Origin: Bacilli bacterium
Lineage (GTDB): Bacteria; Bacillota_I; Bacilli_A; RF39; UBA660
Assembly (NCBI GenBank): GCA_017484065.1
Contig: JAFUTX010000021.1
Coordinates: 1-64,000, forward strand
Direction of reading: 5' to 3'
Length of the DNA: 64,000 nt
The position numbers were made by a program, and so were the translations under genes. Under the pieces are notes generated by a model that saw only the letters and a list, made by a program, of their open reading frames with translations, was not told the DNA's origin and searched no databases. Below are positions 1 to 64,000 of the stretch, piece by piece. Position 1 is the stretch's first letter, and each line of letters starts with the position of its first letter.

Positions 1-49
1 ATTAAAAAAATATAAAAATATATTGTTATCAGCCGAAAAAAATGATAGC

Positions 50-80
50 AAAAAAATTGAACACCAAAATAGTGTTCAAT
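50..80 (-). terminator. Hairpin with T-run on the minus strand
   Basis: A perfect 9-bp stem pairs 56-64 with 72-80 around a 7-base loop. Read on the minus strand it is followed by seven T (complement of 50-56), the form of an intrinsic terminator. No minus-strand gene lies directly to its right, so it may act as a backstop for a left-hand gene or end a small RNA. Confidence 0.5.
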
Positions 81-139
81 CCCTTTATTTATCTAATGAC
101 TTTTAAAAATTACTCCCCACTAAATCGCGGAGAACCAAT

Positions 140-167
140 ACTAATGATTAATTTCATTAGTTTTTTT
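140..167 (+). terminator. Plus-strand intrinsic terminator
   Basis: An 8-bp stem pairs 140-147 with 154-161 around a 6-base loop, followed by a run of T to 167. It probably ends transcription coming from the left of the window. Confidence 0.55.
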
Positions 168-201
168 GTTTATTAGTATAAAAATATTAAAAAAATTGTA
201 A

Positions 202-236
202 TTTTTAGGGGAGATTACGATTTTTTTGACTATATA
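202..236 (+). promoter_or_regulatory. AGGGGA box upstream of the rpn gene
   Basis: TTTTTAGGGGA at 202-212 is followed 18 bases later by TATATA (231-236). Nearly the same arrangement occurs on the minus strand upstream of dnaG (38055-38088) and of the ABC ATPase gene (63109-63143). It could be an unusual promoter or a regulator site; there is no recognised match. Confidence 0.3.
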
Positions 237-294
237 TATTAGTGAAGGGGGCAATTATTAAACTTGATAAAAATATACAGCAAAGGAGATACCA

Positions 295-1239
295 ATGAAA
301 ACAAGTTTAGTTAATGGTGAACTATCAAGAATAGATAGTTATATATTAAAAGGATTTAAAAAGAGGGATAAGTTCCCTATAGTTAGTGATATTATGTTTC
401 ATACAATGTTTAATGAAACTAGAAAAAAATATGTATGTTACTTTATATCATTAGTAACACAGATTAATTATAATGATATTTATGAAAAAATAATATTCTT
501 AAACAGTTTAATGGATAAAACATATTATCATGAACCGAAGAAAACTGTTGATTTGGTATGTCAAATTGATAAGTTAATTATTAATATAGAGATGAATAAT
601 TCTTATACTTTAAGTATATTAGAAAGAAATATAGAGTATGCTAATGATTTATATAAAAGTAAGAGAATAATAGGAGACAAAAAATATAAATATGCAGATA
701 TACTACAAATAAACATAAACAACTTTACAATAAGCAATAATCGTGATACTATATCTATGGAATATACATTAGGAAACAAAGATGAGATTTATTCAGATAA
801 AATAAAATATATAAATATATATTTGCCAAATATAAGGAGGAAGTTTAAAAGTAATAAAAAATTAACTGAATTAGAAAAGTTGATGATAGTATTTAATGAA
901 CATAAATCTAAAAGATTAGAAAAATTAATAGAAGGGAATGAAATAATGATGGATTTTTATAATGAGGCAATCGAAACAAGTAGAGGAGATATTATATATG
1001 GATTATATGATAAAGAAAAACTAGAAGAATTTTTATATATTAATTCAATAGATGACGCTGATAAAAGAGGTGAAAAGCGAGGTTTTGAACGTGGTGAAAA
1101 AATCGGAATAGAACAAGGTAAAAATACAGCAAGGATAGAAATAGCAAAAGATATGTTAAAAGATACACAAGATTTAAGTTATATTGCTAAATTAACCAAA
1201 TTACCAATAAAAGAAATTAAAAAAATAGCTAAAGGATAA
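295..1239 (+). CDS. Rpn-family PD-(D/E)XK nuclease / putative transposase
   Basis: A 314-residue protein of the Rpn/YhgA family (PD-(D/E)XK nuclease 'transposase' family). The N-terminal two thirds hold the nuclease core: an early Asp in the VDLVCQID segment and the INIEMNN segment, the family's E-x-[QN] active-site strand. The C-terminal third is charged and carries RGxERGEK repeats, then a short predicted helix-turn-helix-like tail. Family members act as DNA nucleases that raise recombination and, in E. coli, as toxic antiphage proteins. The start ATG has a clear AAAGGAG site 8 bases upstream. An in-frame Met-Met pair at codons 218-219 (946-951) has a GAAGGGA stretch before it and could start a short C-terminal product. 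The gene directly downstream repeats this C-terminal region. Confidence 0.85.
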   Translation: MKTSLVNGELSRIDSYILKGFKKRDKFPIVSDIMFHTMFNETRKKYVCYFISLVTQINYNDIYEKIIFLNSLMDKTYYHEPKKTVDLVCQIDKLIINIEMNNSYTLSILERNIEYANDLYKSKRIIGDKKYKYADILQININNFTISNNRDTISMEYTLGNKDEIYSDKIKYINIYLPNIRRKFKSNKKLTELEKLMIVFNEHKSKRLEKLIEGNEIMMDFYNEAIETSRGDIIYGLYDKEKLEEFLYINSIDDADKRGEKRGFERGEKIGIEQGKNTARIEIAKDMLKDTQDLSYIAKLTKLPIKEIKKIAKG

Positions 1240-1560
1240 TAAAAAAGGAGTGGTATATTTATGGATTTTGGAACAGAACCAGTGATAACAAGTAGAGGAG
1301 ATATTATATATGGACTATATGATAAAGAAAAACTAGAAGAATTTTTATATACTAATTCTATAGATGATGCTGATAAAAGAGGATTCGAACGTGGTGAAAA
1401 GAGAGGCTTTGAACGTGGTGAAAAAATTGGAATAGAACGAGGCAAAAATACAGCAAGGATAGAAATAGCAAAGGATATGTTAAAAGATACACAAGATTTA
1501 AGTTATATTGCTAAATTAACCAAATTACCAATAAAAGAAATTAAAAAGTTAATAAAATAA
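946..1560 (+). repeat. Tandem duplication of the rpn 3' end
   Basis: Bases from about 949 to 1239 recur almost base for base at 1261-1560. Identity is high over codons for GDIIYGLYDKEKLEEFL and over the last 40 codons. The second copy carries one more RGFE unit in the charged repeat and a different final few codons. The duplication begins at an internal Met of the first gene, and the second copy has its own ribosome binding site. Confidence 0.85.
1261..1560 (+). CDS. Stand-alone C-terminal Rpn fragment, possible antitoxin
   Basis: A 99-residue protein that matches the last ~97 residues of the preceding nuclease and lacks the nuclease core altogether. It starts with MDF, as does the possible internal start of the long gene, and has its own AAAAGGAG site 9 bases before the ATG, 21 bases after the upstream stop. 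In E. coli, rpn genes make a short C-terminal protein from an internal start that neutralises the full-length toxin (Zhong and co-workers). Here the short form seems to have become a separate gene. The alternative is a truncated second rpn copy; the intact frame and good start site argue that it is expressed. Confidence 0.65.
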   Translation: MDFGTEPVITSRGDIIYGLYDKEKLEEFLYTNSIDDADKRGFERGEKRGFERGEKIGIERGKNTARIEIAKDMLKDTQDLSYIAKLTKLPIKEIKKLIK

Positions 1561-1614
1561 AAAAGTAAAACGTTATATTACTGATTAAGTAAGATTATTA
1601 TCCTTTTTTTGCTC

Positions 1615-1642
1615 TTGTAAATTTTTATAAATATTGTATAAT
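1615..1642 (+). promoter_or_regulatory. Sigma-A-type promoter
   Basis: TTGTAA (1615-1620) and TATAAT (1637-1642) are separated by 16 bases and lie 35 bases before the preferred ATG at 1677. Confidence 0.6.
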
Positions 1643-1676
1643 ACATTTAATTTAAATGAAATGGGGAGTTAAAGGT

Positions 1677-2291
1677 ATGACAAAGGAAGAACTAAATAAT
1701 TTAAAGTATATAATTAATAATGCTAGTATTATGGAATTAGAAACATTAAAAGAATTAATTCAAAATAGATTGAATATTAAAAATGATAAGGAATGGCTTG
1801 TACAACATAAACATATTTTAGGTCAAGAGTTAGTATCTTATATCGAGGATAATGTAAGCAGGGAAAGATTAAGAACATTCCATAAAAATAGATTTATATA
1901 CGGAGTTATGCTTACTAAAGGTATTGTTTATCCGAATACTCCTAAAGTTTATGATGTAATAGGAATTGATGTAGATAAATTAATTAGCCAAAAGGGTGTA
2001 GGGAAAACCCAAATAAAAATATTGGAGGATATTTTAAATAAAGATAATTTATCGATGTATTATAAGTTAGATGAAGAGGATTTAAAAGATTTTACTGTTA
2101 CTTGTAATGATAATACTAAACTTGATAAATATATTGCCTTATATGATAGTTTAATTGATCAAGTTGCAACTTTAATTAATATGAGATATTCAGTTAATAG
2201 CGATTATTATAAGAGACTAAACTTTATCACACAAGAAATAGCTAAAGAAGAAATTAATTTAAGAGTAAAAGAGAAGAAATTGAAGCAATAA
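1677..2291 (+). CDS. Unknown protein with possible helix-hairpin-helix segment
   Basis: A 204-residue soluble protein I do not recognise. I prefer the ATG at 1677 to the in-frame ATG at 1656, because GGGGAG lies 8 bases before the former and a good promoter ends at 1642. Residues ~90-130 (IDVDKLISQKGVGKTQIKILEDIL and following) resemble the helix-hairpin-helix of the RNA polymerase alpha C-terminal domain, which might mean nucleic-acid or protein binding; this is a weak impression. The C-terminus is a charged helix. There are no membrane segments or cysteine clusters. Confidence 0.6.
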   Translation: MTKEELNNLKYIINNASIMELETLKELIQNRLNIKNDKEWLVQHKHILGQELVSYIEDNVSRERLRTFHKNRFIYGVMLTKGIVYPNTPKVYDVIGIDVDKLISQKGVGKTQIKILEDILNKDNLSMYYKLDEEDLKDFTVTCNDNTKLDKYIALYDSLIDQVATLINMRYSVNSDYYKRLNFITQEIAKEEINLRVKEKKLKQ

Positions 2292-2294
2292 TTA

Positions 2295-2323
2295 TTGTTA
2301 ATTTTTCTTCTTTTTGTTATACT
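2295..2323 (+). promoter_or_regulatory. Promoter of the CapA-like gene
   Basis: TTGTTA (2295-2300), 17 bases, TATACT (2318-2323). Transcription from here gives a leader of ~17 bases that includes the GGAGAG ribosome binding site. A second TATAAT at 2329-2334 lies too close to the start to leave that site in the message. Confidence 0.6.
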
Positions 2324-2346
2324 TGAACTATAATGGAGAGTGTGTT

Positions 2347-3555
2347 ATGGCGAAGAAGAAAAAAAGAAGAGTTAGATTAAGTTTTACTGGTAAATTACTT
2401 GTATTTTTAATCATCTTAGCTGCTATTTTAGTTGGATATAATACTTTAAGTTATAAATTTAATAGTAATGGCAACAGTAATAGTATAATTAAAAGTAAGA
2501 GTAGTAAAAGTGTAATTAAAGAAGAAAAAGAGAAGGTTTATACCTTAAAATTATTAGGTACAGGTGATGGATTAGTTCATTCTAATGTCTTTAAAGCATT
2601 TCATAAAAATGGAGTTTATGATTTTACTCCAGCTGTTTCTTTAATTAAACAATATATTAAAGAAAATAAATATGATTTAGCTTACTACAACCAAGAAACT
2701 GTTTTTGGAGGGGAAGAAATTGGTTATTCTGGGTATCCGCTATTTAATACTCCAAGTGAATATGGTGATGCAATGATAGATGCTGGATTTAATATGGTAT
2801 CACTTGCTACTAATCACTCATTAGATAGAGGGTTAAAAGGCGGATTAAATAGTGTAGCATATTGGAAAGAAAAGAAAGATGTTCTATCAAACGGAATGGC
2901 TGATAGCGAAGAAATGCGCAATGATTTTATTATTAAAGAGAAAAATAATATTAAATATACAATGTTATCTTATACTGTATCTACTAATGGTATAAATGTA
3001 CCGAGTGGTAGTTCATATATTCTAAATGTTTATGATAAAGAGCAAGTTAAGAAAGATATTGAAGCAGTAAGAGATAAAGTAGATGTATTAATTGTGGCAA
3101 TGCATTGGGGTGTTGAATATACAAATGCAGAAATAGCAGAACAAAGAGAAATGGCTAAATATTTAGCTAGCTTAAATGTAGATATAGTATTAGGTAATCA
3201 CCCTCATGTTATTGAGCCTTATGAGAAAATAGATAATACTCATGTATTCTATTCACATGGTAATTTCTTGTCAAATCAACCTGATGAGAACACTAAAATA
3301 GGTTTACTTAGTGGTATGACTATTACTAAAACTGTTAAAGGAAATGAAAGCAAAGTTGAAATAGGTGATATAACATCTGAGTTAATATATACTTATAGCT
3401 ATGATGTTACTGGAGCTAATGCCACTTATTTAGTTGTACCATTTAGTTATATGCATGATGAAAAATATTTAAAAAATTATAAAACTGTTTTTGAAAAATA
3501 TAAAAAGATAATGCAAAAATATGATGAAAATCTAAATGTAATAGACGCGGGTTAA
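2347..3555 (+). CDS. CapA-family membrane-anchored metallophosphatase-like protein
   Basis: A 402-residue protein with a short Lys/Arg-rich cytoplasmic end, one membrane anchor (~13-33) and an external PGA_cap/CapA domain. The metallo-phosphoesterase motifs are clear: GTGDGLVHSN near the start of the domain, then ATNHSLDRG, AMHWGVEY, LGNHPHVIEP and YSHGNF. CapA proteins help synthesise, export or attach poly-gamma-glutamate, and homologues in non-capsulated species are general envelope phosphoesterases. No capB/capC neighbours are present, so a capsule role is unproven. The start at 2347 is chosen because GGAGAG lies 6 bases before it; in-frame codons upstream fall inside the promoter. It is followed by a terminator and sits before the transpeptidase gene. 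Confidence 0.85.
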   Translation: MAKKKKRRVRLSFTGKLLVFLIILAAILVGYNTLSYKFNSNGNSNSIIKSKSSKSVIKEEKEKVYTLKLLGTGDGLVHSNVFKAFHKNGVYDFTPAVSLIKQYIKENKYDLAYYNQETVFGGEEIGYSGYPLFNTPSEYGDAMIDAGFNMVSLATNHSLDRGLKGGLNSVAYWKEKKDVLSNGMADSEEMRNDFIIKEKNNIKYTMLSYTVSTNGINVPSGSSYILNVYDKEQVKKDIEAVRDKVDVLIVAMHWGVEYTNAEIAEQREMAKYLASLNVDIVLGNHPHVIEPYEKIDNTHVFYSHGNFLSNQPDENTKIGLLSGMTITKTVKGNESKVEIGDITSELIYTYSYDVTGANATYLVVPFSYMHDEKYLKNYKTVFEKYKKIMQKYDENLNVIDAG

Positions 3556-3583
3556 CACTAATAACTTACTTATTAGTGTTTTT
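3554..3583 (+). terminator. Terminator after the CapA-like gene
   Basis: A perfect 11-bp stem (3554-3564 with 3570-3580), 5-base loop, then T. It overlaps the stop codon and abuts the -35 of the next promoter. Confidence 0.75.
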
Positions 3584-3585
3584 GC

Positions 3586-3614
3586 TTGAAAGAAATTATT
3601 AAATATTCTATAAT
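3586..3614 (+). promoter_or_regulatory. Promoter of the transpeptidase gene
   Basis: TTGAAA (3586-3591), 17-base spacer, TATAAT (3609-3614): a close sigma-A consensus 24 bases before the ATG at 3638. Confidence 0.7.
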
Positions 3615-3637
3615 TATTATAGTTGGGAGCAAGTTTT

Positions 3638-5749
3638 ATGAAAGCTAAAAAGACTAAAGCTGTTGTTAAAGTTAATTTTTTTGCAGTCTTAATAGTGATT
3701 GTTATGTTTATATTAATAATTGCTAAGCTTTCGTATGTTGTTTTAAGTGAGAAAGTTGATGGAATAGATTTAACTAAATTTGCCGATAGCCGTAATACTG
3801 TTGAAAAAACTTTATATGCTTCTCGTGGATCTATATATGATAAAAATGGGGAAATACTAGCACAAAGTGTTAATTCCTATACTGTAGTAGCATATTTATC
3901 TAGTAGTAGAACAAAAGATGAAGAAAAACCACAACATGTTGTAGATAAAGAAAACACAGCTAAACTACTTGCACCACTCCTTAATATGAGTGAAGAAAGA
4001 ATAATTACTTTACTTAGTAAAGACGCTTATCAAGTTGAACTTGGTCCTGGTGGTAGAAATATTAGTGAATTAAAAAAGAAAAAGATAGAAGAATTAAATT
4101 TACCAGGTATAGATTTTACTATTAATACCAAAAGATATTATAAAATGGGTACTTTTGCTTCATATGTCATTGGTTATGCTAAAGAAAATGAAGATGGTGG
4201 CATTGAAGGTGAAATGGGAATTGAAGAGTACTATAATGAAAAATTAAAAGGTACTAATGGTAAAAAAACATATCAAAAAGATGCTTATGGTTACCAAATG
4301 CCTAATGCTCCATATTATATTGAACCGGCATCGCCTGGAAATGATATTTATTTAACGATCGATAGTAATATTCAACTATTTGCCGAAAATGCTATTTCGA
4401 AAGTTGAAAAAAATGGTAATTTTACATGGATGACTTTCTCAATTATGGATGCTAAAACTGGAGCTATTGTTGCTAGTGCTACTAGTCCTAATTTTAATTT
4501 AAATAAATTAGAAACATTAAAAAGTTATTTAAATCCTTTAGTTTCGTATCAATATGAACCAGGATCTACTATGAAGATATTCTCATTTATGGCTGCTATG
4601 GAAAATGGTGTATATAATGGTTCTGAAAAATATGAATCTGGTAAAATAGATGTAGCAGATGTAACAATAAAAGATTTTAACAATGTTGGTTTTGGTGTTA
4701 TTGATTTTGATACAGGTTTTGCTTATTCTTCAAATGTAGCTGCTACTAAATTAGGATTGAAATTAGGTGTCAAAAGATTAAAAAGTTTTTATAATGATTT
4801 AGGCTTTGGCAGCAAAACCGGAGTTGATTTACCTGGTGAATTAGCTGGACAAATCAATTTCACTTATCAATCAGAATTAGCAACTGCATCATTTGGGCAA
4901 GGTATTACTACAACTCCAATTCAAAATTTACAAGCATTATCTGTATTAGCTAATGATGGGGAATTATTGCAACCTTATATAGTAGATAAAATGGTAGATA
5001 GTGAAGGGAATGTTGTTTATCAATCACAAAGGAAGTCTTTAGGCAAAAAAGTTAGCAGTGAAACTGTAAGTAAAATGACTGGTTTGCTTCATAAAGCAGT
5101 TTATGATAGTATAACTACTAATAAATATTATCAAGCTAAAACAGTTACTTTAATTGGTAAAACTGGTACGGCTCAAATACCATCTGATAAAGGGGGATAT
5201 TTAACTGGTGAAACTAACTATATAAAAAGTTTTGCTGGTTTATTTCCTGAAGAAGATCCTAAATATGTAATTTATGTATCAGTAAAACAATATGATGGCC
5301 ATATTATGGGACTTACAACTCCGATTGTTGAAGCTGTTGATGATATTGCTAATTATGCTAATATATCAACTACAGTGACACAAAAGGATAATAATAAGAT
5401 AGCTAAAGTTGATAATTATTTAAATCAACCAATAAATGTGGTAACGACTTTAATTGAACAAAAAGGATTAGTTCCTATTGTGATGGGTAATGGTAGTTTT
5501 GTAATAAATAATTATCCTAATAAAGATAGCCAAGTTGTTTTAGGTAGTAAAGTATTCTTGCTTACTAATGGAAGTTTAATTAATATGTTAGATTTAAATG
5601 GGTGGAGTAAGAGTGACGTATTAACTTATTGTAATATGTTAAGCATTAAATGTAATTTAAATGGTAATGGTTATGCTTTTAGTCAAAGTATAGCAGGTGG
5701 CTCAGAGATTAATAAAGATACAGTTGTAGATATTAATTTTACTAAATAG
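3638..5749 (+). CDS. Class B penicillin-binding protein with PASTA domains
   Basis: A 703-residue peptidoglycan DD-transpeptidase (FtsI/Pbp2x/SpoVD group). There is one N-terminal membrane anchor (~12-34), a dimerisation domain opened by the typical SRGSIYDKNGEILA segment, and a transpeptidase domain with all three active-site motifs: S310-T-M-K313, S364-S-N366 and K508-T-G510. Two C-terminal PASTA modules (~585-645 and ~650-703) would bind uncrosslinked peptidoglycan or muropeptides. It cross-links septal or cortex peptidoglycan outside the membrane, working with an FtsW/SpoVE-type glycosyltransferase such as the one at 59.8 kb. ATG 3638 follows GGGAGC by 9 bases. SpoVD or a division PBP cannot be told apart here. 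Confidence 0.92.
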   Translation: MKAKKTKAVVKVNFFAVLIVIVMFILIIAKLSYVVLSEKVDGIDLTKFADSRNTVEKTLYASRGSIYDKNGEILAQSVNSYTVVAYLSSSRTKDEEKPQHVVDKENTAKLLAPLLNMSEERIITLLSKDAYQVELGPGGRNISELKKKKIEELNLPGIDFTINTKRYYKMGTFASYVIGYAKENEDGGIEGEMGIEEYYNEKLKGTNGKKTYQKDAYGYQMPNAPYYIEPASPGNDIYLTIDSNIQLFAENAISKVEKNGNFTWMTFSIMDAKTGAIVASATSPNFNLNKLETLKSYLNPLVSYQYEPGSTMKIFSFMAAMENGVYNGSEKYESGKIDVADVTIKDFNNVGFGVIDFDTGFAYSSNVAATKLGLKLGVKRLKSFYNDLGFGSKTGVDLPGELAGQINFTYQSELATASFGQGITTTPIQNLQALSVLANDGELLQPYIVDKMVDSEGNVVYQSQRKSLGKKVSSETVSKMTGLLHKAVYDSITTNKYYQAKTVTLIGKTGTAQIPSDKGGYLTGETNYIKSFAGLFPEEDPKYVIYVSVKQYDGHIMGLTTPIVEAVDDIANYANISTTVTQKDNNKIAKVDNYLNQPINVVTTLIEQKGLVPIVMGNGSFVINNYPNKDSQVVLGSKVFLLTNGSLINMLDLNGWSKSDVLTYCNMLSIKCNLNGNGYAFSQSIAGGSEINKDTVVDINFTK

Positions 5750-5780
5750 AATTACTAATTAATTTTAGTAATTTTTTTTA
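5750..5780 (+). terminator. Terminator after the transpeptidase gene
   Basis: A 9-bp stem (5750-5758 with 5765-5773), 6-base loop, followed by T to about 5779. Confidence 0.7.
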
Positions 5781-5848
5781 TATTACAACCCTAATTCGAC
5801 AATATCTTCATAACTTATATGATATAACATAATTGGGTGATATATTTT

Positions 5849-6277
5849 ATGAAAAAAGTTCTAATTACAATTTTAGTAGCAGTATTAGTAGGTTCTCTTT
5901 TTGCAGTTTATGTTTTTAAAAATATTGAAGAAGGAATTGCTTTAACTACTTCTAATAATGAAGTAACCGCATTCCAGGTAGGAGTGTTCTCTAACTATGA
6001 TAACGCTTTAAAACAAGCAAATAATTTTAAAAGTAGTATTGTAGTTCATGACGATAATTATTATCGCGTATTTATTGCGATGTATCATGATGAAAAGATT
6101 ATAAAATTAATGCAAGATTATTATCAAGATATTTCCATTTATTTAAAAAGAATTAGTGTAAGCGATGAATTCTTAACTAAGTTAGCTAAATATGAGTCAT
6201 TAATTAATACTAGTAAATTAGATAATTATGATGAAGTAAATCAAAGTATACTAAATGAATATAATAAAACTAAATAA
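5849..6277 (+). CDS. Membrane-anchored SPOR-like protein
   Basis: A 142-residue protein with an N-terminal membrane anchor (~3-23) and a compact external domain. The segment starting TAFQVGVFSNYDNALKQA and ending YYRVFIAMYHDE has the strand-helix-strand look of a SPOR domain, which binds denuded peptidoglycan at division or engulfment septa. The ATG at 5849 is preferred to one at 5837 because GGGTGA lies ~10 bases upstream of it. It sits directly before mreC and may belong to the same envelope or sporulation cluster. Confidence 0.6.
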   Translation: MKKVLITILVAVLVGSLFAVYVFKNIEEGIALTTSNNEVTAFQVGVFSNYDNALKQANNFKSSIVVHDDNYYRVFIAMYHDEKIIKLMQDYYQDISIYLKRISVSDEFLTKLAKYESLINTSKLDNYDEVNQSILNEYNKTK

Positions 6278-6339
6278 GGTTATAGTTTTTATAAGTTAGG
6301 GAATAATAATAGAAGAATTTTAGAATGGTGTGATTATAC

Positions 6340-7017
6340 ATGGAAAAGTTCAAAATTAATTCTATTATTTTTTTAATATTACTATTTATTATTATTTTTA
6401 AAGATAGTGGATATTATTTAATGAATAAGTATTCTAAGTTAGATGATATAGCTAAAAGTATTGATATTAGTGATAATACTTATTATGAAACGGAATATAA
6501 TAAAGTATTAAACTTATATAACATAAAAGAATCTCCCCAATATGATTATGTATTTTCTAAGGTTATATATCGCAATATCTATAACTATTATAATGAAATA
6601 ACTATCTTAAAAGGTAGTAAGGAAGGTATAAAAGAAAAACAAGCAGTAGTCAATCAAGATGGTTTAATAGGTGTAGTTGATAAAGTATATAAACATAGTA
6701 GTAAAGTTAATTTAATAACTAATAAAGACATTAATGTCTCAGTTAAGATAAATAACACATATGGAGTTTTAAGAGTAGATAAAAATAATAATTTAATAGT
6801 AGATAGTATTACTAATTATGATAATGTTTTAGTGGGGGATTATATTTATACATCTGGTATAGGTAACTTACCAGCTAATATATATATTGGTAAAGTAGGT
6901 AAAATTGAATCAACTAATAATGGTATTGAGAAAAAAATAATATTAGATAAGCAAATTGACTTTAGTAATATTGATTATGTAGCAATACTTAGTAAAGTAG
7001 GAGATGCTAATGAATAG
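6340..7017 (+). CDS. mreC: Rod-shape protein MreC
   Basis: A 225-residue MreC, slightly shorter than the usual 270-300. It has one N-terminal membrane segment (~8-24), a short coiled-coil-like stretch and the external beta-barrel core with ITILKGSKEGIKEKQAVVN and GLIGVVDKVYKHSSKVNLIT, typical of the family. MreC scaffolds the elongation machinery outside the membrane. Identification rests on these core motifs plus the adjacent mreD, whose start overlaps the end of this gene. mreB is not in the window. Confidence 0.85.
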   Translation: MEKFKINSIIFLILLFIIIFKDSGYYLMNKYSKLDDIAKSIDISDNTYYETEYNKVLNLYNIKESPQYDYVFSKVIYRNIYNYYNEITILKGSKEGIKEKQAVVNQDGLIGVVDKVYKHSSKVNLITNKDINVSVKINNTYGVLRVDKNNNLIVDSITNYDNVLVGDYIYTSGIGNLPANIYIGKVGKIESTNNGIEKKIILDKQIDFSNIDYVAILSKVGDANE

Positions 7018-7438
7018 TCTACTTTCCTTATTATTTTTAATTATAGATATATTTATATATAATTTAACACCATATCACACCTATCTTTTTTTAGTTAGTT
7101 TAACATTATATCGAAAAAAAGATTATTTTCCTATTTTAGTATTAGGTTTATTAATTGATTTAGTAATTGCTCATACCTATGTTTTAAATGCATTAATCTT
7201 ACTGTTTTTATTCTATCTAAGTAAAAAGGTCTTTAAAATTAGAAACAAGAAAATAATGCCTTTTATAGGGCTAAATAGCTTTTATTGTTTCTTTTATTGT
7301 ACAATTATTTATATTATATTTAATCACATTAATATAGAAATATTTATATATACTTTATTAAGTGATTATCTATTAAACTTAATATTTTGGTTAATTAGTT
7401 ATAATTTAATACGTAAACGCATAAGAATTAATAGGTGA
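7010..7438 (+). CDS. mreD: Rod-shape protein MreD
   Basis: A 142-residue, very hydrophobic protein with four or five membrane segments, the size and profile of MreD, an integral partner of MreC. I start it at the second ATG (7010), since GGAG sits immediately before the first ATG (7004) and at proper distance from the second. Its first 8 bases overlap mreC, suggesting translational coupling. Sequence conservation in MreD is low, so context carries much of the call. Confidence 0.75.
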   Translation: MNSLLSLLFLIIDIFIYNLTPYHTYLFLVSLTLYRKKDYFPILVLGLLIDLVIAHTYVLNALILLFLFYLSKKVFKIRNKKIMPFIGLNSFYCFFYCTIIYIIFNHINIEIFIYTLLSDYLLNLIFWLISYNLIRKRIRINR

Positions 7439-7446
7439 TAATAATA

Positions 7447-8076
7447 ATGGTTGAATCAATAGATGCAGTAACAAGAAGAATTAAAAATAAAAGACATAAT
7501 TATGTAGTTAAAGATCAAAAGAGTAGTAATATAAATATAAGTAATCTATTTTCAAGGATATTACTCTCAATTATATTCTTTTTTGCAAGTGCAATTTTTA
7601 TTAACTATTCTAATGCTAATAAAAAAATATTTGAAAAATATATATTTACTGATTCTCTATCTTTTCAAAAATTTCAAAATATTTATAATAGATATTTTGG
7701 CAATATAATTCCTAAATATGATAACAAGAAAACTGCTGCTGTATTTAGTGATGCTACAACAAATATAGAAAAGACCAAATACTATGATGGGGTAATGTTA
7801 AAATATCCGACTAATCAAGCCATTAATACTTTAAAAAGTGGTATAGTAGTATTTAGTGGTGAAAAAGATAATTATGGAAATGTAATTATTATTCAAGGTA
7901 TTGATGGAGCAGATATTTGGTATGGTAATATAAGTAATCCAAATGTAAACTTATATGATTATGTTGAAGCTAATTCAATAATTGGAGAAACTACAGATAA
8001 TACTACTTATGTTGTAATAAGTAAGGGTGGGGTATATATAGATTATGATGAATACCTTAAACAAATTAAAAGTTAA
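7447..8076 (+). CDS. SpoIVFA-like LytM-fold membrane protein
   Basis: A 209-residue protein: a basic cytoplasmic end, one membrane segment (~38-56) and an external domain whose last ~90 residues (LKSGIVVFSGEKDNYGNVIIIQ and onward) match a degenerate M23/LytM fold without metal-binding His residues. That, together with its place directly before the SpoIVFB-like protease and after mreCD, matches Bacillus SpoIVFA, which holds SpoIVFB inactive until SpoIVB cleaves it. AGGTGA lies 9 bases before ATG 7447; the GTG at 7435 is part of that site. A general cell-wall M23-like protein is the alternative. Confidence 0.7.
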   Translation: MVESIDAVTRRIKNKRHNYVVKDQKSSNINISNLFSRILLSIIFFFASAIFINYSNANKKIFEKYIFTDSLSFQKFQNIYNRYFGNIIPKYDNKKTAAVFSDATTNIEKTKYYDGVMLKYPTNQAINTLKSGIVVFSGEKDNYGNVIIIQGIDGADIWYGNISNPNVNLYDYVEANSIIGETTDNTTYVVISKGGVYIDYDEYLKQIKS

Positions 8077-8806
8077 TTATGTTACTTATGCTATGTTTTT
8101 GCTTGCGCTATTATCCGGTTATTTTAAGAATATAAGTGTTATTTTTAGTATAATTATTATACATGAGTTCGGTCATGTATTTTTTATAAAGCTATTTAAT
8201 TATAATATTGAAAAAATAGAGATATTTCCATTCGGAGGTATAACAAGAGTAAATAAGCCAATTAACTCTTCAATAAATAAAGAATTGATTATAGCTAATG
8301 GAGGAATACTATTTCAACTATTATTGGGTATAGTTATTAATGTTTTCCTCTATAATGATACTTATTTATATAAAATATTTAATGAATATAATAAGTATAT
8401 AATCTTATTTAATTTAATTCCAATAATACCATTAGATGGGTATAAAATATTTAATTTATTATTAGAAAAAGTACTATCATATAAAAAAGCTTATAGAGTA
8501 AGTCAATTAATATCGATAATATGTTTAATTATATTTGTAATATTTAATATAAAATATAAAATAAATAACTATGTAATGATATCTTTATTAATATATAAAG
8601 TAATTGATAGTTTTAAGTTATTTCCGTACTACTATAATATGTTCTTATTAGAAAGGCATTTATATCAGTTTCCATACAAAGAAATTATTTATAATAATAG
8701 AAAAGATTTAAGTTTATTAAAAAAAGAAAAATATCATTTTTTTAAAAGAAATGGGCTAATTTACAGCGAAAAGACATTACTTAACAATAAATTTTGCAAT
8801 AAATGA
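8045..8806 (+). CDS. spoIVFB: Intramembrane metalloprotease, SpoIVFB-like (M50)
   Basis: A 253-residue polytopic membrane protease of the site-2 family. The zinc ligands and catalytic Glu are visible as H40-E-F-G-H44 in a membrane helix, with the third ligand D131 in IIPLDGY. In Bacillus, SpoIVFB cuts the pro-sequence from pro-sigma-K inside the mother-cell membrane. The gene overlaps the SpoIVFA-like gene by 32 bases, the usual pairing. The basic C-terminal tail (LERHLYQFPYKEI and onward) resembles the region that contacts the substrate; no CBS domain is evident. Whether a sigma-K with a pro-sequence exists cannot be seen here. Confidence 0.85.
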   Translation: MMNTLNKLKVNYVTYAMFLLALLSGYFKNISVIFSIIIIHEFGHVFFIKLFNYNIEKIEIFPFGGITRVNKPINSSINKELIIANGGILFQLLLGIVINVFLYNDTYLYKIFNEYNKYIILFNLIPIIPLDGYKIFNLLLEKVLSYKKAYRVSQLISIICLIIFVIFNIKYKINNYVMISLLIYKVIDSFKLFPYYYNMFLLERHLYQFPYKEIIYNNRKDLSLLKKEKYHFFKRNGLIYSEKTLLNNKFCNK

Positions 8807-8826
8807 ATAATTTTGTAAAAAAATGC

Positions 8827-8855
8827 TTGCAATTAGTTCTAAAATAAGATAGAAT
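8827..8855 (+). promoter_or_regulatory. Promoter of the tRNA pair
   Basis: TTGCAA (8827-8832), 17 bases, TAGAAT (8850-8855), 22 bases before the first tRNA. Confidence 0.6.
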
Positions 8856-8876
8856 TAAAGAGGTTTTAAAAGAAAT

Positions 8877-8953
<77 letters not shown>

Positions 8954-8963
8954 TTTTGTTTTT

Positions 8964-9040
8964 GGCCCGTTGGTGAAGTGGTTGAACACACATGCCTTTC
9001 ACGCATGCATTCACGAGTTCAAATCTCGTACGGGTCACCA
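8964..9040 (+). tRNA. tRNA-Glu (TTC)
   Basis: A 77-base cloverleaf with acceptor GGCCCGT/ACGGGTC, anticodon loop CTTTCAC (TTC at 8998-9000), T-arm GTTCAAATC and encoded CCA. It lies 10 bases after the tRNA-Ile and is probably cotranscribed with it. Confidence 0.95.
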
Positions 9041-9051
9041 AATTGATAATT

Positions 9052-9077
9052 AAGTCTACTGTAGTAGGCTTTTTTTA
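9052..9077 (+). terminator. Terminator after the tRNAs
   Basis: An imperfect stem with one G-T pair (9052-9060 with 9063-9071, inner pairs open as the loop), followed by seven T. Confidence 0.7.
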
Positions 9078-9172
9078 TGTCTAGTTTTATATTTTTTGTA
9101 AATATTTTAACTTTAAATTGAATTTTTTATTCTCTTATAGTATTATAAATATATAATAAGGAGAGTAAAGAT

Positions 9173-10198
9173 ATGGGAGATATTCAAGAATTAAATAATT
9201 ATAAATATAAATTAAGCAATTTCCTTGATGAATTATTGTATCATGAATCAAACTTCAGAGGTAGTCAAGGATTTAACAAAATCAAAGATAAAATAAATGA
9301 ATTAGTTATTGAAGCAGATAAATTATATGAATCAAATGGTGATGATTCACGTTTTAACTTCTTAATAAGTAAACATGTATATTTATTAAAATTAATGCAA
9401 GGATATATAGATAATATGAGCTTGACTGATGATGAATCGTATAATAACGGAATCAAGTTTTTAAAGGCCTTACAACGTATATATTTACTATATAGTAACC
9501 AAAATGATTTAATTGAAACTTCAACTAAATTATCTGAAAACAGTGAAGAAAAAAATAATAGTAGTTTAAATTTCTTAGAAGAAGGATACCAAGTTGAAGT
9601 TAATAATAATTTTATAGATAAATTTAATGCAGACAATGAAAAAATTAGATATGAATTAGTTAATATAACAAATTTGGCTAATCTATTAAAGATAGCTGAG
9701 CTAAATATAGAAGCTGATTATTATACAAAGATGTATAATGTTATTAAAATAGAACCGACTATTGAAAAAGGTGTAAAAAGTGATGTGGTAGAAGAAGTCC
9801 CAATAAAAATTGGTGATACTTTTATGACTACTCCTGGATGTATGGTATATACAGATATTAATAATGCTCGTAATAAAACTAATCCAAATGTAAATTATAA
9901 TAATGATCCTAAAATTGTATTTGGTGTTGGTAGTAATAGTGGTGGTTATTATCAAAGTGACTATGACTTACAACTTAAAGATGCCAGTGATGAAGCTACT
10001 GTAATATTAGCTAGTGATTATACTGGAAATCCAATTGGATATTACCATATAGATGATACTTCTTATAAGAATCCAGAATTATTAAATAGTTTAAACGATG
10101 ATTTATATAATAAAGAAACCGATGCTATGTCAATAGACTTTGATAACCTATTTAAGGAGCCAAATGATATATCTGATGAATCAGTTTTAACAAGATAA
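9173..10198 (+). CDS. Unknown soluble 341-residue protein
   Basis: I do not recognise this protein. Residues 1-~190 are predicted largely helical and acidic; residues ~200-341 look like a small beta-rich domain (IKIGDTFMTTPGCMVYTDI..., then VFGVGSNSGGYYQSDYDL). There is no signal peptide or membrane segment. The start ATG has AAGGAG at a normal distance and the gene stands alone between the tRNA terminator and the next promoter. A lineage-specific cytoplasmic protein is the safest description. Confidence 0.6.
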   Translation: MGDIQELNNYKYKLSNFLDELLYHESNFRGSQGFNKIKDKINELVIEADKLYESNGDDSRFNFLISKHVYLLKLMQGYIDNMSLTDDESYNNGIKFLKALQRIYLLYSNQNDLIETSTKLSENSEEKNNSSLNFLEEGYQVEVNNNFIDKFNADNEKIRYELVNITNLANLLKIAELNIEADYYTKMYNVIKIEPTIEKGVKSDVVEEVPIKIGDTFMTTPGCMVYTDINNARNKTNPNVNYNNDPKIVFGVGSNSGGYYQSDYDLQLKDASDEATVILASDYTGNPIGYYHIDDTSYKNPELLNSLNDDLYNKETDAMSIDFDNLFKEPNDISDESVLTR

Positions 10199-10259
10199 AG
10201 TAAATTTTATATTCTCTTTATCTTTTTTCATGGTATAATTGTATCATGGAGAGTGGGTT

Positions 10260-11453
10260 ATGAATTTATTAAAGAAAATTTGGAATGATTTTAGAATGGT
10301 TGCAATATTAGGAATAATATTTATTGGTTTAATAGTATTACTATTATTATTTGCTTTAATTAAAGGACCGGCTGATAAGAGTTATCAAAATATAGAAAAT
10401 ATTATGAAACAAGCAGCGAGTAAATATTATGAAGATAACAAGGGCTTATTACCAGTTAATATTGGTGATGTTTCCAACGTTAATAGTGATGCGTTAGTAG
10501 CAGCTAAATATATGGAGCCATTAACTAAATATCGTAAAAGTGAAACATGTAATGGTCATGTTGAGGTTGAAAAAACTAGTGATACAGAATATTTTTATCA
10601 AGCATATTTAGATTGTGGAGAAAACTATAAAACAGAGAAATTTAGCAATGTAATTAATGAAATACCAATAGTAACAACTGGTGATGGTTTATACCAAATA
10701 GGTAATGAGAAAGTGTTTAGAGGGCAATTACCAAACAATTATGTTCAAATAAATTATAATTTAGAAACAAATGCTAATGGTGATGCAAAAGTTGATAGTG
10801 GTAGTAAAAAGCAAAGCCAAAATAATAGTAGTTTATGGCGCATATTAAAGATAGACAGTAATGATTTAGTATATCTTATATTAGATACACCTAGTACAGA
10901 TGATTATACATTATGGGATGATAGTTATAACGTTGAAAGAGAAAATAATTATGGTATAAATGAATATGGTGGAACAAATAAAAATAGTAAAATATACACA
11001 TATGTTAATGATGCATTCGATACTTCATCTAGCTTACATACGAGTTTAAAAGAATATCTAGCTTCGTTTGATTTATGTACAGGTAAGAGGGCTAAAGATA
11101 ATACTACTAAAAATGGTATAAGTGAATGTAATATTAAATTAAAAAATCAAATTATAGGTTTATTACCATTATATGAATATATGAGAGCTAGTTTAGATGA
11201 AAGTTGCATTAGTTCCTTAGATGCACAATGTCAAAACTACAATTATTTAGCATCGAGTAAAGAATCATGGTGGACAATTACTGCATCAAGTTCAAATACT
11301 TATTACGTATATAAGATTAATTATAATGGTAAAATATCTGAAGAAGCGGCAGCCGGTAGAGCAAGTGTTAGATATGTAGTAGCATTAAATAAACATGTAT
11401 TATATAGTAAAGGTGATGGATCAAAAGATAATCCATATATTCTATCAGTTTAA
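10260..11453 (+). CDS. Membrane-anchored surface protein, pilin-like N-terminus and DUF6273-like C-terminus
   Basis: A 397-residue protein with a single N-terminal membrane helix (~14-37) followed by an amphipathic helix (SYQNIENIMKQAASKYYEDN) in the manner of pseudopilins, although no Gly-Phe prepilin cleavage site is visible. Two Cys (in ETCNGHVEVE and AYLDCGENYK) may form a disulphide. The C-terminal half (SSLWRILKIDSNDLVYLIL ... ESWWTITASSSN ... VRYVVALNKHVLYSKGDGSKDNPYIL) resembles the DUF6273 type of surface module. ATG 10260 follows GGAGAG; TATAAT lies at 10234-10239. It might be a substrate of the prepilin peptidase at 31.9 kb, but that is inference. Confidence 0.6.
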   Translation: MNLLKKIWNDFRMVAILGIIFIGLIVLLLLFALIKGPADKSYQNIENIMKQAASKYYEDNKGLLPVNIGDVSNVNSDALVAAKYMEPLTKYRKSETCNGHVEVEKTSDTEYFYQAYLDCGENYKTEKFSNVINEIPIVTTGDGLYQIGNEKVFRGQLPNNYVQINYNLETNANGDAKVDSGSKKQSQNNSSLWRILKIDSNDLVYLILDTPSTDDYTLWDDSYNVERENNYGINEYGGTNKNSKIYTYVNDAFDTSSSLHTSLKEYLASFDLCTGKRAKDNTTKNGISECNIKLKNQIIGLLPLYEYMRASLDESCISSLDAQCQNYNYLASSKESWWTITASSSNTYYVYKINYNGKISEEAAAGRASVRYVVALNKHVLYSKGDGSKDNPYILSV

Positions 11454-11479
11454 AAGCCAATCATTATGATTGGCTTTTT
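11452..11479. terminator. Bidirectional terminator between convergent genes
   Basis: A perfect 12-bp stem (11452-11463 with 11467-11478), 3-base loop, with T-runs on both strands. It overlaps the stop codons of both the surface-protein gene and gpsA. Confidence 0.8.
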
Positions 11480-12426
11480 ATTATATTAATAAGCGTTTCT
11501 ATAGGAGTGTTATTATTAATAATATTGTCTAAGATATTTATAATAGTATTATTCATATTCTTTTCCTTTAATAACTCATTCAACTCTTTAATACTGTCAT
11601 ATCCTTCTACAGTATTGTTATTTAAATAATTAATTGATTCATCTTTATTTTTTACAAGTAATCTTCCATAATTATAATTTCTAGAATAGGTGCTAGTACA
11701 TGTTAAAATAAAATCCCCAATACCAGCATAATCTAATATTGTATCTATATTACAGTTAAATTCATTTAATATGTCTTTTAATTCATTAAAAGTATAGGTA
11801 AGTAATAGTGCTCTGGTTGATTGTGAATTATATAGTTCATCACAAATTCCACTAGCTATAGCAATAATATTTTTATATGTACCGCATATTTGTACTCCTA
11901 TAATATCGGTACTATTTTGAAATGATAGATTATTCAAATTAAATAACCCTTTTATTTCATTATTAATACTTATTAAGTTGGATGCCATAGTAAGAGCGCA
12001 TGGTGTATTAGCAATTAAATCAGTAGCAAATGTTGGCCCACTAAATATAGTTAAATATTTGGGATTTAAGATATTTTCTACTATTTGGGAGATAAATCTT
12101 TTATTTTTCATTCCTTTAGTAAGAATTATAACTGGTATATCTTTATTGTAATATGGTAAAGCATTATTACATACATTTTCTACATATTTATTACCTGTAC
12201 CAATAATAATATAATTAGTATCTTTTAATGCCTTTTGATAATCATTGGTTACACTAATATTATTTGGAATAACTACATCTTTAATAATACTTTCTAATTT
12301 TTTTGTATTATTAAGTTCATCCGGTTTATTCTTATCTTCACTCCACATAACTACCTCTATGTTGCTTTTAATTTTCATAGCAATAGCTAAAGAGTATATG
12401 CCTGTTCCTAAAAATGTTATTTTCAT
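11464..12426 (-). CDS. gpsA: NAD(P)-dependent glycerol-3-phosphate dehydrogenase
   Basis: A 320-residue cytoplasmic enzyme that reduces dihydroxyacetone phosphate to sn-glycerol 3-phosphate for phospholipid synthesis. It shows the N-terminal Rossmann motif FLGTGIYSLAIA, the catalytic-Lys region ILTKGM, the FSGPTFATDLI stretch and C-terminal motifs AGIGDFILTCTSTYSRNYNYGRLL. Length fits the family (~330). Its start overlaps the rarA stop by one base (TAATG), so the two are probably translated in tandem, though they are functionally unrelated. Confidence 0.92.
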   Translation of the reverse strand: MKITFLGTGIYSLAIAMKIKSNIEVVMWSEDKNKPDELNNTKKLESIIKDVVIPNNISVTNDYQKALKDTNYIIIGTGNKYVENVCNNALPYYNKDIPVIILTKGMKNKRFISQIVENILNPKYLTIFSGPTFATDLIANTPCALTMASNLISINNEIKGLFNLNNLSFQNSTDIIGVQICGTYKNIIAIASGICDELYNSQSTRALLLTYTFNELKDILNEFNCNIDTILDYAGIGDFILTCTSTYSRNYNYGRLLVKNKDESINYLNNNTVEGYDSIKELNELLKEKNMNNTIINILDNIINNNTPIETLINIIKSQS

Positions 12427-13622
12427 TATTGACCTCTCATTTCATCATGTATTTTATTTAAATTATCTTCATATTTATTACTTTTTCTTTTATAGTAAAT
12501 TCTATTTTTTATATTATCTGGTAAGTATTGTTGTTTAACCCAACTATTTTTATAATTATGAGGGTATTTATAATCTTTATTACCATTTTTAATATGTTTA
12601 GGTACATTGCCAGTATTACCCATATTAATATCATTTAAAGCTGCATTGATTGCATCATGGGCACTATTACTTTTAGGAGATAGAGCCATTTCAATCACTA
12701 CTTCTGCAAGTGGAATACGAGCCTCAGGTAATCCTACTAATTCACTAGCATGAATAGCTGCCATAAGTTTGGGGCCTAATGAAGGATTAGCAAGACCAAT
12801 ATCTTCATAGACAATCACTGATAATCTGCGATATATGCTATCTAAATCTCCAACTGCAATTAAACGAGCTAAATAATAAATAGCGGCATTTTCATCACTT
12901 CCACGAATAGACTTTTGAAGAGCGCTTAAAAGATCATAATGACCATCTTCATCTTTGTCATGAAATAGAATTGGTTTGCTATTAATATTATGAATATCTT
13001 CTATCGTAATAGTTTTATTATTACTTGTATAATATGCAGTTTCTAGTAGGTTAATAGCAGAGCGAAAATCACCACTAGATAACATAGCAATGTTTTTTAA
13101 TACTTCATCAGTTATATTAATATCTTCTAAATAAAGGCAAGCTCGTTTTAACCCATTTACGATATCTTCCAATTTTAAATCATATAATTCAAATATTTGA
13201 ACTCTACTACGAATAGCAGGATTTATCTTATGATAGGGATTAGAAGTAGTTAAACCAATTAAAATAATAGTGCCATTTTCGATATAAGGTAATAATAAAT
13301 CTTGTTTATCTTTGTTCATTCGATGAATTTCATCTATTATTAATACTAATTCTCCATACATTTTAGCTTCTTCAATAGCTATATCAAAGTCTTGTTTATT
13401 ATTAATTGTAGCATTTAAAAATTTATATTTTATATTAAGTTCATTAACTATAGCATTAGCTATACTAGTTTTACCAATACCTGGACGACCATACAAAATA
13501 AAGGAAAATATCTTTTTATTCTTAACCATATTATAAATGATTTTGTTCTTACCAACTAAATGTTGTTGGCCGATTATATCTTCTAAAGTTTTAGGACGTA
13601 GTTTATTTGCAAGTAATTCCAT
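12426..13622 (-). CDS. rarA: AAA+ recombination/replication factor RarA (MgsA)
   Basis: A 398-residue AAA+ ATPase that acts at stalled replication forks. Visible motifs are the N-terminal RPKTLEDIIGQQHLVG, Walker A YGRPGIGKTS, Walker B VLIIDEIHR, sensor 1 LIGLTTSNP and the arginine-finger segment IRSRVQIFEL. The C-terminal tetramerisation region follows, with the family motif DALINAALND-like SAHDAINAALND. AGGAGG precedes the ATG. It forms a two-gene operon with gpsA. Confidence 0.92.
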   Translation of the reverse strand: MELLANKLRPKTLEDIIGQQHLVGKNKIIYNMVKNKKIFSFILYGRPGIGKTSIANAIVNELNIKYKFLNATINNKQDFDIAIEEAKMYGELVLIIDEIHRMNKDKQDLLLPYIENGTIILIGLTTSNPYHKINPAIRSRVQIFELYDLKLEDIVNGLKRACLYLEDINITDEVLKNIAMLSSGDFRSAINLLETAYYTSNNKTITIEDIHNINSKPILFHDKDEDGHYDLLSALQKSIRGSDENAAIYYLARLIAVGDLDSIYRRLSVIVYEDIGLANPSLGPKLMAAIHASELVGLPEARIPLAEVVIEMALSPKSNSAHDAINAALNDINMGNTGNVPKHIKNGNKDYKYPHNYKNSWVKQQYLPDNIKNRIYYKRKSNKYEDNLNKIHDEMRGQ

Positions 13623-13746
13623 AGTAACCTCCTAAATAATTATAACAAATTAGGTATTTAAAGTCTATTGGTCAAGAAAATGTTTTGTCAAGTCTTGATT
13701 TTTTAAATCTATATGCTATATTTATTATTATAAAGAGATGAAGTAA

Positions 13747-14619
13747 ATGATAGATAGCAATCAAGAAAAATATTTAGATTATTTAAAATATGAGCGAAAA
13801 CTAAGCGATAATACAATTAAATCTTATCGTTACAACTTAGAAAAGTTTTATCTATTTTTAAATAAAAAAGATACTATTAAAGCTAGTATAAATGATATTA
13901 AAAATTTCTTATATCAACATGATATTACTAGTAGGACTAAAGCTCATTATTTGACGGTTTTAAACTCCTATTATAATTTTTTAATTGATGAGGAATTATT
14001 AAAAGTTAATCCTTGTGAAAATATAAGCCAACCTAAACTTGCTAAAGAATTACCAAAGTATTTAACTATAGAAGAAGTAGATAGGCTACTTAATATAAAT
14101 ATTGAAACTGATGTTGATTTTCGTAATAAAACTATGTTAGAGCTGCTTTATGCTACCGGTATGAGGGTTAGTGAATTAGTTAGTTTAAAACTAAGTGATA
14201 TTGATTATCATGAGGCATTAGTTCGAGTAGTAGGAAAGGGGAGTAAAGAAAGAATTATTCCTCTAAATGATATAAGCATTAATTATTTAAAAGAGTATGT
14301 TGATATACATCGTAATAGTTTATTAAAAAATAAAACTAGTGAATATTTATTTATTAGTCATATTGGTACAAATATATCAAGGCAAGCATTCTTTAAAATG
14401 ATAAAAAAAGAATGCCTTAAATGTGGTATTAAGAAAGATATATCTCCTCATACCCTAAGACATTCATTTGCTACGCACCTTCTTAATAATGGTGCAGATT
14501 TACGTATCATTCAAGAGTTTTTAGGTCATAGTGATATATCTACCACTCAAATCTACGCTAAAATGTTAAATGATACAATTAAGCGGGATTACTTAAATCA
14601 TCCCCGGAGTAAGAAATAA
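13747..14619 (+). CDS. Tyrosine recombinase, XerC/XerD type
   Basis: A 290-residue integrase-family recombinase with an N-terminal SAM-like core-binding domain (1-~85) and a catalytic domain holding the full active site: R140, K164, H235, R238, H261 and the nucleophile Y270. Length and the HTLRHSFATHLL motif fit chromosomal XerD/XerC, which resolve chromosome dimers at dif. No integrase-type arm-binding domain, attachment site or phage genes are near, so a housekeeping role is favoured. XerC and XerD cannot be separated from one sequence. Confidence 0.9.
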   Translation: MIDSNQEKYLDYLKYERKLSDNTIKSYRYNLEKFYLFLNKKDTIKASINDIKNFLYQHDITSRTKAHYLTVLNSYYNFLIDEELLKVNPCENISQPKLAKELPKYLTIEEVDRLLNINIETDVDFRNKTMLELLYATGMRVSELVSLKLSDIDYHEALVRVVGKGSKERIIPLNDISINYLKEYVDIHRNSLLKNKTSEYLFISHIGTNISRQAFFKMIKKECLKCGIKKDISPHTLRHSFATHLLNNGADLRIIQEFLGHSDISTTQIYAKMLNDTIKRDYLNHPRSKK

Positions 14620-14626
14620 CGTAAAA

Positions 14627-14761
14627 TTATCTAGCTTGGTTGTTATTACGTTCTGAATTTCTTTCTTGTTCTTTGTTAGAACTTTGTTTTTTACTAGAAT
14701 TTTTGCTATTACAATTTTTTGAATTATTGTTTCTAGCATTATTTTTGTTATTATTTTTCAT
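14627..14761 (-). CDS. Small Asn/Lys/Ser-rich protein
   Basis: A 44-residue open frame with a perfect AGGAGGT 9 bases before its ATG. The product is almost wholly Asn, Lys, Ser, Gln, Arg and Glu with a single Cys and no hydrophobic segment. The composition is reminiscent of small spore-core or coat proteins (gamma-type SASP are similarly Gln/Asn-rich), but no family motif is visible. It runs opposite to its neighbours. Given the sporulation genes elsewhere in the window, a spore-associated role is possible and unproven. Confidence 0.55.
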   Translation of the reverse strand: MKNNNKNNARNNNSKNCNSKNSSKKQSSNKEQERNSERNNNQAR

Positions 14762-14898
14762 AATATCTTTACCTCCTAATAGTATTATGGTTAAAAATAG
14801 TATAAAGATACATTAAATTTTTGGTAATTCATGGTTATATTGTAATTACACAATTTTGATATTAATATCATATTAAAATAATGAAGGAGTAAAAATAA

Positions 14899-15399
14899 AT
14901 GAGAGAAAAAGTTATAAATAATATATGTAATATATTTAATACAGATGTAGAAGAGTATGATAATATAGTTACTATATCTCAAATGATAAAAGATAGTTAT
15001 AAAAGTATATATAATTCTAAATATTTATTTAATGATAGTACTTATTTTATGAATTTGAAATTTAAATTGTTTATCGAAGATATAGATAAGTCGGATATGA
15101 TTAGTAAAAAAGTAATTAGAAGAAATAATGATATACTATTAAATAAAAAACATCGAAATAGCAATCCTGATTTATATGATTATTGTATAGATTTAAGTAA
15201 AGAATTTTCTAAATTAGTCGATATGGAATTATTTTATATGATGGAATATTGTAGTAAGAGTAACATTAATTTAACAGAACATGAATTATCATGTTTAGAT
15301 TTTATGAAAAGTTTGGGCAATTTTTATTTAGAAGAAACAAATGAGTTATTTAATATAATAAATAATAATGATAATTATAGTTTGAAAAGGAATAAATAG
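14899..15399 (+). CDS. Unknown helical protein, first gene of the ClpX-like cluster
   Basis: A 166-residue, mostly helical, Asn/Asp-rich soluble protein that I do not recognise. AAGGAG lies ~10 bases before ATG. The next gene starts 4 bases after its stop, and the ClpX-like gene follows, so it may be a partner or adaptor of that unfoldase. No motif supports a specific function. Confidence 0.55.
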   Translation: MREKVINNICNIFNTDVEEYDNIVTISQMIKDSYKSIYNSKYLFNDSTYFMNLKFKLFIEDIDKSDMISKKVIRRNNDILLNKKHRNSNPDLYDYCIDLSKEFSKLVDMELFYMMEYCSKSNINLTEHELSCLDFMKSLGNFYLEETNELFNIINNNDNYSLKRNK

Positions 15400-15402
15400 T
15401 GT

Positions 15403-15822
15403 ATGAATGAGGTTTATAAGTGTTGTTGTAGTATGTGTCATAAAATTAGTTATGTGAATGAGGATAATCTTTATCCAGGGATTGACTATAATAAAAAAGG
15501 TGAAGGATTTCTTGTTTTCCAAATACAATGTCCAGAGTGTTTAGCATTAAGTAATGTAAATTTAGATGATATACCTAATGATATTAAACTAAGCAAAATG
15601 CAAGAATATGCTGGATTTATTAATAAAATGAAACAAGTTCTTATAATAGATAGAATGATTAAGGAATTAGATGAATATAAACATACTTTAATAGATGAGA
15701 TAGATATAATAAAAAATGATCGAGATATAAATCATTTGTATAGCAATTGGCAAGATAATGAGTTTGTTTTAGAACATCCAGATAATCCTAGTGGAAATAA
15801 AAAGAAAAAATATCACTTGTAA
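15403..15822 (+). CDS. Zinc-ribbon protein next to ClpX-like unfoldase
   Basis: A 139-residue protein with a Cys-rich N-terminal module: CCCSMC (residues ~6-11) and, about 35 residues later, CPEC, the spacing of a zinc ribbon. The rest is a helical, charged domain (~65-110) and a Lys-rich tail. Four bases separate it from the upstream gene. Authentic ClpX carries a Cys4 zinc module at its own N-terminus; the ClpX-like protein encoded next lacks it, so this could supply the module in trans. That is inference from position only. Confidence 0.6.
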   Translation: MNEVYKCCCSMCHKISYVNEDNLYPGIDYNKKGEGFLVFQIQCPECLALSNVNLDDIPNDIKLSKMQEYAGFINKMKQVLIIDRMIKELDEYKHTLIDEIDIIKNDRDINHLYSNWQDNEFVLEHPDNPSGNKKKKYHL

Positions 15823-15873
15823 ATAAAAACACTTTAATATATACTATAAATCATATTTAAGGAGTGTTTAGTT

Positions 15874-17493
15874 ATGAGTGATTTTGAAGAAAGAATAGCT
15901 ATTATTTTTGATAAAAAAGATAGATTATGGGAAGCTAGTTTAATAACGATAGTTGATTATTATAAACCAAATAGATCATTTGATATAAAAATTGGAGATT
16001 TAAAGCATGAAGATTTTGATGAATTCAATTTGGTTACTGGAGATCCTCACTTTATTGAGAATGATGATACTATATTAGAATTAAGTTATGAAGAGGAAGA
16101 TAATAATCGAGCTATTTATATTTTTGAAAATACATATGCTGATGAGATAATTAATAGACATAAATTCAATGATGAGGATGCGTTCTTTTATATTGCCAAA
16201 AGAGCTTTAAATATATCATTAATTGAAAACGGCGATTTTTTAATTAGTAAAAACACTCACAAAAAAGATTGGAAATCAGAAGAAATAATTGATTTATTAA
16301 GTGGTACTTTAGCTAGCGAAGAAGTTACATCTAATACTAATAATGGCATAGGGATAATGATTCCAATACAGATAATGCCAGATGAAATCAGAAAAAATAG
16401 TTTAGAAAAACTATATAAAAGCCACAAACAAAAAGAAGAAAGAGTGATTTCTGAAAATATAGATGTGAATAGAATCATTGATGAAATAAGTTCTAAAATA
16501 GTAGGTCAAGAAGAAGCAATTAGAACTCTAGTTGCAAATATTTATTATAATCAATTATTAATTGAAAGTTTAGAACAAAAAGAAATTGATAATCCACTGC
16601 TACTTGATAGTAGTAAGATAACTATTTTACTAGATGGGTCAACTGGTACTGGTAAAACGGCAATTATGAAAGATATAGCTACTAAATTTGGCTTACCAAT
16701 AGTAATTACGAATTCAAATAGTTTTTCGGAAACTGGTTATGTTGGTCCAACTATTACTGATTTATTAGAAAAACTAATTCATCAAGCTAATGGTGATATT
16801 GAACTAGCCCAGAAGGGAATAATAGTTTTAGATGAAATTGATAAACTAGCGGTAAATACGAATATAGTAGGACGAGATATGAAACAAGGCGTTCAAGAGG
16901 AACTTCTTGGGTTTATAAGCGGCGGAGAATATGAAGTAGTTTTAGGTAATGGCCCATTTGCTGAAAGAATAGACTTTGATACAAGTAAATTAACTTTTAT
17001 TTTAAGTGGGGCATTTACTGATTTAAGAGATAATTTAATTAAAAAACAAGAAACTAAATCAATAGGTTTTAGTAATGGACTTGATAACACTAAAGATAAG
17101 ACTTATGTCATTACTCCAGAAGATTATATTGATTATGGTTTAAAAAGAGAATTTTTTGGTCGGATAAAAGTACTTGCTAGCACAAAAACATATATGGTGG
17201 AAGATTTAAAAGAGATTCTATTATCTTCTTTGATAAGTCCCTTGAAAAATTTAGAAGAAACAGTTAAATTGTTCGGTTATAAAGGAATTACGTTCAATGA
17301 AGAATTCATTGATAAAATAGCTATGGAAGCTTATAAAATGAACACAGGAGCTAGAGCATTACAAACTATAATATCTGGTATTCAAAATAACTTATTAATG
17401 GCTTTAATTAATAAAGATTTTACTGAAGATTATATTGATTTATCAATTAATTTATATAAAGAATATGAAAAGAGTAGAGTTAGAAAATACTAA
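15874..17493 (+). CDS. ClpX-like AAA+ unfoldase with unknown N-terminal domain
   Basis: A 539-residue protein. Residues ~1-195 are an unrecognised acidic domain in place of the zinc-binding domain of ClpX. Residues ~200-539 are a ClpX-type AAA+ module: Walker A G255-STGTGK-T262, pore loop G288-YVG-291, Walker B with D320-E321, and sensor 2 in NTGARALQ. The tripeptide I397-G-F399 stands where ClpX has the IGF loop that docks on ClpP, so it may feed ClpP. It probably unfolds a special set of substrates chosen by its N-terminal domain or its two neighbours. It is not the housekeeping clpX, which is ~410-430 residues with a Cys4 start. Confidence 0.8.
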   Translation: MSDFEERIAIIFDKKDRLWEASLITIVDYYKPNRSFDIKIGDLKHEDFDEFNLVTGDPHFIENDDTILELSYEEEDNNRAIYIFENTYADEIINRHKFNDEDAFFYIAKRALNISLIENGDFLISKNTHKKDWKSEEIIDLLSGTLASEEVTSNTNNGIGIMIPIQIMPDEIRKNSLEKLYKSHKQKEERVISENIDVNRIIDEISSKIVGQEEAIRTLVANIYYNQLLIESLEQKEIDNPLLLDSSKITILLDGSTGTGKTAIMKDIATKFGLPIVITNSNSFSETGYVGPTITDLLEKLIHQANGDIELAQKGIIVLDEIDKLAVNTNIVGRDMKQGVQEELLGFISGGEYEVVLGNGPFAERIDFDTSKLTFILSGAFTDLRDNLIKKQETKSIGFSNGLDNTKDKTYVITPEDYIDYGLKREFFGRIKVLASTKTYMVEDLKEILLSSLISPLKNLEETVKLFGYKGITFNEEFIDKIAMEAYKMNTGARALQTIISGIQNNLLMALINKDFTEDYIDLSINLYKEYEKSRVRKY

Positions 17494-17503
17494 TTCTACT
17501 TTT

Positions 17504-18256
17504 TTATAATGTATGATTAATTATAATAATTATAGCTCCTATCAATAATCCTAAATAAATATACTTATTTTCTTTATATTTTAATGCTTGTGGTAGTATT
17601 TCATTAATTGATAAGGTAATCATAATACCTGCAACTAAAATAAGGACTATATTTATGAGTGAATCATTAATATAGTTATGCAAAAATATAAAAGCAAGTA
17701 TTGCTCCTAATGGCTCAGCTAACCCAGATATAAAAGCTTTTTTTATAGCTAATAATCTATTATTAGTAGCATAGTAAATAGGAACTGCTATACTTATTCC
17801 TTCAGGGATATTATGTAACATTATAGCTACACTTAGTTTTATACCTAAATTTATATTATTATAGCTACTCATAAATGTGGCAATACCTTCAGGTAAATTA
17901 TGAAGCATTAATGTTATCATACTTAAAATACCTAATTTATATAAATCATTACTAGTATACTTATATTTGTCTATTTTATTTGTAAGATAAGATATAAGAA
18001 TTATTCCGCATAAAAAGGGTAATAGACATATTAATATTCCTTTAGTTAAATTATAGTTAGTTATTATAGAATAAGAAGCATTGGGGATTAAATCAGTTAT
18101 ACTAATACCAATCATTATACTTAAAGAAAAACTTAAACAGAATACAATAAACTTATTGATATTGTTACTTTTAAATTTTAAAAATATAACTATACTACCT
18201 AAAACAGTTGATAGACCTGCTATACTAGATATTATTAAAGAAGTAAGTACTTGCAT
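17504..18256 (-). CDS. ZIP-family metal transporter (ZupT-like)
   Basis: A 250-residue membrane protein with about eight transmembrane helices. The metal-binding motifs HNLPEG (helix IV) and HNIPEG (helix V) are both present, the signature of ZIP transporters of the ZupT/gufA group, which import Zn, Mn or Fe. The length is normal. The gene runs opposite to the ClpX-like cluster and ends 10 bases from it, with no other metal genes nearby. Confidence 0.9.
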   Translation of the reverse strand: MQVLTSLIISSIAGLSTVLGSIVIFLKFKSNNINKFIVFCLSFSLSIMIGISITDLIPNASYSIITNYNLTKGILICLLPFLCGIILISYLTNKIDKYKYTSNDLYKLGILSMITLMLHNLPEGIATFMSSYNNINLGIKLSVAIMLHNIPEGISIAVPIYYATNNRLLAIKKAFISGLAEPLGAILAFIFLHNYINDSLINIVLILVAGIMITLSINEILPQALKYKENKYIYLGLLIGAIIIIINHTL

Positions 18257-18354
18257 ATAAAAATCACCTATAAATATATATGCATATTTAAAACTATTAT
18301 ATTAAAGATATTAGTATAAAGTGTTATAATAATATATTGAAGGGAAGTAATACT

Positions 18355-18777
18355 ATGGTTATAGAACGTTTAAAAAAAGAAGATATAAATAAATATAAAG
18401 AATTAATTGATGAAGTCTTTGATGGTAGTAACAATTTAGATGAATATCAAAAGTATAATGAAAGTAGCGATAATTATTATATTGTAGTAGCAAAACAAGA
18501 TGATAAAATAATCGGATCAATAACTATGTATATGATTGATTTATTTACTAATTCGCTACAACCCGCTATTGAATTATTTAATGTAGCAGTATCTAGTAAA
18601 TATAGAGGGTTAGGTATATCTAAAAAGTTATTTGAATATGTAATTAATTATGCTAAAGATAATAATTATAAGATGATTTATTTAACGTGTTTTGGCGATG
18701 CATGCATAGCTCATAAATTATATGAGAATATGGGCTTCAAAAGAACTAGTAGCGTTAAGTTTGAATTACATTTATAG
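18355..18777 (+). CDS. GNAT-family N-acetyltransferase
   Basis: A 140-residue GNAT enzyme. The acetyl-CoA-binding motif is seen in VSSKYRGLGISKKLFEYV, followed by the C-terminal KLYENMGFKRTSSVKF segment of the fold. ATG 18355 is preferred over the in-frame TTG at 18337 because GAAGGGA lies 8 bases upstream. The amidoligase gene follows after 9 bases, so the two are likely one operon and may modify the same small molecule or peptide. Confidence 0.85.
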   Translation: MVIERLKKEDINKYKELIDEVFDGSNNLDEYQKYNESSDNYYIVVAKQDDKIIGSITMYMIDLFTNSLQPAIELFNVAVSSKYRGLGISKKLFEYVINYAKDNNYKMIYLTCFGDACIAHKLYENMGFKRTSSVKFELHL

Positions 18778-18786
18778 AAGGTTTAT

Positions 18787-19809
18787 ATGCAATTATTAGA
18801 TAATTATTATGAACATAAATTGCTACATTTTATAGATATACACGATAATGTTATATTAACTAAATTAAAACCACACGATTTACACAGACTTTTAAATCTT
18901 TTAAATCATTATAAATTAAGATTAAGAAATAATATAGGTTTAAATAAAAATATTACATTTGGATACGAATTAGAAATGGAATATGTCGATAAAATTAAAA
19001 TGGCTGATGTTTGGTATAAAGAAGAATACTCAAAAAAGTATGAATATAAAAATGATGGTACTTTAAATGATGGGGTAGAGATCGCTAGTCCTATTTTGAT
19101 GGATGAGAAAAAAACATGGAATCTTTTAGTTCAAATATGTAATATATGTAATGAATTTGGTAGTATTGGGCCAAATTCAGGAGGGCATATCCATATAGGA
19201 GCTCACTCACTTAATTATGAAAAAGATGAATTATTGAATTTCTTATATTTGTGGGCTTGTTTTGAAAACGTAATATCTCGTTTTAGTTATGGTTTATTTC
19301 TTAATCACCGACCAGCATTAAAAAGTTATGCTAAACCAGTAGCATACTCTTATAGTAAAATATATAGTGAATATAAAAATTCTAAATATGCTAGTATTCA
19401 TGATATTATCAAAAGATTAAGTTATTCTAAAAATTTAGCAATTAACTTTAAAAATGTAAAAGATTTTAATAAACAAGCATATAAAAATACTATTGAATTT
19501 AGGACACCCAACGAATCATTAAATCCCATAATAAAACAAAATGAGATTTTACTTTTTTGGAAATTACTAGAATATGCTAAAAATAGTAACTTTGATTATG
19601 ATAAAGTAAAAAGTATTTACTTAGAAAACTATGAAAGATTTAGTGATGTAAATAGTTATAATAAAATATATTTAAGTCAAGCTATTATACTTGCTGATAT
19701 GATATTTGATAATAATCTAGATAAGTTATACTTTCTAAGACAATATATTAAATCATTCCAAGTAAGTGAAAAAAGTATGGTCAAGGCTAAACAGTTTACT
19801 AAATATTAA
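18787..19809 (+). CDS. Amidoligase (COOH-NH2 ligase-type) enzyme
   Basis: A 340-residue protein matching the Amidoligase_2 family, ATP-dependent carboxylate-amine ligases related to glutamine synthetase and glutamate-cysteine ligase. Metal- and ATP-binding residues are visible: GYELEMEY with E61, E63 and E65, the segment DGTLNDGVEIASP with E98, and SGGHIHIG with H134 and H136. Such enzymes were predicted (Iyer and co-workers) to build peptide or amide links in secondary metabolites and cell-surface modifications, often next to GNAT enzymes, as here. The substrate is unknown. It ends at a strong terminator. Confidence 0.85.
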   Translation: MQLLDNYYEHKLLHFIDIHDNVILTKLKPHDLHRLLNLLNHYKLRLRNNIGLNKNITFGYELEMEYVDKIKMADVWYKEEYSKKYEYKNDGTLNDGVEIASPILMDEKKTWNLLVQICNICNEFGSIGPNSGGHIHIGAHSLNYEKDELLNFLYLWACFENVISRFSYGLFLNHRPALKSYAKPVAYSYSKIYSEYKNSKYASIHDIIKRLSYSKNLAINFKNVKDFNKQAYKNTIEFRTPNESLNPIIKQNEILLFWKLLEYAKNSNFDYDKVKSIYLENYERFSDVNSYNKIYLSQAIILADMIFDNNLDKLYFLRQYIKSFQVSEKSMVKAKQFTKY

Positions 19810-19838
19810 TAACAGCTAATCTTATAGCTGTTATTTTT
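19808..19838 (+). terminator. Terminator after the amidoligase gene
   Basis: A perfect 11-bp stem (19808-19818 with 19825-19835) with a 6-base loop and trailing T; it overlaps the stop codon. Confidence 0.75.
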
Positions 19839-19889
19839 ATTGCAATAATTACTTATAATATTATATAATATAAATATAAATTATTGTTT

Positions 19890-19920
19890 AAAAAGAAAAG
19901 AGGAAATCAATATGAATAAT
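19890..19920 (+). repeat. Leader repeat, copy 1
   Basis: The 31 bases around the ribosome binding site and start codon of this gene are identical to 20689-20719, before the next gene. This includes AAGAGGAAATCAAT and the first three codons. Confidence 0.85.
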
Positions 19921-20667
19921 AATTATAGAGTAAAAGATGTATTAATAGGTTTGCGTTCAAAAATGTTAGAAAAGCAAAATGAATTACAAGAATTAAAAAA
20001 ATATATCAAATGCGAAAATAACAATATAAAAGATTATAGTTTTTCTATGATAGATTATAATTCTGTAGAAACTCCAAATTTAGAATTGTCATGTGATTTT
20101 ACTGAAAAAAACACAACAAGATTATATAAGAATATTTTTAATGTTTCTGGTGAAGATTTTAATTATTCTAATGTAGTAAAAAATAATAATAATAATAATG
20201 GAAAATATATTATTGAATCATGTAATTATAATCCTGTTATTACTGATCAAAATAGATTTGATATATTAGTAGATAAGTTTTTTAATGATGAATATGCAAA
20301 TAATATTCATTCAGATTCAAATAATTCTGATGAATTCTATGGATTAACAACACGTTACCATAAAGCAATAGTTAATATACCGGGATATAGTTTTGATTAT
20401 CGTGCAACTAGTGATTGTATTGTAATTAGAAAGACACAAAATGTTTCAACTAATGTTAGAAATGGGTATGATACACAATACATTTATGAATTATTAGAAA
20501 AGGAATTTCCAGATTATCTATTAACTAATTATCAAACATCTATAATTGAACAATCGAATTTAAAAGAATTGGAATTAAATAAATTTGATATAAATAATGA
20601 TTATTTCTATTTGTTAATGCAAGAGACTCCAACTAAAATATTAGCTAGAGCAAAAAGAAGTTTATAA
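19912..20667 (+). CDS. Unknown protein, paralogue pair member A
   Basis: A 251-residue soluble, Asn- and Tyr-rich protein that I do not recognise. It begins with a helical segment (VKDVLIGLRSKMLEKQNELQELKKYI) and continues as a mixed domain. It shares with the next gene an identical 31-base leader, a similar start and a similar central segment (FFNDEYANNIHSD against ILESDFANNIDCE), so the two seem to be old duplicates. No catalytic pattern is visible. It lies before the giant sigma factor gene. Confidence 0.55.
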   Translation: MNNNYRVKDVLIGLRSKMLEKQNELQELKKYIKCENNNIKDYSFSMIDYNSVETPNLELSCDFTEKNTTRLYKNIFNVSGEDFNYSNVVKNNNNNNGKYIIESCNYNPVITDQNRFDILVDKFFNDEYANNIHSDSNNSDEFYGLTTRYHKAIVNIPGYSFDYRATSDCIVIRKTQNVSTNVRNGYDTQYIYELLEKEFPDYLLTNYQTSIIEQSNLKELELNKFDINNDYFYLLMQETPTKILARAKRSL

Positions 20668-20688
20668 ATCATTTATTAAATTAAAAAT

Positions 20689-20719
20689 AAAAAGAAAAGA
20701 GGAAATCAATATGAATAAT
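20689..20719 (+). repeat. Leader repeat, copy 2
   Basis: Identical to 19890-19920; carries the ribosome binding site and first codons of the second gene of the pair. Confidence 0.85.
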
Positions 20720-21358
20720 ATAAGTATAGGAGATTTAATTAATGTATTAAAGCCAGAATTCATTAATGCAGCTATAGAAAGAGATAAGTTGAATGAATTT
20801 ATAAAATTAAAAAAATGTTTTGGCATAAATTTTAGCACTTCAAAAAGTTATGACGATGTAAAATTGAGATATCAAGTGGATAGACTTGACCCAATTCCAA
20901 AAATAATATTTGATAGAATAATGAATATGGGGCATCTTCCTGAATGTGTTGATATAAAAAATGGAAACTATGTTATTAATGATAGGGGTGTACAAATTAC
21001 AAATCAAGAAGCTTTCAATAAACAAGTTGATTATATATTAGAAAGCGATTTTGCTAATAATATAGACTGTGAAATCCAAAATTATCAATTAAATGATTGT
21101 TTTATTAATTTATCTATTTATTCAAATATTGTACATATATATTTGCAAGAATTTAAAGGCGATAAGCATTTAATAAGTGATTTTTATTATAGAATTCAAC
21201 AAAGATTTTATAACAATTGTTATACATATGATACTACAGATTACTATAATAATATGTCTTTACAAGATTTATTAGCTTTACAAATCGAAACAGATATATT
21301 ACCAGAATATCATAAGGATATTATAGAAAGAAATAAATCGTTAATTAAAAGAAAATAA
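20711..21358 (+). CDS. Unknown protein, paralogue pair member B
   Basis: A 215-residue protein related to the preceding gene by its leader, its N-terminal helix (IGDLINVLKPEFINAAIERDKL) and a central FANNID-type segment, but otherwise strongly diverged. There are no membrane segments. A hairpin-rich stretch (about 21388-21447, ending in T) follows. Function unknown. Confidence 0.55.
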   Translation: MNNISIGDLINVLKPEFINAAIERDKLNEFIKLKKCFGINFSTSKSYDDVKLRYQVDRLDPIPKIIFDRIMNMGHLPECVDIKNGNYVINDRGVQITNQEAFNKQVDYILESDFANNIDCEIQNYQLNDCFINLSIYSNIVHIYLQEFKGDKHLISDFYYRIQQRFYNNCYTYDTTDYYNNMSLQDLLALQIETDILPEYHKDIIERNKSLIKRK

Positions 21359-21387
21359 GAATTAAACATGAATTATTCTTAAAAAAC

Positions 21388-21447
21388 ATAAAAGATATAG
21401 TAAGCGTGTAACTTTTTAAATAGTTAACACAAATTATATCTTTTTTT
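21388..21447 (+). terminator. Branched terminator-like hairpin
   Basis: AAAGATATA near 21389 can pair with TATATCTTT near 21435, enclosing a second stem (GTGTAAC with GTTAACAC), followed by T. It probably ends the gene pair upstream. Confidence 0.45.
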
Positions 21448-21548
21448 GATTAATATAGTAAATAAAAATAAAATGTGCAAGTAATTATATCTTTATCTTT
21501 TTATAAATTATGATATAATAGTTTCATTGATGTTAGTAGGTGCAACTT

Positions 21549-24221
21549 ATGAATATAACTGTTGATTATATCAAAAAGACTGATGTAAACATAATCTATA
21601 AGAAAATTCAACCCTCGATTAAAATAGCATTAGACTATTATAATTTTTTGGATTTTGATATTAATTCTTTTGATAGAATATGTAAAGAAGAAATTGAAAA
21701 TAGCAAATCTACATATAAATGTGGAGAGTATACTGAATATATAAAAGGTAAGATTATAACAAGATTAGCTAATATAACAATAGATTTATTAGCAGATAAT
21801 ACCAAATCTAATTATTTATTAAATAATTATATAAGTAAAAAGTTTAAGATAACTAATGAATATAAAATAAATAAAAATTATTTAAATGATTTTGGTAACT
21901 TTTTGGAAAAGCATAAATATATACCTGATGTACCGATGCTAACTCATCTTTTAGAAAACGCTTTATTAAATAATTGCTTAATGAATATTTTAAATGAAAA
22001 AGAAAAAACGATTATTGATGGTCAGCTATATACATTGAATTATAATAATACTAGTGCACTATTAATAGAAATATATTGTGATATTAATGGGATAGAAATA
22101 AAGGATAATAATGAAATATATTACGATACAGATTTTCAAACGAATGATATTACAAAGCAATATTTAATTGAAATATCGAAACATAAACTTTTAACTTATG
22201 ATGAGGAGCAAGAACTAGGTAAAAAACTGCTTGATGGAGATGAGAACGCTTCTAAAATATTTATTGAGAGAAATCTTAGACTAGTTGTACATATAGCTAA
22301 AAGATATACAGGTAAAGGATTAGATTTTATTGACTTAATACAAGAAGGTAATTTAGGGTTAATGAGAGCTGTAAAGACATATGACTATACAAAAGGTTAT
22401 AGATTTTCTTCTTATGCTACTTGGTGGATTAGACAAGGAATAACAAGAGCAATAGCTGATAAAAGTCGAAATATTCGTTTACCAGTTCACTTACATGGAC
22501 AAATTAACAAATACATAAGAGAAAAAGCAGAATTACAGAATAAATTTAATAAAAAGTTGACCATCGAACAATTATCTTTTTTACTAAATATATCTATTGA
22601 AAAGATAAAAGAATATGAACAATTAATACATGAAACTATAAGTTTAAATGCTAATTACTCCGATAAAGATGACGAATCTGAATTAGGAGATATAATTGCT
22701 GATAACAAGATAGAAAAACCAGAAGATATAATTGATACATTAGGCTTAAAAGAAGCTAAGGAAGCTATTAATAAGGTACTTGATTCTTTTTCAGATAAAG
22801 AAAAGAATGTTATAAAGTTAAGATATGGCCTAGCTGATGGAAAAATACATACTTTACAAAGTATAGCTAATAAATATAATCTTACTAGAGAAAGAATCAG
22901 ACAAATTGAAGAAAAAGCATTAAGAAAATTAAGGCGTCCTACTATAGCATTGGAATTAGCTGAGTTTACGGATAATCCAAATGAGGCTAAAGAATATATT
23001 AAAAGATATAATAATATATATTTTGGCATTGTTGATGAGAATAATGTAGTTATTAACCCAATAACTAACGTGAAGAAAATGAAAGGTACTGATGAAAAAA
23101 TGAAAATAAAAATGAAGACAATAGAAGAACTATTTGAATTTTTTAAAGATTATACACAAGATGAAGTCATGCAAGCTATTAGTAAACTAAAAGAAAGAGA
23201 TAGAGACTTGATAAATAGATATTTTTCTCCAGAAGGTAATGTAAATTTTGAAGAAAAAAGAAGATTTAGACAAACTATATTATCTAATATTAGTAAATTA
23301 TTGATAGATCCTAATTATGTAAATAAAAGAGAGCAAACCTTATACGATGTTTTAAGAAAATATTCTAAGGAAGAAATTGATTTGGCTGTATCAAAATTAA
23401 AAGATGAATACAGGAATGTTTTAATCAAAAAATACAATGGTGATTTTAGTAGTATTCCAAATTCTTCAAATTTAACAGAATCTGAAAAAAGACAAATGGG
23501 TGTTATTTATAGAAGTATTAGAGAAATAATAGCTGGAAAAGATATTAAAACAATTAAAGTTGCAAGATATAATAGTATATATGAATATCTTAATAATTAT
23601 AGTGAAAGTGAAATTAATATTGCCATTAACGAATTAAGCGATAAATATAAACAATGTTTAAAATTAAAATATGGTGAGGATTATAAAAGTTCTAATCAAC
23701 TTGATAAAGAAACATCAGATTTATTTTATGGCTCAGTAATACCTAAACTTAAGAAAATATTAAAAACAAATAGAAATATTAAAGAACAAAATTCAAAAGA
23801 TAATATTGTGAAAGCAAGTGATATAATATCTAGTACTATAGAAATAAAAAACCAAGAAAAAGAAGTAGAGACACCAGTAATAAGTGGAGAAGTAATTAAA
23901 CCTACTGAAGTTAATTCTAGTGCGTTTAATAAAAGTGATTTAAATAAAATATTAGAACTTTTAAGAACTCCAACTTTTGGTGAATTAATGACTTCATTAA
24001 GCGCTAAAGATGCGGTAATCATATCTCTTAAATTAGGATATGTTGATGGAAAATATTTTAGTACCGAAGATATAGCTAATTTCTTACAAATATCTAATGA
24101 AGAAGTTATAGAAACAACTAAGAATGTATTATTAGCTTATAAAAATAGCTTTAATGAATTCTTAGATAATGCTATTGCAGTTGCTACTGATAATCCATCT
24201 TTGCAAATAAAAAAGCAATAA
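21549..24221 (+). CDS. Giant sigma-70-family factor with region-4-like repeats
   Basis: An 890-residue protein. Residues 1-~200 are unknown. Residues ~205-465 are a complete group-2-like sigma factor: region 2 with [27 protein letters not shown] and [13 protein letters not shown], region 3, and region 4 ending [18 protein letters not shown]. After this come ~425 extra residues with three repeats (starting ~523, ~597, ~675), each like region 4.1 ([44 protein letters not shown]), and a last module (~804-865) that looks like a second whole region 4 ([17 protein letters not shown] ... [14 protein letters not shown]). It could redirect RNA polymerase to a special set of promoters. ATG 21549 follows AGTAGGTG. 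It is distinct from rpoD at 35.2 kb. Confidence 0.85.
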
Positions 24222-24260
24222 AACTAGAAATTCATTGTTTTTTTATCACACTTAAATTAA
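24221..24260 (+). repeat. Intergenic repeat, copy 1
   Basis: AAACTAGAAATTCATTG followed by T-run and CACACTTAAATTA. Both blocks recur at 25058-25117 with two base changes in the first block and ~20 inserted bases between them. Confidence 0.6.
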
Positions 24261-24294
24261 TTAAGTATAATAATTATTAAAGAGGAGCTTTGAT

Positions 24295-25002
24295 ATGAAT
24301 AAAAATAAGAATGAATTTAAATTATTAATTGGAGATAATTTATACACTTATATGGCAAGAAGAAAAAGAGGTTTTAATGAATTGCTTAAGGACTTAGTAT
24401 TTAAATACGGAGAAGTTAAAAAAGAAAAATACAATTCTGGATATTTTAATCCCGATACTATGAAATTTGAGATAATTGATTACGATTTAAAAAAATATGA
24501 TGAATTAATTGTAACAGAGTGTATACGTAATCAAAATTGCAAAATATGCGATCGTGTAAATGGTGTAGATTTTCAGTCATATTCAGGGTATGTAACTGCA
24601 ATAAATTATCCGGAAATATATATAATAATGACAGAAAATATTAATATGAATACGATAGTTAAATTAACGAATTGGTATTGTAATAACAAAAATGTAAGTG
24701 ATGAAGAAAAATATAATATAATAACAGAAATTTTTGAATATTTAGATTTCGAACTTACAAATGTTCAATCATATGAAAAGTATATTCGGGAGGCAGATGG
24801 TTTAAAGGAAACCTTAAGAGAAAAAATTGATTTATTAAAAGAATTAAGCAAAATAAACATAATCCTTAATGATAGCGAGTTAGCAATTAGATCACTATTT
24901 TATTCAAAAATAAATTACGATATAGTAGATTATCAAAATAATATAAACATTGATGAACACGTTAATAAAGATACAGATTTAATTAAAAAACATTGTTATT
25001 AG
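24295..25002 (+). CDS. Unknown protein with CxxC-type Cys pair
   Basis: A 235-residue soluble protein that I do not recognise. A Cys group (residues ~77-86, CIRNQNCKICDR) could bind metal. The C-terminal ~80 residues are helical. AGAGGAG lies 8 bases before the ATG. It is flanked by two copies of an intergenic repeat, as though it or its flank were duplicated or inserted as a unit. It may be functionally tied to the giant sigma factor gene upstream, on position only. Confidence 0.55.
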   Translation: MNKNKNEFKLLIGDNLYTYMARRKRGFNELLKDLVFKYGEVKKEKYNSGYFNPDTMKFEIIDYDLKKYDELIVTECIRNQNCKICDRVNGVDFQSYSGYVTAINYPEIYIIMTENINMNTIVKLTNWYCNNKNVSDEEKYNIITEIFEYLDFELTNVQSYEKYIREADGLKETLREKIDLLKELSKINIILNDSELAIRSLFYSKINYDIVDYQNNINIDEHVNKDTDLIKKHCY

Positions 25003-25057
25003 AGAAGAGTTGAGGGGTAAAAATGTTTTTTACTGTCTACTTTTTGTTGACAACTTC

Positions 25058-25117
25058 AAAACTAGAAATTTATTGCTTTTTTATTTTTAGTTTTACTATA
25101 ATCCACACTTAAATTAG
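25058..25117 (+). repeat. Intergenic repeat, copy 2
   Basis: Second copy of the element at 24221-24260. In this copy AAAACTA and a later TAGTTTT can pair to form a long-looped hairpin, and a TATAAT-like hexamer lies at 25097-25102 before the leucine-rich-repeat gene. Confidence 0.55.
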
Positions 25118-25135
25118 TTTTTAGGGGGCGTTGTT

Positions 25136-27262
25136 GTGAATCAAGAACTAAAGTTAATAAAGAAATATTATGGCGAAGAAATGATGCATTATGCAAGAGA
25201 TAACTTTGCTACACTTTTAGAAAAAGAAGGTTTATTATTAAGTTTACTTGACAAACACTTTTATAGAAGTAAAAATTTATTTTATAATTTAAAAAACAAT
25301 GGTGATTTGAAAGATTTTAAGTTTTATATTTATTCATTAGTTGGTGAAGTACATTATATAATGTCTAATAAAACTCCTTTTGAACTTATGGATGAAGCAG
25401 GATACACTTTATATGAATGTAATACTGAAAATGATATCCAAAAATTCAAGAAATATTATGCAGATGAAGAAGAACTATGTACTTTTAAAGGTGGTAGATT
25501 AAATTACTGTCATGTATTTTTTGCAGTAAAGAAAAATGTAAATGAAATAAAACGAAGTGACTTTGGTACTCCTAAGCGAAATGATGAATACGGAACAAGT
25601 GTAATAAGTATTCAATTTTCACGGGGAGATATTAATAACTTATCCATTAAGAATAGATATAATCATCATGTTAAAAATCCAGATGCAACCTACAGTAATA
25701 ATTTAGAAAATATTATAGAAGGATTAACTTCTAGTTTTGAAAAATATTATAATTTAAAGATAAGTAGCAATTTACACAATTTTGATATGGATGATTTTAT
25801 AATGGCTAGTGATGGACGTTATTATCACTTTAATTATGAATTTGATAACATATATTACTGTGATGAAAATATTATTATCAAAAATGGCAAAGTAATCAAA
25901 AAATATATTGATAAATCTAGGTATTTAATTATTGATTATTTTATATTTGATTTAAAAGAAAAAAGCGTATCTTTGTATGATAATCATACTTTTATACATG
26001 ATTCATTTACACATTCTGGCGGAGCCATTTCAAAGTTTGAAATAGTAAAAGATGGAGATTATAAAAATATTATAATATATAATGGTAATGAAGATTTAAC
26101 TATAACTATTAAAGTAGATAGAAATAATAGAATGATAGAAATAGTAGACGATATGAACAAAACTATTGAAAATAACTATTTAAAATGGGTTAGATATCTT
26201 GAAAAAGTAGAATTTAAAAGAGCTAAAGAAATTGATAATAATGTTTTTAAGAAAGTATCTAGTGAAAAACCTTTAGAATTAATAATGCCAGAAGTAATAA
26301 AAATAGGAGATAGTTTTTTGAATAAACAAGTGTATATAAAAGAGATTTATGCACCCAAGTTAGAAACTATAGGTGAATATGTTATGGGAGAAGAAGACTA
26401 TTTACAAACTTTAGATTTACCTAGTTTAAGAAGTGTTGGGTCGCATTTTCTTTTTGCAAACTCATTGCTTAAACATGTATGTTTACCAAATTTAGAACGT
26501 GCAGGGGATGATTTTTTATGTAGCAACAATAGTTTACTAGAAATAAATCTACCTAGTGTTACTACAATTAATGATAATTTTATGGCTTATAATTCAGTGA
26601 CAGAATATGTTAATCTACCCAATGTAAAATATATAGGTGATGATTTTCTTTCGGAAAATGTAAATTTAAAAAATATAAATGTTAAAAATGTGATAGAGAT
26701 TGGCCATAGTTTTCTAGCAAGTAATTCATGTATCGAGAAGTTTGATGCCCCTAGACTGAAAAATGTAGGAAGCTGCTTTTTAGCCAGTAGCCAACTAGAA
26801 GAATTATCACTACCTAGCCTAATAAAAGCTGATTACATGTTTATGTCTGGATTTTTAAAAAAATGTGAAAGACTAAAATCATGTATGTTTCCATGTTTAG
26901 AAGTACTACCTTATGGATTTATGAAAGACGCTATTAATTTAGAAAAAGTGTATTTGCCAAATGTTCGTCGTATTGATGATAATTGTATGGTTGGATGTAA
27001 AAAACTAAATTATATTAATTTAGATAATGTAATAGATATTGGTAATGATTTTTTAAAGGAAAATAATTGTATAGAAGATATATCTCTACCTAATGTAAAT
27101 AATATTGGAAGAGATTTCTTAGCTGATAATACTGTATTAAATAGTATTTATGCCCCTAAATTAGCAAATGTAGGAATAGATTTCTTATTATCCAATAATA
27201 ATGAAGAAATAGCTGAATTTAAAAGTAGGTTCAATTATAAAGTAAAAAAAAGAACTCGATAG
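25136..27262 (+). CDS. Intracellular leucine-rich-repeat (BspA/LRR_5-type) protein
   Basis: A 708-residue protein starting at GTG, with AGGGGG 6-7 bases before it. There is no signal peptide or membrane anchor. Residues 1-~380 are an unrecognised domain with an acidic, Tyr/Asn-rich character. Residues ~383-700 (26280-27240) are about 13 repeats of ~23-24 residues with the pattern LPNVxxIGxxFLxxNxxLxxI, the LRR_5 type known from BspA-like surface proteins. Without an export signal it probably works as an internal protein-binding scaffold. The HipA-like gene starts 28 bases downstream, so the two may act together. Confidence 0.75.
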   Translation: MNQELKLIKKYYGEEMMHYARDNFATLLEKEGLLLSLLDKHFYRSKNLFYNLKNNGDLKDFKFYIYSLVGEVHYIMSNKTPFELMDEAGYTLYECNTENDIQKFKKYYADEEELCTFKGGRLNYCHVFFAVKKNVNEIKRSDFGTPKRNDEYGTSVISIQFSRGDINNLSIKNRYNHHVKNPDATYSNNLENIIEGLTSSFEKYYNLKISSNLHNFDMDDFIMASDGRYYHFNYEFDNIYYCDENIIIKNGKVIKKYIDKSRYLIIDYFIFDLKEKSVSLYDNHTFIHDSFTHSGGAISKFEIVKDGDYKNIIIYNGNEDLTITIKVDRNNRMIEIVDDMNKTIENNYLKWVRYLEKVEFKRAKEIDNNVFKKVSSEKPLELIMPEVIKIGDSFLNKQVYIKEIYAPKLETIGEYVMGEEDYLQTLDLPSLRSVGSHFLFANSLLKHVCLPNLERAGDDFLCSNNSLLEINLPSVTTINDNFMAYNSVTEYVNLPNVKYIGDDFLSENVNLKNINVKNVIEIGHSFLASNSCIEKFDAPRLKNVGSCFLASSQLEELSLPSLIKADYMFMSGFLKKCERLKSCMFPCLEVLPYGFMKDAINLEKVYLPNVRRIDDNCMVGCKKLNYINLDNVIDIGNDFLKENNCIEDISLPNVNNIGRDFLADNTVLNSIYAPKLANVGIDFLLSNNNEEIAEFKSRFNYKVKKRTR

Positions 27263-27290
27263 TATAGAATAAAACAATCGGAGGTAAAGT

Positions 27291-28184
27291 ATGTACAATG
27301 AAATAGATCAAGAGCAAATAAGAAGATATGAAAGACAATGTTTCAAAGAGTTAAAATTAAAAGAGAATAAGAATAAATTAAATATTAATGATAATATAGA
27401 TATTTTATATACTAAAGATTATATTCTACAAGATTATTCAAACAATGGTGATAGCGGTAATTTGATTCTAGCAGTTAATAAGAATAATATTTTAGAAAAA
27501 TACATTGTAAAACATGCTTATTATAATAGTGCTTGTAATGAATATATATATTCTAAAGTAGCTAATAAATTAGGTATATCAACTCCTCAAGTTAAATTAT
27601 TTATAAATAATAGTAATTCTAATAAATTAACAAGTGATTTTGTCTGTGGCATTGAGTATTTAGATAGTATTAAGCAAGTCAAATATAATGATTTAATTAA
27701 TAATATAGAATACGTAAAAACTTATTATAAAATGGTAATATTAGAATTAATATTTGATCAAAGTGATGGTATTGAATACTATGAATATAATAATAAATTA
27801 TATCAACTTGATAATGCTGAAACATTTGGATTAGATTTTTATGATATATCACCACTTGCCTATAATTTCAATAAAAATGGTATTAATATTAGAGAGTTTA
27901 CTATTAAAAGATTAATGAAAAAAATCAATAATCCAATGGTAAATAGGGTAGAGTGGTGGAGGAAAAGATTTGAACAATTAATCGATAAATATGGCGAAAT
28001 TTTTAATCACTGTTTAGATGAAATTATAAGTGATTTCATGAATATTACTGAAGAGGAAATAAATGAATGGATAGAAACAGTTACTATTATCTATCCAGAT
28101 GCAATTGGTGAATATTATTTAAATTATTTTAAAACTCTAAAATTAGATTTAAGTTCTATAATCGAAAATATAAAAACAAGATAG
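27291..28184 (+). CDS. HipA-like (PI3/4-kinase-type) kinase-fold protein
   Basis: A 297-residue protein with features of the HipA/CtkA kinase fold: a phosphate-anchoring Lys in YIVKHA (K74), a conserved Glu in CNEYIYSKVANKLGI (E84), a catalytic-loop-like FDQSDG (D156, D159) and a metal-binding-like YQLDNAETFG (D174). The order and spacing suit an atypical Ser/Thr kinase, but the standard HipA catalytic motif is not exact and no HipB-type antitoxin gene adjoins. GGAGG lies 7 bases before the ATG. It ends in a strong terminator. It could act on a partner such as the LRR protein or on a translation factor. Confidence 0.55.
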   Translation: MYNEIDQEQIRRYERQCFKELKLKENKNKLNINDNIDILYTKDYILQDYSNNGDSGNLILAVNKNNILEKYIVKHAYYNSACNEYIYSKVANKLGISTPQVKLFINNSNSNKLTSDFVCGIEYLDSIKQVKYNDLINNIEYVKTYYKMVILELIFDQSDGIEYYEYNNKLYQLDNAETFGLDFYDISPLAYNFNKNGINIREFTIKRLMKKINNPMVNRVEWWRKRFEQLIDKYGEIFNHCLDEIISDFMNITEEEINEWIETVTIIYPDAIGEYYLNYFKTLKLDLSSIIENIKTR

Positions 28185-28222
28185 GGGAGTAGTATTATTC
28201 TAAGTCCCCTATTCTTTTTTTT
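28181..28222 (+). terminator. Terminator of the accessory gene run
   Basis: An 8-bp GC-rich stem (28181-28188 with 28205-28212) followed by TTCTTTTTTTT. It overlaps the stop codon of the kinase-like gene. Confidence 0.75.
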
Positions 28223-28930
28223 GATATTTATATATTAATTATTGTATTATATTGAATTCATTATGTATAGTTATATAGTTATAATTAATAGAATTAAACG
28301 ATAATGATTATTATATATAATATATAAGATATATTTGATTGATTGAATTAACTATAATTAAAATTAAATTATTATATAAATACATTATATTATTATATAT
28401 GAAACTATATAAAGTATAGAGAGTAGTATATCTTAATTTAATTTTTACTAAAATATATAAGTTAACATAATATATATTATATGAAGTTATTAATTTTGGA
28501 TCAATAAGATGATAAGTTGTCCATTTAATGAATTTTTATATTATTAAATTATAATTTGAATTAATATTAATTACTATATATTTATATATTATATTATATT
28601 ATTAAATCAATATATAAAATATTATTATCATTTATTTAATCATTTATAAACTTTTTATATTAAATTAATAATCTTATTATATACTAATTATTATATATTT
28701 AAATAGAATCTTATATAGTTATATATGCCCTATTTAACAAAAAATATAAAGTAGGGGAAGTGTTATTTTTTTAAGCTAAATTTATAGTATTGTATTTTAA
28801 TAACAATTAATAAGATAATTAAAGTTTAAATTATATAATTCATTTTAAAACATTTAAGTATAGCAAAATATAATTATAATTATATTCTATAATTGATATT
28901 ATTAATAATTGATTAAATTGTATTTATTAT
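28223..28930. other. Gene-free, extremely AT-rich stretch
   Basis: About 700 bases with no open frame of note on either strand. G+C is about one base in ten by eye, far below the flanks. It contains a partial copy of the neighbouring terminator (28728-28772). No tRNA, origin boxes or array could be made out. Confidence 0.7.
28728..28772 (+). terminator. Degenerate terminator-like hairpin in the AT-rich gap
   Basis: CCCTATTT (28728-28735) pairs with AAGTAGGG (28749-28756), then GAAGTG and a run of T. The right arm and tail resemble 28183-28204, suggesting a decayed duplicate of that terminator. Confidence 0.4.
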
Positions 28931-28972
28931 AAAAATAAAAAGAGTGGGGTTTATAAATGTAACTCCCCTCTC
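28931..28972 (-). terminator. Terminator of the XRE regulator gene
   Basis: On the minus strand a stem (28941-28949 with 28965-28972, one mismatch) is followed by TTTTATTTTT. It lies 12 bases past the stop of the regulator gene. Confidence 0.6.
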
Positions 28973-28984
28973 CTACTCTATTTA

Positions 28985-29761
28985 TTAAACTTTTCTAGAT
29001 TCTATTTCAGCTATCTTTTCTAATACTTCAGAAGCATTTTCAGTAGTTATTTCGTTATAACCCAATTCTCTTAAAGCTTGAATTTTAATTGTATTTAATT
29101 GTTGAGTTCTACTTAGTGTTTCTTCTTTCTTTTGATTAATTTCTTGAACAAATCTCTTATGGCTTTCTGCTAGTTTTGTTTTACTTGCACCACCATTATT
29201 ATATAAAGTTAATGCAGAATATAATATACCTTCAAATATAAATTGTTTATCCTCATCAAACTTATATTCTTCCGGATCAACAAATCCTGTTGTTTTTGCC
29301 ATATATCCAAATATGTACTTAATTTCTGGAACATTATCTAAACTTTGTAACATATTATACATATAACTCATTACGTAAAAAGTAGTATTATTTGTATCAT
29401 CATCTAATAATAACTCCTTAATTAAATATGTAATATTAGTAATCAAATTTTGTTGTTCTGGTTTTAAATCGCTTATATTGAAATAATTATCAAATCCAGG
29501 AGTAGATTTAACTCCTGATGTTAATCTACTTTCAACATCCATTAAATAATCAGTAGTGACCTTAATACTATTTATTGTTTTATCATCGCCATCATTAATA
29601 TCTAATAATTTAAATAGTAATATTTTTTTCTCTTTAGGCCATTTATTTATACTGTCTAATTCTAAATAATTATATACCATTTGTCTAGAAACTCCTAGAT
29701 ACTTAGCTAGTTTAACTTTTGATATTCCTAATTCTTGTAATAATTCACTAATTTTACTCAT
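28985..29761 (-). CDS. XRE-family transcriptional regulator
   Basis: A 258-residue protein with an N-terminal helix-turn-helix (ISKVKLAKYLGVSRQMVYNYLEL, residues ~13-35). The middle ~150 residues are a helical domain without a recognised ligand motif, and the C-terminus (~205-258) is a helix that could oligomerise. The gene has its own strong promoter overlapped by an inverted repeat, so it is probably autoregulated. Its other targets are unknown; no phage genes adjoin. Confidence 0.75.
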   Translation of the reverse strand: MSKISELLQELGISKVKLAKYLGVSRQMVYNYLELDSINKWPKEKKILLFKLLDINDGDDKTINSIKVTTDYLMDVESRLTSGVKSTPGFDNYFNISDLKPEQQNLITNITYLIKELLLDDDTNNTTFYVMSYMYNMLQSLDNVPEIKYIFGYMAKTTGFVDPEEYKFDEDKQFIFEGILYSALTLYNNGGASKTKLAESHKRFVQEINQKKEETLSRTQQLNTIKIQALRELGYNEITTENASEVLEKIAEIESRKV

Positions 29762-29793
29762 CTTTAACGTCCTTCCATATCGTATATATCTAA

Positions 29794-29829
29794 ATTATAA
29801 AGCACTTAACATTTGCTTGTCAAGTGCTT
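29794..29829 (-). promoter_or_regulatory. XRE promoter with overlapping inverted repeat
   Basis: On the minus strand TTGACA (29818-29823) and TATAAT (29794-29799) are 18 bases apart. An inverted repeat, AAGCACTT (29822-29829 on the minus strand) and AAGTGCTT (29800-29807), brackets the spacer and touches both hexamers, a natural operator for the regulator encoded downstream. Confidence 0.65.
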
Positions 29830-29862
29830 ATCATATATTTAAATCGATTATTTTAAATTAAA

Positions 29863-30966
29863 TTATAGGTACCAAAGTTTTTCTCCGTTTTTTCTTATTT
29901 CTTTAATAAAACCACAGCCTAAACATTCTTCGCCATCATATAAAACGCAAGCTTGACCAGGTGTAACTGCTTTGGCTCTATCGTGATAAATAACTCTTAA
30001 TTCATTATTATCTAAATATTCTAGTTCAACACTAATTTCTTCTCCTCGATATCTAAATTTAGCAGTACAATTTTTAACTCGTTTATCACTAATTAAATTT
30101 ACATCTTCTATGATACATTCATCACTATATAAATATTCACTATCACCAAATGCTACATATAAAATATTATCTTTAACGTTTTTACCACAAACATAATGTC
30201 TTTCGCTGTCTCCGCTTAATCCTACATTTTTTCTTTGACCAATAGTGTAGTTCATTAAACCGTTGTGTCTACCAATAACTTTTTTAGTTTTAACATCGAC
30301 AATATCACCAGGATTAGGTTTTAAATAATTTTGTATAAATTCTTGATAATGTCTTTCTCCGATAAAACAAATACCTGTTGAATCTTTTTTATTTGCTACA
30401 TTTAAATTAGCTTTATTTGCTATTTCTCTTACCTCTGGCTTAGTTAAATCACCTAATGGAAATAAAACATTTTCTAATTGGTTACTAGTTACGTTGGCTA
30501 AAAAGTAAGTTTGATCTTTATTAGTATCTTTAGCTTTATAAAGATGACTATCTCTAGTATTTGCATAGTGACCAGTAGCTACATAATCTGCTCCTAGTTT
30601 TTTAGCTTCTTTAATGAACAGATCAAATTTAATATACTTGTTACACATTAAATCAGGATTAGGAGTTCTACCTTTTTTTAATTCTTCTAAAAAATAAGTA
30701 AATACATAGTCCCAATATTCTTTAATAAAATCAACTCGTTTTAAAGGAATACCTATTATTTCACACGCTTTTAAAGCATCATTATAATCTTGTTCTTGAG
30801 GACATATATCGTTATTTAAAGTAGGATTACCATTTACATCATTATTAACTAAACTATCCCAATTACGCATAAATAACCCTACTACATCATAACCTTCTTT
30901 TTTTAATAAATAAGCAGCAACAGCGCTATCTACTCCTCCACTTATTCCTACAACTACTCTTTTCAC
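29863..30966 (-). CDS. mnmA: tRNA-specific 2-thiouridylase MnmA
   Basis: A 367-residue enzyme that thiolates U34 of tRNA-Lys, -Glu and -Gln, using sulphur passed from a cysteine desulphurase. The PP-loop ATP-binding motif SGGVDSAV is at the N-terminus, the catalytic Cys pair lies in NPDLMCNKYIKF and STGICFIGER, and the C-terminal beta-barrel domain is present (RYRGEEISVELE, VTPGQACVLYDG). Full length for the family. It appears to be a single-gene unit. Confidence 0.95.
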   Translation of the reverse strand: MKRVVVGISGGVDSAVAAYLLKKEGYDVVGLFMRNWDSLVNNDVNGNPTLNNDICPQEQDYNDALKACEIIGIPLKRVDFIKEYWDYVFTYFLEELKKGRTPNPDLMCNKYIKFDLFIKEAKKLGADYVATGHYANTRDSHLYKAKDTNKDQTYFLANVTSNQLENVLFPLGDLTKPEVREIANKANLNVANKKDSTGICFIGERHYQEFIQNYLKPNPGDIVDVKTKKVIGRHNGLMNYTIGQRKNVGLSGDSERHYVCGKNVKDNILYVAFGDSEYLYSDECIIEDVNLISDKRVKNCTAKFRYRGEEISVELEYLDNNELRVIYHDRAKAVTPGQACVLYDGEECLGCGFIKEIRKNGEKLWYL

Positions 30967-31008
30967 TTAAATCACCAAATTTCTTCAATGATTATATCAC
31001 AAGATAAA

Positions 31009-31593
31009 CTACTTTAAAAGATTTTTAAATACATTTAAGATGTATGGATTTAAAAAGTAATTTATAATATCTACAATAAAAATAAATAATATTATTAGTA
31101 GGATACTTTTTAATTTATTAGATATAGTTCTTTTTATATTTTTATCTTTTAAGATTATTAGTTTAAATATATTATAAGTTAAACTTGTTATTTTATATAT
31201 AAATATTAAAAACATAGCAATAAATATAAATTTATATAAAATATTGTATATTAAGCTATATATTAGGCCTTTAACACCTTTATAAGTAAATAATACTATA
31301 ATATTAAAACCAATGCTTAAACCTTCATAAAATAAGCAAAAATAAGATAAAGGTAATCCAACTATAATAAAAGAAGAGATTAATATAATAATTAACATAA
31401 TAATATGAGTAATCATTATACTAATATTAGATTTTAAGATTGTATTTGATATATTTTCTAATAAAACGTTTTTAGTTAAATTAGGTAATTTATAATAATA
31501 GATAATACCTGTTATAATTCCTAATATAAGTATTGTAATCATAAATATAATTATTCTTTTTCTATTACTAAAACCATTGCTATATCTTTTCAT
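31009..31593 (-). CDS. spoIIM: Stage II sporulation protein M-like membrane protein
   Basis: A 194-residue integral membrane protein with five predicted transmembrane helices. The central segment IVGLPLSYFCLFYEGLSIGFNIIVLFTYKGVKGLIY has the family's Gly-rich pattern. SpoIIM recruits SpoIIP and SpoIID for septal peptidoglycan breakdown at engulfment. ATG 31593 is preferred because the upstream in-frame GTG (31602) is part of the AAGGTG ribosome binding site. The family also has non-sporulation members, but spoIIP at 50.3 kb supports the sporulation reading. Confidence 0.75.
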   Translation of the reverse strand: MKRYSNGFSNRKRIIIFMITILILGIITGIIYYYKLPNLTKNVLLENISNTILKSNISIMITHIIMLIIILISSFIIVGLPLSYFCLFYEGLSIGFNIIVLFTYKGVKGLIYSLIYNILYKFIFIAMFLIFIYKITSLTYNIFKLIILKDKNIKRTISNKLKSILLIILFIFIVDIINYFLNPYILNVFKNLLK

Positions 31594-31680
31594 ATTTTTC
31601 ACCTTTTTTTAAAGTATATTGCCAAACTTAAAAAAATATGATAATTTAATTATATAAAGTTATAGAATGGATGTATATAA

Positions 31681-31800
31681 ATGAAAAAAGATAATAAGAA
31701 AAAGAAAAAATTTGATCCAACTAAATTTATGGCTTGGATTATGCTATTAGTTATGTTAGGTAGTGTAATAGCTACTACATTAGCTTATGCATTAGGTTAA
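31681..31800 (+). CDS. DUF4044-like small membrane protein
   Basis: A 39-residue peptide: a Lys/Asp-rich start (MKKDNKKKKKFDPTKF) followed by one membrane helix (AWIMLLVMLGSVIATTLAYALG). The size and layout match DUF4044 peptides common in Bacillota. The start has only a weak GGATG site. A terminator follows directly. Function is unknown for the family. Confidence 0.6.
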   Translation: MKKDNKKKKKFDPTKFMAWIMLLVMLGSVIATTLAYALG

Positions 31801-31823
31801 ACTAGAGAAATCTAGTTTTTTTG
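31799..31823 (+). terminator. Terminator after the DUF4044-like gene
   Basis: A stem pairs 31800-31806 with 31811-31817 around a GAAA loop, followed by T; it overlaps the stop codon. Confidence 0.75.
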
Positions 31824-31828
31824 TTTGC

Positions 31829-31854
31829 AAAAAAAAAGAGATAAAAATATCTCT
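31829..31854 (-). terminator. Terminator after the prepilin peptidase gene
   Basis: On the minus strand a 7-bp stem (31837-31843 with 31848-31854) is followed by nine T. It is back to back with the plus-strand terminator. Confidence 0.7.
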
Positions 31855-32617
31855 AAAATAGTAAGAAATCTATCAGATTATTAAATTTAGCCATAAACAA
31901 AAATATAATTATAGTAGCGGATATAATAAATGGACCAAATGGTACCTCTCTGCCTTCATCATAATAAATTGTTGTTATAGCATATGGTAAAGCTAGGAAT
32001 GAAGATAATATTAAACTAGTGCATCCTAATGGAATACCCAAACTCATGCCTACTATAAATCCTAACTTAATATCTCCACCACCAAGTGATTCTCTTTTAA
32101 ATAATTTATCTCCAATCAATTTAATAATCAATAAAAACATAAATATAAATAATCCATATACTAATCTTATTAAAGCTTCATTAATATTAAAGAATACTAA
32201 ATAAGTTATAAATATCCCAATTGCACTTATTACTAAAGGTGAATCTAATATAATAAAATATTTGAAATCACTTATATAAATTAGTATTAATAAAGAGAAT
32301 AGAATTATACTTATAAAAAATTGATATTCAAATTTGTACAATATAAAACTAGTACTAAATAAAACACCTGTAATAAGTTCAGTTGCTGGGTAAATAATAG
32401 ATAATTTTTTATTGCACTTACGACATTTACCTAATTGAATTATATAACTAAATAATGGAATCAATTCATACCATTTTAATTCTTTTTTACAATATTCGCA
32501 ATGACTGCGAGATGTACCAATTTTTTCTCCTACAGGTAGCCTTGTTGCTACTACTAAGTAAAAAGAGCCAAATATTAGCCCTACTATAAATAAACCGATT
32601 ATAATAAATATATCCAT
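31853..32617 (-). CDS. Prepilin peptidase (A24 family)
   Basis: A 254-residue polytopic aspartic protease that cuts the leader of type IV prepilins or pseudopilins and usually N-methylates the new end. Two CxxC pairs for zinc (CEYCKKEL and CRKCNKKL) and the methyltransferase-like N-terminal domain (GSFYLVVATRLPVGEKIG) are present. The catalytic Asp residues lie in YISDFKYF and GGGDIKL. It starts 7 bases after gspF ends, a two-gene operon. The ATPase and pilin genes that would complete the machine are not adjacent. Confidence 0.92.
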   Translation of the reverse strand: MDIFIIIGLFIVGLIFGSFYLVVATRLPVGEKIGTSRSHCEYCKKELKWYELIPLFSYIIQLGKCRKCNKKLSIIYPATELITGVLFSTSFILYKFEYQFFISIILFSLLILIYISDFKYFIILDSPLVISAIGIFITYLVFFNINEALIRLVYGLFIFMFLLIIKLIGDKLFKRESLGGGDIKLGFIVGMSLGIPLGCTSLILSSFLALPYAITTIYYDEGREVPFGPFIISATIIIFLFMAKFNNLIDFLLF

Positions 32618-32623
32618 AATAAC

Positions 32624-34162
32624 CTACTCGATAGTTTCATATAAGCTAAACATTGGTACAATTACTGCTATTAAGATAAATCCAACTACAAAAGCAAGTA
32701 ACCCGATTGTAAGTGGCTCAATAAATGTTTTTAAGCTATTAACTGTATTACGATGTTGTTCGCTATAATAATCACTAACTTTAAGTAACATACTAGGAAG
32801 TTCACCTGTAGATTCACCAGTGACCATCATATAGTAAGCTACATCCGGAACTGCCCAATGGCCTTTAAATGCATCTGATATTTTCTCACCTTTACTTACA
32901 TTGCTAATAGTGTTACGCATAACTTCTTTATAGATTTCATTATTTGTAATCTTTTCAAGTATTTCCATACTTTCATTTATATCAATTTGATTCTTTAAAA
33001 GTGAAGCAAATGTTTTAGTAAATATAGTCATTTCATTATATATAATTACATTTTTGAATACCGGCATTTTCATCATAAAAGTTTGAATTGTTCTTCTAAA
33101 GCTCTTTGATTTTTGATATGCAAATATTAATAAAGCAATAATTGCTGCTACAATTGCAATAAGCAGAATCAAATAATTCTTTAAAAATTTACTCAAGCCA
33201 ATTACAATCGCTGTAATACCTGTTGGTTCAATACCTGATTGAGTGTATATTTCAACGAATTGGGGTACAACCCAAACTAAAATAAATGTTAATACTGCTA
33301 CAGCTATAACGGAAATGATAATTGGGTATGTCAAAGCACTTTTCATTTGTTTTCTGGTTTTATTCATTTCAGTATAATATACTGCCATATCATCTAGTGT
33401 TTCAATAATCTCACCAGTTGCTTCCGCAGCTCTAATCATGTTTATTAATAATTGTGGAAATACATTACCTTGTTTTTCTAAAGCTTTAGAGAATGCCTCA
33501 CCCATAGTTAATTCATAACTTAAAGATTGGAATACACGAGCTTTATTCTTATCTTTACTCATTTGTTTACCTAAAATATCAACTGCATCGGCTAATGTAA
33601 TACCTGCTTTTAAATAAGTAGATAACTGAGTAAGTAAGAATTGAAGATCTTTAATTGCCATCTTTCTTCCACCAGGTTTAGTAGCTTTATTAGATTTAGG
33701 AGCTATATCATAAACCTCGTAATCTTTATTAACTAAAAATGTATGAATATCTAAAATTGAATTACCAATAATTTCTCCATCTACTATTTTTCCACTAGCA
33801 TCTTTAGCTATAAATTTATAAGCTATAGGCGTTTCGCTTCTTACTATTTCTCCACTGTTAAGTTTTTTTCTTAATTCTTCTTGTTTAATAAGTAATTTTT
33901 TTAGTCGAGGATCTTCTTTAGGTTTCTTTTCTTTGACTTTTTTTTCTTTCTTTTTATTTTTATTCTTATTCTCTTCAGCCTCTACACTTGCTGGTTCATT
34001 TCTAACTTCCTCATTACCTTGATTTGTAGGAACACTATTATTGGTTACTTCAGTAGCTACGGTTTCATTTGCTACTGGTATATCAATTACTGGAGCTTGT
34101 GGTTGATTTAGATTTTCGTTGTTAGTATTTTGCACATTATTTTGATTTAGATTATCATTCAT
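32624..34162 (-). CDS. Type II secretion/type IV pilus platform protein (GspF/PilC family)
   Basis: A 512-residue inner-membrane platform protein. Two T2SSF domains are visible (~165-295, with QLSTYLKAGITLADAVDIL; ~370-490, with FASLLKNQIDINESMEILEK and VTGESTGELPSML), each with membrane helices. The first ~100 residues are an unusual Gln/Asn/Glu/Lys-rich, low-complexity cytoplasmic extension. It works with a GspE/PilB ATPase, absent from this window, to assemble pilin-like fibres for DNA uptake, adhesion or secretion. Confidence 0.9.
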   Translation of the reverse strand: MNDNLNQNNVQNTNNENLNQPQAPVIDIPVANETVATEVTNNSVPTNQGNEEVRNEPASVEAEENKNKNKKKEKKVKEKKPKEDPRLKKLLIKQEELRKKLNSGEIVRSETPIAYKFIAKDASGKIVDGEIIGNSILDIHTFLVNKDYEVYDIAPKSNKATKPGGRKMAIKDLQFLLTQLSTYLKAGITLADAVDILGKQMSKDKNKARVFQSLSYELTMGEAFSKALEKQGNVFPQLLINMIRAAEATGEIIETLDDMAVYYTEMNKTRKQMKSALTYPIIISVIAVAVLTFILVWVVPQFVEIYTQSGIEPTGITAIVIGLSKFLKNYLILLIAIVAAIIALLIFAYQKSKSFRRTIQTFMMKMPVFKNVIIYNEMTIFTKTFASLLKNQIDINESMEILEKITNNEIYKEVMRNTISNVSKGEKISDAFKGHWAVPDVAYYMMVTGESTGELPSMLLKVSDYYSEQHRNTVNSLKTFIEPLTIGLLAFVVGFILIAVIVPMFSLYETIE

Positions 34163-34273
34163 CGCTACACCTCTTATTCTACAATAAAAAGTATAACATA
34201 TTTTTTTTATAAAATATAGTTTTAATTAGCTATTTTTCAAAATTTGTCATAGTATATTATAGGTGATTATTCT

Positions 34274-34546
34274 ATGAATCCAGAATCTATTATATCTAAA
34301 GGAATATCTATTCCTAAAATAATAAGTGGTTTGGGTAAAACACTTAGTGTTGCTAATCGTGTTATACCATTATATAAACAAGCAAAACCAATGGTTCAAA
34401 ATGCAAAAAAAGCTTTTAATATTCTTAAGGAGTTTAAAAATACATCAACAACCTCTAATGAATTTAGTAAAAACATAGCAAAAAAAGTAACAGCTACCCC
34501 TATAAAAAATACTGCAAATAGTATTAAACCACGTTTTTTTCAATAA
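34274..34546 (+). CDS. YqfQ/VrrA-like small protein
   Basis: A 90-residue protein with the segment GLGKTLSVANRVIPLYKQAKPMVQNAKKAFNIL, much like the YqfQ (VrrA) family, whose Bacillus gene is in the same neighbourhood as sigA, dnaG and trmK. That synteny recurs here, with trmK convergent 8 bases away. YqfQ-type proteins are found in spores; the role is unclear. AGGTGA lies 9 bases before the ATG. The rest is Thr/Lys-rich and disordered. Confidence 0.65.
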   Translation: MNPESIISKGISIPKIISGLGKTLSVANRVIPLYKQAKPMVQNAKKAFNILKEFKNTSTTSNEFSKNIAKKVTATPIKNTANSIKPRFFQ

Positions 34547-34547
34547 T

Positions 34548-34580
34548 AAAACAACTATCTATTTAAATAGTTGTTTATGT
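34548..34580. terminator. Bidirectional terminator between yqfQ-like and trmK
   Basis: A 10-bp stem (34549-34558 with 34567-34576) with an 8-base loop lies between the convergent genes and includes the trmK stop codon. T-runs are modest on both sides. Confidence 0.55.
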
Positions 34581-35193
34581 CTTTTATAATGGATTCTAAC
34601 TCTATAATTTTATTATTATGATTATTAGGTATAGTATTTATTATTTTATTGTATTTATTATTTAAGTAGTTATAATAATCTCTATTTTCAATACTATATA
34701 ATCCCAATCTTAGTTCAATATCAGTAAGTTCTTTTTGTTCATGAGTAAATACCATAATTGGATAATACTTATTGTTATCCTTTACAACAATTTCTTTATG
34801 TAGAAAATATCCATAATCTAACATTTTTCTTCTTAATAATTCGTAATCATTATTACTAGAGATAATATATTTTTTAATATCAATTGGACTATTTTTTATT
34901 ATATTTAATATAGTGTTAGTTCCCATCCCAGCAATCACTGCTGTATCAATATCTTTATCAATATTTTGCAAGCCATCAGAAATAATTACTTTTATTTTGT
35001 TGTTTAATCTTTCTTTTTCAATATTACCAATAGCATTATTTAAAGCATTTTCATTAATATCACTAGCTATTATTTTATTGCATATTTTATTTTTAGCTAA
35101 ATAAATACTTAAATACCCATGGTCACAACCAATATCAACAACTTTATCATCAATATTAATTAAAGTTGCTATCTTTAATAACTTATTATTCAT
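34555..35193 (-). CDS. trmK: tRNA (adenine-22-N1)-methyltransferase TrmK
   Basis: A 212-residue SAM-dependent methyltransferase that makes m1A22 in bacterial tRNA. The SAM-binding motif VVDIGCDHGYLSIYLA is clear, as are ASDINENAL, ISDGLQNI and the family's AGMGTNTI and SSNNDYELLRRKM segments. The start overlaps the rpoD stop by one base, giving the order dnaG-rpoD-trmK as in Bacillus. Confidence 0.92.
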   Translation of the reverse strand: MNNKLLKIATLINIDDKVVDIGCDHGYLSIYLAKNKICNKIIASDINENALNNAIGNIEKERLNNKIKVIISDGLQNIDKDIDTAVIAGMGTNTILNIIKNSPIDIKKYIISSNNDYELLRRKMLDYGYFLHKEIVVKDNNKYYPIMVFTHEQKELTDIELRLGLYSIENRDYYNYLNNKYNKIINTIPNNHNNKIIELESIIKDINNYLNR

Positions 35194-36299
35194 TATTCAG
35201 TTAAGAAATCTTTAAGTCTTTTGGCACGTGATGGATGACGCAATTTTCTTAAAGCTTTAGCTTCTATTTGACGGATTCTTTCACGTGTAACATTAAATCT
35301 TTTTCCAACTTCTTCTAATGTATGACAAGTACCATCAACAAGGCCAAATCTTAATTCTAATACTTCTTGTTCACGTTCTTGTAATGTAAGTAATACACTT
35401 TTAATTTCTTCTTTTAATATTTCGTTAGTAGCATATTCTTCTGGAGATGTTGTTTCTTTATCACGAACAAAGTCTCCTAATCTAGAATCATCTTCTTCTC
35501 CAATAGGAGTTTCAAGTGAAACTGGGTCTTGACTAATTTTAATAACTTCTCTTACCTTTTCTTCAGTAATTCCCATTTTCTTAGCAATTTCCGCTTCTGT
35601 AGGTTCTCTATTTAATTCTAGGGTTAACTGACGTTGTATTCTAGTCATTTTATTAATTGTTTCTACCATATGTACTGGTACACGTATAGTTCTTGCTTGA
35701 TCAGCTAATGCTCTAGTAATTGCTTGTCTAATCCACCAAGTAGCATAAGTTGAAAATTTATAACCTTTGTCATAATCAAATTTATCTACAGCTTTCATTA
35801 ATCCAATATTTCCTTCTTGAATTAAATCTAAGAAAAGTAATCCTCTACCTACATATCTTTTAGCAATACTTACTACTAAACGTAAATTGGACTCAGCTAA
35901 AATATTTTTAGCTTCTTCATCACCTTCAGCTACTCTTTTAGATAAAGCTAACTCTTCTTCAGTGCTAAGTAGGCTTATACGTCCTATTTCTTTTAAATAC
36001 ATTCTAACTGGATCATTAATATTAACATCTTTTGTGATTTCTTCATCATTTAATATAATCGGTTCGTCTTCATTTATATTTTTAGAATCTCCACCTTCAT
36101 TAGATGAATCTGCATCCTCTGCTGCGATTATTTGCACATCATTATCCATAAATTTATTATAGATTTCATCTAATTCGTCAGGTCCAACTTCTAAACCTTT
36201 TAAATGTTCTGCTAATTCTTCAAACGTTACATATCCTTTTTCTTTACCATTAGCTAGTAATGCGTCAATTCTTTCTTCTAAAGTTTTAATCTCACCCAT
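35193..36299 (-). CDS. rpoD: Primary sigma factor RpoD/SigA
   Basis: A 368-residue housekeeping sigma factor. It has a region 1.1-like acidic N-terminus, region 1.2 ([15 protein letters not shown]), region 2 ([24 protein letters not shown] and [18 protein letters not shown]), region 3 and region 4 ([32 protein letters not shown]). Its length matches Bacillus SigA. The gene overlaps dnaG by 8 bases and trmK by one, the classical macromolecular-synthesis operon. Confidence 0.97.
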
Positions 36300-38031
36300 T
36301 TTTTACACTTCCTTTTTTTAACTCCGTTAACTTCTTTACTATATCAATTTTTTTATTTATATCAGTTTCGGTTTTTAAATCATTTTTTAATTTAGTTATG
36401 TCATCTTTTATATTGCGCATTTTTACCGATTTTATAAATTCTTCAAATAGTGTTTTATTCAATTCCCTAACTGTAGAGTTTTTGACTATCTCTTCTACCT
36501 CATTACCTAAACTACTATTTGTTTTAACATAAGTAATAAAATTAGCTAAATTAATAGTACCATATGTTTCATTATAGTAGACTATCATATTAGCAATATC
36601 TCGATGTACTTTTTTATCAAAAAAACCTAAATCTGCTAAATAAATATCAATATACTTGCTATCATTCATCATAAAATACAATATTTCTTGCTCTGCTTCG
36701 CTGTTCAACTCTTGTACTTTATCACTTTTTTTAGGATTTGTCACTATTTTTTGTTCATCTTTTTGCTCATTTAAAGCATTTTTTAATGTATCTATATCAA
36801 CATTATAATCATTACTTATTTTTTTCAAAGTGATTTCTTTAGATAATTCATCTTGATTACCTTTTAAACTTTCTAGAACTTGTTTAACATAAGAAACTAA
36901 ATCATTTAAATCATCCAAATTTTTATTTTGTTTTAAATAATTTAGTTTAAATTCTATGAAAGAGATTGGATTATTTAAATTATTAATTAAAGCTTCTACT
37001 CCATATTTTAAAATGTATTCATCAGCATCTTTAGCTCCGCTTATTCTAAGTACATTTGTACTAACACCGGCCTGCTCTAACATTAATCCATTATTATAAG
37101 TAGCAATAAGGCCTGCTTCATCATTATCAAACATTAATGTTACTTTTACTCTTAATTTTTTTATTATGTCTATATGGTCTTTAGTCATTGCAGTACCCAT
37201 TAATGCTACTACATTTTTAATACCATTAGCATACATTCTAATAGCATCCATATGACCTTCTACTAATATAATTTCTTTTTTTAACTTTATTGTGTCTTTA
37301 GCTCGATGATAATTAAATAGGATATTACCCTTTTTAAATATTTTAGTTTCTCTAGTATTAAAATACTTTGGTAAATTCGAATTATCATATAATCTACCTG
37401 AAAATCCAACTACTTTACCTTCTAAATTATGAATTGGAAACATAATACGATTATTAAAACTATCATAAATATTAGCACCATCAACATTAATCAAACCTAC
37501 TTCGTTAATATCTTTAATATTATAGTCTTTCTTTTGTAAGAGGTTATTTAATGTATCTCTTTGTTTTAAAGCTAATCCTAAATTAAAATCTTTAATTATA
37601 GAATCGCCTATATTTCTACTAGCTAAGTATTCTTTTGCTTCTTTTGCTTCACTAGTGTTTAGATTATTTTGATAAAACTTACAAGCAATATCCATTATTT
37701 CATATAATTTAGAATCTTTATCTTGCTTTACTCTTATATGACTGTTAAATGATAAGCCACTTTTTTGAGCTACAATTTTAACAGCTTCTATAAAAGATAC
37801 ATTTTCATAATTTTCAACAAATGTAAATACGTTACCTCCAGCCCCACACGAAAAACATTTATATACCTGTTTTTCTTTAGAAACGCTCATACTTGGTGAA
37901 TGATCATCATGAAAAGGACACACGCCAAAAAAATTTTTACCTTTCTGAGTCAAAGGTATATAACTAGCTATTACATCAACTATATCTGCCTGTGCTTGAA
38001 TATTATTTATTTCGTTAGTATTATCAGACAT
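36292..38031 (-). CDS. dnaG: DNA primase DnaG
   Basis: A 579-residue primase that lays down RNA primers at the replication fork. The CHC2 zinc finger ([10 protein letters not shown] with [11 protein letters not shown]) is at residues ~37-65, the Toprim domain has VEGHMDA and MFDNDEAG, and a C-terminal helicase-binding domain follows. I start it at ATG 38031, since GAGGGAG lies 8 bases upstream; the frame is open for 31 more codons but these look non-coding. It heads the dnaG-rpoD-trmK operon. Confidence 0.95.
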
Positions 38032-38054
38032 AAAAATACTCCCTCTAATAATAT

Positions 38055-38088
38055 ATATTACCACAATGTGTCGAAATTCCCCTAAAAA
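38055..38088 (-). promoter_or_regulatory. AGGGGA box upstream of dnaG
   Basis: On the minus strand TTTTTAGGGGA (38078-38088) precedes TAATAT (38055-38060) by 17 bases. It resembles the boxes at 202-236 and 63109-63143. Confidence 0.35.
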
Positions 38089-38091
38089 ATA

Positions 38092-38124
38092 TAAAAAAAT
38101 GCATATTTTTTGTAAAATATGCAT
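38092..38124 (-). terminator. Minus-strand terminator upstream of dnaG
   Basis: A perfect 11-bp stem (38099-38109 with 38114-38124) around a 4-base loop is followed on the minus strand by a T-run (38092-38098). It would stop transcription arriving from the sortase side before the dnaG promoter. Confidence 0.7.
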
Positions 38125-38178
38125 AAAATTAGTTATAAATTATATCTTTTTTTAAATTTTTCTATTTGAGATAAACCA

Positions 38179-38232
38179 CTATAATTCTTTTTTAATACAT
38201 TCAACAACTTTCATGCAAGTAGTTTCATACAT
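38179..38232 (-). CDS. Possible 17-residue peptide between two terminators
   Basis: A short frame (MYETTCMKVVECIKKEL) with two Cys starts at 38232. AAGGGTG, which lies inside the hairpin of the upstream terminator, sits 6 bases before the ATG. It occupies the ~110 bases between two minus-strand terminators. It may be a real peptide, part of a small RNA, or chance. Confidence 0.25.
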   Translation of the reverse strand: MYETTCMKVVECIKKEL

Positions 38233-38233
38233 A

Positions 38234-38261
38234 AAAACACCCTTTCAATGGAGGGTGTTTT
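38234..38261 (-). terminator. Terminator after the sortase gene
   Basis: A 10-bp stem (38234-38243 with 38252-38261) with an 8-base loop lies 19 bases past the sortase stop and is followed on the minus strand by T. Confidence 0.7.
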
Positions 38262-38279
38262 AACATATTTTTTTATTTA

Positions 38280-38798
38280 CTACAATGTTTTTCCAATGTA
38301 AACAATTTGTTTTGATTTATCAATTTGATCGCAAGTTATTAAAACTATTGTTTTATTAGAGTAAACTGGTAATTTAATATAACCTGTTTTTTCTATCTTA
38401 TAATAATCTGTTATTTTATAAATATATGTTTTATTATCATATATCAATTTAATTTCATCATTTATTCTCAAATCAATTAAATCATTAAATAAAGCTTTAT
38501 TAGAGTTGCCAGAATGCCCTGCTATCATAAGTAAATTGCTCTTATCAGGATAATCAGTATTCTTAATAATTTCTAAACCATACTTTAAGTTATTATACTT
38601 ATTATTAACTTCATATAATACATGCTTAAAATTAATTTTATCAATAATTAACATATTATTAGAAATAATGTTTTTAACGCAATATGTATCCGTAGTAACA
38701 TAATCACTATTGTATTTATAGTAAATAGTTTTAAAACTAGTAATAAGAAATATTAAACCTATAATAACAAGAATTTTACTTAATTTTTTTAAGTACAT
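38280..38798 (-). CDS. Sortase with atypical arginine position
   Basis: A 172-residue sortase with one N-terminal membrane anchor (~8-26). The catalytic His is in LMIAGHSG and the Cys in LITCDQ. The usual catalytic Arg, expected just before the last strand (R-[IL]-V), appears to be Gln in KSKQIVYIG, with Lys beside it. The gene overlaps the end of the thioester adhesin gene by 23 bases, so this protein is the obvious candidate to anchor or polymerise that adhesin at the cell wall. Whether it is active without the Arg is open. Confidence 0.8.
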   Translation of the reverse strand: MYLKKLSKILVIIGLIFLITSFKTIYYKYNSDYVTTDTYCVKNIISNNMLIIDKINFKHVLYEVNNKYNNLKYGLEIIKNTDYPDKSNLLMIAGHSGNSNKALFNDLIDLRINDEIKLIYDNKTYIYKITDYYKIEKTGYIKLPVYSNKTIVLITCDQIDKSKQIVYIGKTL

Positions 38799-40605
38799 AT
38801 ATTATACCTAGTATAATAATGATATAGAATGTTTTATTAGAATTCGATAAAGTATTAGGTATATGATAAGTGATAGTTTTTTCTATAGTATTCTTTATAG
38901 GTTCTACAATCGGTTCTTTTATTAATTCAGTTTCTTTTTCTATCTTTTTAGACTTTAATTGATTGTAAAATATTATCTCATAATCAATTGGAGTATCTTG
39001 ATCAATACGAAAATAATATTTGTTAGGATTTAGCTCATACAAATCATTACTAGCTATTTCTTCTAAATAGTAATCACCATATGGTAAATTTAAAGAGAAC
39101 TTTCCTTCTTTATCAGTAACAAAAGTTGTTTTGTTATCTATATTAATAAAGCTATTAGTAAAATAACTAAAAATTTTAAATTTAAAGCCTTCAGTTAAAG
39201 TTAGCTTTGTATCAGAATCTTTTTTGATAATAGATACTTGTTTTTTTATTTGTTTATCATATAATTTATAACTATATGTAGTTGGAAATTCTTCATTAAC
39301 ATCAATAATAAAATCATCTATTTTTTGAAAGCCAAAACTACTATTTAACTGTGTTACTTGATACTTACCATAATCAAGTTCAAAAGTTGTTTCACCTTTT
39401 TTATTAGTTGTTACAATTATCTCTTTATTATTACTAATTCTTGTCACTTTAAATGAAATATCTTTTTCTTTAATATTTTTGCCATCAATAGTTTTATATT
39501 TAATAAATTTAATATTTCTTTTTATAACTTGTTCTTGTAAGTTAACTGTAGTTACATTATTATCATTAACCTCAAAATAATGTTTTTCTTGATCTAATTC
39601 GTATCCAGTACTTGCTTTAATCTCTTTAAAGTAATATCTACCAGGATTCATAAAATCACTTATACCATAACCATCACTATTAGTAGTAATACTACTTACA
39701 TAGTTATCATTAGTATCATAAATAGCATATACTGCTTGATTAAGATTAGCATCTATTCTATTAATATTTTCACTATCATTTTTATATAATTCTACTCTAC
39801 CACCTTTTACATGAACATTAATATTTATTGTGTTGGATATCGGAGATGGAGCATTAATTATTTTTTGGTAAGATTCATAATAATAAATCTTAGGTAAGTA
39901 ACCATTATTATCATTATTAGTTAAAGTAATTGTATAATCACCTGGGACATTGCTACTAAAATAGATTTTATTATTATCTATATAAGCATTTATATCGTTT
40001 CTAATAAATTTATAATTAGCTAAGGAGTTGTTAGTATCCTCTATTACTTTTTGCTCATTAATATTGATATTATAAGAATAATTATCATTACTAATATTTG
40101 GTACTTTCTTATTATTTTCAATTAAATTATTAATTTCATCCATTTCAGCTTTAAATTTATCAGGTACTACTGCTCCTACACTAGTATTTGTAAATTCAAT
40201 CTTCCAATCACTTGGATTAGTTTCATTCCATATCATTACTTGAGTTACTCCATACCAATAACTTTCAGTATGATTACCATAACCATATCCATAATAAGCA
40301 ATATTAGCAATTCTTTCCCATTTTTCCTTGCTATATCCCACTACATTATATGGTTCATTACTTTCTTCAAAATATTCATGGTATTGAATCATTGGATTAC
40401 GCATTTCCAAACAATAATATACACCATTATCTAAAGTACTAGTTATTTGCCCAACCGAACGATAAACTGTACCATCTGGACGTGTAACTTTCAAATATAC
40501 ACCTTCGCTTTTAAGCCCGGAATAAAAAATATTTCCGGCATTTACAACTAAACTATTAAAACCTACTGCTAATAACAACAAAAAAACTTTTATGATTTTT
40601 TTCAT
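38776..40605 (-). CDS. Thioester-domain adhesin with Cna-B/SpaA repeats
   Basis: A 609-residue surface protein: a signal peptide (~1-23), then a thioester domain with the Cys in VYYCLEM and the Gln in GVTQVMIWNE, which can form an internal thioester to bond host targets. Three SpaA/Cna-B-type modules follow (~270-350, ~360-440, ~450-540), likely stabilised by Lys-Asn isopeptide bonds. It ends with IPNTL, a hydrophobic helix and KKIK, a sortase signal variant. ATG 40605 is preferred over an upstream TTG that overlaps the AAAAGG site. The sortase gene overlaps the 3' end. Confidence 0.85.
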   Translation of the reverse strand: MKKIIKVFLLLLAVGFNSLVVNAGNIFYSGLKSEGVYLKVTRPDGTVYRSVGQITSTLDNGVYYCLEMRNPMIQYHEYFEESNEPYNVVGYSKEKWERIANIAYYGYGYGNHTESYWYGVTQVMIWNETNPSDWKIEFTNTSVGAVVPDKFKAEMDEINNLIENNKKVPNISNDNYSYNININEQKVIEDTNNSLANYKFIRNDINAYIDNNKIYFSSNVPGDYTITLTNNDNNGYLPKIYYYESYQKIINAPSPISNTININVHVKGGRVELYKNDSENINRIDANLNQAVYAIYDTNDNYVSSITTNSDGYGISDFMNPGRYYFKEIKASTGYELDQEKHYFEVNDNNVTTVNLQEQVIKRNIKFIKYKTIDGKNIKEKDISFKVTRISNNKEIIVTTNKKGETTFELDYGKYQVTQLNSSFGFQKIDDFIIDVNEEFPTTYSYKLYDKQIKKQVSIIKKDSDTKLTLTEGFKFKIFSYFTNSFINIDNKTTFVTDKEGKFSLNLPYGDYYLEEIASNDLYELNPNKYYFRIDQDTPIDYEIIFYNQLKSKKIEKETELIKEPIVEPIKNTIEKTITYHIPNTLSNSNKTFYIIIILGIIYVLKKIK

Positions 40606-40651
40606 CTTTTTCCTTTTCAAAAGTGAGCAAAGATACTATATCATAAAAGTT

Positions 40652-41545
40652 TTAATTCTTTTGTCGAATTTTGTTAAAAACGTTAATTTTTGTGAAATTT
40701 ATTATAAAACTAACTAATAAAATAGCTAAATATATACCTTCATGGCTATTAATTAGTCTTGTAAATAGAAAACTCAATAAACCTATTAGTACGCTATATA
40801 AGATTTTACTATACTTTTTATATGGAGAATTAATACTATCTGTAGCTATAAATACAGAGGCAAATACTAAAGTACCAGTAGTTAATTCATTTAATAAAGG
40901 CTTATACTCATTAGATATTGCAAAATAAATTAGTCCACAAATAGTATATGTTGCAATAATCATTAAAGGTATGTCCTTTTTATAGAAATTATTAAATGAT
41001 AAGTAAATATATGCAAGTATACTAATAAAAGTATTAGAAATGCATATTCCACTTACTCCTCTTCCAAATAATACATCAAAATAGCTATATGAATATTTAT
41101 CTGATAATTCTAAAGGATTAGCATAGCTATATTTATTTAATACTAATAATGCAATAACTGTAAGTAGTCTAATTAAGCACATTTTATTAAAATCAAATTT
41201 AATTTCAAATAGTTGACAAGCACCAAGTATCAAAGATAGTATTATTATGAATATAAATATATTTAAATTAAACGAAACTGTCATTCCAATTATAATACCA
41301 TAAAGCATATTATAATTAAGCTCTTTTTTCTTTGTAAAGATATAATTAATAAAATATCCAATTAAGCCACCTAGTAATGGATAAAGAACTGGATAAATCA
41401 CTTTAATTAAGCTTATATATCCTTCTTTGTATAATACAACACCATTTTTATATAATCCATAAATAATTAATGGAATTAATACTACTAAATAATCCAATAT
41501 TATTTTCTTATAATCTATTTCGTGATGTAAATAAGGTTTATTCAT
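40652..41545 (-). CDS. rnfD: RnfD-like membrane protein
   Basis: A 297-residue integral membrane protein of the RnfD/NqrB family, with about nine helices. Family segments such as GTLVFASVFIATDSINSPY and the C-terminal HEGIYLAILL are clear. The place where RnfD carries covalently bound FMN on Thr (A-T-P-L) seems to be YANPLEL, with Asn instead of Thr. GAGGTGA lies 5 bases before ATG 41545; the gene overlaps rnfC by 8 bases. No rnfG, E, A or B is present in the window, so the usual ion-pumping Rnf complex is not encoded here. Confidence 0.75.
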   Translation of the reverse strand: MNKPYLHHEIDYKKIILDYLVVLIPLIIYGLYKNGVVLYKEGYISLIKVIYPVLYPLLGGLIGYFINYIFTKKKELNYNMLYGIIIGMTVSFNLNIFIFIIILSLILGACQLFEIKFDFNKMCLIRLLTVIALLVLNKYSYANPLELSDKYSYSYFDVLFGRGVSGICISNTFISILAYIYLSFNNFYKKDIPLMIIATYTICGLIYFAISNEYKPLLNELTTGTLVFASVFIATDSINSPYKKYSKILYSVLIGLLSFLFTRLINSHEGIYLAILLVSFIINFTKINVFNKIRQKN

Positions 41546-42725
41546 GATCTTCACCTCTTACTTTACCGCATAAATCAATATATGAAGGACATATATAATT
41601 ACATAAACCACAATTTATACATTTCTCTCTATTTTTACTTTCATCACTATGTAGTATCTCTTCAGGATTGATATTCATTGGACATATTTCACTACATTTA
41701 CCACATTTTATACATTTAATCTCGTTACATTCTTTAATTTTAGTAAATACAATTCCTTGCAAATTTTCAGTTACAATTAGTTTTTTATAATCAACTATTG
41801 TTCCAGCCATTAATCCATTGCTAATACAACTAACTCCATCTTTTAATTTAATATTGTCTTTTACTAAATCACCAATATTAGTACCAATTTTAACATTAAA
41901 TACTTGAGGATTAATTACTCCATCTCCGCTTACTGTTATAAGTTTTTCACTAATAGAGCGATTTCTCTTTATAATATTGTATAGTTTATAGATATCATGG
42001 ATATTTAAATGTAGAACCTTATTACTGTCAATACTTAAATGTTTTAATAGTAAATTTCTTTTGCCTAACAAATATAAATCAGGTACTAAAACAACTTTAA
42101 TATTAGGATATGTTCCTAATACATTGTTATAACACTCTATATTATCTCTATCAATGTTTTTAAAAACTAACTTAGCATTTTTAATATTTAAAATACCCAT
42201 TAATGCGGATATCATTTCTAATATTTCATTTATATAAGTTCTTGCCTCAAACTCTTCTGAAACGATATATGGTTCATCTTCTACACAATTAATTATTAAA
42301 GTATTAGTATTTACTTTTTCTTTAAATAAATCATATAGAGATTCATTATTATCGTTATATACATGTTTATTTTTCATTATTTCTAATAATTCTTCGAATG
42401 ATATATTATTTAAAGTTTTTCTACTGGCATTTCTTTTAAACATTCTTTCTTTAAAATCATTTTCAATTACTAAACATCTAGATTTAATTCCATTATATAA
42501 AACACAATCAGTCATACCTACTACTACTCCGGATATTGGACATGTAATAGTATTTTCTTTATTAATAAGAATTACTTGTTCTTTTCTAACTATTTCTTTA
42601 TTTTTAACTAGTAATTTATAATCTTTTAATATTGGAATATAAACATAATCTGGATTCAAATAATTATTTATATTACTAGATACTTTAATATTATAATCTT
42701 TATTAAGTGTAATTAAACTACTCAT
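41538..42725 (-). CDS. rnfC: RnfC-like iron-sulphur protein
   Basis: A 395-residue protein of the RnfC family: an N-terminal barrel (ITCPISGVVVGMTD), the NADH/FMN-domain segment with IINCVEDEPYIVSEE, an SLBB-like stretch (KIGTNIGDLVKDN) and two C-terminal 4Fe-4S motifs (CIKCGKCSEICP and CINCGLCNYICP). It would pass electrons from a soluble donor to the membrane partner encoded by the overlapping rnfD. It is shorter than typical RnfC (440+). A promoter with TATAAT and AGGTGG precedes the ATG. Confidence 0.85.
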   Translation of the reverse strand: MSSLITLNKDYNIKVSSNINNYLNPDYVYIPILKDYKLLVKNKEIVRKEQVILINKENTITCPISGVVVGMTDCVLYNGIKSRCLVIENDFKERMFKRNASRKTLNNISFEELLEIMKNKHVYNDNNESLYDLFKEKVNTNTLIINCVEDEPYIVSEEFEARTYINEILEMISALMGILNIKNAKLVFKNIDRDNIECYNNVLGTYPNIKVVLVPDLYLLGKRNLLLKHLSIDSNKVLHLNIHDIYKLYNIIKRNRSISEKLITVSGDGVINPQVFNVKIGTNIGDLVKDNIKLKDGVSCISNGLMAGTIVDYKKLIVTENLQGIVFTKIKECNEIKCIKCGKCSEICPMNINPEEILHSDESKNREKCINCGLCNYICPSYIDLCGKVRGEDHE

Positions 42726-42792
42726 GCTACCACCTAGTATACATTATACAATAGATATTAAAATTTAGAAAGTGGTTATTTTGCTATATACA

Positions 42793-42827
42793 ATAAAAAA
42801 AGAAATAATCGTTTTTAATTATTTCTT
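42793..42827 (-). terminator. Terminator after the surface protein gene
   Basis: A 10-bp stem (42800-42809 with 42818-42827) with a run of T on the minus strand overlaps the stop codon of the upstream minus-strand gene. Confidence 0.75.
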
Positions 42828-44450
42828 TCTTCTAAATAAGATAAAGAATAATATTCCTACTAATAAGATAACTCCTACTGTAACATATATCCAAGTATAA
42901 TTACTTTTCTTTTCTTCTTTTGAAGTACTATCTATTTTAGTTGTAGCTTCATTTTTAGTATTATCTTCATTTTCTTTAGTAGTAGTTGTTTCATCTTTAT
43001 CAGATTTCTTTTCTTTCTTTTCTTTAACTAATAATGCAGTTTTATTTTTACTGCTATTACTCTTGTCTTTTTTAGATTCAGTATTATCATGCTTTTTATT
43101 AGATGATTTACTTGTATCTTTATGTTTTTTATTAGTTTTTTCAGTAGTACTAACTTGAGATGTTTCTGTTACTTCTCCTACTCCAGTATCCTCAGTAGTT
43201 TCTTCACTTACTTTAACTGCTACTATATCTTTATTCAAATAGATAAAATCATTATATATAAGGTTATCTTCTTTTAAAGTTTCTTCTATACCATCTAAAT
43301 ATAGTTTAACATCATCTGTAAAACTATATCCATTCAAAGCTTTTATTGCTATAGCATATTGATAAGTAATATCTGCAACTATTTCTTTGAGATCCTTAAG
43401 ATATATATATTTTTCAAATCCTTCAGGAATATCGCTTCTACTTAAATAAAGTTGTTCTTCATCTTGGTAATATATAGATTCAAAATCTACTTTATAAGCA
43501 TTACTATTACTTGTAGCATTATATGTAATATTTCCTTCAGTTAAAGTTGTCTTAGCATTTTCTATTCTAATTTCACTAATATCATATGTACTATCTGTTG
43601 GTGTAACAGAATATACTTCATAAGCACAAATAGACATTGTTCCGTTATTAATTGATATATTAACTAAGAAATCTTTATTAGATTTACCATTAACTATTAT
43701 AGCGGCATTATCACTTAAAATATATCCTTTATCAAAAGTTGCATCAAAAGCATAATTGTAAGTTTCTCTGTTAACGATCCATTCGATTGTAAATTCATTA
43801 CTACTATTATATTCAACATTACTTGAATAGTCATCATAATAGTTATTAACCCAATACTCATTATCTAATGTAACATTTTTACTTAAAACTGTTCCATTAA
43901 AGGTTGGTAAAGAACCTATAATTAAGTTATCGTCAATATTAAGTTCGATACTATCAATTATATTAAAATTAGATGTTTCGTTAACTTCTAAATTCATTAC
44001 ATGTTCAGTTTTAACATAAACAGTAGCATTACCTTGTGATAATGTTAAATTACGAGCTGCAACTAAATCGTTTTGATAATCACCTTCGCTAGTTACAATA
44101 GCATCTTCACTTAATTCTACTCTATCTAAATAATCAGTAATTGTTTCTAATTCAGTTACATTAGGGTTTTCAACTAACTTATTTTTAGCCCATTTAGTTA
44201 ATTGATTTTTAGTAGAACTAATCATTTTAGAATATTCATCTAAAGTATCTGGTTTGTAATTAAACCCATTATAACTATTATCATTATCATCACTACGGAA
44301 ATAGTAATTAGTATTATCATTTGTGTTAAATACTTTACCTTTTACATTAACAGCAAATTGATCTTCAAATACTACTTCTACTCCTTCTGCAAATACATGC
44401 ATTGGTATTAAAAATAAACATAATACTAATACTTTAAATAATCTTTTCAT
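42819..44450 (-). CDS. Exported membrane-anchored surface protein, Lys/Thr-rich stalk
   Basis: A 543-residue protein: a signal peptide (~1-22, ending VFAEG), an extracellular beta-rich region (~25-400) of no recognised family, a Lys/Glu/Ser/Thr-rich disordered stalk (~405-510) and a C-terminal membrane helix followed by RRKK. No LPxTG-like motif is seen, so it is probably held by its membrane helix. ATG 44450 has GGGAGG 8 bases before it, and an upstream in-frame ATG (44468) lies ahead of that site. It may present the domain beyond the cell wall. Confidence 0.7.
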   Translation of the reverse strand: MKRLFKVLVLCLFLIPMHVFAEGVEVVFEDQFAVNVKGKVFNTNDNTNYYFRSDDNDNSYNGFNYKPDTLDEYSKMISSTKNQLTKWAKNKLVENPNVTELETITDYLDRVELSEDAIVTSEGDYQNDLVAARNLTLSQGNATVYVKTEHVMNLEVNETSNFNIIDSIELNIDDNLIIGSLPTFNGTVLSKNVTLDNEYWVNNYYDDYSSNVEYNSSNEFTIEWIVNRETYNYAFDATFDKGYILSDNAAIIVNGKSNKDFLVNISINNGTMSICAYEVYSVTPTDSTYDISEIRIENAKTTLTEGNITYNATSNSNAYKVDFESIYYQDEEQLYLSRSDIPEGFEKYIYLKDLKEIVADITYQYAIAIKALNGYSFTDDVKLYLDGIEETLKEDNLIYNDFIYLNKDIVAVKVSEETTEDTGVGEVTETSQVSTTEKTNKKHKDTSKSSNKKHDNTESKKDKSNSSKNKTALLVKEKKEKKSDKDETTTTKENEDNTKNEATTKIDSTSKEEKKSNYTWIYVTVGVILLVGILFFILFRRKK

Positions 44451-44582
44451 ACATAAACCTCCCTTCATAATACTTTATTCTATATTAAACTTCTAAATTA
44501 GACAATAGTAAAATAAAGAAATTATAAAAGATTTATTTACATATAAAGTAGTTATCTGTTAAAATGTATCTAGGTGAAGAAA

Positions 44583-45518
44583 ATGACTATTGTATTTAAA
44601 GTTAGTGATAATGTAAAAAAGAAAGTAATTGAATACTATAAAGACTTAAGAAAAGATAAAACTCCTCCTTATGCTGTTTTTCAAGCTGTAGAAGCTGATA
44701 CTGTTATTACTTTATATGAAAGTGGCAAATTAATGTTTCAAGGAATTAGTGCTGATATAGATGCTAATATATGGGTTGATTTAGAGAAAAGATTAAATAA
44801 TCGAATTATAGATATTACTAGTAACGATAAGAAAAAAGATAAAGATACTAAGGAAAAGAAAGAATTTTTTAATGAAAGTACTATAGGTAGTGACGAAGTT
44901 GGTACTGGAGATTTCTTTGGACCTATTGTGGTAAGTGCTAGTTTTGTAAGCAAAGATCAATTTCCATATCTTATAGATTTAGGAGTAAAAGATAGTAAAA
45001 AATTAGATGATGAGAAAATTATTAAGATAGCTCCGGAACTTATTAAAAATATTCCACATGTAACTTATATACTTGATAATAAGACTTACAACTCTAATTA
45101 TAGTGATGATATGAATATGAATAAGATTAAATCAGTGCTTCATAATAAAGTATTAATTGAATTAATTAAAAAAGAAAATCCTAATTATAGTAAGATAGTC
45201 ATTGATCAATTTGTATATCCGAAAAAGTATTATGAACATATAAATGGTGTTAAAGAAAAATTAACTAATATTACATTTACTACTAAAGCAGAAGATAAGT
45301 GTTTATCTGTAGCTGTAGCATCTATTATTTCTAGATATATATTCCTAAAAAAAATGAAAGAGCTAAGTAATGAATTAGACTTAGATATTCCTAAAGGGGC
45401 TGGAACTATAGTTGATGAAGTTGGTGCAAAAATAGTTAAAGAACATGGTTACGATAAATTATATGATATAGCTAAGATGAACTTTAAAAATAAAGATAAA
45501 ATTAAAGAATTATTATAA
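44583..45518 (+). CDS. rnhC: Ribonuclease HIII
   Basis: A 311-residue RNase HIII that removes RNA from RNA-DNA hybrids. The N-terminal TBP-like substrate-binding domain (1-~85) is followed by a Lys-rich linker and the catalytic domain with SDEVGTGDFFGPIVV (first Asp and Glu), VKDSKKL, IDQF and a C-terminal segment with KAEDKCLSVAVASIISRY. ATG 44583 is preferred over GTG 44574, since the GTG lies within the AGGTGAAG ribosome binding site. Confidence 0.93.
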   Translation: MTIVFKVSDNVKKKVIEYYKDLRKDKTPPYAVFQAVEADTVITLYESGKLMFQGISADIDANIWVDLEKRLNNRIIDITSNDKKKDKDTKEKKEFFNESTIGSDEVGTGDFFGPIVVSASFVSKDQFPYLIDLGVKDSKKLDDEKIIKIAPELIKNIPHVTYILDNKTYNSNYSDDMNMNKIKSVLHNKVLIELIKKENPNYSKIVIDQFVYPKKYYEHINGVKEKLTNITFTTKAEDKCLSVAVASIISRYIFLKKMKELSNELDLDIPKGAGTIVDEVGAKIVKEHGYDKLYDIAKMNFKNKDKIKELL

Positions 45519-45520
45519 AT

Positions 45521-45544
45521 GTACAGAAAACCTGTACTTTTTTA
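45521..45544 (+). terminator. Terminator after rnhC
   Basis: A 6-bp stem GTACAG/CTGTAC (45521-45526 with 45532-45537) with a 5-base loop is followed by seven T. Confidence 0.75.
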
Positions 45545-45608
45545 TTGTAATTAAAAGATAATTGATCATTCTAGTATACTTAAAACTGAATATAAAATCA
45601 TTCTTATC

Positions 45609-45637
45609 TTGACATTTATATTGTTTTATGCTACTAT
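45609..45637 (+). promoter_or_regulatory. Strong promoter of the 184-residue gene
   Basis: TTGACA (45609-45614), 17 bases, TACTAT (45632-45637). An upstream in-frame start would lie inside the -35 hexamer, so translation must begin downstream at 45666. Confidence 0.7.
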
Positions 45638-45665
45638 ACAACTCATAAAAAAAGGGGGTTTTTTT

Positions 45666-46220
45666 ATGAATAATAGTAATGAGATACGAAATGATATTGA
45701 AATGATAACAAACTATATAAAAGAAGCACAAATGAATAATTCTGATGATGATTTAGAGTTTTTAAAAAATATAGTTAAAGAAAATATTAAACAAATAAAC
45801 AACTTAATGATAAACGCATGTGAAGACGAAAGAACTTATGTAAAAGCTATTGTCCAATCAAAATTAGCAAGTATTATTTTTCGTTCAAAAGGCCTAAGCG
45901 ATTATCTTATATCAAAATATGAAAAAGGTATAAAAAAAGCTGAATATGAAAGAACTACTCTATTAGAATTAAAAAAATATTTAAAAGCCATTCAACAAAC
46001 AGCAATGTATGAAAATTTGGATTTAGTTTTTGAAATGATATATACTGTTCTTAATGTTCAAAATATGAGAAGAAATAATATTAAAACAGAAGCAAGTATG
46101 ACTGTTGATTCTTTACGTAAAATTAATTACATTCCTGCTACTGATAATGAGAATATAGATGAATATATAGAATTTATAAATAACGGTCTTGATACTATTA
46201 ATAAAAAACAATCACGTTAA
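45666..46220 (+). CDS. Unknown helical 184-residue protein
   Basis: A soluble, highly helical and charged protein with no recognised motif. AGGGGG lies 8 bases before ATG 45666, and a near-consensus promoter precedes it. It stands alone between convergent rnhC and relA transcripts and ends in its own terminator. A strong promoter hints at sizeable expression. Function unknown. Confidence 0.65.
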   Translation: MNNSNEIRNDIEMITNYIKEAQMNNSDDDLEFLKNIVKENIKQINNLMINACEDERTYVKAIVQSKLASIIFRSKGLSDYLISKYEKGIKKAEYERTTLLELKKYLKAIQQTAMYENLDLVFEMIYTVLNVQNMRRNNIKTEASMTVDSLRKINYIPATDNENIDEYIEFINNGLDTINKKQSR

Positions 46221-46238
46221 TGTGACTGTTTTTTTTGA
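46197..46238. terminator. Hairpin between convergent genes
   Basis: Between this gene and relA, AAAAACA-TCAC (46203-46215) pairs with GTGA-TGTTTTT (46221-46233) with one mismatch, followed by T on the plus strand; it may serve both strands. Confidence 0.5.
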
Positions 46239-46244
46239 TTAGTA

Positions 46245-48377
46245 TTAAAAATTCATACGTTCTACTATTTTTTTAATATAAGATTGATTATTTAATACAT
46301 TTATAAATTTATTTAATTCATCTTTATTTTTAACTTTTAAAGTAAGTGTATAAATTATGCTGTTATCGTGTTCTATTGTTTTTATAGCATCAATATAAAT
46401 AGCAGCACTAGTAGCTTTACTTACAATATCAGATAAATAGTTTTTACCAAGTAATACTTCAATATTAATGATAGCATGATAATTATTTATACTATTAGGA
46501 TTCCATAGAACATCAATTAATCTTTCGTTTTTATTAATTACGTTACCACAACTACTTTTATGAATAGTGATACCTCTACCTTTTGTAATATATCCAATAA
46601 TATCATCACCTTTTATTGGATTACAACATTTAGCAAGAGTAACCTCTACATCCCCTATTCCGCTAACTATAACATCGTTTTTATAGTTAGTTTTTTCTGT
46701 TTTTACACTAGTTATTTTACTAATTAATACATCAATTGGACTTTTTTCTTCTTCAGTTACAATACTTATTATATAAGCTGCAGTATATCTTAACGATCCA
46801 ATATTAAAATATATTTCGTCTAAATCTTGTAAGTTTAATGTTTTAAGTATTTTAGCTACATTATCATTAGTTAATATTTCACCAATTACTAATCTTTTCT
46901 TTTTTATTTCTTTTTCAAATATCTCTTTACCACGTTCAATATATGTTAATCTCTCTTGTTTATTAAAGTATGTTCTAATTTTATTTCTAGCATGTGTTGT
47001 TTTAACAAAATTTAGCCAATCTTTATTAGGCGTAGCATCCTTTTTAGTTTGAATATTAACGATATCGTTATTATTAAGTTCATAATCTAATGTCACTATA
47101 TTACCATTTACTAAGGCATTTACAGTTGTATCTCCTACTTTACTATGAATTCGATAAGCAAAATCTATTGGCGTACTACCTTTAGGGAGTTCTACTACAT
47201 CACCATTAGGAGTAAATACATAAATCATTTCTGTAAGTAATTCATTATTTACATTAACTGCTAAATCATTATCTAGACTTGATTCCATGACATTACGGAA
47301 TAGTTCTAATTTTTGTTCCATTAGTGCTTGTGTTTTTTTAGTTCCTTTTTCCTTGTAAGACCAATGGCTTGCTATACCTTTTTCAGCTATTTCATCCATC
47401 TCATATGTACGTATTTGTACTTCAAATACTTTACCTTCTACGCCAAATACTGATGTATGTAGAGATTGATACATATTTTCTTTAGGCATAGCTATATAAT
47501 CTTTAAATCTTTTGGGAATAGGACGATATTTAGAATGGATTAATCCTACACTTAAATAACATTCACTTTCTTTTTCAACAAATACTCTTAAAGCAAGAAT
47601 ATCATAGATATCACTCCATTTACGCCCAGTAGTAAGTTTTTTATAAATACTATAAACACTTTTTACCCTACTTTTAATCTTAAATTTAATACCATTTTCA
47701 CTTAGTATTTCGCTGATGCTATCCTGCATTTCTTGTAAGATATTATTCATCTCGTCTCTGCTATTATTTAATTTTTCTAATATATCATTGTAAACATCTG
47801 GTTTAGTATAACGTAAACATAAATCTTCTAATTCACTTTTTATTTTATTAATACCTAGTCGATGAGCAATTGGAATTAATACAGACATTGTTTCATTAGC
47901 TTTTTTCTTTTTTAATTTATCATCTTTAGAATTAAATAAAGAACGCATTGAATCTAATCTATCGGCAAGTTTAATAAATAATGCTCTAACATCTTCACTC
48001 ATACCTACTATTACTTTTCTTAAATAAATAGCAGAATCTTCCTTATTGTCTTTTAATTCTACATGGTTAATCTTAGTAATAATATTGACTAGATTCGCTA
48101 TATCTTCATTAAATACTTCTGTTAATTCTTCTACTGTGCTTATTTCACTAACTATTGTTTTATGAAGTATAGCTGCTACTATAGTAGTGTAATCAACTTC
48201 TAAATCAAGCAAGATGTCCGCTACTCTCAAACTGTGATTTATTTCTTTATTATCAAGTTCCTTAGTTTTAATAAATTCATAGGCTTTATTAATTAAATCA
48301 ATTTCTTTTTTATTATTACTATATTCTCTATATTTAGCTATAATATCGTCAATTGTTTTATTTATTTGTTTATTCAT
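46245..48377 (-). CDS. relA: Bifunctional (p)ppGpp synthetase/hydrolase Rel
   Basis: A 710-residue long RSH enzyme that makes and degrades (p)ppGpp in the stringent response. The HD hydrolase domain (~45-145; NHSLRVADILLD, AILHKTI) and the synthetase domain (GRKWSDIYDILALRVFV) are followed by TGS (ELPKGSTPIDFAYRIHSKVGD), a zinc-finger-like Cys-Cys segment (LAKCCNPIKGDDIIGYITKGRGITIHKSSC) and a C-terminal ACT domain. The length matches Bacillus RelA. The comN gene lies 11 bases upstream. Confidence 0.95.
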   Translation of the reverse strand: MNKQINKTIDDIIAKYREYSNNKKEIDLINKAYEFIKTKELDNKEINHSLRVADILLDLEVDYTTIVAAILHKTIVSEISTVEELTEVFNEDIANLVNIITKINHVELKDNKEDSAIYLRKVIVGMSEDVRALFIKLADRLDSMRSLFNSKDDKLKKKKANETMSVLIPIAHRLGINKIKSELEDLCLRYTKPDVYNDILEKLNNSRDEMNNILQEMQDSISEILSENGIKFKIKSRVKSVYSIYKKLTTGRKWSDIYDILALRVFVEKESECYLSVGLIHSKYRPIPKRFKDYIAMPKENMYQSLHTSVFGVEGKVFEVQIRTYEMDEIAEKGIASHWSYKEKGTKKTQALMEQKLELFRNVMESSLDNDLAVNVNNELLTEMIYVFTPNGDVVELPKGSTPIDFAYRIHSKVGDTTVNALVNGNIVTLDYELNNNDIVNIQTKKDATPNKDWLNFVKTTHARNKIRTYFNKQERLTYIERGKEIFEKEIKKKRLVIGEILTNDNVAKILKTLNLQDLDEIYFNIGSLRYTAAYIISIVTEEEKSPIDVLISKITSVKTEKTNYKNDVIVSGIGDVEVTLAKCCNPIKGDDIIGYITKGRGITIHKSSCGNVINKNERLIDVLWNPNSINNYHAIINIEVLLGKNYLSDIVSKATSAAIYIDAIKTIEHDNSIIYTLTLKVKNKDELNKFINVLNNQSYIKKIVERMNF

Positions 48378-48388
48378 TTTTAACTCCT

Positions 48389-48649
48389 TTATACATCATA
48401 TCTTTTCATTAGTTTTTCGCTTACATAATTTTTAATAACTATATCATCTAATCTAAATATATCATCAATAATATCATATAAAGTTAGATTACTCTCATTA
48501 TGCCATCGATTAATTCTTAAATACTCAAAGATATCCATTTCTTTAACAATAGTTATTTTCTTTCTTTTTAAATCAATAACTTTAGATTTTAAAGCTGGTA
48601 ATATTAATTTATATAAATCTTCTAAACTTCTAATATTTAAATTATCCAT
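48389..48649 (-). CDS. comN: ComN-like post-transcriptional regulator
   Basis: An 86-residue protein with the pattern of the ComN family (LYKLILPALKSKVIDLKRKK ... IFEYLRINRWHNESNLTLYDIIDDIF). In Bacillus, comN lies between spoVB and secDF near relA and affects comE mRNA localisation. ATG 48649 is preferred; the GTG at 48658 is part of the AAAGGTG ribosome binding site. Placement between relA and a SpoVB-like gene supports the call. Confidence 0.7.
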   Translation of the reverse strand: MDNLNIRSLEDLYKLILPALKSKVIDLKRKKITIVKEMDIFEYLRINRWHNESNLTLYDIIDDIFRLDDIVIKNYVSEKLMKRYDV

Positions 48650-48713
48650 ATTATTCACCTTTATTTCATATATTTATTATATAGCAAAATATAAACAAAT
48701 AAAAGGTGGACTA

Positions 48714-50009
48714 ATGAAAAAAAATAAATTTATTACATCAACATTAATATTAATACTAGGTGGATTTATAACTAAAATATTGGGATTTGTAATTAGAATC
48801 ATCTATACAAGAATAATTGGAGAAGATGGGGTTTCATTATATTTTCTAGTAATGCCAACTTATTCTTTGCTTCTTACTTTTGCTACTTTATCTCTGCCAA
48901 TAGCTATTAGTAAATTAGTAAGTGAAAGTAAAGAAAGAAGTTTAAAGATACTTTCTAACGCTACTATTATAACTATCTTTATCAATATATTAATTATTAT
49001 ATTAACTTTTATATTTGCTAAACCTATTGCTTATAACTTACTTAAAGAGCCTAAATGTTATTACTTAATTATAGCTATGAGTTTAACCTTTCCTTTTGTA
49101 AGTATATCTAGCATTATTAAAGGTTATTTTTATGGTAAACAAAAAATGACTCCCCATACGATAAGTAATATAGTAGAACAAATAGTTAGAATTATCTTAA
49201 TTATTTATATTATTCCAATATTAATGAAGAAAAATATTATTTATGCTGTAGTTGGACTAATTTTAACTAATATTGCTAGTGAGCTGGCATCTATCTTAAC
49301 ATTTTTCTTCTTTATGCCTAAAAAAGTAATGATTACTAAACAAGATTTAAAAATTAATAGTTATACTACTAAAAGTATCCTTGGTATTTCTCTACCTAAT
49401 GTATCAAGCAGAATTATTGGCAATATTGGTTTCTTTTTTGAACCAATCATCTTAACTAATGTTTTATTATCAGTTGGATATACAAGTTCTTATATCGTTA
49501 AAGAATATGGAATATACAATGCTTATAGTATTTCTACACTTACTATTCCATCATTTTTTATTATGGCTATTTCAAGTGCATTACTACCAGAGATATCAAA
49601 ATTCTATAATAATAAAAATATAGTTATGGTAAAAAGAAGAATTAAACAAGCTCTAATTATATCTGGTATACTTGGTATATTCTTTTCATCTTGTTTTTAC
49701 ATCTACAGATACAAATTACTAGATGTGATATATAAAACTACTAGTGGAGCAAATTATATAAAAATATTAGTACCATTCTTTTGTTTGTTTTATTTAGAAG
49801 GACCATTAATTAGTTCCTTACAAGCATTAAATAAATCTAAGGTTACTATGTTTATTACTATAATCGGTGTAATAATAAAATTAATTATAATGGCTCTACT
49901 TAGTTTATTTCACATTGGAATATATTCATTAGTTATAAGTGAAATAATAAATATTATTCTAGTAGTATTTTTAAATTTTATAGCATTAAAAAATGTATTA
50001 AGTAAATAG
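48714..50009 (+). CDS. SpoVB/MurJ-type polysaccharide flippase
   Basis: A 431-residue membrane protein of the MATE-like flippase superfamily with about 12-14 helices. Opening segment LGGFITKILGFVIRIIYTRIIGEDGVSLY and middle SLPNVSSRIIGNIGFFFEPIIL fit SpoVB/MurJ-type lipid II or glycan flippases. SpoVB in Bacillus serves the spore cortex; the place beside comN supports this. AAAGGTGG lies 8 bases before the ATG. Its end overlaps the convergent small membrane gene by 12 bases. Confidence 0.88.
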   Translation: MKKNKFITSTLILILGGFITKILGFVIRIIYTRIIGEDGVSLYFLVMPTYSLLLTFATLSLPIAISKLVSESKERSLKILSNATIITIFINILIIILTFIFAKPIAYNLLKEPKCYYLIIAMSLTFPFVSISSIIKGYFYGKQKMTPHTISNIVEQIVRIILIIYIIPILMKKNIIYAVVGLILTNIASELASILTFFFFMPKKVMITKQDLKINSYTTKSILGISLPNVSSRIIGNIGFFFEPIILTNVLLSVGYTSSYIVKEYGIYNAYSISTLTIPSFFIMAISSALLPEISKFYNNKNIVMVKRRIKQALIISGILGIFFSSCFYIYRYKLLDVIYKTTSGANYIKILVPFFCLFYLEGPLISSLQALNKSKVTMFITIIGVIIKLIIMALLSLFHIGIYSLVISEIINIILVVFLNFIALKNVLSK

Positions 50010-50324
50010 TTTTTTCAACATCTTACCTGTACTTTTTAAACCATCACCAAATACACTTTTAATAACATCATTAATGCCGTTGCCAGCTTTTGTTAAAAAG
50101 TTAGAATAATCTTTATTTTCTTCGGCGATATAACTGTTTATATCAATTTGTTTACCTTCTTTCACATCTTGTTCAAATCTTTTTATATTAGCATTAGTCA
50201 TAATAGTTTTCTTACTCATTTTAGTTTCATAATAACCACATTCTAACGAAATATACAAAACAATAAAAGCAAATAATAATAAACAAAAAAATTTCCATAG
50301 TATGTTAGTTTTTTTCTTTTTCAT
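49998..50324 (-). CDS. Small membrane protein linked to spoIIP
   Basis: A 108-residue protein with one N-terminal membrane anchor (~8-28) and a short external part with no recognised motif. Its ATG overlaps the spoIIP stop (ATGA), with AAGGTGAG before it, so its translation is coupled to spoIIP. It may help the engulfment enzymes or be a lineage-specific sporulation factor. Confidence 0.6.
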   Translation of the reverse strand: MKKKKTNILWKFFCLLLFAFIVLYISLECGYYETKMSKKTIMTNANIKRFEQDVKEGKQIDINSYIAEENKDYSNFLTKAGNGINDVIKSVFGDGLKSTGKMLKKLFT

Positions 50325-51229
50325 ACTTGCTCACCTTCAATATAAGAAAATAAAACATCTGCTATAATACCAGTAGTATTATTTACCTCTTCAATATTAT
50401 TGTATTGGGCACCTATTTCAATAAGAATAGCTCTAGGAGATAAATCTTGATTATATACGCCATTTACTCCTTTACCACTTTTTACAGCTATACCTCGACA
50501 TAATCCTGGATATAATTCATCTATTTTTAATCTTAATTGTTTAGCAAACGCTAAATTAGATTCATATGTATCATACTCACTACCTATAACAAACATAATC
50601 TTGGCATAATTAATGTCATTTATAGTGATAGTAGATAGATCATGTCCTACTGAATCTCTATGTATATCTATTAAATATTTAATACTAGCATTACTTGCTA
50701 AAGCATTTTCAATTAGTATTCTACTAGCTTTATAAGAATAGCCATAACTCCAATTATTATTATTTAAAATATTAGTAATATTACCTGTTTCTACTATACT
50801 AGGTATGCCTAAATCATTTAATCTTTCTCTTAGTATATAACTAGCCATCATTACTGTAGGAGTTATGTTATAAGCTTCTAAATTAGTTTTATCATAAGCT
50901 TCCGTTTGGTGTGAATTATAAATATATACAATTGGATTATTAATATCTACTGGAGCAGGATCTTCAACATAATCACTTGTTTTGGTTGAAATATGTTCTG
51001 AATCATCCGTCTCTGTTACAAAATCAGTTTTATTTAAATCAATTCCTAAAGAATATTTAACTAAAAAATTAGTACTATTCATTCTTTTTAAGTCAAATAA
51101 TTGATAATTGCTTAAAGAACCATTAAAACTATTATTAACTAATAATTTAAGGATTTTTTCATCATTTAACTTACTAGCATATTTATTATATAAATAATTA
51201 AATACAAAATAAAAACTACTAAACATCAC
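50321..51229 (-). CDS. spoIIP: Stage II sporulation protein P
   Basis: A protein of at least 302 residues that breaks down peptidoglycan (amidase and endopeptidase) at the engulfing septum with SpoIID and SpoIIM. Motifs: IYNSHQTEAY, LIDIHRDS, and DLSPRAILIEIG, matching metal ligands His, His and the catalytic Glu of the amidase fold. The standard start here is GTG 51229, which leaves half a membrane anchor. In-frame codons upstream to 51298 encode a basic segment and the rest of the anchor, and AGGAGGG (51304-51310) lies before an ATA/ATT codon there. A non-standard start is possible. Confidence 0.88.
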   Translation of the reverse strand: MMFSSFYFVFNYLYNKYASKLNDEKILKLLVNNSFNGSLSNYQLFDLKRMNSTNFLVKYSLGIDLNKTDFVTETDDSEHISTKTSDYVEDPAPVDINNPIVYIYNSHQTEAYDKTNLEAYNITPTVMMASYILRERLNDLGIPSIVETGNITNILNNNNWSYGYSYKASRILIENALASNASIKYLIDIHRDSVGHDLSTITINDINYAKIMFVIGSEYDTYESNLAFAKQLRLKIDELYPGLCRGIAVKSGKGVNGVYNQDLSPRAILIEIGAQYNNIEEVNNTTGIIADVLFSYIEGEQV

Positions 51230-51340
51230 TACAATAAATAATATTAATCGATACTTATTAATTTTAATTTTCCTCTTAGCTTTAAATCTTTTTTTTATAA
51301 TATCCCTCCTCTTATAATATCATTATAAACTACTGGATAT

Positions 51341-51372
51341 AAAAAATATGTCACATTAAGGTAACATATTTA
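51341..51372. terminator. Terminator after the deacetylase gene
   Basis: An 8-bp stem AAATATGT/ACATATTT (51344-51351 with 51364-51371) with A- and T-runs on both sides lies between spoIIP and the deacetylase gene. On the minus strand it is positioned to end the deacetylase transcript. Confidence 0.55.
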
Positions 51373-51387
51373 AATTTTTTTCATTTT

Positions 51388-52254
51388 TTAATCTTTATTA
51401 ATTATTTTCTTAATTATAGATTTAGTATAACTTTTTAAAGTTACTTTTTCATTTATTACTGCAACAAAGTCATTCATTGTATAATCTGCTCTTATTTCAA
51501 TTCTTGGTACTAAGTATTTATCAGCAGTATTCTTTACTTTTTGGTTATCTTTAAAAGTAAAAGCTAAATCAAATCCTACTTCTTTAGCTGCTTTAGTATA
51601 TTTTTCATCTTTAGTTCCAAATGGGTAAGCTAAATATTTAGTATTATTTAATAATTTTCTAGACAGTTTTAAATCGTTAATTACTTCTTCATAGTTTTTT
51701 AATTCAATAGGATTTCTACCATCAACTAAATCATGCATATTATCAGTATGAGATCCAATTATCATACTAGGGTGTTTTTTTAATATTTCATCTATCTTAT
51801 CTTGCCCTAAAAAATAAAATTCATTTTCTGCCCAATCATGAGTAGTTTCATTTATTCTTGAAGAAATAACAAAATTAATAGAATCAAATCCATATTTTTC
51901 TAAAATTGGTAGAGCTTTATAATAAGATGATATATTTCCGTCATCCATTGTAATTAAAAATGATTTATTATCTACTTCACATTTATTATCTATATAACAT
52001 ATTATTTTATCTGGAGTTATACTTTTATAGCCATTATCTTTTAAATACTTCATTTGTTTATCAAATTGTTCAACTGAAATAACATTATAGTTATCTTTAT
52101 AGTATTTATTTTTTTCTTCTTCACTTACAAAATGATGATATGCTAGCACACTAATACCATCATTAGAATGATTATTTACCTTGTAAAACCCATAGAAAAA
52201 TATTAATAATAAAATAGTAATAATTGTTATAAATATAATAATTACTTTTTTCAT
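51388..52254 (-). CDS. Membrane-anchored polysaccharide deacetylase (CE4)
   Basis: A 288-residue protein with an N-terminal signal anchor (~4-26) and a NodB-type deacetylase domain. The metal/catalytic Asp pair is in LITMDDGN, the His ligands in GSHTDNMHDL and the third motif in YLAYPFGT. It most likely removes N- or O-acetyl groups from peptidoglycan or another wall glycan outside the cell. Its location before spoIIP may mean a sporulation or cortex role. It is a single gene with a terminator. Confidence 0.9.
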   Translation of the reverse strand: MKKVIIIFITIITILLLIFFYGFYKVNNHSNDGISVLAYHHFVSEEEKNKYYKDNYNVISVEQFDKQMKYLKDNGYKSITPDKIICYIDNKCEVDNKSFLITMDDGNISSYYKALPILEKYGFDSINFVISSRINETTHDWAENEFYFLGQDKIDEILKKHPSMIIGSHTDNMHDLVDGRNPIELKNYEEVINDLKLSRKLLNNTKYLAYPFGTKDEKYTKAAKEVGFDLAFTFKDNQKVKNTADKYLVPRIEIRADYTMNDFVAVINEKVTLKSYTKSIIKKIINKD

Positions 52255-52342
52255 AGTACCACCTATTAAAAGTATAACAAATAAAACAAAAAATGTATAT
52301 TTTAAAATATTAAGTATAAACTTTTAATAAAGGATGATGAAA

Positions 52343-52798
52343 ATGAATTTTTTTAAGAAAATATACTATTTATTCTTACCATTATTTCTAGGAGGTATTA
52401 CTGGTCTAATTATTTCTAAGAATATTGATTATACTTCGCTTAATCAACCTCCACTAGCCCCTCCTAAGATTATATTTCCTATTATGTGGAGCATATTGTA
52501 TCTACTTATGGGAATAGCATTCTACATATATAAGAAAAATAATTATAGTGAAAAAGATATAGATACTACATATTACATTCAATTATTTTTTAACCTTCTA
52601 TGGCCAATAATATTTTTTGTATTAAAATTAAGATTTATAGCTATTATTTGGATATTACTCCTACTATTCTATATTATTAAACTACTTAGAAAAATAAAAG
52701 AAGTAAATAAAACATCTTATTACTTATTATTACCATATTTAATATGGACAATATTTGCAACCTATTTAAATATTGGCATATATATTTTAAATAGATAA
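52343..52798 (+). CDS. tspO: TspO/MBR family membrane protein
   Basis: A 151-residue five-helix membrane protein of the TspO/peripheral benzodiazepine receptor family. Segments LPLFLGGITGLI, LNQPPLAPPKIIFPIMWSILYLLMGIAFYI and the C-terminal LPYLIWTIFATYLNIGIYILN match the family core, including the W-x-F/Y-like helix. These proteins bind porphyrins and sterol-like ligands and are tied to stress signalling. ATG 52343 is chosen because AAAGG lies 9 bases before it; earlier ATG codons sit too near. Confidence 0.9.
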   Translation: MNFFKKIYYLFLPLFLGGITGLIISKNIDYTSLNQPPLAPPKIIFPIMWSILYLLMGIAFYIYKKNNYSEKDIDTTYYIQLFFNLLWPIIFFVLKLRFIAIIWILLLLFYIIKLLRKIKEVNKTSYYLLLPYLIWTIFATYLNIGIYILNR

Positions 52799-52828
52799 AA
52801 GATACAAGCTAACTAGCCTGTATCTTTT
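52797..52828. terminator. Bidirectional terminator between tspO and mmpL-like gene
   Basis: A 10-bp stem (52797-52806 with 52819-52828) with T-runs on both strands serves the two convergent genes. Confidence 0.7.
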
Positions 52829-52829
52829 T

Positions 52830-55800
52830 TTATTTTATATCTTTTTTCTTTCTAATTATTACTTTATCAAATGCTGCTAAGACTGCAGGTAAAACAAATA
52901 ATATTAGTACTAAAGAACTTATTGTACCTTGAGATAAAGTTTTACATATTTTTGCAGCTATTGCACTAGCAAAGTTACCTACAATTAAAGTAACTATAAT
53001 TAATATTGAAGCACTTGTTAAAATAGTATGAATTGATTTTTGATAAGCATTAATTAATGCATCTTTAACACCTAAAGTTTGTCTTAATTCTTTATAGTAT
53101 GAAGTATATACTATTGCATAATCGATAGTAGCACCCATTAAGATACTTTGAACTATAAGTAAAGCTATAAAGTATACTTTACCACCTAATAATGATAAGA
53201 CACCCATAGTTAAGTAAACGGCAGTTTGAATTATAACTACTAATACACCTGGAATAATAATTGATTTGAATGTGATAGCTACTACTACAAATATTGCTAC
53301 CATTGTAAGAATAGTTATAAAATCTAATTCTTTACCAAAAGTATTACTTAGATCATAAGCCATTGGTGAGTTACCAATTAAATAAATATCATCATGTTTA
53401 ATTTGCTTTTTAATATTTTTTATAAATTCAGTTGTTTTATCGCTTTCAGCATCTAATTTAGTATTAATAACAATTCTTGAATAGTTTTCCCCTACTAATA
53501 ATTTTTTAGCATCAACTATTTTTTGGTTAGCATCAGTTATTTTCTTTTTCATTTCATCATTAATAAAGTTTTTAAATCTACTATCATTAATAATATCAGT
53601 ATTAGCATATTTTATTAACTCTTCTACAGTTAATGTCCAACTATCATTGAAAGACTTTTCACTACCATAATAAATATTTAATAACTCTACCATATTTTTA
53701 TCTAATGAATTATTTAATGTAGAAAGTATAGCAAATATTTCATCTGTAGTATATTTTTCTTTAGATTCGCTACTCTTTATAATGCCATTAATAGTTGTTA
53801 ACTTAGTTTTATTACTATCATCAAAATTACTAGCATACTTTTTATTATTCATTACATCTTTTACTACGAAATCAATAAAGTCTTTTAAACTTACAGTAGT
53901 ATTATTTTTAGAATATTTAGCGTTATACAATGAATAGATTAATGAAATATCATCTTTTTTCATACCTAGTAAACTAGCTAGATTAGCTGCACTAAATTTA
54001 GTATCATTATTAACTGCATTCATAATTTTATTTACTAATGTAATGTCTGATAAAGTATTCTTATTTAATTTACTAGCTAATACTTCATCAGATTTATGAG
54101 TTAATAGGAAGTTAGTTAATTCAATTGGAGTTATTTTAATACCACCATTTAATTGTTCATATAAAGAATAAACTGATTTAATACTAGTCTCATTCATACC
54201 AATTACATTAGCTAAATCTACATAGTTAAATTTAACATCATTATTTGTTGCTAACATAACATTATTAATTAAATCTAATTTAGATATAGTAGCATTATCT
54301 AATTTACTACTTACTAAAGGATTATCTTTGTTTTGAATTATTAAATTAACTAATTCATTAATTGATAATGTCCATGAACTAGTATTGTTATTGGCTAAGT
54401 TAATTAATCCATATAACTTAATTATATTTGTTTGATTTTGATTTAAAAGATTTGCTAGTTCGTTAGCTTTATAATAAGTCTTATTGCCACTTATACTCTC
54501 ATCTACAATCATTTTGATTAGCTTTAAATTATTTAAAGTATTACTATCTAAATTATTAGATAATAACTCGATAGTTAAATTTAAGAAGTATTGAATACTT
54601 GTTGTATAATTATCATCTTTATTAGCATAAGCGTATACAGTTGATACTAAGTTTGGATTAATACTACTAAATACACTATTTAACCCGTCTTTATTTAATA
54701 TCATTGTATTAATATCATTTTCATTACTAGCAAACATGTATAGATTAGTAATACTAGATACATCAGTACCTTCTAAATAAAAAGTATTATTTTTTATTAC
54801 ATAAATACTTTTTATAAAATCAGTTATACTTAATTTAGTATCATCTAATACATTAGAATAATACAAGAATAATAATTGTTTAATATCGTTTTCATTTATA
54901 CCTAACATATTACTTAATTCTAAACTATTCATCTTTTTATTAATTAATTCTTTATTACTAAAAGTTTGTAATAATTTTAAATTATTAATATTATCAGTAG
55001 TTAATCTAGAACTTAATGTAGTATTGGTTTCATAATTATTTAAAACAAATGTTGCAAATTCATTGATAGTTAAAGTAGTTTCTACATTATTATTAATTAA
55101 ATAGTAAGTATATAATAAATCCATAGTGTCTTTATCAATACCGAATAAACTAGCCATATCAGTACTATTTAATGCAGTATTAATAGTGTTTTTATTTATA
55201 AATTTGGCTAACTTTTTCAAACTAGCACGAGCGTTACTATCAACACTAGCAGAATATATACTGTCTTTTAGTACAACATTATTCATAAAATCCACAAATT
55301 CTGTAATAGTTAATTTATTATTAATATTTTTACTATTATAATAGATTAATAATGCATCTACTTTATCTTGATCAATACCTAATATGTTTGATATTTCACT
55401 ACTATTTAACTTCTTATTATATAAATCTTTATTAGTGAAATTCTTTAATTTACTGATATTTTGTTTACTTTCATTACTAATCTTATCATTTAATTTTTCA
55501 TTACTATATACATCTTTTTCAATAAAATTAATAAATTCATTAAAAGTCATCTTATTAGTATTATTTTTATTGTAATAATTATAATATAGTATTTTAAGTA
55601 GATAATCATCTATTTTAGTATCTACACCTAAACTACTAAGTTTTTCATTAAATTCATCATACTTTAACTTTTCGTTTAAAGTATTACCATAGCATAAAAC
55701 TTCTATATCTTTACCATTTATATTATTGCAAAGATTAAGCATATCACTTTCGTATTTATTATTATAAATGATTGCCATTTGATTATTTTCTTTAAATACT

Positions 55801-56915
55801 TGAGCTACTTCATCGTTTTCGTTACCAGTATACAAAATACCTAAATTACCTTTTAAGAAGAAACTACCTACGAATAAGAATATTACCAAAAATGGTGCTA
55901 TATGTCTAATACGATATTCAAAGTTGCCTAACCACACAAGTTTTGGTTCAAATACTTTTTTCTTAGTCTTCTCAATTAAGTTATCAAATAACAAGATTAA
56001 TCCTGGTAAACACATAAATATACATATTAAACTTAATAAAACACCCTTAGCTAAAACATAGCCTAAGTCACGACCAATTGTGAAGCTCATAAATACTAAA
56101 GCAAGTAAACCAACAATGGTAGTAACAGAACTACTAGAAATAGATAAGAAAGATTTAAATAAAGCTTCTTTCATTGCTTCAACTTTATTCTTATTCTTTT
56201 TGTCTTTTTTCTCTTGTGTATATCTATTCATTAACATGATTGAGTAATCCATTGATAGAGCCATTTGTAATATTGCAACAATTGAATCAGTAATATGAGA
56301 TACACTATCAAACATAATATTTGTACCTTTATTAATGAATACTGCAAGACCAATTACAAATAGAAATAAGAATGGTTCTACGTAACTATCACACATAAAG
56401 ATTAAAATAATCATTGCAAATATAATAGCAATAACAACTACCCATATTTTTAATACAGATTTATTCTTTTCTGATACATCGCCACTAGTTGCAAAAGTTT
56501 TATCTTCATATTTTGTAGTTACTGTATCAAATACTCTTTTAGCAGTACTGCTTTCACTATTACCATCAACAGTTAAAACATATAAAGTATAATTATCAAT
56601 ATTATAATCTTTACTTTCATCATGTTTAACTTCATTAACACCTTTAATGTTTGTTAATTCATCAAGTATTTTACTCTTTTCATCATTTGATAAATCTTCA
56701 AACATTATATTTAAAGTACTAGTATTACTTTCGCCAAATTCTTTCTCCATTATATCCATACCTTGACGTGTTTCACTAGTTTTTGGTAAATATTTAGCAA
56801 TATCACGATTAATTGTTACATCTTTAGAAATATATAAAGATATACCAGCTAAAATTATAAATAGCACTAAAATGATATTTCTAAATCTTACTATTAAATC
56901 AGTAATTTTTTTCAT
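52830..56915 (-). CDS. Giant MMPL/RND-family transporter with repeat insertion
   Basis: A 1361-residue RND/MMPL-type transporter. The N-terminal half has an anchor, an external domain and five membrane helices (~155-345, with DSVSHITDSIVAILQMALSMDYSIMLMNRYT, the proton-relay region). The matching second half of helices is at ~1195-1355 with ILMGATIDYAIVYTSYYKELR. Between them, residues ~410-1118 hold nine tandem repeats of ~80 residues (each with a [LT][ST]I-x-[ED][FL] segment and a LGI-x3-[DEIV] segment) not found in ordinary MMPL proteins. It may export lipids or a glycolipid and use the repeats as an external scaffold. It diverges from the tetR gene. Confidence 0.88.
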   Translation of the reverse strand: MKKITDLIVRFRNIILVLFIILAGISLYISKDVTINRDIAKYLPKTSETRQGMDIMEKEFGESNTSTLNIMFEDLSNDEKSKILDELTNIKGVNEVKHDESKDYNIDNYTLYVLTVDGNSESSTAKRVFDTVTTKYEDKTFATSGDVSEKNKSVLKIWVVVIAIIFAMIILIFMCDSYVEPFLFLFVIGLAVFINKGTNIMFDSVSHITDSIVAILQMALSMDYSIMLMNRYTQEKKDKKNKNKVEAMKEALFKSFLSISSSSVTTIVGLLALVFMSFTIGRDLGYVLAKGVLLSLICIFMCLPGLILLFDNLIEKTKKKVFEPKLVWLGNFEYRIRHIAPFLVIFLFVGSFFLKGNLGILYTGNENDEVAQVFKENNQMAIIYNNKYESDMLNLCNNINGKDIEVLCYGNTLNEKLKYDEFNEKLSSLGVDTKIDDYLLKILYYNYYNKNNTNKMTFNEFINFIEKDVYSNEKLNDKISNESKQNISKLKNFTNKDLYNKKLNSSEISNILGIDQDKVDALLIYYNSKNINNKLTITEFVDFMNNVVLKDSIYSASVDSNARASLKKLAKFINKNTINTALNSTDMASLFGIDKDTMDLLYTYYLINNNVETTLTINEFATFVLNNYETNTTLSSRLTTDNINNLKLLQTFSNKELINKKMNSLELSNMLGINENDIKQLLFLYYSNVLDDTKLSITDFIKSIYVIKNNTFYLEGTDVSSITNLYMFASNENDINTMILNKDGLNSVFSSINPNLVSTVYAYANKDDNYTTSIQYFLNLTIELLSNNLDSNTLNNLKLIKMIVDESISGNKTYYKANELANLLNQNQTNIIKLYGLINLANNNTSSWTLSINELVNLIIQNKDNPLVSSKLDNATISKLDLINNVMLATNNDVKFNYVDLANVIGMNETSIKSVYSLYEQLNGGIKITPIELTNFLLTHKSDEVLASKLNKNTLSDITLVNKIMNAVNNDTKFSAANLASLLGMKKDDISLIYSLYNAKYSKNNTTVSLKDFIDFVVKDVMNNKKYASNFDDSNKTKLTTINGIIKSSESKEKYTTDEIFAILSTLNNSLDKNMVELLNIYYGSEKSFNDSWTLTVEELIKYANTDIINDSRFKNFINDEMKKKITDANQKIVDAKKLLVGENYSRIVINTKLDAESDKTTEFIKNIKKQIKHDDIYLIGNSPMAYDLSNTFGKELDFITILTMVAIFVVVAITFKSIIIPGVLVVIIQTAVYLTMGVLSLLGGKVYFIALLIVQSILMGATIDYAIVYTSYYKELRQTLGVKDALINAYQKSIHTILTSASILIIVTLIVGNFASAIAAKICKTLSQGTISSLVLILFVLPAVLAAFDKVIIRKKKDIK
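53560..55680 (-). repeat. Nine ~240-bp degenerate protein repeats inside the MMPL gene
   Basis: Coding repeats with anchors near 55540, 55310, 55065, 54825, 54605, 54365, 54125, 53890 and 53620 (TFNEF, TITEF, TINEF, SITDF, SIQYF, SINEL, TPIEL, SLKDF, TVEEL). Spacing is 220-270 bp. Divergence between copies is large, so the array is old or under selection to vary. Confidence 0.8.
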
Positions 56916-56973
56916 TATTATTCCCCTTCCAAATAATATGCTAACTAATATTTAATTAGTCGAATCGTATGTG

Positions 56974-57066
56974 ATTATAGCAGATTTTATTTAAATAAAA
57001 AGGACATATTTATGTATAGTGTCTAAATTTGGACAATATTCAATTTTTTGTCTAAAGTTTTTGACA
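56974..57066. promoter_or_regulatory. Divergent mmpL/tetR control region, operator boxes 1-2
   Basis: The mmpL -10 on the minus strand is at 56974-56979 (TATAAT). Between it and the tetR promoter lie TGTC-N8-GACA (57020-57035) and TGTC-N10-GACA (57049-57066), dyads fitting a TetR dimer. A further GGACAT half-site is at 57002. A second palindrome, ACTAAT-N5-ATTAGT, lies in the mmpL leader near 56943-56960. Confidence 0.55.
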
Positions 57067-57092
57067 TTGTCTAAAAAAGTGTTATAATGTCT
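57061..57092 (+). promoter_or_regulatory. tetR promoter with TGTCTAA boxes
   Basis: TTGACA (57061-57066), 16 bases, TATAAT (57083-57088). The box TGTCTAA occurs at 57068 inside the spacer and at 57088 over the start region, in addition to 57020 and 57049, so bound regulator would block RNA polymerase. Confidence 0.65.
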
Positions 57093-57114
57093 AATTAAAG
57101 GAGCTGATTATTCT

Positions 57115-57654
57115 ATGAAAGTAAAAAATGTTAATTCTTCTTCTAGAAAAACAGAAAATATAATTAAAGAAACTTTTGCCATGTTAATGAAAGAAAAACA
57201 TGAATTAAATAATATAACTGTAACTGAATTAGTTACAAGAGCAAATATTACTCGTTCATCATTTTATACTCATTACGATAGTATTTACGACTTAGCTAGA
57301 GAAATACAAGATGAAACATTAGACTTCTTAATGGCAGGTACTGATGAAATTCATGATTTAGCAGGACTTAATGCCTATTTTGATAAAGTAATAAAACATT
57401 TAAAAGAAAATGAGACTTTTTACCGTATGCTACTTGCTAGTGATGAACCATTATTATTTACTAATAAATTGAATAAACTAATGAGTTCTAAATTAAATGA
57501 CTTTTTTAAAGACAATAATGATGGTTTAACTATCTCTTTCTTTGCTGATGGATGTATTAGTTTATTAATTAAACATTTTAGAGGCAACGATGAACGTACT
57601 TTAGATGAAATAAATCAATTTATGAAAGATGTATTTAAAAAATTATTTGCATAA
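57115..57654 (+). CDS. TetR/AcrR-family transcriptional regulator
   Basis: A 179-residue regulator with an N-terminal helix-turn-helix (ITVTELVTRANITRSSFYTHYDSIYDLAREI, ~40-70) and a helical ligand-binding domain of the TetR_C type. It most likely represses its own promoter and that of the divergent MMPL transporter through the TGTC boxes between them, and is released by a substrate of the pump. AAGGAG precedes the ATG by 12 bases. Terminator follows. Confidence 0.85.
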   Translation: MKVKNVNSSSRKTENIIKETFAMLMKEKHELNNITVTELVTRANITRSSFYTHYDSIYDLAREIQDETLDFLMAGTDEIHDLAGLNAYFDKVIKHLKENETFYRMLLASDEPLLFTNKLNKLMSSKLNDFFKDNNDGLTISFFADGCISLLIKHFRGNDERTLDEINQFMKDVFKKLFA

Positions 57655-57658
57655 TAAA

Positions 57659-57688
57659 ATTGTATCTAATAACTAGATACAATTTTTT
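57659..57688 (+). terminator. Terminator after tetR
   Basis: A 10-bp perfect stem (57659-57668 with 57674-57683), 5-base loop, followed by T. Confidence 0.75.
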
Positions 57689-57705
57689 ATTGTCATATTA
57701 ATAGC

Positions 57706-58263
57706 TTATCCCTGTAGTACACTCTTTTTAGATTTTATAGTGAATGTAGTTTTGTTTACTGGAATATTATCGTTTGAACTTTTTTCAATATTAAATACTA
57801 CTGTATTATTATTAAATTTCATAGTTCCTTTAATATTCCAATCTCCTTCATTTTTAACATCAAAAGTTGCTTCATTTTTATATAATTTAGCAGTAACACT
57901 TTCAAAAGTAGTTATTCCATCAATTACATAATCAAATGTTATTACATTACTATTAATCTTTTTAATAATTAATTCTTCATTTGGATAATTGCTGTCTGGA
58001 TATTGCCATACTCCTATGTAATCTTCGATATTTTCTTCATTTTTTTCTAATTTAGAACTATCGCTTTTATTTGTATTGCTATCCTTTTTATCATCTTTCT
58101 TAGTACTTTCTTTTTTATTATTATCTTTTTGTTTTTCTTTATTAGATTTTTCATTTATTTTATTATCTGTATTAGTTGATTTACTACTATCTTTTCTAGT
58201 AAAAACAAAAACTCCTCCGACTAATAAAGCTATTACAATAACTAAACATATAATCTTTTTCAT
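57706..58263 (-). CDS. Membrane-anchored protein with Lys-rich linker
   Basis: A 185-residue protein: N-terminal membrane anchor (~4-20), a very Lys/Asn/Asp/Ser-rich linker (~24-75), and a compact beta-rich external domain (~78-185, DYIGVWQYPDSNYPNEELIIKKI and on) that looks like a small lipocalin-type or ligand-binding sheet. No lipobox Cys is visible. AGGAGGAG lies ahead of the ATG. Function unknown. Confidence 0.65.
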   Translation of the reverse strand: MKKIICLVIVIALLVGGVFVFTRKDSSKSTNTDNKINEKSNKEKQKDNNKKESTKKDDKKDSNTNKSDSSKLEKNEENIEDYIGVWQYPDSNYPNEELIIKKINSNVITFDYVIDGITTFESVTAKLYKNEATFDVKNEGDWNIKGTMKFNNNTVVFNIEKSSNDNIPVNKTTFTIKSKKSVLQG

Positions 58264-58387
58264 AAATTTTTCTCCTCCTTAAATAGCAATTTAAATATAC
58301 TCTTCTAAACCTTATTTGTCAATGTGCTTTAATATATTGACTATTTCATTTAATATGTTAATATTATTTTGAAATGAGGGATGAATT

Positions 58388-59812
58388 ATGATTAATTATT
58401 TATGCGTCTTATTGCTTGTAATATTAAATTCAATATTGTTTTTTGATAAAGAGTTAGGAATATCTGTGATAATATTTACAATACCTTTATTACTGTTACT
58501 AATTACTACATTAAAAAATAATAATAGAATTAATAATAAAAAAGGATTCTTATTTTTAATACCTATTATATTACTATCTCTAACCTACTTAATATTTGAT
58601 AATACTTTATTCAAATACTTAAATATAGCGGTTATTCCAATACTTTACATACTTATGTATATTTATGTTATTAAACCAACTAATAACCTTGAAATATTAT
58701 TTGATGATTTAGCTAGACTAATATTTGAACCATTAAAGTATATTGGTAATTCATTAAATGATGCAACTAAAAGTTTTAAAACAAATAAAAAACTATCTGA
58801 TAAAAGTAAGAAGAATATAAAGTCTTTTATAATAGTTATTCCAATTCTCATATTAATTATATATCTACTTTCTAGTGCAGATTTAATATTTAAAGATATG
58901 TTTTCATTTATAATTAACTTCTTTGATGGTTTAATTGATTCTTTATTTTCTAACGATGTATACTATAGAATATTAATTGCATTTATCCTATTTACATATA
59001 TATCAGGAACTTTGTATTATTTAATAAACATTTATAATCAAGAAAAAAGAAATACTAATGTAAAGCCTTTCAATGATAATAATACTATAAAAATATTGCT
59101 TATAAGCTTAAATATCATATATATAATATTTGATATTATTCAAATTAAATCGTTACTATTCCATAAAATAGATAGTAATATTAGTTATTCTACTTATGCT
59201 CGCCAAGGATTCTTTCAATTAGCTATTGTATCTATTATTAATATTTCATTAATACTAATTGCTAAAAGAAAAGAAATAAAAGATGATAACAATAATAAAC
59301 TAATTAATATAATGTGTTATTTAACGTTACTTTTAACATTTGTAATAATACTATCAAGTGGGTATAGAATGCACTTATATGAATTAAAATATGGTTATAC
59401 TACATTAAGATTATTAGTATATGTAGCTTTAGTAACAGAAACTATTTTATTTATACCTACTATACTTTATATCAAAAATAATAAATTTAATATTTTAAAG
59501 TATTATATGATTACATGTATATCTATATATACCTTAATTAATTTTATAAATATTGATTATTTAATTGCTAAAAGAAATATTTATTTATATGAACATTCTA
59601 ATTATGAATTAGATATTGATTATTTAAAAAATTATGGAACTGATAATATTAATTTATTAATTAAGTTGAATAATAATACTAAAGATAAAAAGATAAAGAA
59701 AGAATTAAAACAATATTTTAATTACATGCAAGATCACTTAAATAATAATAGTTGGCAAGAATATAATATATCTAAACATAATGCATATATAAAAATAAAG
59801 GATTTACATTAA
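58388..59812 (+). CDS. DUF4153/DUF4173-like integral membrane protein
   Basis: A 474-residue polytopic protein with about 11-12 membrane helices. The segment YSTYARQGFFQLAIVSIINISLI followed by SSGYRMHLYELKYGYTTLRLLVYVALVTETILF is characteristic of the DUF4173 family. The role is unknown; members often lie near envelope genes, as here beside ftsW. GAGGGA lies 6-7 bases before the ATG. Confidence 0.8.
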   Translation: MINYLCVLLLVILNSILFFDKELGISVIIFTIPLLLLLITTLKNNNRINNKKGFLFLIPIILLSLTYLIFDNTLFKYLNIAVIPILYILMYIYVIKPTNNLEILFDDLARLIFEPLKYIGNSLNDATKSFKTNKKLSDKSKKNIKSFIIVIPILILIIYLLSSADLIFKDMFSFIINFFDGLIDSLFSNDVYYRILIAFILFTYISGTLYYLINIYNQEKRNTNVKPFNDNNTIKILLISLNIIYIIFDIIQIKSLLFHKIDSNISYSTYARQGFFQLAIVSIINISLILIAKRKEIKDDNNNKLINIMCYLTLLLTFVIILSSGYRMHLYELKYGYTTLRLLVYVALVTETILFIPTILYIKNNKFNILKYYMITCISIYTLINFINIDYLIAKRNIYLYEHSNYELDIDYLKNYGTDNINLLIKLNNNTKDKKIKKELKQYFNYMQDHLNNNSWQEYNISKHNAYIKIKDLH

Positions 59813-59830
59813 CGTAGATCCTTTATTTTT
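59794..59830. terminator. Terminator between DUF4173-like gene and ftsW
   Basis: A 10-bp stem (59794-59803 with 59818-59827) followed by T on the plus strand; it spans both stop codons. Confidence 0.65.
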
Positions 59831-60983
59831 GATTAATTTTTTTAATCTTTTCTTTAGATTTATCTTGATGAGATTCTATAGCTACTCTCTCTACAATAAA
59901 AATCATAATTATAATACTTACTGTAAAACTACCACCATAACTTAAGAATGGAAGTGGCACACCGGTTAAAGGTATTAAAGCAAGTATTCCCATTAAATTA
60001 ATAGCAATATGTAACAATAAATAAATTAATGTACCAAATGCTATTATAGATCCTCTTAGGCTAGTAGCAGTTTTAGCTATTTTAAATATTCTAAATAACA
60101 TAATAGCATAGCCAAGTACAATTAAAATTCCTGTAATTAAACCAAGTTCTTCAACAATAATAGGAAATATCATATCAGTATGACTTTCTGGTAAATATAA
60201 ATATTTTTGAGTACTATTACCTAGTCCTTTGCCAAAAACTCCGCCATTATTAATAGCTATAAACCCATTGCAAACTTGATAACCAGTACTTTCTTGATAT
60301 CTTTCACAAGGATTTTGAAAATTAAAACGATCCATTTGGCGACTATTTAATATTTCTTTTCCTTTAAACATTAATACTGCTACAGCTAAAATTACACCAA
60401 CTCCTAAAACTTTTAAAATCGACTTTTTGTTCTTTTTAACTACCGGAATCGAAAAGAATATACCAGCAGTTATACCACCAATAATTAAAGCACTACCTAA
60501 ATCTGGTTGCATAAACACAAGTATAAATACTGCTAAAGCTAAAGTTACGGGAAATATTAATGTACTTATACTTTTTATTTTTTTCTTATTGATTTTGTTA
60601 TAGTAATCAGCCATATAAATAATAATTATTCCTTTAGCAAATTCACTAGGTTGAATATTAATAAATTTTAAGTTATACCAACTTTGAGCATTATTAGTTA
60701 TTTTACCTACAATGAATAGACCAACTAAAGCTGCTATTATACCTACCATCATTAAAAAGCTAATATACTTATATTTTGAAGTAGGTATTTTAAGAATAAT
60801 AAAACCAACAATAAAACTAACTATAATAAAAACAGTTTGTTTTAAGAAAAAATTATATTGTGGTACATTATATCTTAATACAGTAGATACGCTAGATGCA
60901 CTAAGTATCATTATTAGACCTAAAGCGCAAAATATAATCATTAAAGAAAATAACAATTTATCCATTTTAGCTATTGTCTTCAT
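59823..60983 (-). CDS. ftsW: FtsW/RodA/SpoVE-type peptidoglycan glycosyltransferase
   Basis: A 386-residue SEDS protein with ten membrane helices that polymerises lipid II into glycan strands. Diagnostic segments are SASSVSTVLRY, NIQPSEFAKG, MQPDLGSALI, YLPESHTDMIFPIIVEELG and LIPLTGVPLPFLSYGGS. It works with a class B PBP such as the one at 3.6 kb. FtsW and SpoVE are hard to separate by sequence; the PBP pairing does not decide it. Confidence 0.93.
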   Translation of the reverse strand: MKTIAKMDKLLFSLMIIFCALGLIMILSASSVSTVLRYNVPQYNFFLKQTVFIIVSFIVGFIILKIPTSKYKYISFLMMVGIIAALVGLFIVGKITNNAQSWYNLKFINIQPSEFAKGIIIIYMADYYNKINKKKIKSISTLIFPVTLALAVFILVFMQPDLGSALIIGGITAGIFFSIPVVKKNKKSILKVLGVGVILAVAVLMFKGKEILNSRQMDRFNFQNPCERYQESTGYQVCNGFIAINNGGVFGKGLGNSTQKYLYLPESHTDMIFPIIVEELGLITGILIVLGYAIMLFRIFKIAKTATSLRGSIIAFGTLIYLLLHIAINLMGILALIPLTGVPLPFLSYGGSFTVSIIIMIFIVERVAIESHQDKSKEKIKKINQK

Positions 60984-61121
60984 TAACCTACTCCTATTCT
61001 TCTATAATCATACCACAACTAAAGTAGACAAGGAAGTTTTTTTATTAAATTAGGCATTTTTAATGTCAAAAACAATCAAGTATTAATACATTATATTAGA
61101 TACATAAAGGAGGTTATTTAT

Positions 61122-61310
61122 ATGTATTATTACGGAAATAATGGTTACTATGGCTCTAACTTTGGCGGATACTCTACTCCTTGTTGCGGTGGATATGCAG
61201 GATATACAACTGGTTATGGCCTAGGAGCAGCAATTTGGATTGTTTTATTTATACTTTTAGTTATAATAATCGGGGCTGGATGGTTCGGCTACGGAAATAA
61301 TAATAATTAA
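61122..61310 (+). CDS. YjcZ-family-like small membrane peptide
   Basis: A 62-residue peptide: a Tyr/Gly-rich start (MYYYGNNGYYGSNFGGYS) with a Cys-Cys pair, then a Gly-rich membrane helix (AAIWIVLFILLVIIIGAGWFGYG). This is the layout of YjcZ-type peptides, many of which are made in sporulating cells. AAAGGAGG, perfect, precedes the ATG by 8 bases. A terminator follows. Confidence 0.75.
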   Translation: MYYYGNNGYYGSNFGGYSTPCCGGYAGYTTGYGLGAAIWIVLFILLVIIIGAGWFGYGNNNN

Positions 61311-61326
61311 TTATATTTAAAGAATT

Positions 61327-61356
61327 CAAGGGATATTTATAACCCTTGTTTTTTTT
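61327..61356 (+). terminator. Terminator after the YjcZ-like gene
   Basis: CAAGGG (61327-61332) pairs with CCCTTG (61343-61348), 10-base loop, followed by T to 61356. Confidence 0.7.
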
Positions 61357-61360
61357 ACAT

Positions 61361-62257
61361 TTAAATTTTATTCTTTTTAAAATATATAATAGAAATCAGC
61401 ATTATAACTAAATAATAAGATATACAAACTATTACTGCAATAGTAGTTATTTTATATTTAAAGAAAGAAATACTACCATCTACTAGATAATTAAAATCCC
61501 AACTAGCTGTTAATAATAGATTAAATAACTTATTTGGTGAAGACATAATAAAACTATTAATTAGTTCGCTTAATATTATAAAACCATACATTATCATATT
61601 AACCATATTATTTTTTACGATAACTCCTAACATAAAAGATAATGAATAAATAATTATGAATTCTGGTATATTCACTAATGATTTAATAGTTAAATATTTA
61701 AAAATATTCATTTCTACTACTTTATTTAATTTATAATTATAAAATGCACAAACATCCGATAAGGAATTAAATTTAAAGATAATACCTCCAATTACTGTTT
61801 GAAATAACATCAAACCAATTAATATTAAGAAAGCAAGCAATAGATTAGATAAATATTTTGCAAGAAGTATTTTAGTCCTTGAATAAGGCTTTATTAATAG
61901 ATTTTTCATAGTACCTTTTATATATTCTTCACTAATTGTATTACTTCCTAAATATATAATTATTATTAATATCAGTAAAAAATAATTATCATAAAAAAGA
62001 AATAACATTTTATTTAAATTAATATGGTTAATATTCCTTTTACTTTTAATTATATATTCATTTAACTTTATTTCTTCAAGGTTATTACTACTGCTTATTA
62101 CATTACTAGCAGTTGTTAAGTAATCCTTATCTTCAATATAATTGTTTTTATAAAAAAGATTTATTGTAATCATAAATATTATTGATAAAAAAATAATTAT
62201 TTTAAAACTTTTTTTATGATAAGTTTTAAATAATTCATTACGCATTAACCTAATCAT
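61361..62257 (-). CDS. ABC-2-type transporter permease
   Basis: A 298-residue permease with six membrane helices, including LLILIIIIYLGSNTISEEYIKGTMKNLLIKPYSRTKILLAKYLS, typical of ABC-2 exporters (BcrB type). Its start overlaps the ATPase gene by 8 bases, so the two form an export unit, perhaps for a peptide antibiotic or lipid. No regulator gene adjoins. Confidence 0.88.
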   Translation of the reverse strand: MIRLMRNELFKTYHKKSFKIIIFLSIIFMITINLFYKNNYIEDKDYLTTASNVISSSNNLEEIKLNEYIIKSKRNINHINLNKMLFLFYDNYFLLILIIIIYLGSNTISEEYIKGTMKNLLIKPYSRTKILLAKYLSNLLLAFLILIGLMLFQTVIGGIIFKFNSLSDVCAFYNYKLNKVVEMNIFKYLTIKSLVNIPEFIIIYSLSFMLGVIVKNNMVNMIMYGFIILSELINSFIMSSPNKLFNLLLTASWDFNYLVDGSISFFKYKITTIAVIVCISYYLVIMLISIIYFKKNKI

Positions 62258-63086
62258 TTTGTACTCCTACTAAAGAAGTAAATTTATCTTCTAATGATTC
62301 TAGATTATTTTTAATGCTTAAAATATTGATGTTGTTGTCTTTTAAATAATCTATGGTTTTAATAAGTTCCGTAGTTTTTAATGTATTTTTATCAACAATC
62401 TCAAACAAATTATTATCATGAATATCTACACTATCTACAGATATTAAATAGTAATCGTTAGCGGGATTTTCAATTTTTTCTAGTTTGGACTTATTTAAAA
62501 GATAGATACTATCACAAAAACTTTCTAATTCTTTTAAATTATGGCTGGATATCAATATTCCGACTTTTTCTTTTTTTAAATTAAACAATATATTTCGTAA
62601 ATCAATAATAGCTTCCGGATCTAATCCATTAGTAGGTTCATCTAAAATAACTAATTTAGGATTATTAACTAAGGTACAAGCTATACCCAACTTTTGCTTC
62701 ATCCCTAATGAATAATTCTTAACTTTTTTATTAATATAACTATGTAAATTCAACAAATCAATAACCCCAGTTATGTTATCTATATTATCACTTTCTAAAT
62801 ATAGATTATCATATCCAGTTAAATAGTCATAAAAAGTGGGATTTTCTATTATTGCTCCAATACTTTTTAGTGAATTAATATCTTTATTATATCCACATAT
62901 ATTAATAATACCATCATCAATATTAGTTAAATTTAATATAACTTTGATTAGGGTTGTCTTACCAACACCATTTTTACCTATTAATCCAACTATCTCTCCT
63001 TCTTTAATATTTAAATCAATATTATTTAAAATATAATTATCATTATATTTTTTACATACATTACTACATTCTAAAACATTTTTCAT
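62250..63086 (-). CDS. ABC transporter ATP-binding protein (BcrA-like)
   Basis: A 278-residue ATPase with Walker A GLIGKNGVGKTTLIK, signature YSLGMKQKLG, Walker B LVILDEPTNGLDP and the H-loop SSHNL. It resembles bacitracin-type exporters' ATPase. Directly upstream, on the minus strand, is the TTTTTAGGGGA box also found before dnaG and rpn. AGAAGGAG lies before the ATG. Confidence 0.93.
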   Translation of the reverse strand: MKNVLECSNVCKKYNDNYILNNIDLNIKEGEIVGLIGKNGVGKTTLIKVILNLTNIDDGIINICGYNKDINSLKSIGAIIENPTFYDYLTGYDNLYLESDNIDNITGVIDLLNLHSYINKKVKNYSLGMKQKLGIACTLVNNPKLVILDEPTNGLDPEAIIDLRNILFNLKKEKVGILISSHNLKELESFCDSIYLLNKSKLEKIENPANDYYLISVDSVDIHDNNLFEIVDKNTLKTTELIKTIDYLKDNNINILSIKNNLESLEDKFTSLVGVQND

Positions 63087-63108
63087 AATCTTTTCTCCTT
63101 CTACTATT

Positions 63109-63143
63109 CATATAGTCAAAAAAAAGATGAATTCCCCTAAAAA
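63109..63143 (-). promoter_or_regulatory. AGGGGA box upstream of the ABC exporter genes
   Basis: On the minus strand TTTTTAGGGGA (63133-63143) is followed after 18 bases by TATATG (63109-63114). The element shares the same 18-base spacing and the TTTGACTATAT tail with 202-236. Confidence 0.35.
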
Positions 63144-63199
63144 TTTTAAAATTTCATAAATTTGTCATTGTTCGACAATTATTTTTGTTATAATTTATC

Positions 63200-63238
63200 A
63201 AAATAAAAGAAATATTGCTATTAATTGTCAATATTTCT
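63200..63238 (-). terminator. Terminator after the phosphodiesterase gene
   Basis: A 10-bp stem (63208-63217 with 63229-63238) overlaps the TGA stop and is followed on the minus strand by TTTTATTTT. Confidence 0.65.
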
Positions 63239-63830
63239 CATCAATAATATAATAAACATTTTTATTAATTAATTTACTCTTATCAATAATCCCGTAGATA
63301 AATATTTCTATATTTCGACATTTAAAGTAATTTATTAATTTATCAGTTGCTACTCCATTAATTAAACAAATAAAATCATATTCTTGATAATTATCTTCAC
63401 TATTAAAAATATAGTTAAGGACGCCTAATTTACATTTTGGTTTATATTTATATATTTTATGAAGAAAAGTTTTGCTAAAACTCATTAAATATAGCTTTTT
63501 ATTTTGATATTTATTTAACATATTAGTTAATTTTTCTAAATCAATATCATAATCTTTAATTTCTATCAAAAATATTTTATCTGTATTAAGTTTTAATATA
63601 TCAATTAATCTTGGTATCTTATATTTTTTCAATTCTTTATAATTAGTATATTTTATTAATTTACCTTTATAAATTGGATCATGGCATAAAACAAAGACAT
63701 TATCTTTTGTTATTCTAACGTCAAATTCAAAACCTACAAACCGATTATCATCAATAGCTTGCTTAATTGATTCAATAGTGTTTTCTTTTATAGATTCACT
63801 AGTTATACCTCTATGAGCTATAAATTTCAA
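63228..63830 (-). CDS. Glycerophosphodiester phosphodiesterase
   Basis: A 200-residue GDPD-family enzyme that cleaves glycerophosphodiesters to glycerol 3-phosphate and an alcohol. Visible residues: FIAHRG (His-Arg), FEFDVRIT (Glu and Asp metal ligands) and LCHDP (second His), followed by the barrel strand LIEIKD. I start it at TTG 63830, because the AGGTGA site lies just before it and MKFIAHRG is the family's usual start; GTG 63839 is part of that site. It is shorter than typical (~230-240) but complete. Confidence 0.85.
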   Translation of the reverse strand: MKFIAHRGITSESIKENTIESIKQAIDDNRFVGFEFDVRITKDNVFVLCHDPIYKGKLIKYTNYKELKKYKIPRLIDILKLNTDKIFLIEIKDYDIDLEKLTNMLNKYQNKKLYLMSFSKTFLHKIYKYKPKCKLGVLNYIFNSEDNYQEYDFICLINGVATDKLINYFKCRNIEIFIYGIIDKSKLINKNVYYIIDEKY

Positions 63831-63839
63831 AAAAATCAC

Positions 63840-63856
63840 CTAATACATTGTATTAG
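63840..63856 (-). terminator. Hairpin before the phosphodiesterase gene
   Basis: CTAATAC and GTATTAG form a 7-bp stem around a 3-base loop. On the minus strand it lies between the edge gene's stop and the phosphodiesterase start and may terminate or attenuate transcription. Confidence 0.4.
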
Positions 63857-63872
63857 ATGATTAAAACATTTA

Positions 63873-64000
63873 TTAATTTTTAATTTTCCTGGGTTTAAAT
63901 AACAATAGAAATAAAGTTAATATGATAAGAAAGCATGTTATACCAATAAGTGGAGCTACGTAATCTGGTAACTTTTCTGGTGCTTTTATTTCTAAAGCTT
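63873..64000 (-). CDS. 3' end of a membrane-anchored surface protein gene (partial)
   Basis: Only the last ~42 codons are in the window. They encode KAPEKLPDYVAPLIG, a hydrophobic helix (ITCFLIILTLFLLLF) and a basic tail KPRKIKN, the pattern of a C-terminally anchored surface protein; LPDYV is not a standard sortase motif. The start lies beyond the right edge. Confidence 0.6.
   Translation of the reverse strand, partial: ALEIKAPEKLPDYVAPLIGITCFLIILTLFLLLFKPRKIKN

Follow-up and report, generated by a model that had tools for sequence, protein, structure and literature searches.

Does this locus encode a dedicated degradation module, in which a ClpX-type unfoldase with an unusual N-terminal domain is served by the two small genes that precede it, or does the unfoldase stand on its own? 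The window, by which we mean the whole analysed stretch of 64,000 nucleotides, is contig C23 of genome G000 (1.19 Mb, 93% complete), and the list of its open reading frames includes exactly the three frames referred to here as genes A, B and C (Table 1). Two small genes do precede the unfoldase gene, and one of them encodes a zinc-ribbon protein, as the initial annotation had stated. Further along the window there are a putative amidoligase of 340 aa near gene C (PF12224), a sigma-70 family protein of 893 aa whose regions 1.2 to 4 lie within residues 203-465, followed by a long C-terminal extension, and a 297-aa protein with a weak match to a HipA-like C-terminal domain (E = 3e-4, below the curated cut-off).

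Table 1. Location of the genes, motifs and related loci discussed in the text (positions refer to the window unless another locus is named)
Feature	Position	Strand	Basis
Gene A, small ORF, 166 aa	14899..15399	+	ORF list
Gene B, zinc-ribbon protein, 139 aa	15403..15822	+	ORF list; CSMC and CPEC knuckles
Gene C, ClpX-like AAA+ unfoldase, 539 aa	15874..17493	+	profile, PDB and structure matches
Gene C, replaced N-terminal region, residues 1-195	15874..16458	+	family searches, model, alignment with L194
Gene C, Walker A GSTGTGKT, residues 255-262	16636..16659	+	sequence
Gene C, pore-1 loop GYVG, residues 288-291	16735..16746	+	sequence
Gene C, Walker B IIVLDEIDK, residues 316-324	16819..16845	+	sequence
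Gene C, place of the ClpX RKH loop, about LGNGPFAERID, without RKH	16942..16974	+	alignment
Gene C, IGF tripeptide, residues 397-399, start of flexible loop 397-409	17062..17070	+	sequence, model
Gene C, GAR sensor-2 motif, residues 492-494	17347..17355	+	sequence
Putative amidoligase	18787-19809	+	
Sigma-70 family protein	21540-24221	+	
Protein with HipA-like match	27291-28184	+	
ClpB lacking N-terminal domain	L063:3736-5841 (G000:C19)	-	
tmRNA, tag DETNYGFAPAFA	G000:C21:5584-5941 (locus L244)		
Small partner gene of the sister sub-branch	L041:5741-6094, L043:6127-6480, L197:4995-5357, L199:4998-5351, L204:4992-5345, others		
ClpX-like, apparent fused double-AAA	L126:311-2830, L127:4124-6565		
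ClpX-like ATPases outside the family	L221:771-2165, L224:3488-4906, L222:3371-4921, L223:3407-5020		

From about residue 195 to its end at residue 539, gene C matches ClpX well above chance level (NCBIfam ClpX model, E = 1.8e-54; ClpX chains among PDB sequences, E = 1.7e-39), and its AlphaFold model resembles ClpX chains with Z scores of 30-33 and HslU with Z scores of 26-28. The Walker A and Walker B motifs, the GYVG pore loop, the IGF tripeptide and the GAR sensor-2 motif are all intact. Judged by these motifs and by the arginine-finger region, the predicted product is clearly an intact ClpX-type motor, and the earlier observation that the AAA+ part keeps both GYVG and IGF holds. Gene C has these features of canonical ClpX, with the IGF tripeptide lying in a loop that is exposed in the model, but departs from it in four others, namely the curated score, the Cys4 domain, the RKH loop and the placement in the tree. 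Against the curated NCBIfam ClpX equivalog models, with cut-offs of 359 and 370.75 bits, it reaches 185.2 and 176.2 bits; against the curated HslU model, with a cut-off of 362 bits, it reaches 74.3 bits.

The most conspicuous difference is the head. Residues 1-195 contain not a single CxxC pair, so the Cys4 zinc domain of canonical ClpX is absent, and this region shows no match to any family in Pfam, NCBIfam, PHROGs or PADLOC; the proposal that a ClpX-type unfoldase has had its Cys4 domain replaced by about 195 residues is thus borne out. A weak model (pLDDT of 49 for the N-terminal domain) predicts that residues 1 to about 124 are first beta-rich and then alpha-helical, with strands at 4-15, 18-30, 35-40, 66-74 and 77-84 followed by two helices, and that a disordered linker comes after. 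The closest orthologue of gene C, L194 (CAMUZE010000012.1), is 43% identical over the full length including the N-terminal domain and 60% identical in the AAA+ part only, and the two N-terminal regions are homologous at 24% identity. On the evidence of this alignment, the two proteins clearly have in common a predicted N-terminal domain that differs from that of ClpX. A single N-terminal domain may be common to all ClpX-like proteins of the family, but the alignment extends over only 26 columns at E = 0.05; a function of gene C as a defence system was discarded, with PADLOC giving only weak generic AAA matches.

How widespread such proteins are was assessed with a profile built from 22 ClpX-like AAA+ domains, which was run on 243 genomes of the same family of uncultivated Bacilli (E < 1e-40). 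A ClpX-like gene was detected in 96 of them (about 40%), mostly as frames of 450-850 aa and in some genomes in two to four copies. The Cys4 domain was absent from all of the approximately 85 family ClpX-like genes inspected, and searches of the family's genomes revealed no canonical ClpX; within the class, the canonical ClpX of 400 aa occurred only in other families. In phylogenetic analysis, 25 canonical ClpX sequences, jumbo-phage copies included, were split from the ClpX-like sequences of the family with support values of 100/96. Gene C, L194 and L195 form a clade (100/99), and their sister group (100/100) is a sub-branch in which the N-terminal region is helical; a Clp_N domain that had been suggested by eye for this sister sub-branch gave neither a Pfam nor a profile match. 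As far as protein phylogeny can tell, gene C clearly belongs to a ClpX-like clade separate from canonical ClpX. The contig records of the family members come from uncultured gut Bacilli, and in the published literature that we searched, with incomplete coverage, no description of this clade was found. Two of the ClpX-like chains (839 and 813 aa) show two AAA+ matches each and appear to be fused double-AAA proteins. Outside the family, ClpX-like ATPases lacking Cys4 and carrying other N-terminal regions were seen in Clostridia-type, Nitratiruptor and Moraxella records.

The second substrate-reading element of ClpX is missing as well. RKH was found at the aligned place in all 22 cellular canonical ClpX proteins compared (RKN in two), and it was absent from all ClpX-like proteins of the family compared, gene C included. 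Replacement of RKH by AAA in E. coli ClpX abolished the degradation of ssrA substrates (PMC7112951). With both Cys4 and RKH missing from its sequence, gene C is unlikely to recognise ssrA tags in the manner of ClpX. The tmRNA of the window's genome encodes the tag DETNYGFAPAFA, which ends in AFA and not in LAA. It resembles in this respect the tags of Mycoplasma tmRNAs, which end in AFA. A 2008 paper by Gur and Sauer, listed in PMC11986505, is said to describe that the Mycoplasma ssrA tag was switched to Lon. The likeness to Mycoplasma suggests that the tag changed in step with the loss of canonical ClpX.

Which partners are available to gene C? A normal clpP is present elsewhere in the genome, with the catalytic Ser, His and Asp residues intact, whereas a normal clpX was not found there by a search with the ClpX model, whose best match was gene C itself at half the cut-off. 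The genome also encodes a ClpC with a VGF motif (contig C12) and a ClpB without the usual N-terminal domain; in relatives the frames are about as long (700-720 aa). PF10431 had retrieved only ClpB and gene C, which made gene C appear as the sole possible partner of ClpP, but this was refuted when the Clp_N search recovered ClpC. The IGF loop of gene C (residues 397-409) is flexible in the model (pLDDT < 50) and not buried, burial being what the initial annotation had named as speaking against its reading. Hydrophobic residues occupy all three docking positions (Ile, Phe and Leu, with Leu at the place of Val274 of E. coli).

The most likely reading of gene C is that of an unfoldase specific to this lineage, which reads substrates with a new head and docks to ClpP where ClpP is available. 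We consider it probable, if by no means certain, that its clade of single-ring, ClpX-like AAA+ unfoldases either survived canonical ClpX in this family or took its place, and that the head picks the client and the IGF loop docks on ClpP. Six copies of C would form a ring, and a client would be selected by the new N-terminal domain instead of a zinc domain or RKH loop, a role that is assigned only by analogy given the low confidence with which the head is modelled. The client would then be pulled through the pore by the GYVG loops and degraded after the IGF loop has, probably, docked on the ClpP of the window's genome, for which ClpC would be the other partner of the IGF type.

The most serious alternative is that the ring acts independently of ClpP, either unfolding or remodelling specific complexes without degradation, as is known for ClpX acting on MuA and for yeast Mcx1, or docking with its xGF motif on another partner. 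Among the 243 genomes, ClpX-like genes and ClpP do not correlate: ClpP is present in 79 and absent from 17 of the 96 genomes with a ClpX-like gene, and among the genomes without one the corresponding numbers are 121 and 26 (odds ratio 1.0, p = 1, genomes being treated as independent although they are related). The same comparison for ClpC and ClpP gives counts of 189/11/14/29 (odds ratio 36, p = 3e-18, with related genomes again treated as independent). For these counts match lists were compiled by hand, and the totals for ClpP and Clp_N were cross-checked against tallies. Twelve genomes have a ClpX-like gene and neither ClpP nor ClpC, and there is a loop-less sub-branch of ClpX-like genes, most of whose genomes do contain ClpP. 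On the other hand, most members keep the xGF loop, whose retention would be difficult to account for if it had no partner to dock on, ClpP is present in the window's own genome, and incomplete assemblies may account for some of the missing ClpP genes. The motif by itself is no proof of docking on ClpP, since most of the ClpX-like genes of the 12 genomes without ClpP and ClpC keep it; in a rough motif count, xGF was present in the loop region of 18 out of 22 ClpX-like genes from genomes lacking ClpP. On these grounds, docking of gene C on ClpP is plausible but not proven, and such docking is no general rule for the ClpX-like clade. Action without ClpP is rather unlikely for gene C itself, yet it is the alternative that deserves to be taken seriously.

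Far less probable is the dedicated three-gene degradation module, in which A and/or B would be adaptors delivering clients to gene C and ClpP. The arrangement of the locus is suggestive: the three genes lie on one strand, with three bases between the stop of A and the ATG of B and 51 bases between B and C, where an AAGGAG ribosome site precedes C; no terminator-like site was found between them, and a promoter scan of the locus remained at chance level. Moreover, nearly every locus of the sister sub-branch that extends far enough has a conserved gene of 105-120 aa (YEYNGNLLE...) only 2-4 bases downstream of the ATPase. Partners hence do occur in the ClpX-like clade, but this true two-gene module is distinct from A-B-C. 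Neither A nor B is found beside L194, whose neighbours, named by reading the sequence, are rplS, lepB, an FAD-dependent dehydrogenase and a cation ATPase, and neither gene recurred beside other ClpX-like genes in the first neighbourhoods inspected. The sole clear homologue of gene B (in genome G138, with both CxxC zinc knuckles kept) and the homologues of gene A (in genome G166 only) are located among unrelated genes, apart from ClpX-like genes. The A-B-C unit is therefore not conserved, and A and B are better regarded as neighbours of gene C, perhaps co-transcribed with it, than as conserved components. Of the interpretation given in the initial annotation, the unfoldase with a replaced head stands, and the module with its own adaptors is not supported, the three genes lying apart in the other genomes inspected.

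That gene C is merely a decaying or mobile-element paralogue of ClpX with no conserved role in the cell is scarcely credible, for although the distribution of ClpX-like genes is patchy (about 40% of genomes), their divergence fast, the one genome of the same genus devoid of them and a tyrosine recombinase gene located upstream, every catalytic motif of gene C is intact, L194 has the same architecture at 43% identity, and many relatives adjoin core genes such as hisS, aspS and rplS-lepB.

Returning to gene C as a ClpX-like unfoldase with a new head, a broader view may be offered tentatively, and with more doubt than conviction: a separate ClpX-derived class of unfoldases might have replaced canonical ClpX throughout this uncultivated, gut-type family of Bacilli. 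Heads particular to each lineage would stand in for the zinc domain and RKH, and many members of the class would be free of ClpP and work either alone or with another partner bound through xGF. Few bacterial unfoldases are as strongly conserved as ClpX. In the present case an entire family seems to be without the standard protein and to have a fast-changing version that lost both known substrate-reading parts and keeps the ClpP-docking tripeptide even in genomes lacking ClpP. The separate contributions of the IGF loop and of the head, as well as ClpP-free roles of ClpX-type motors, become testable with this clade.

Among known systems, ClpX (NF003745, TIGR00382) is the one that gene C resembles in its large and small AAA+ domains, in GYVG, IGF and GAR and in its fold, but gene C differs from it by the lack of Cys4 and RKH, by another N-terminal domain and by its place outside the canonical branch. 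HslU (TIGR00390) likewise forms a single AAA+ ring, with the same fold and a GYVG pore loop; gene C differs from it by having the ClpX-typical IGF loop, and the best matches of gene C are to ClpX. The ClpX of Bacillus phage G (gp258) is a ClpX-type ATPase that is 33% identical to gene C in the AAA+ part; in contrast to gene C, it carries RKH as well as two CxxC pairs, groups within canonical ClpX in the tree and adjoins a ClpP-like gene (gp257), whereas gene C is not located beside a ClpP gene. The nearest published parallel to the clade of gene C is ClpI of the Actinomycetota, an additional class of Clp unfoldase restricted to one lineage, whose N-terminal domain varies and whose sub-classes have or lack the ClpP-docking tripeptide (PMC10149685), although ClpI is a double-ring protein of the ClpC/ClpB type and gene C encodes a single AAA+ protein of the ClpX type.
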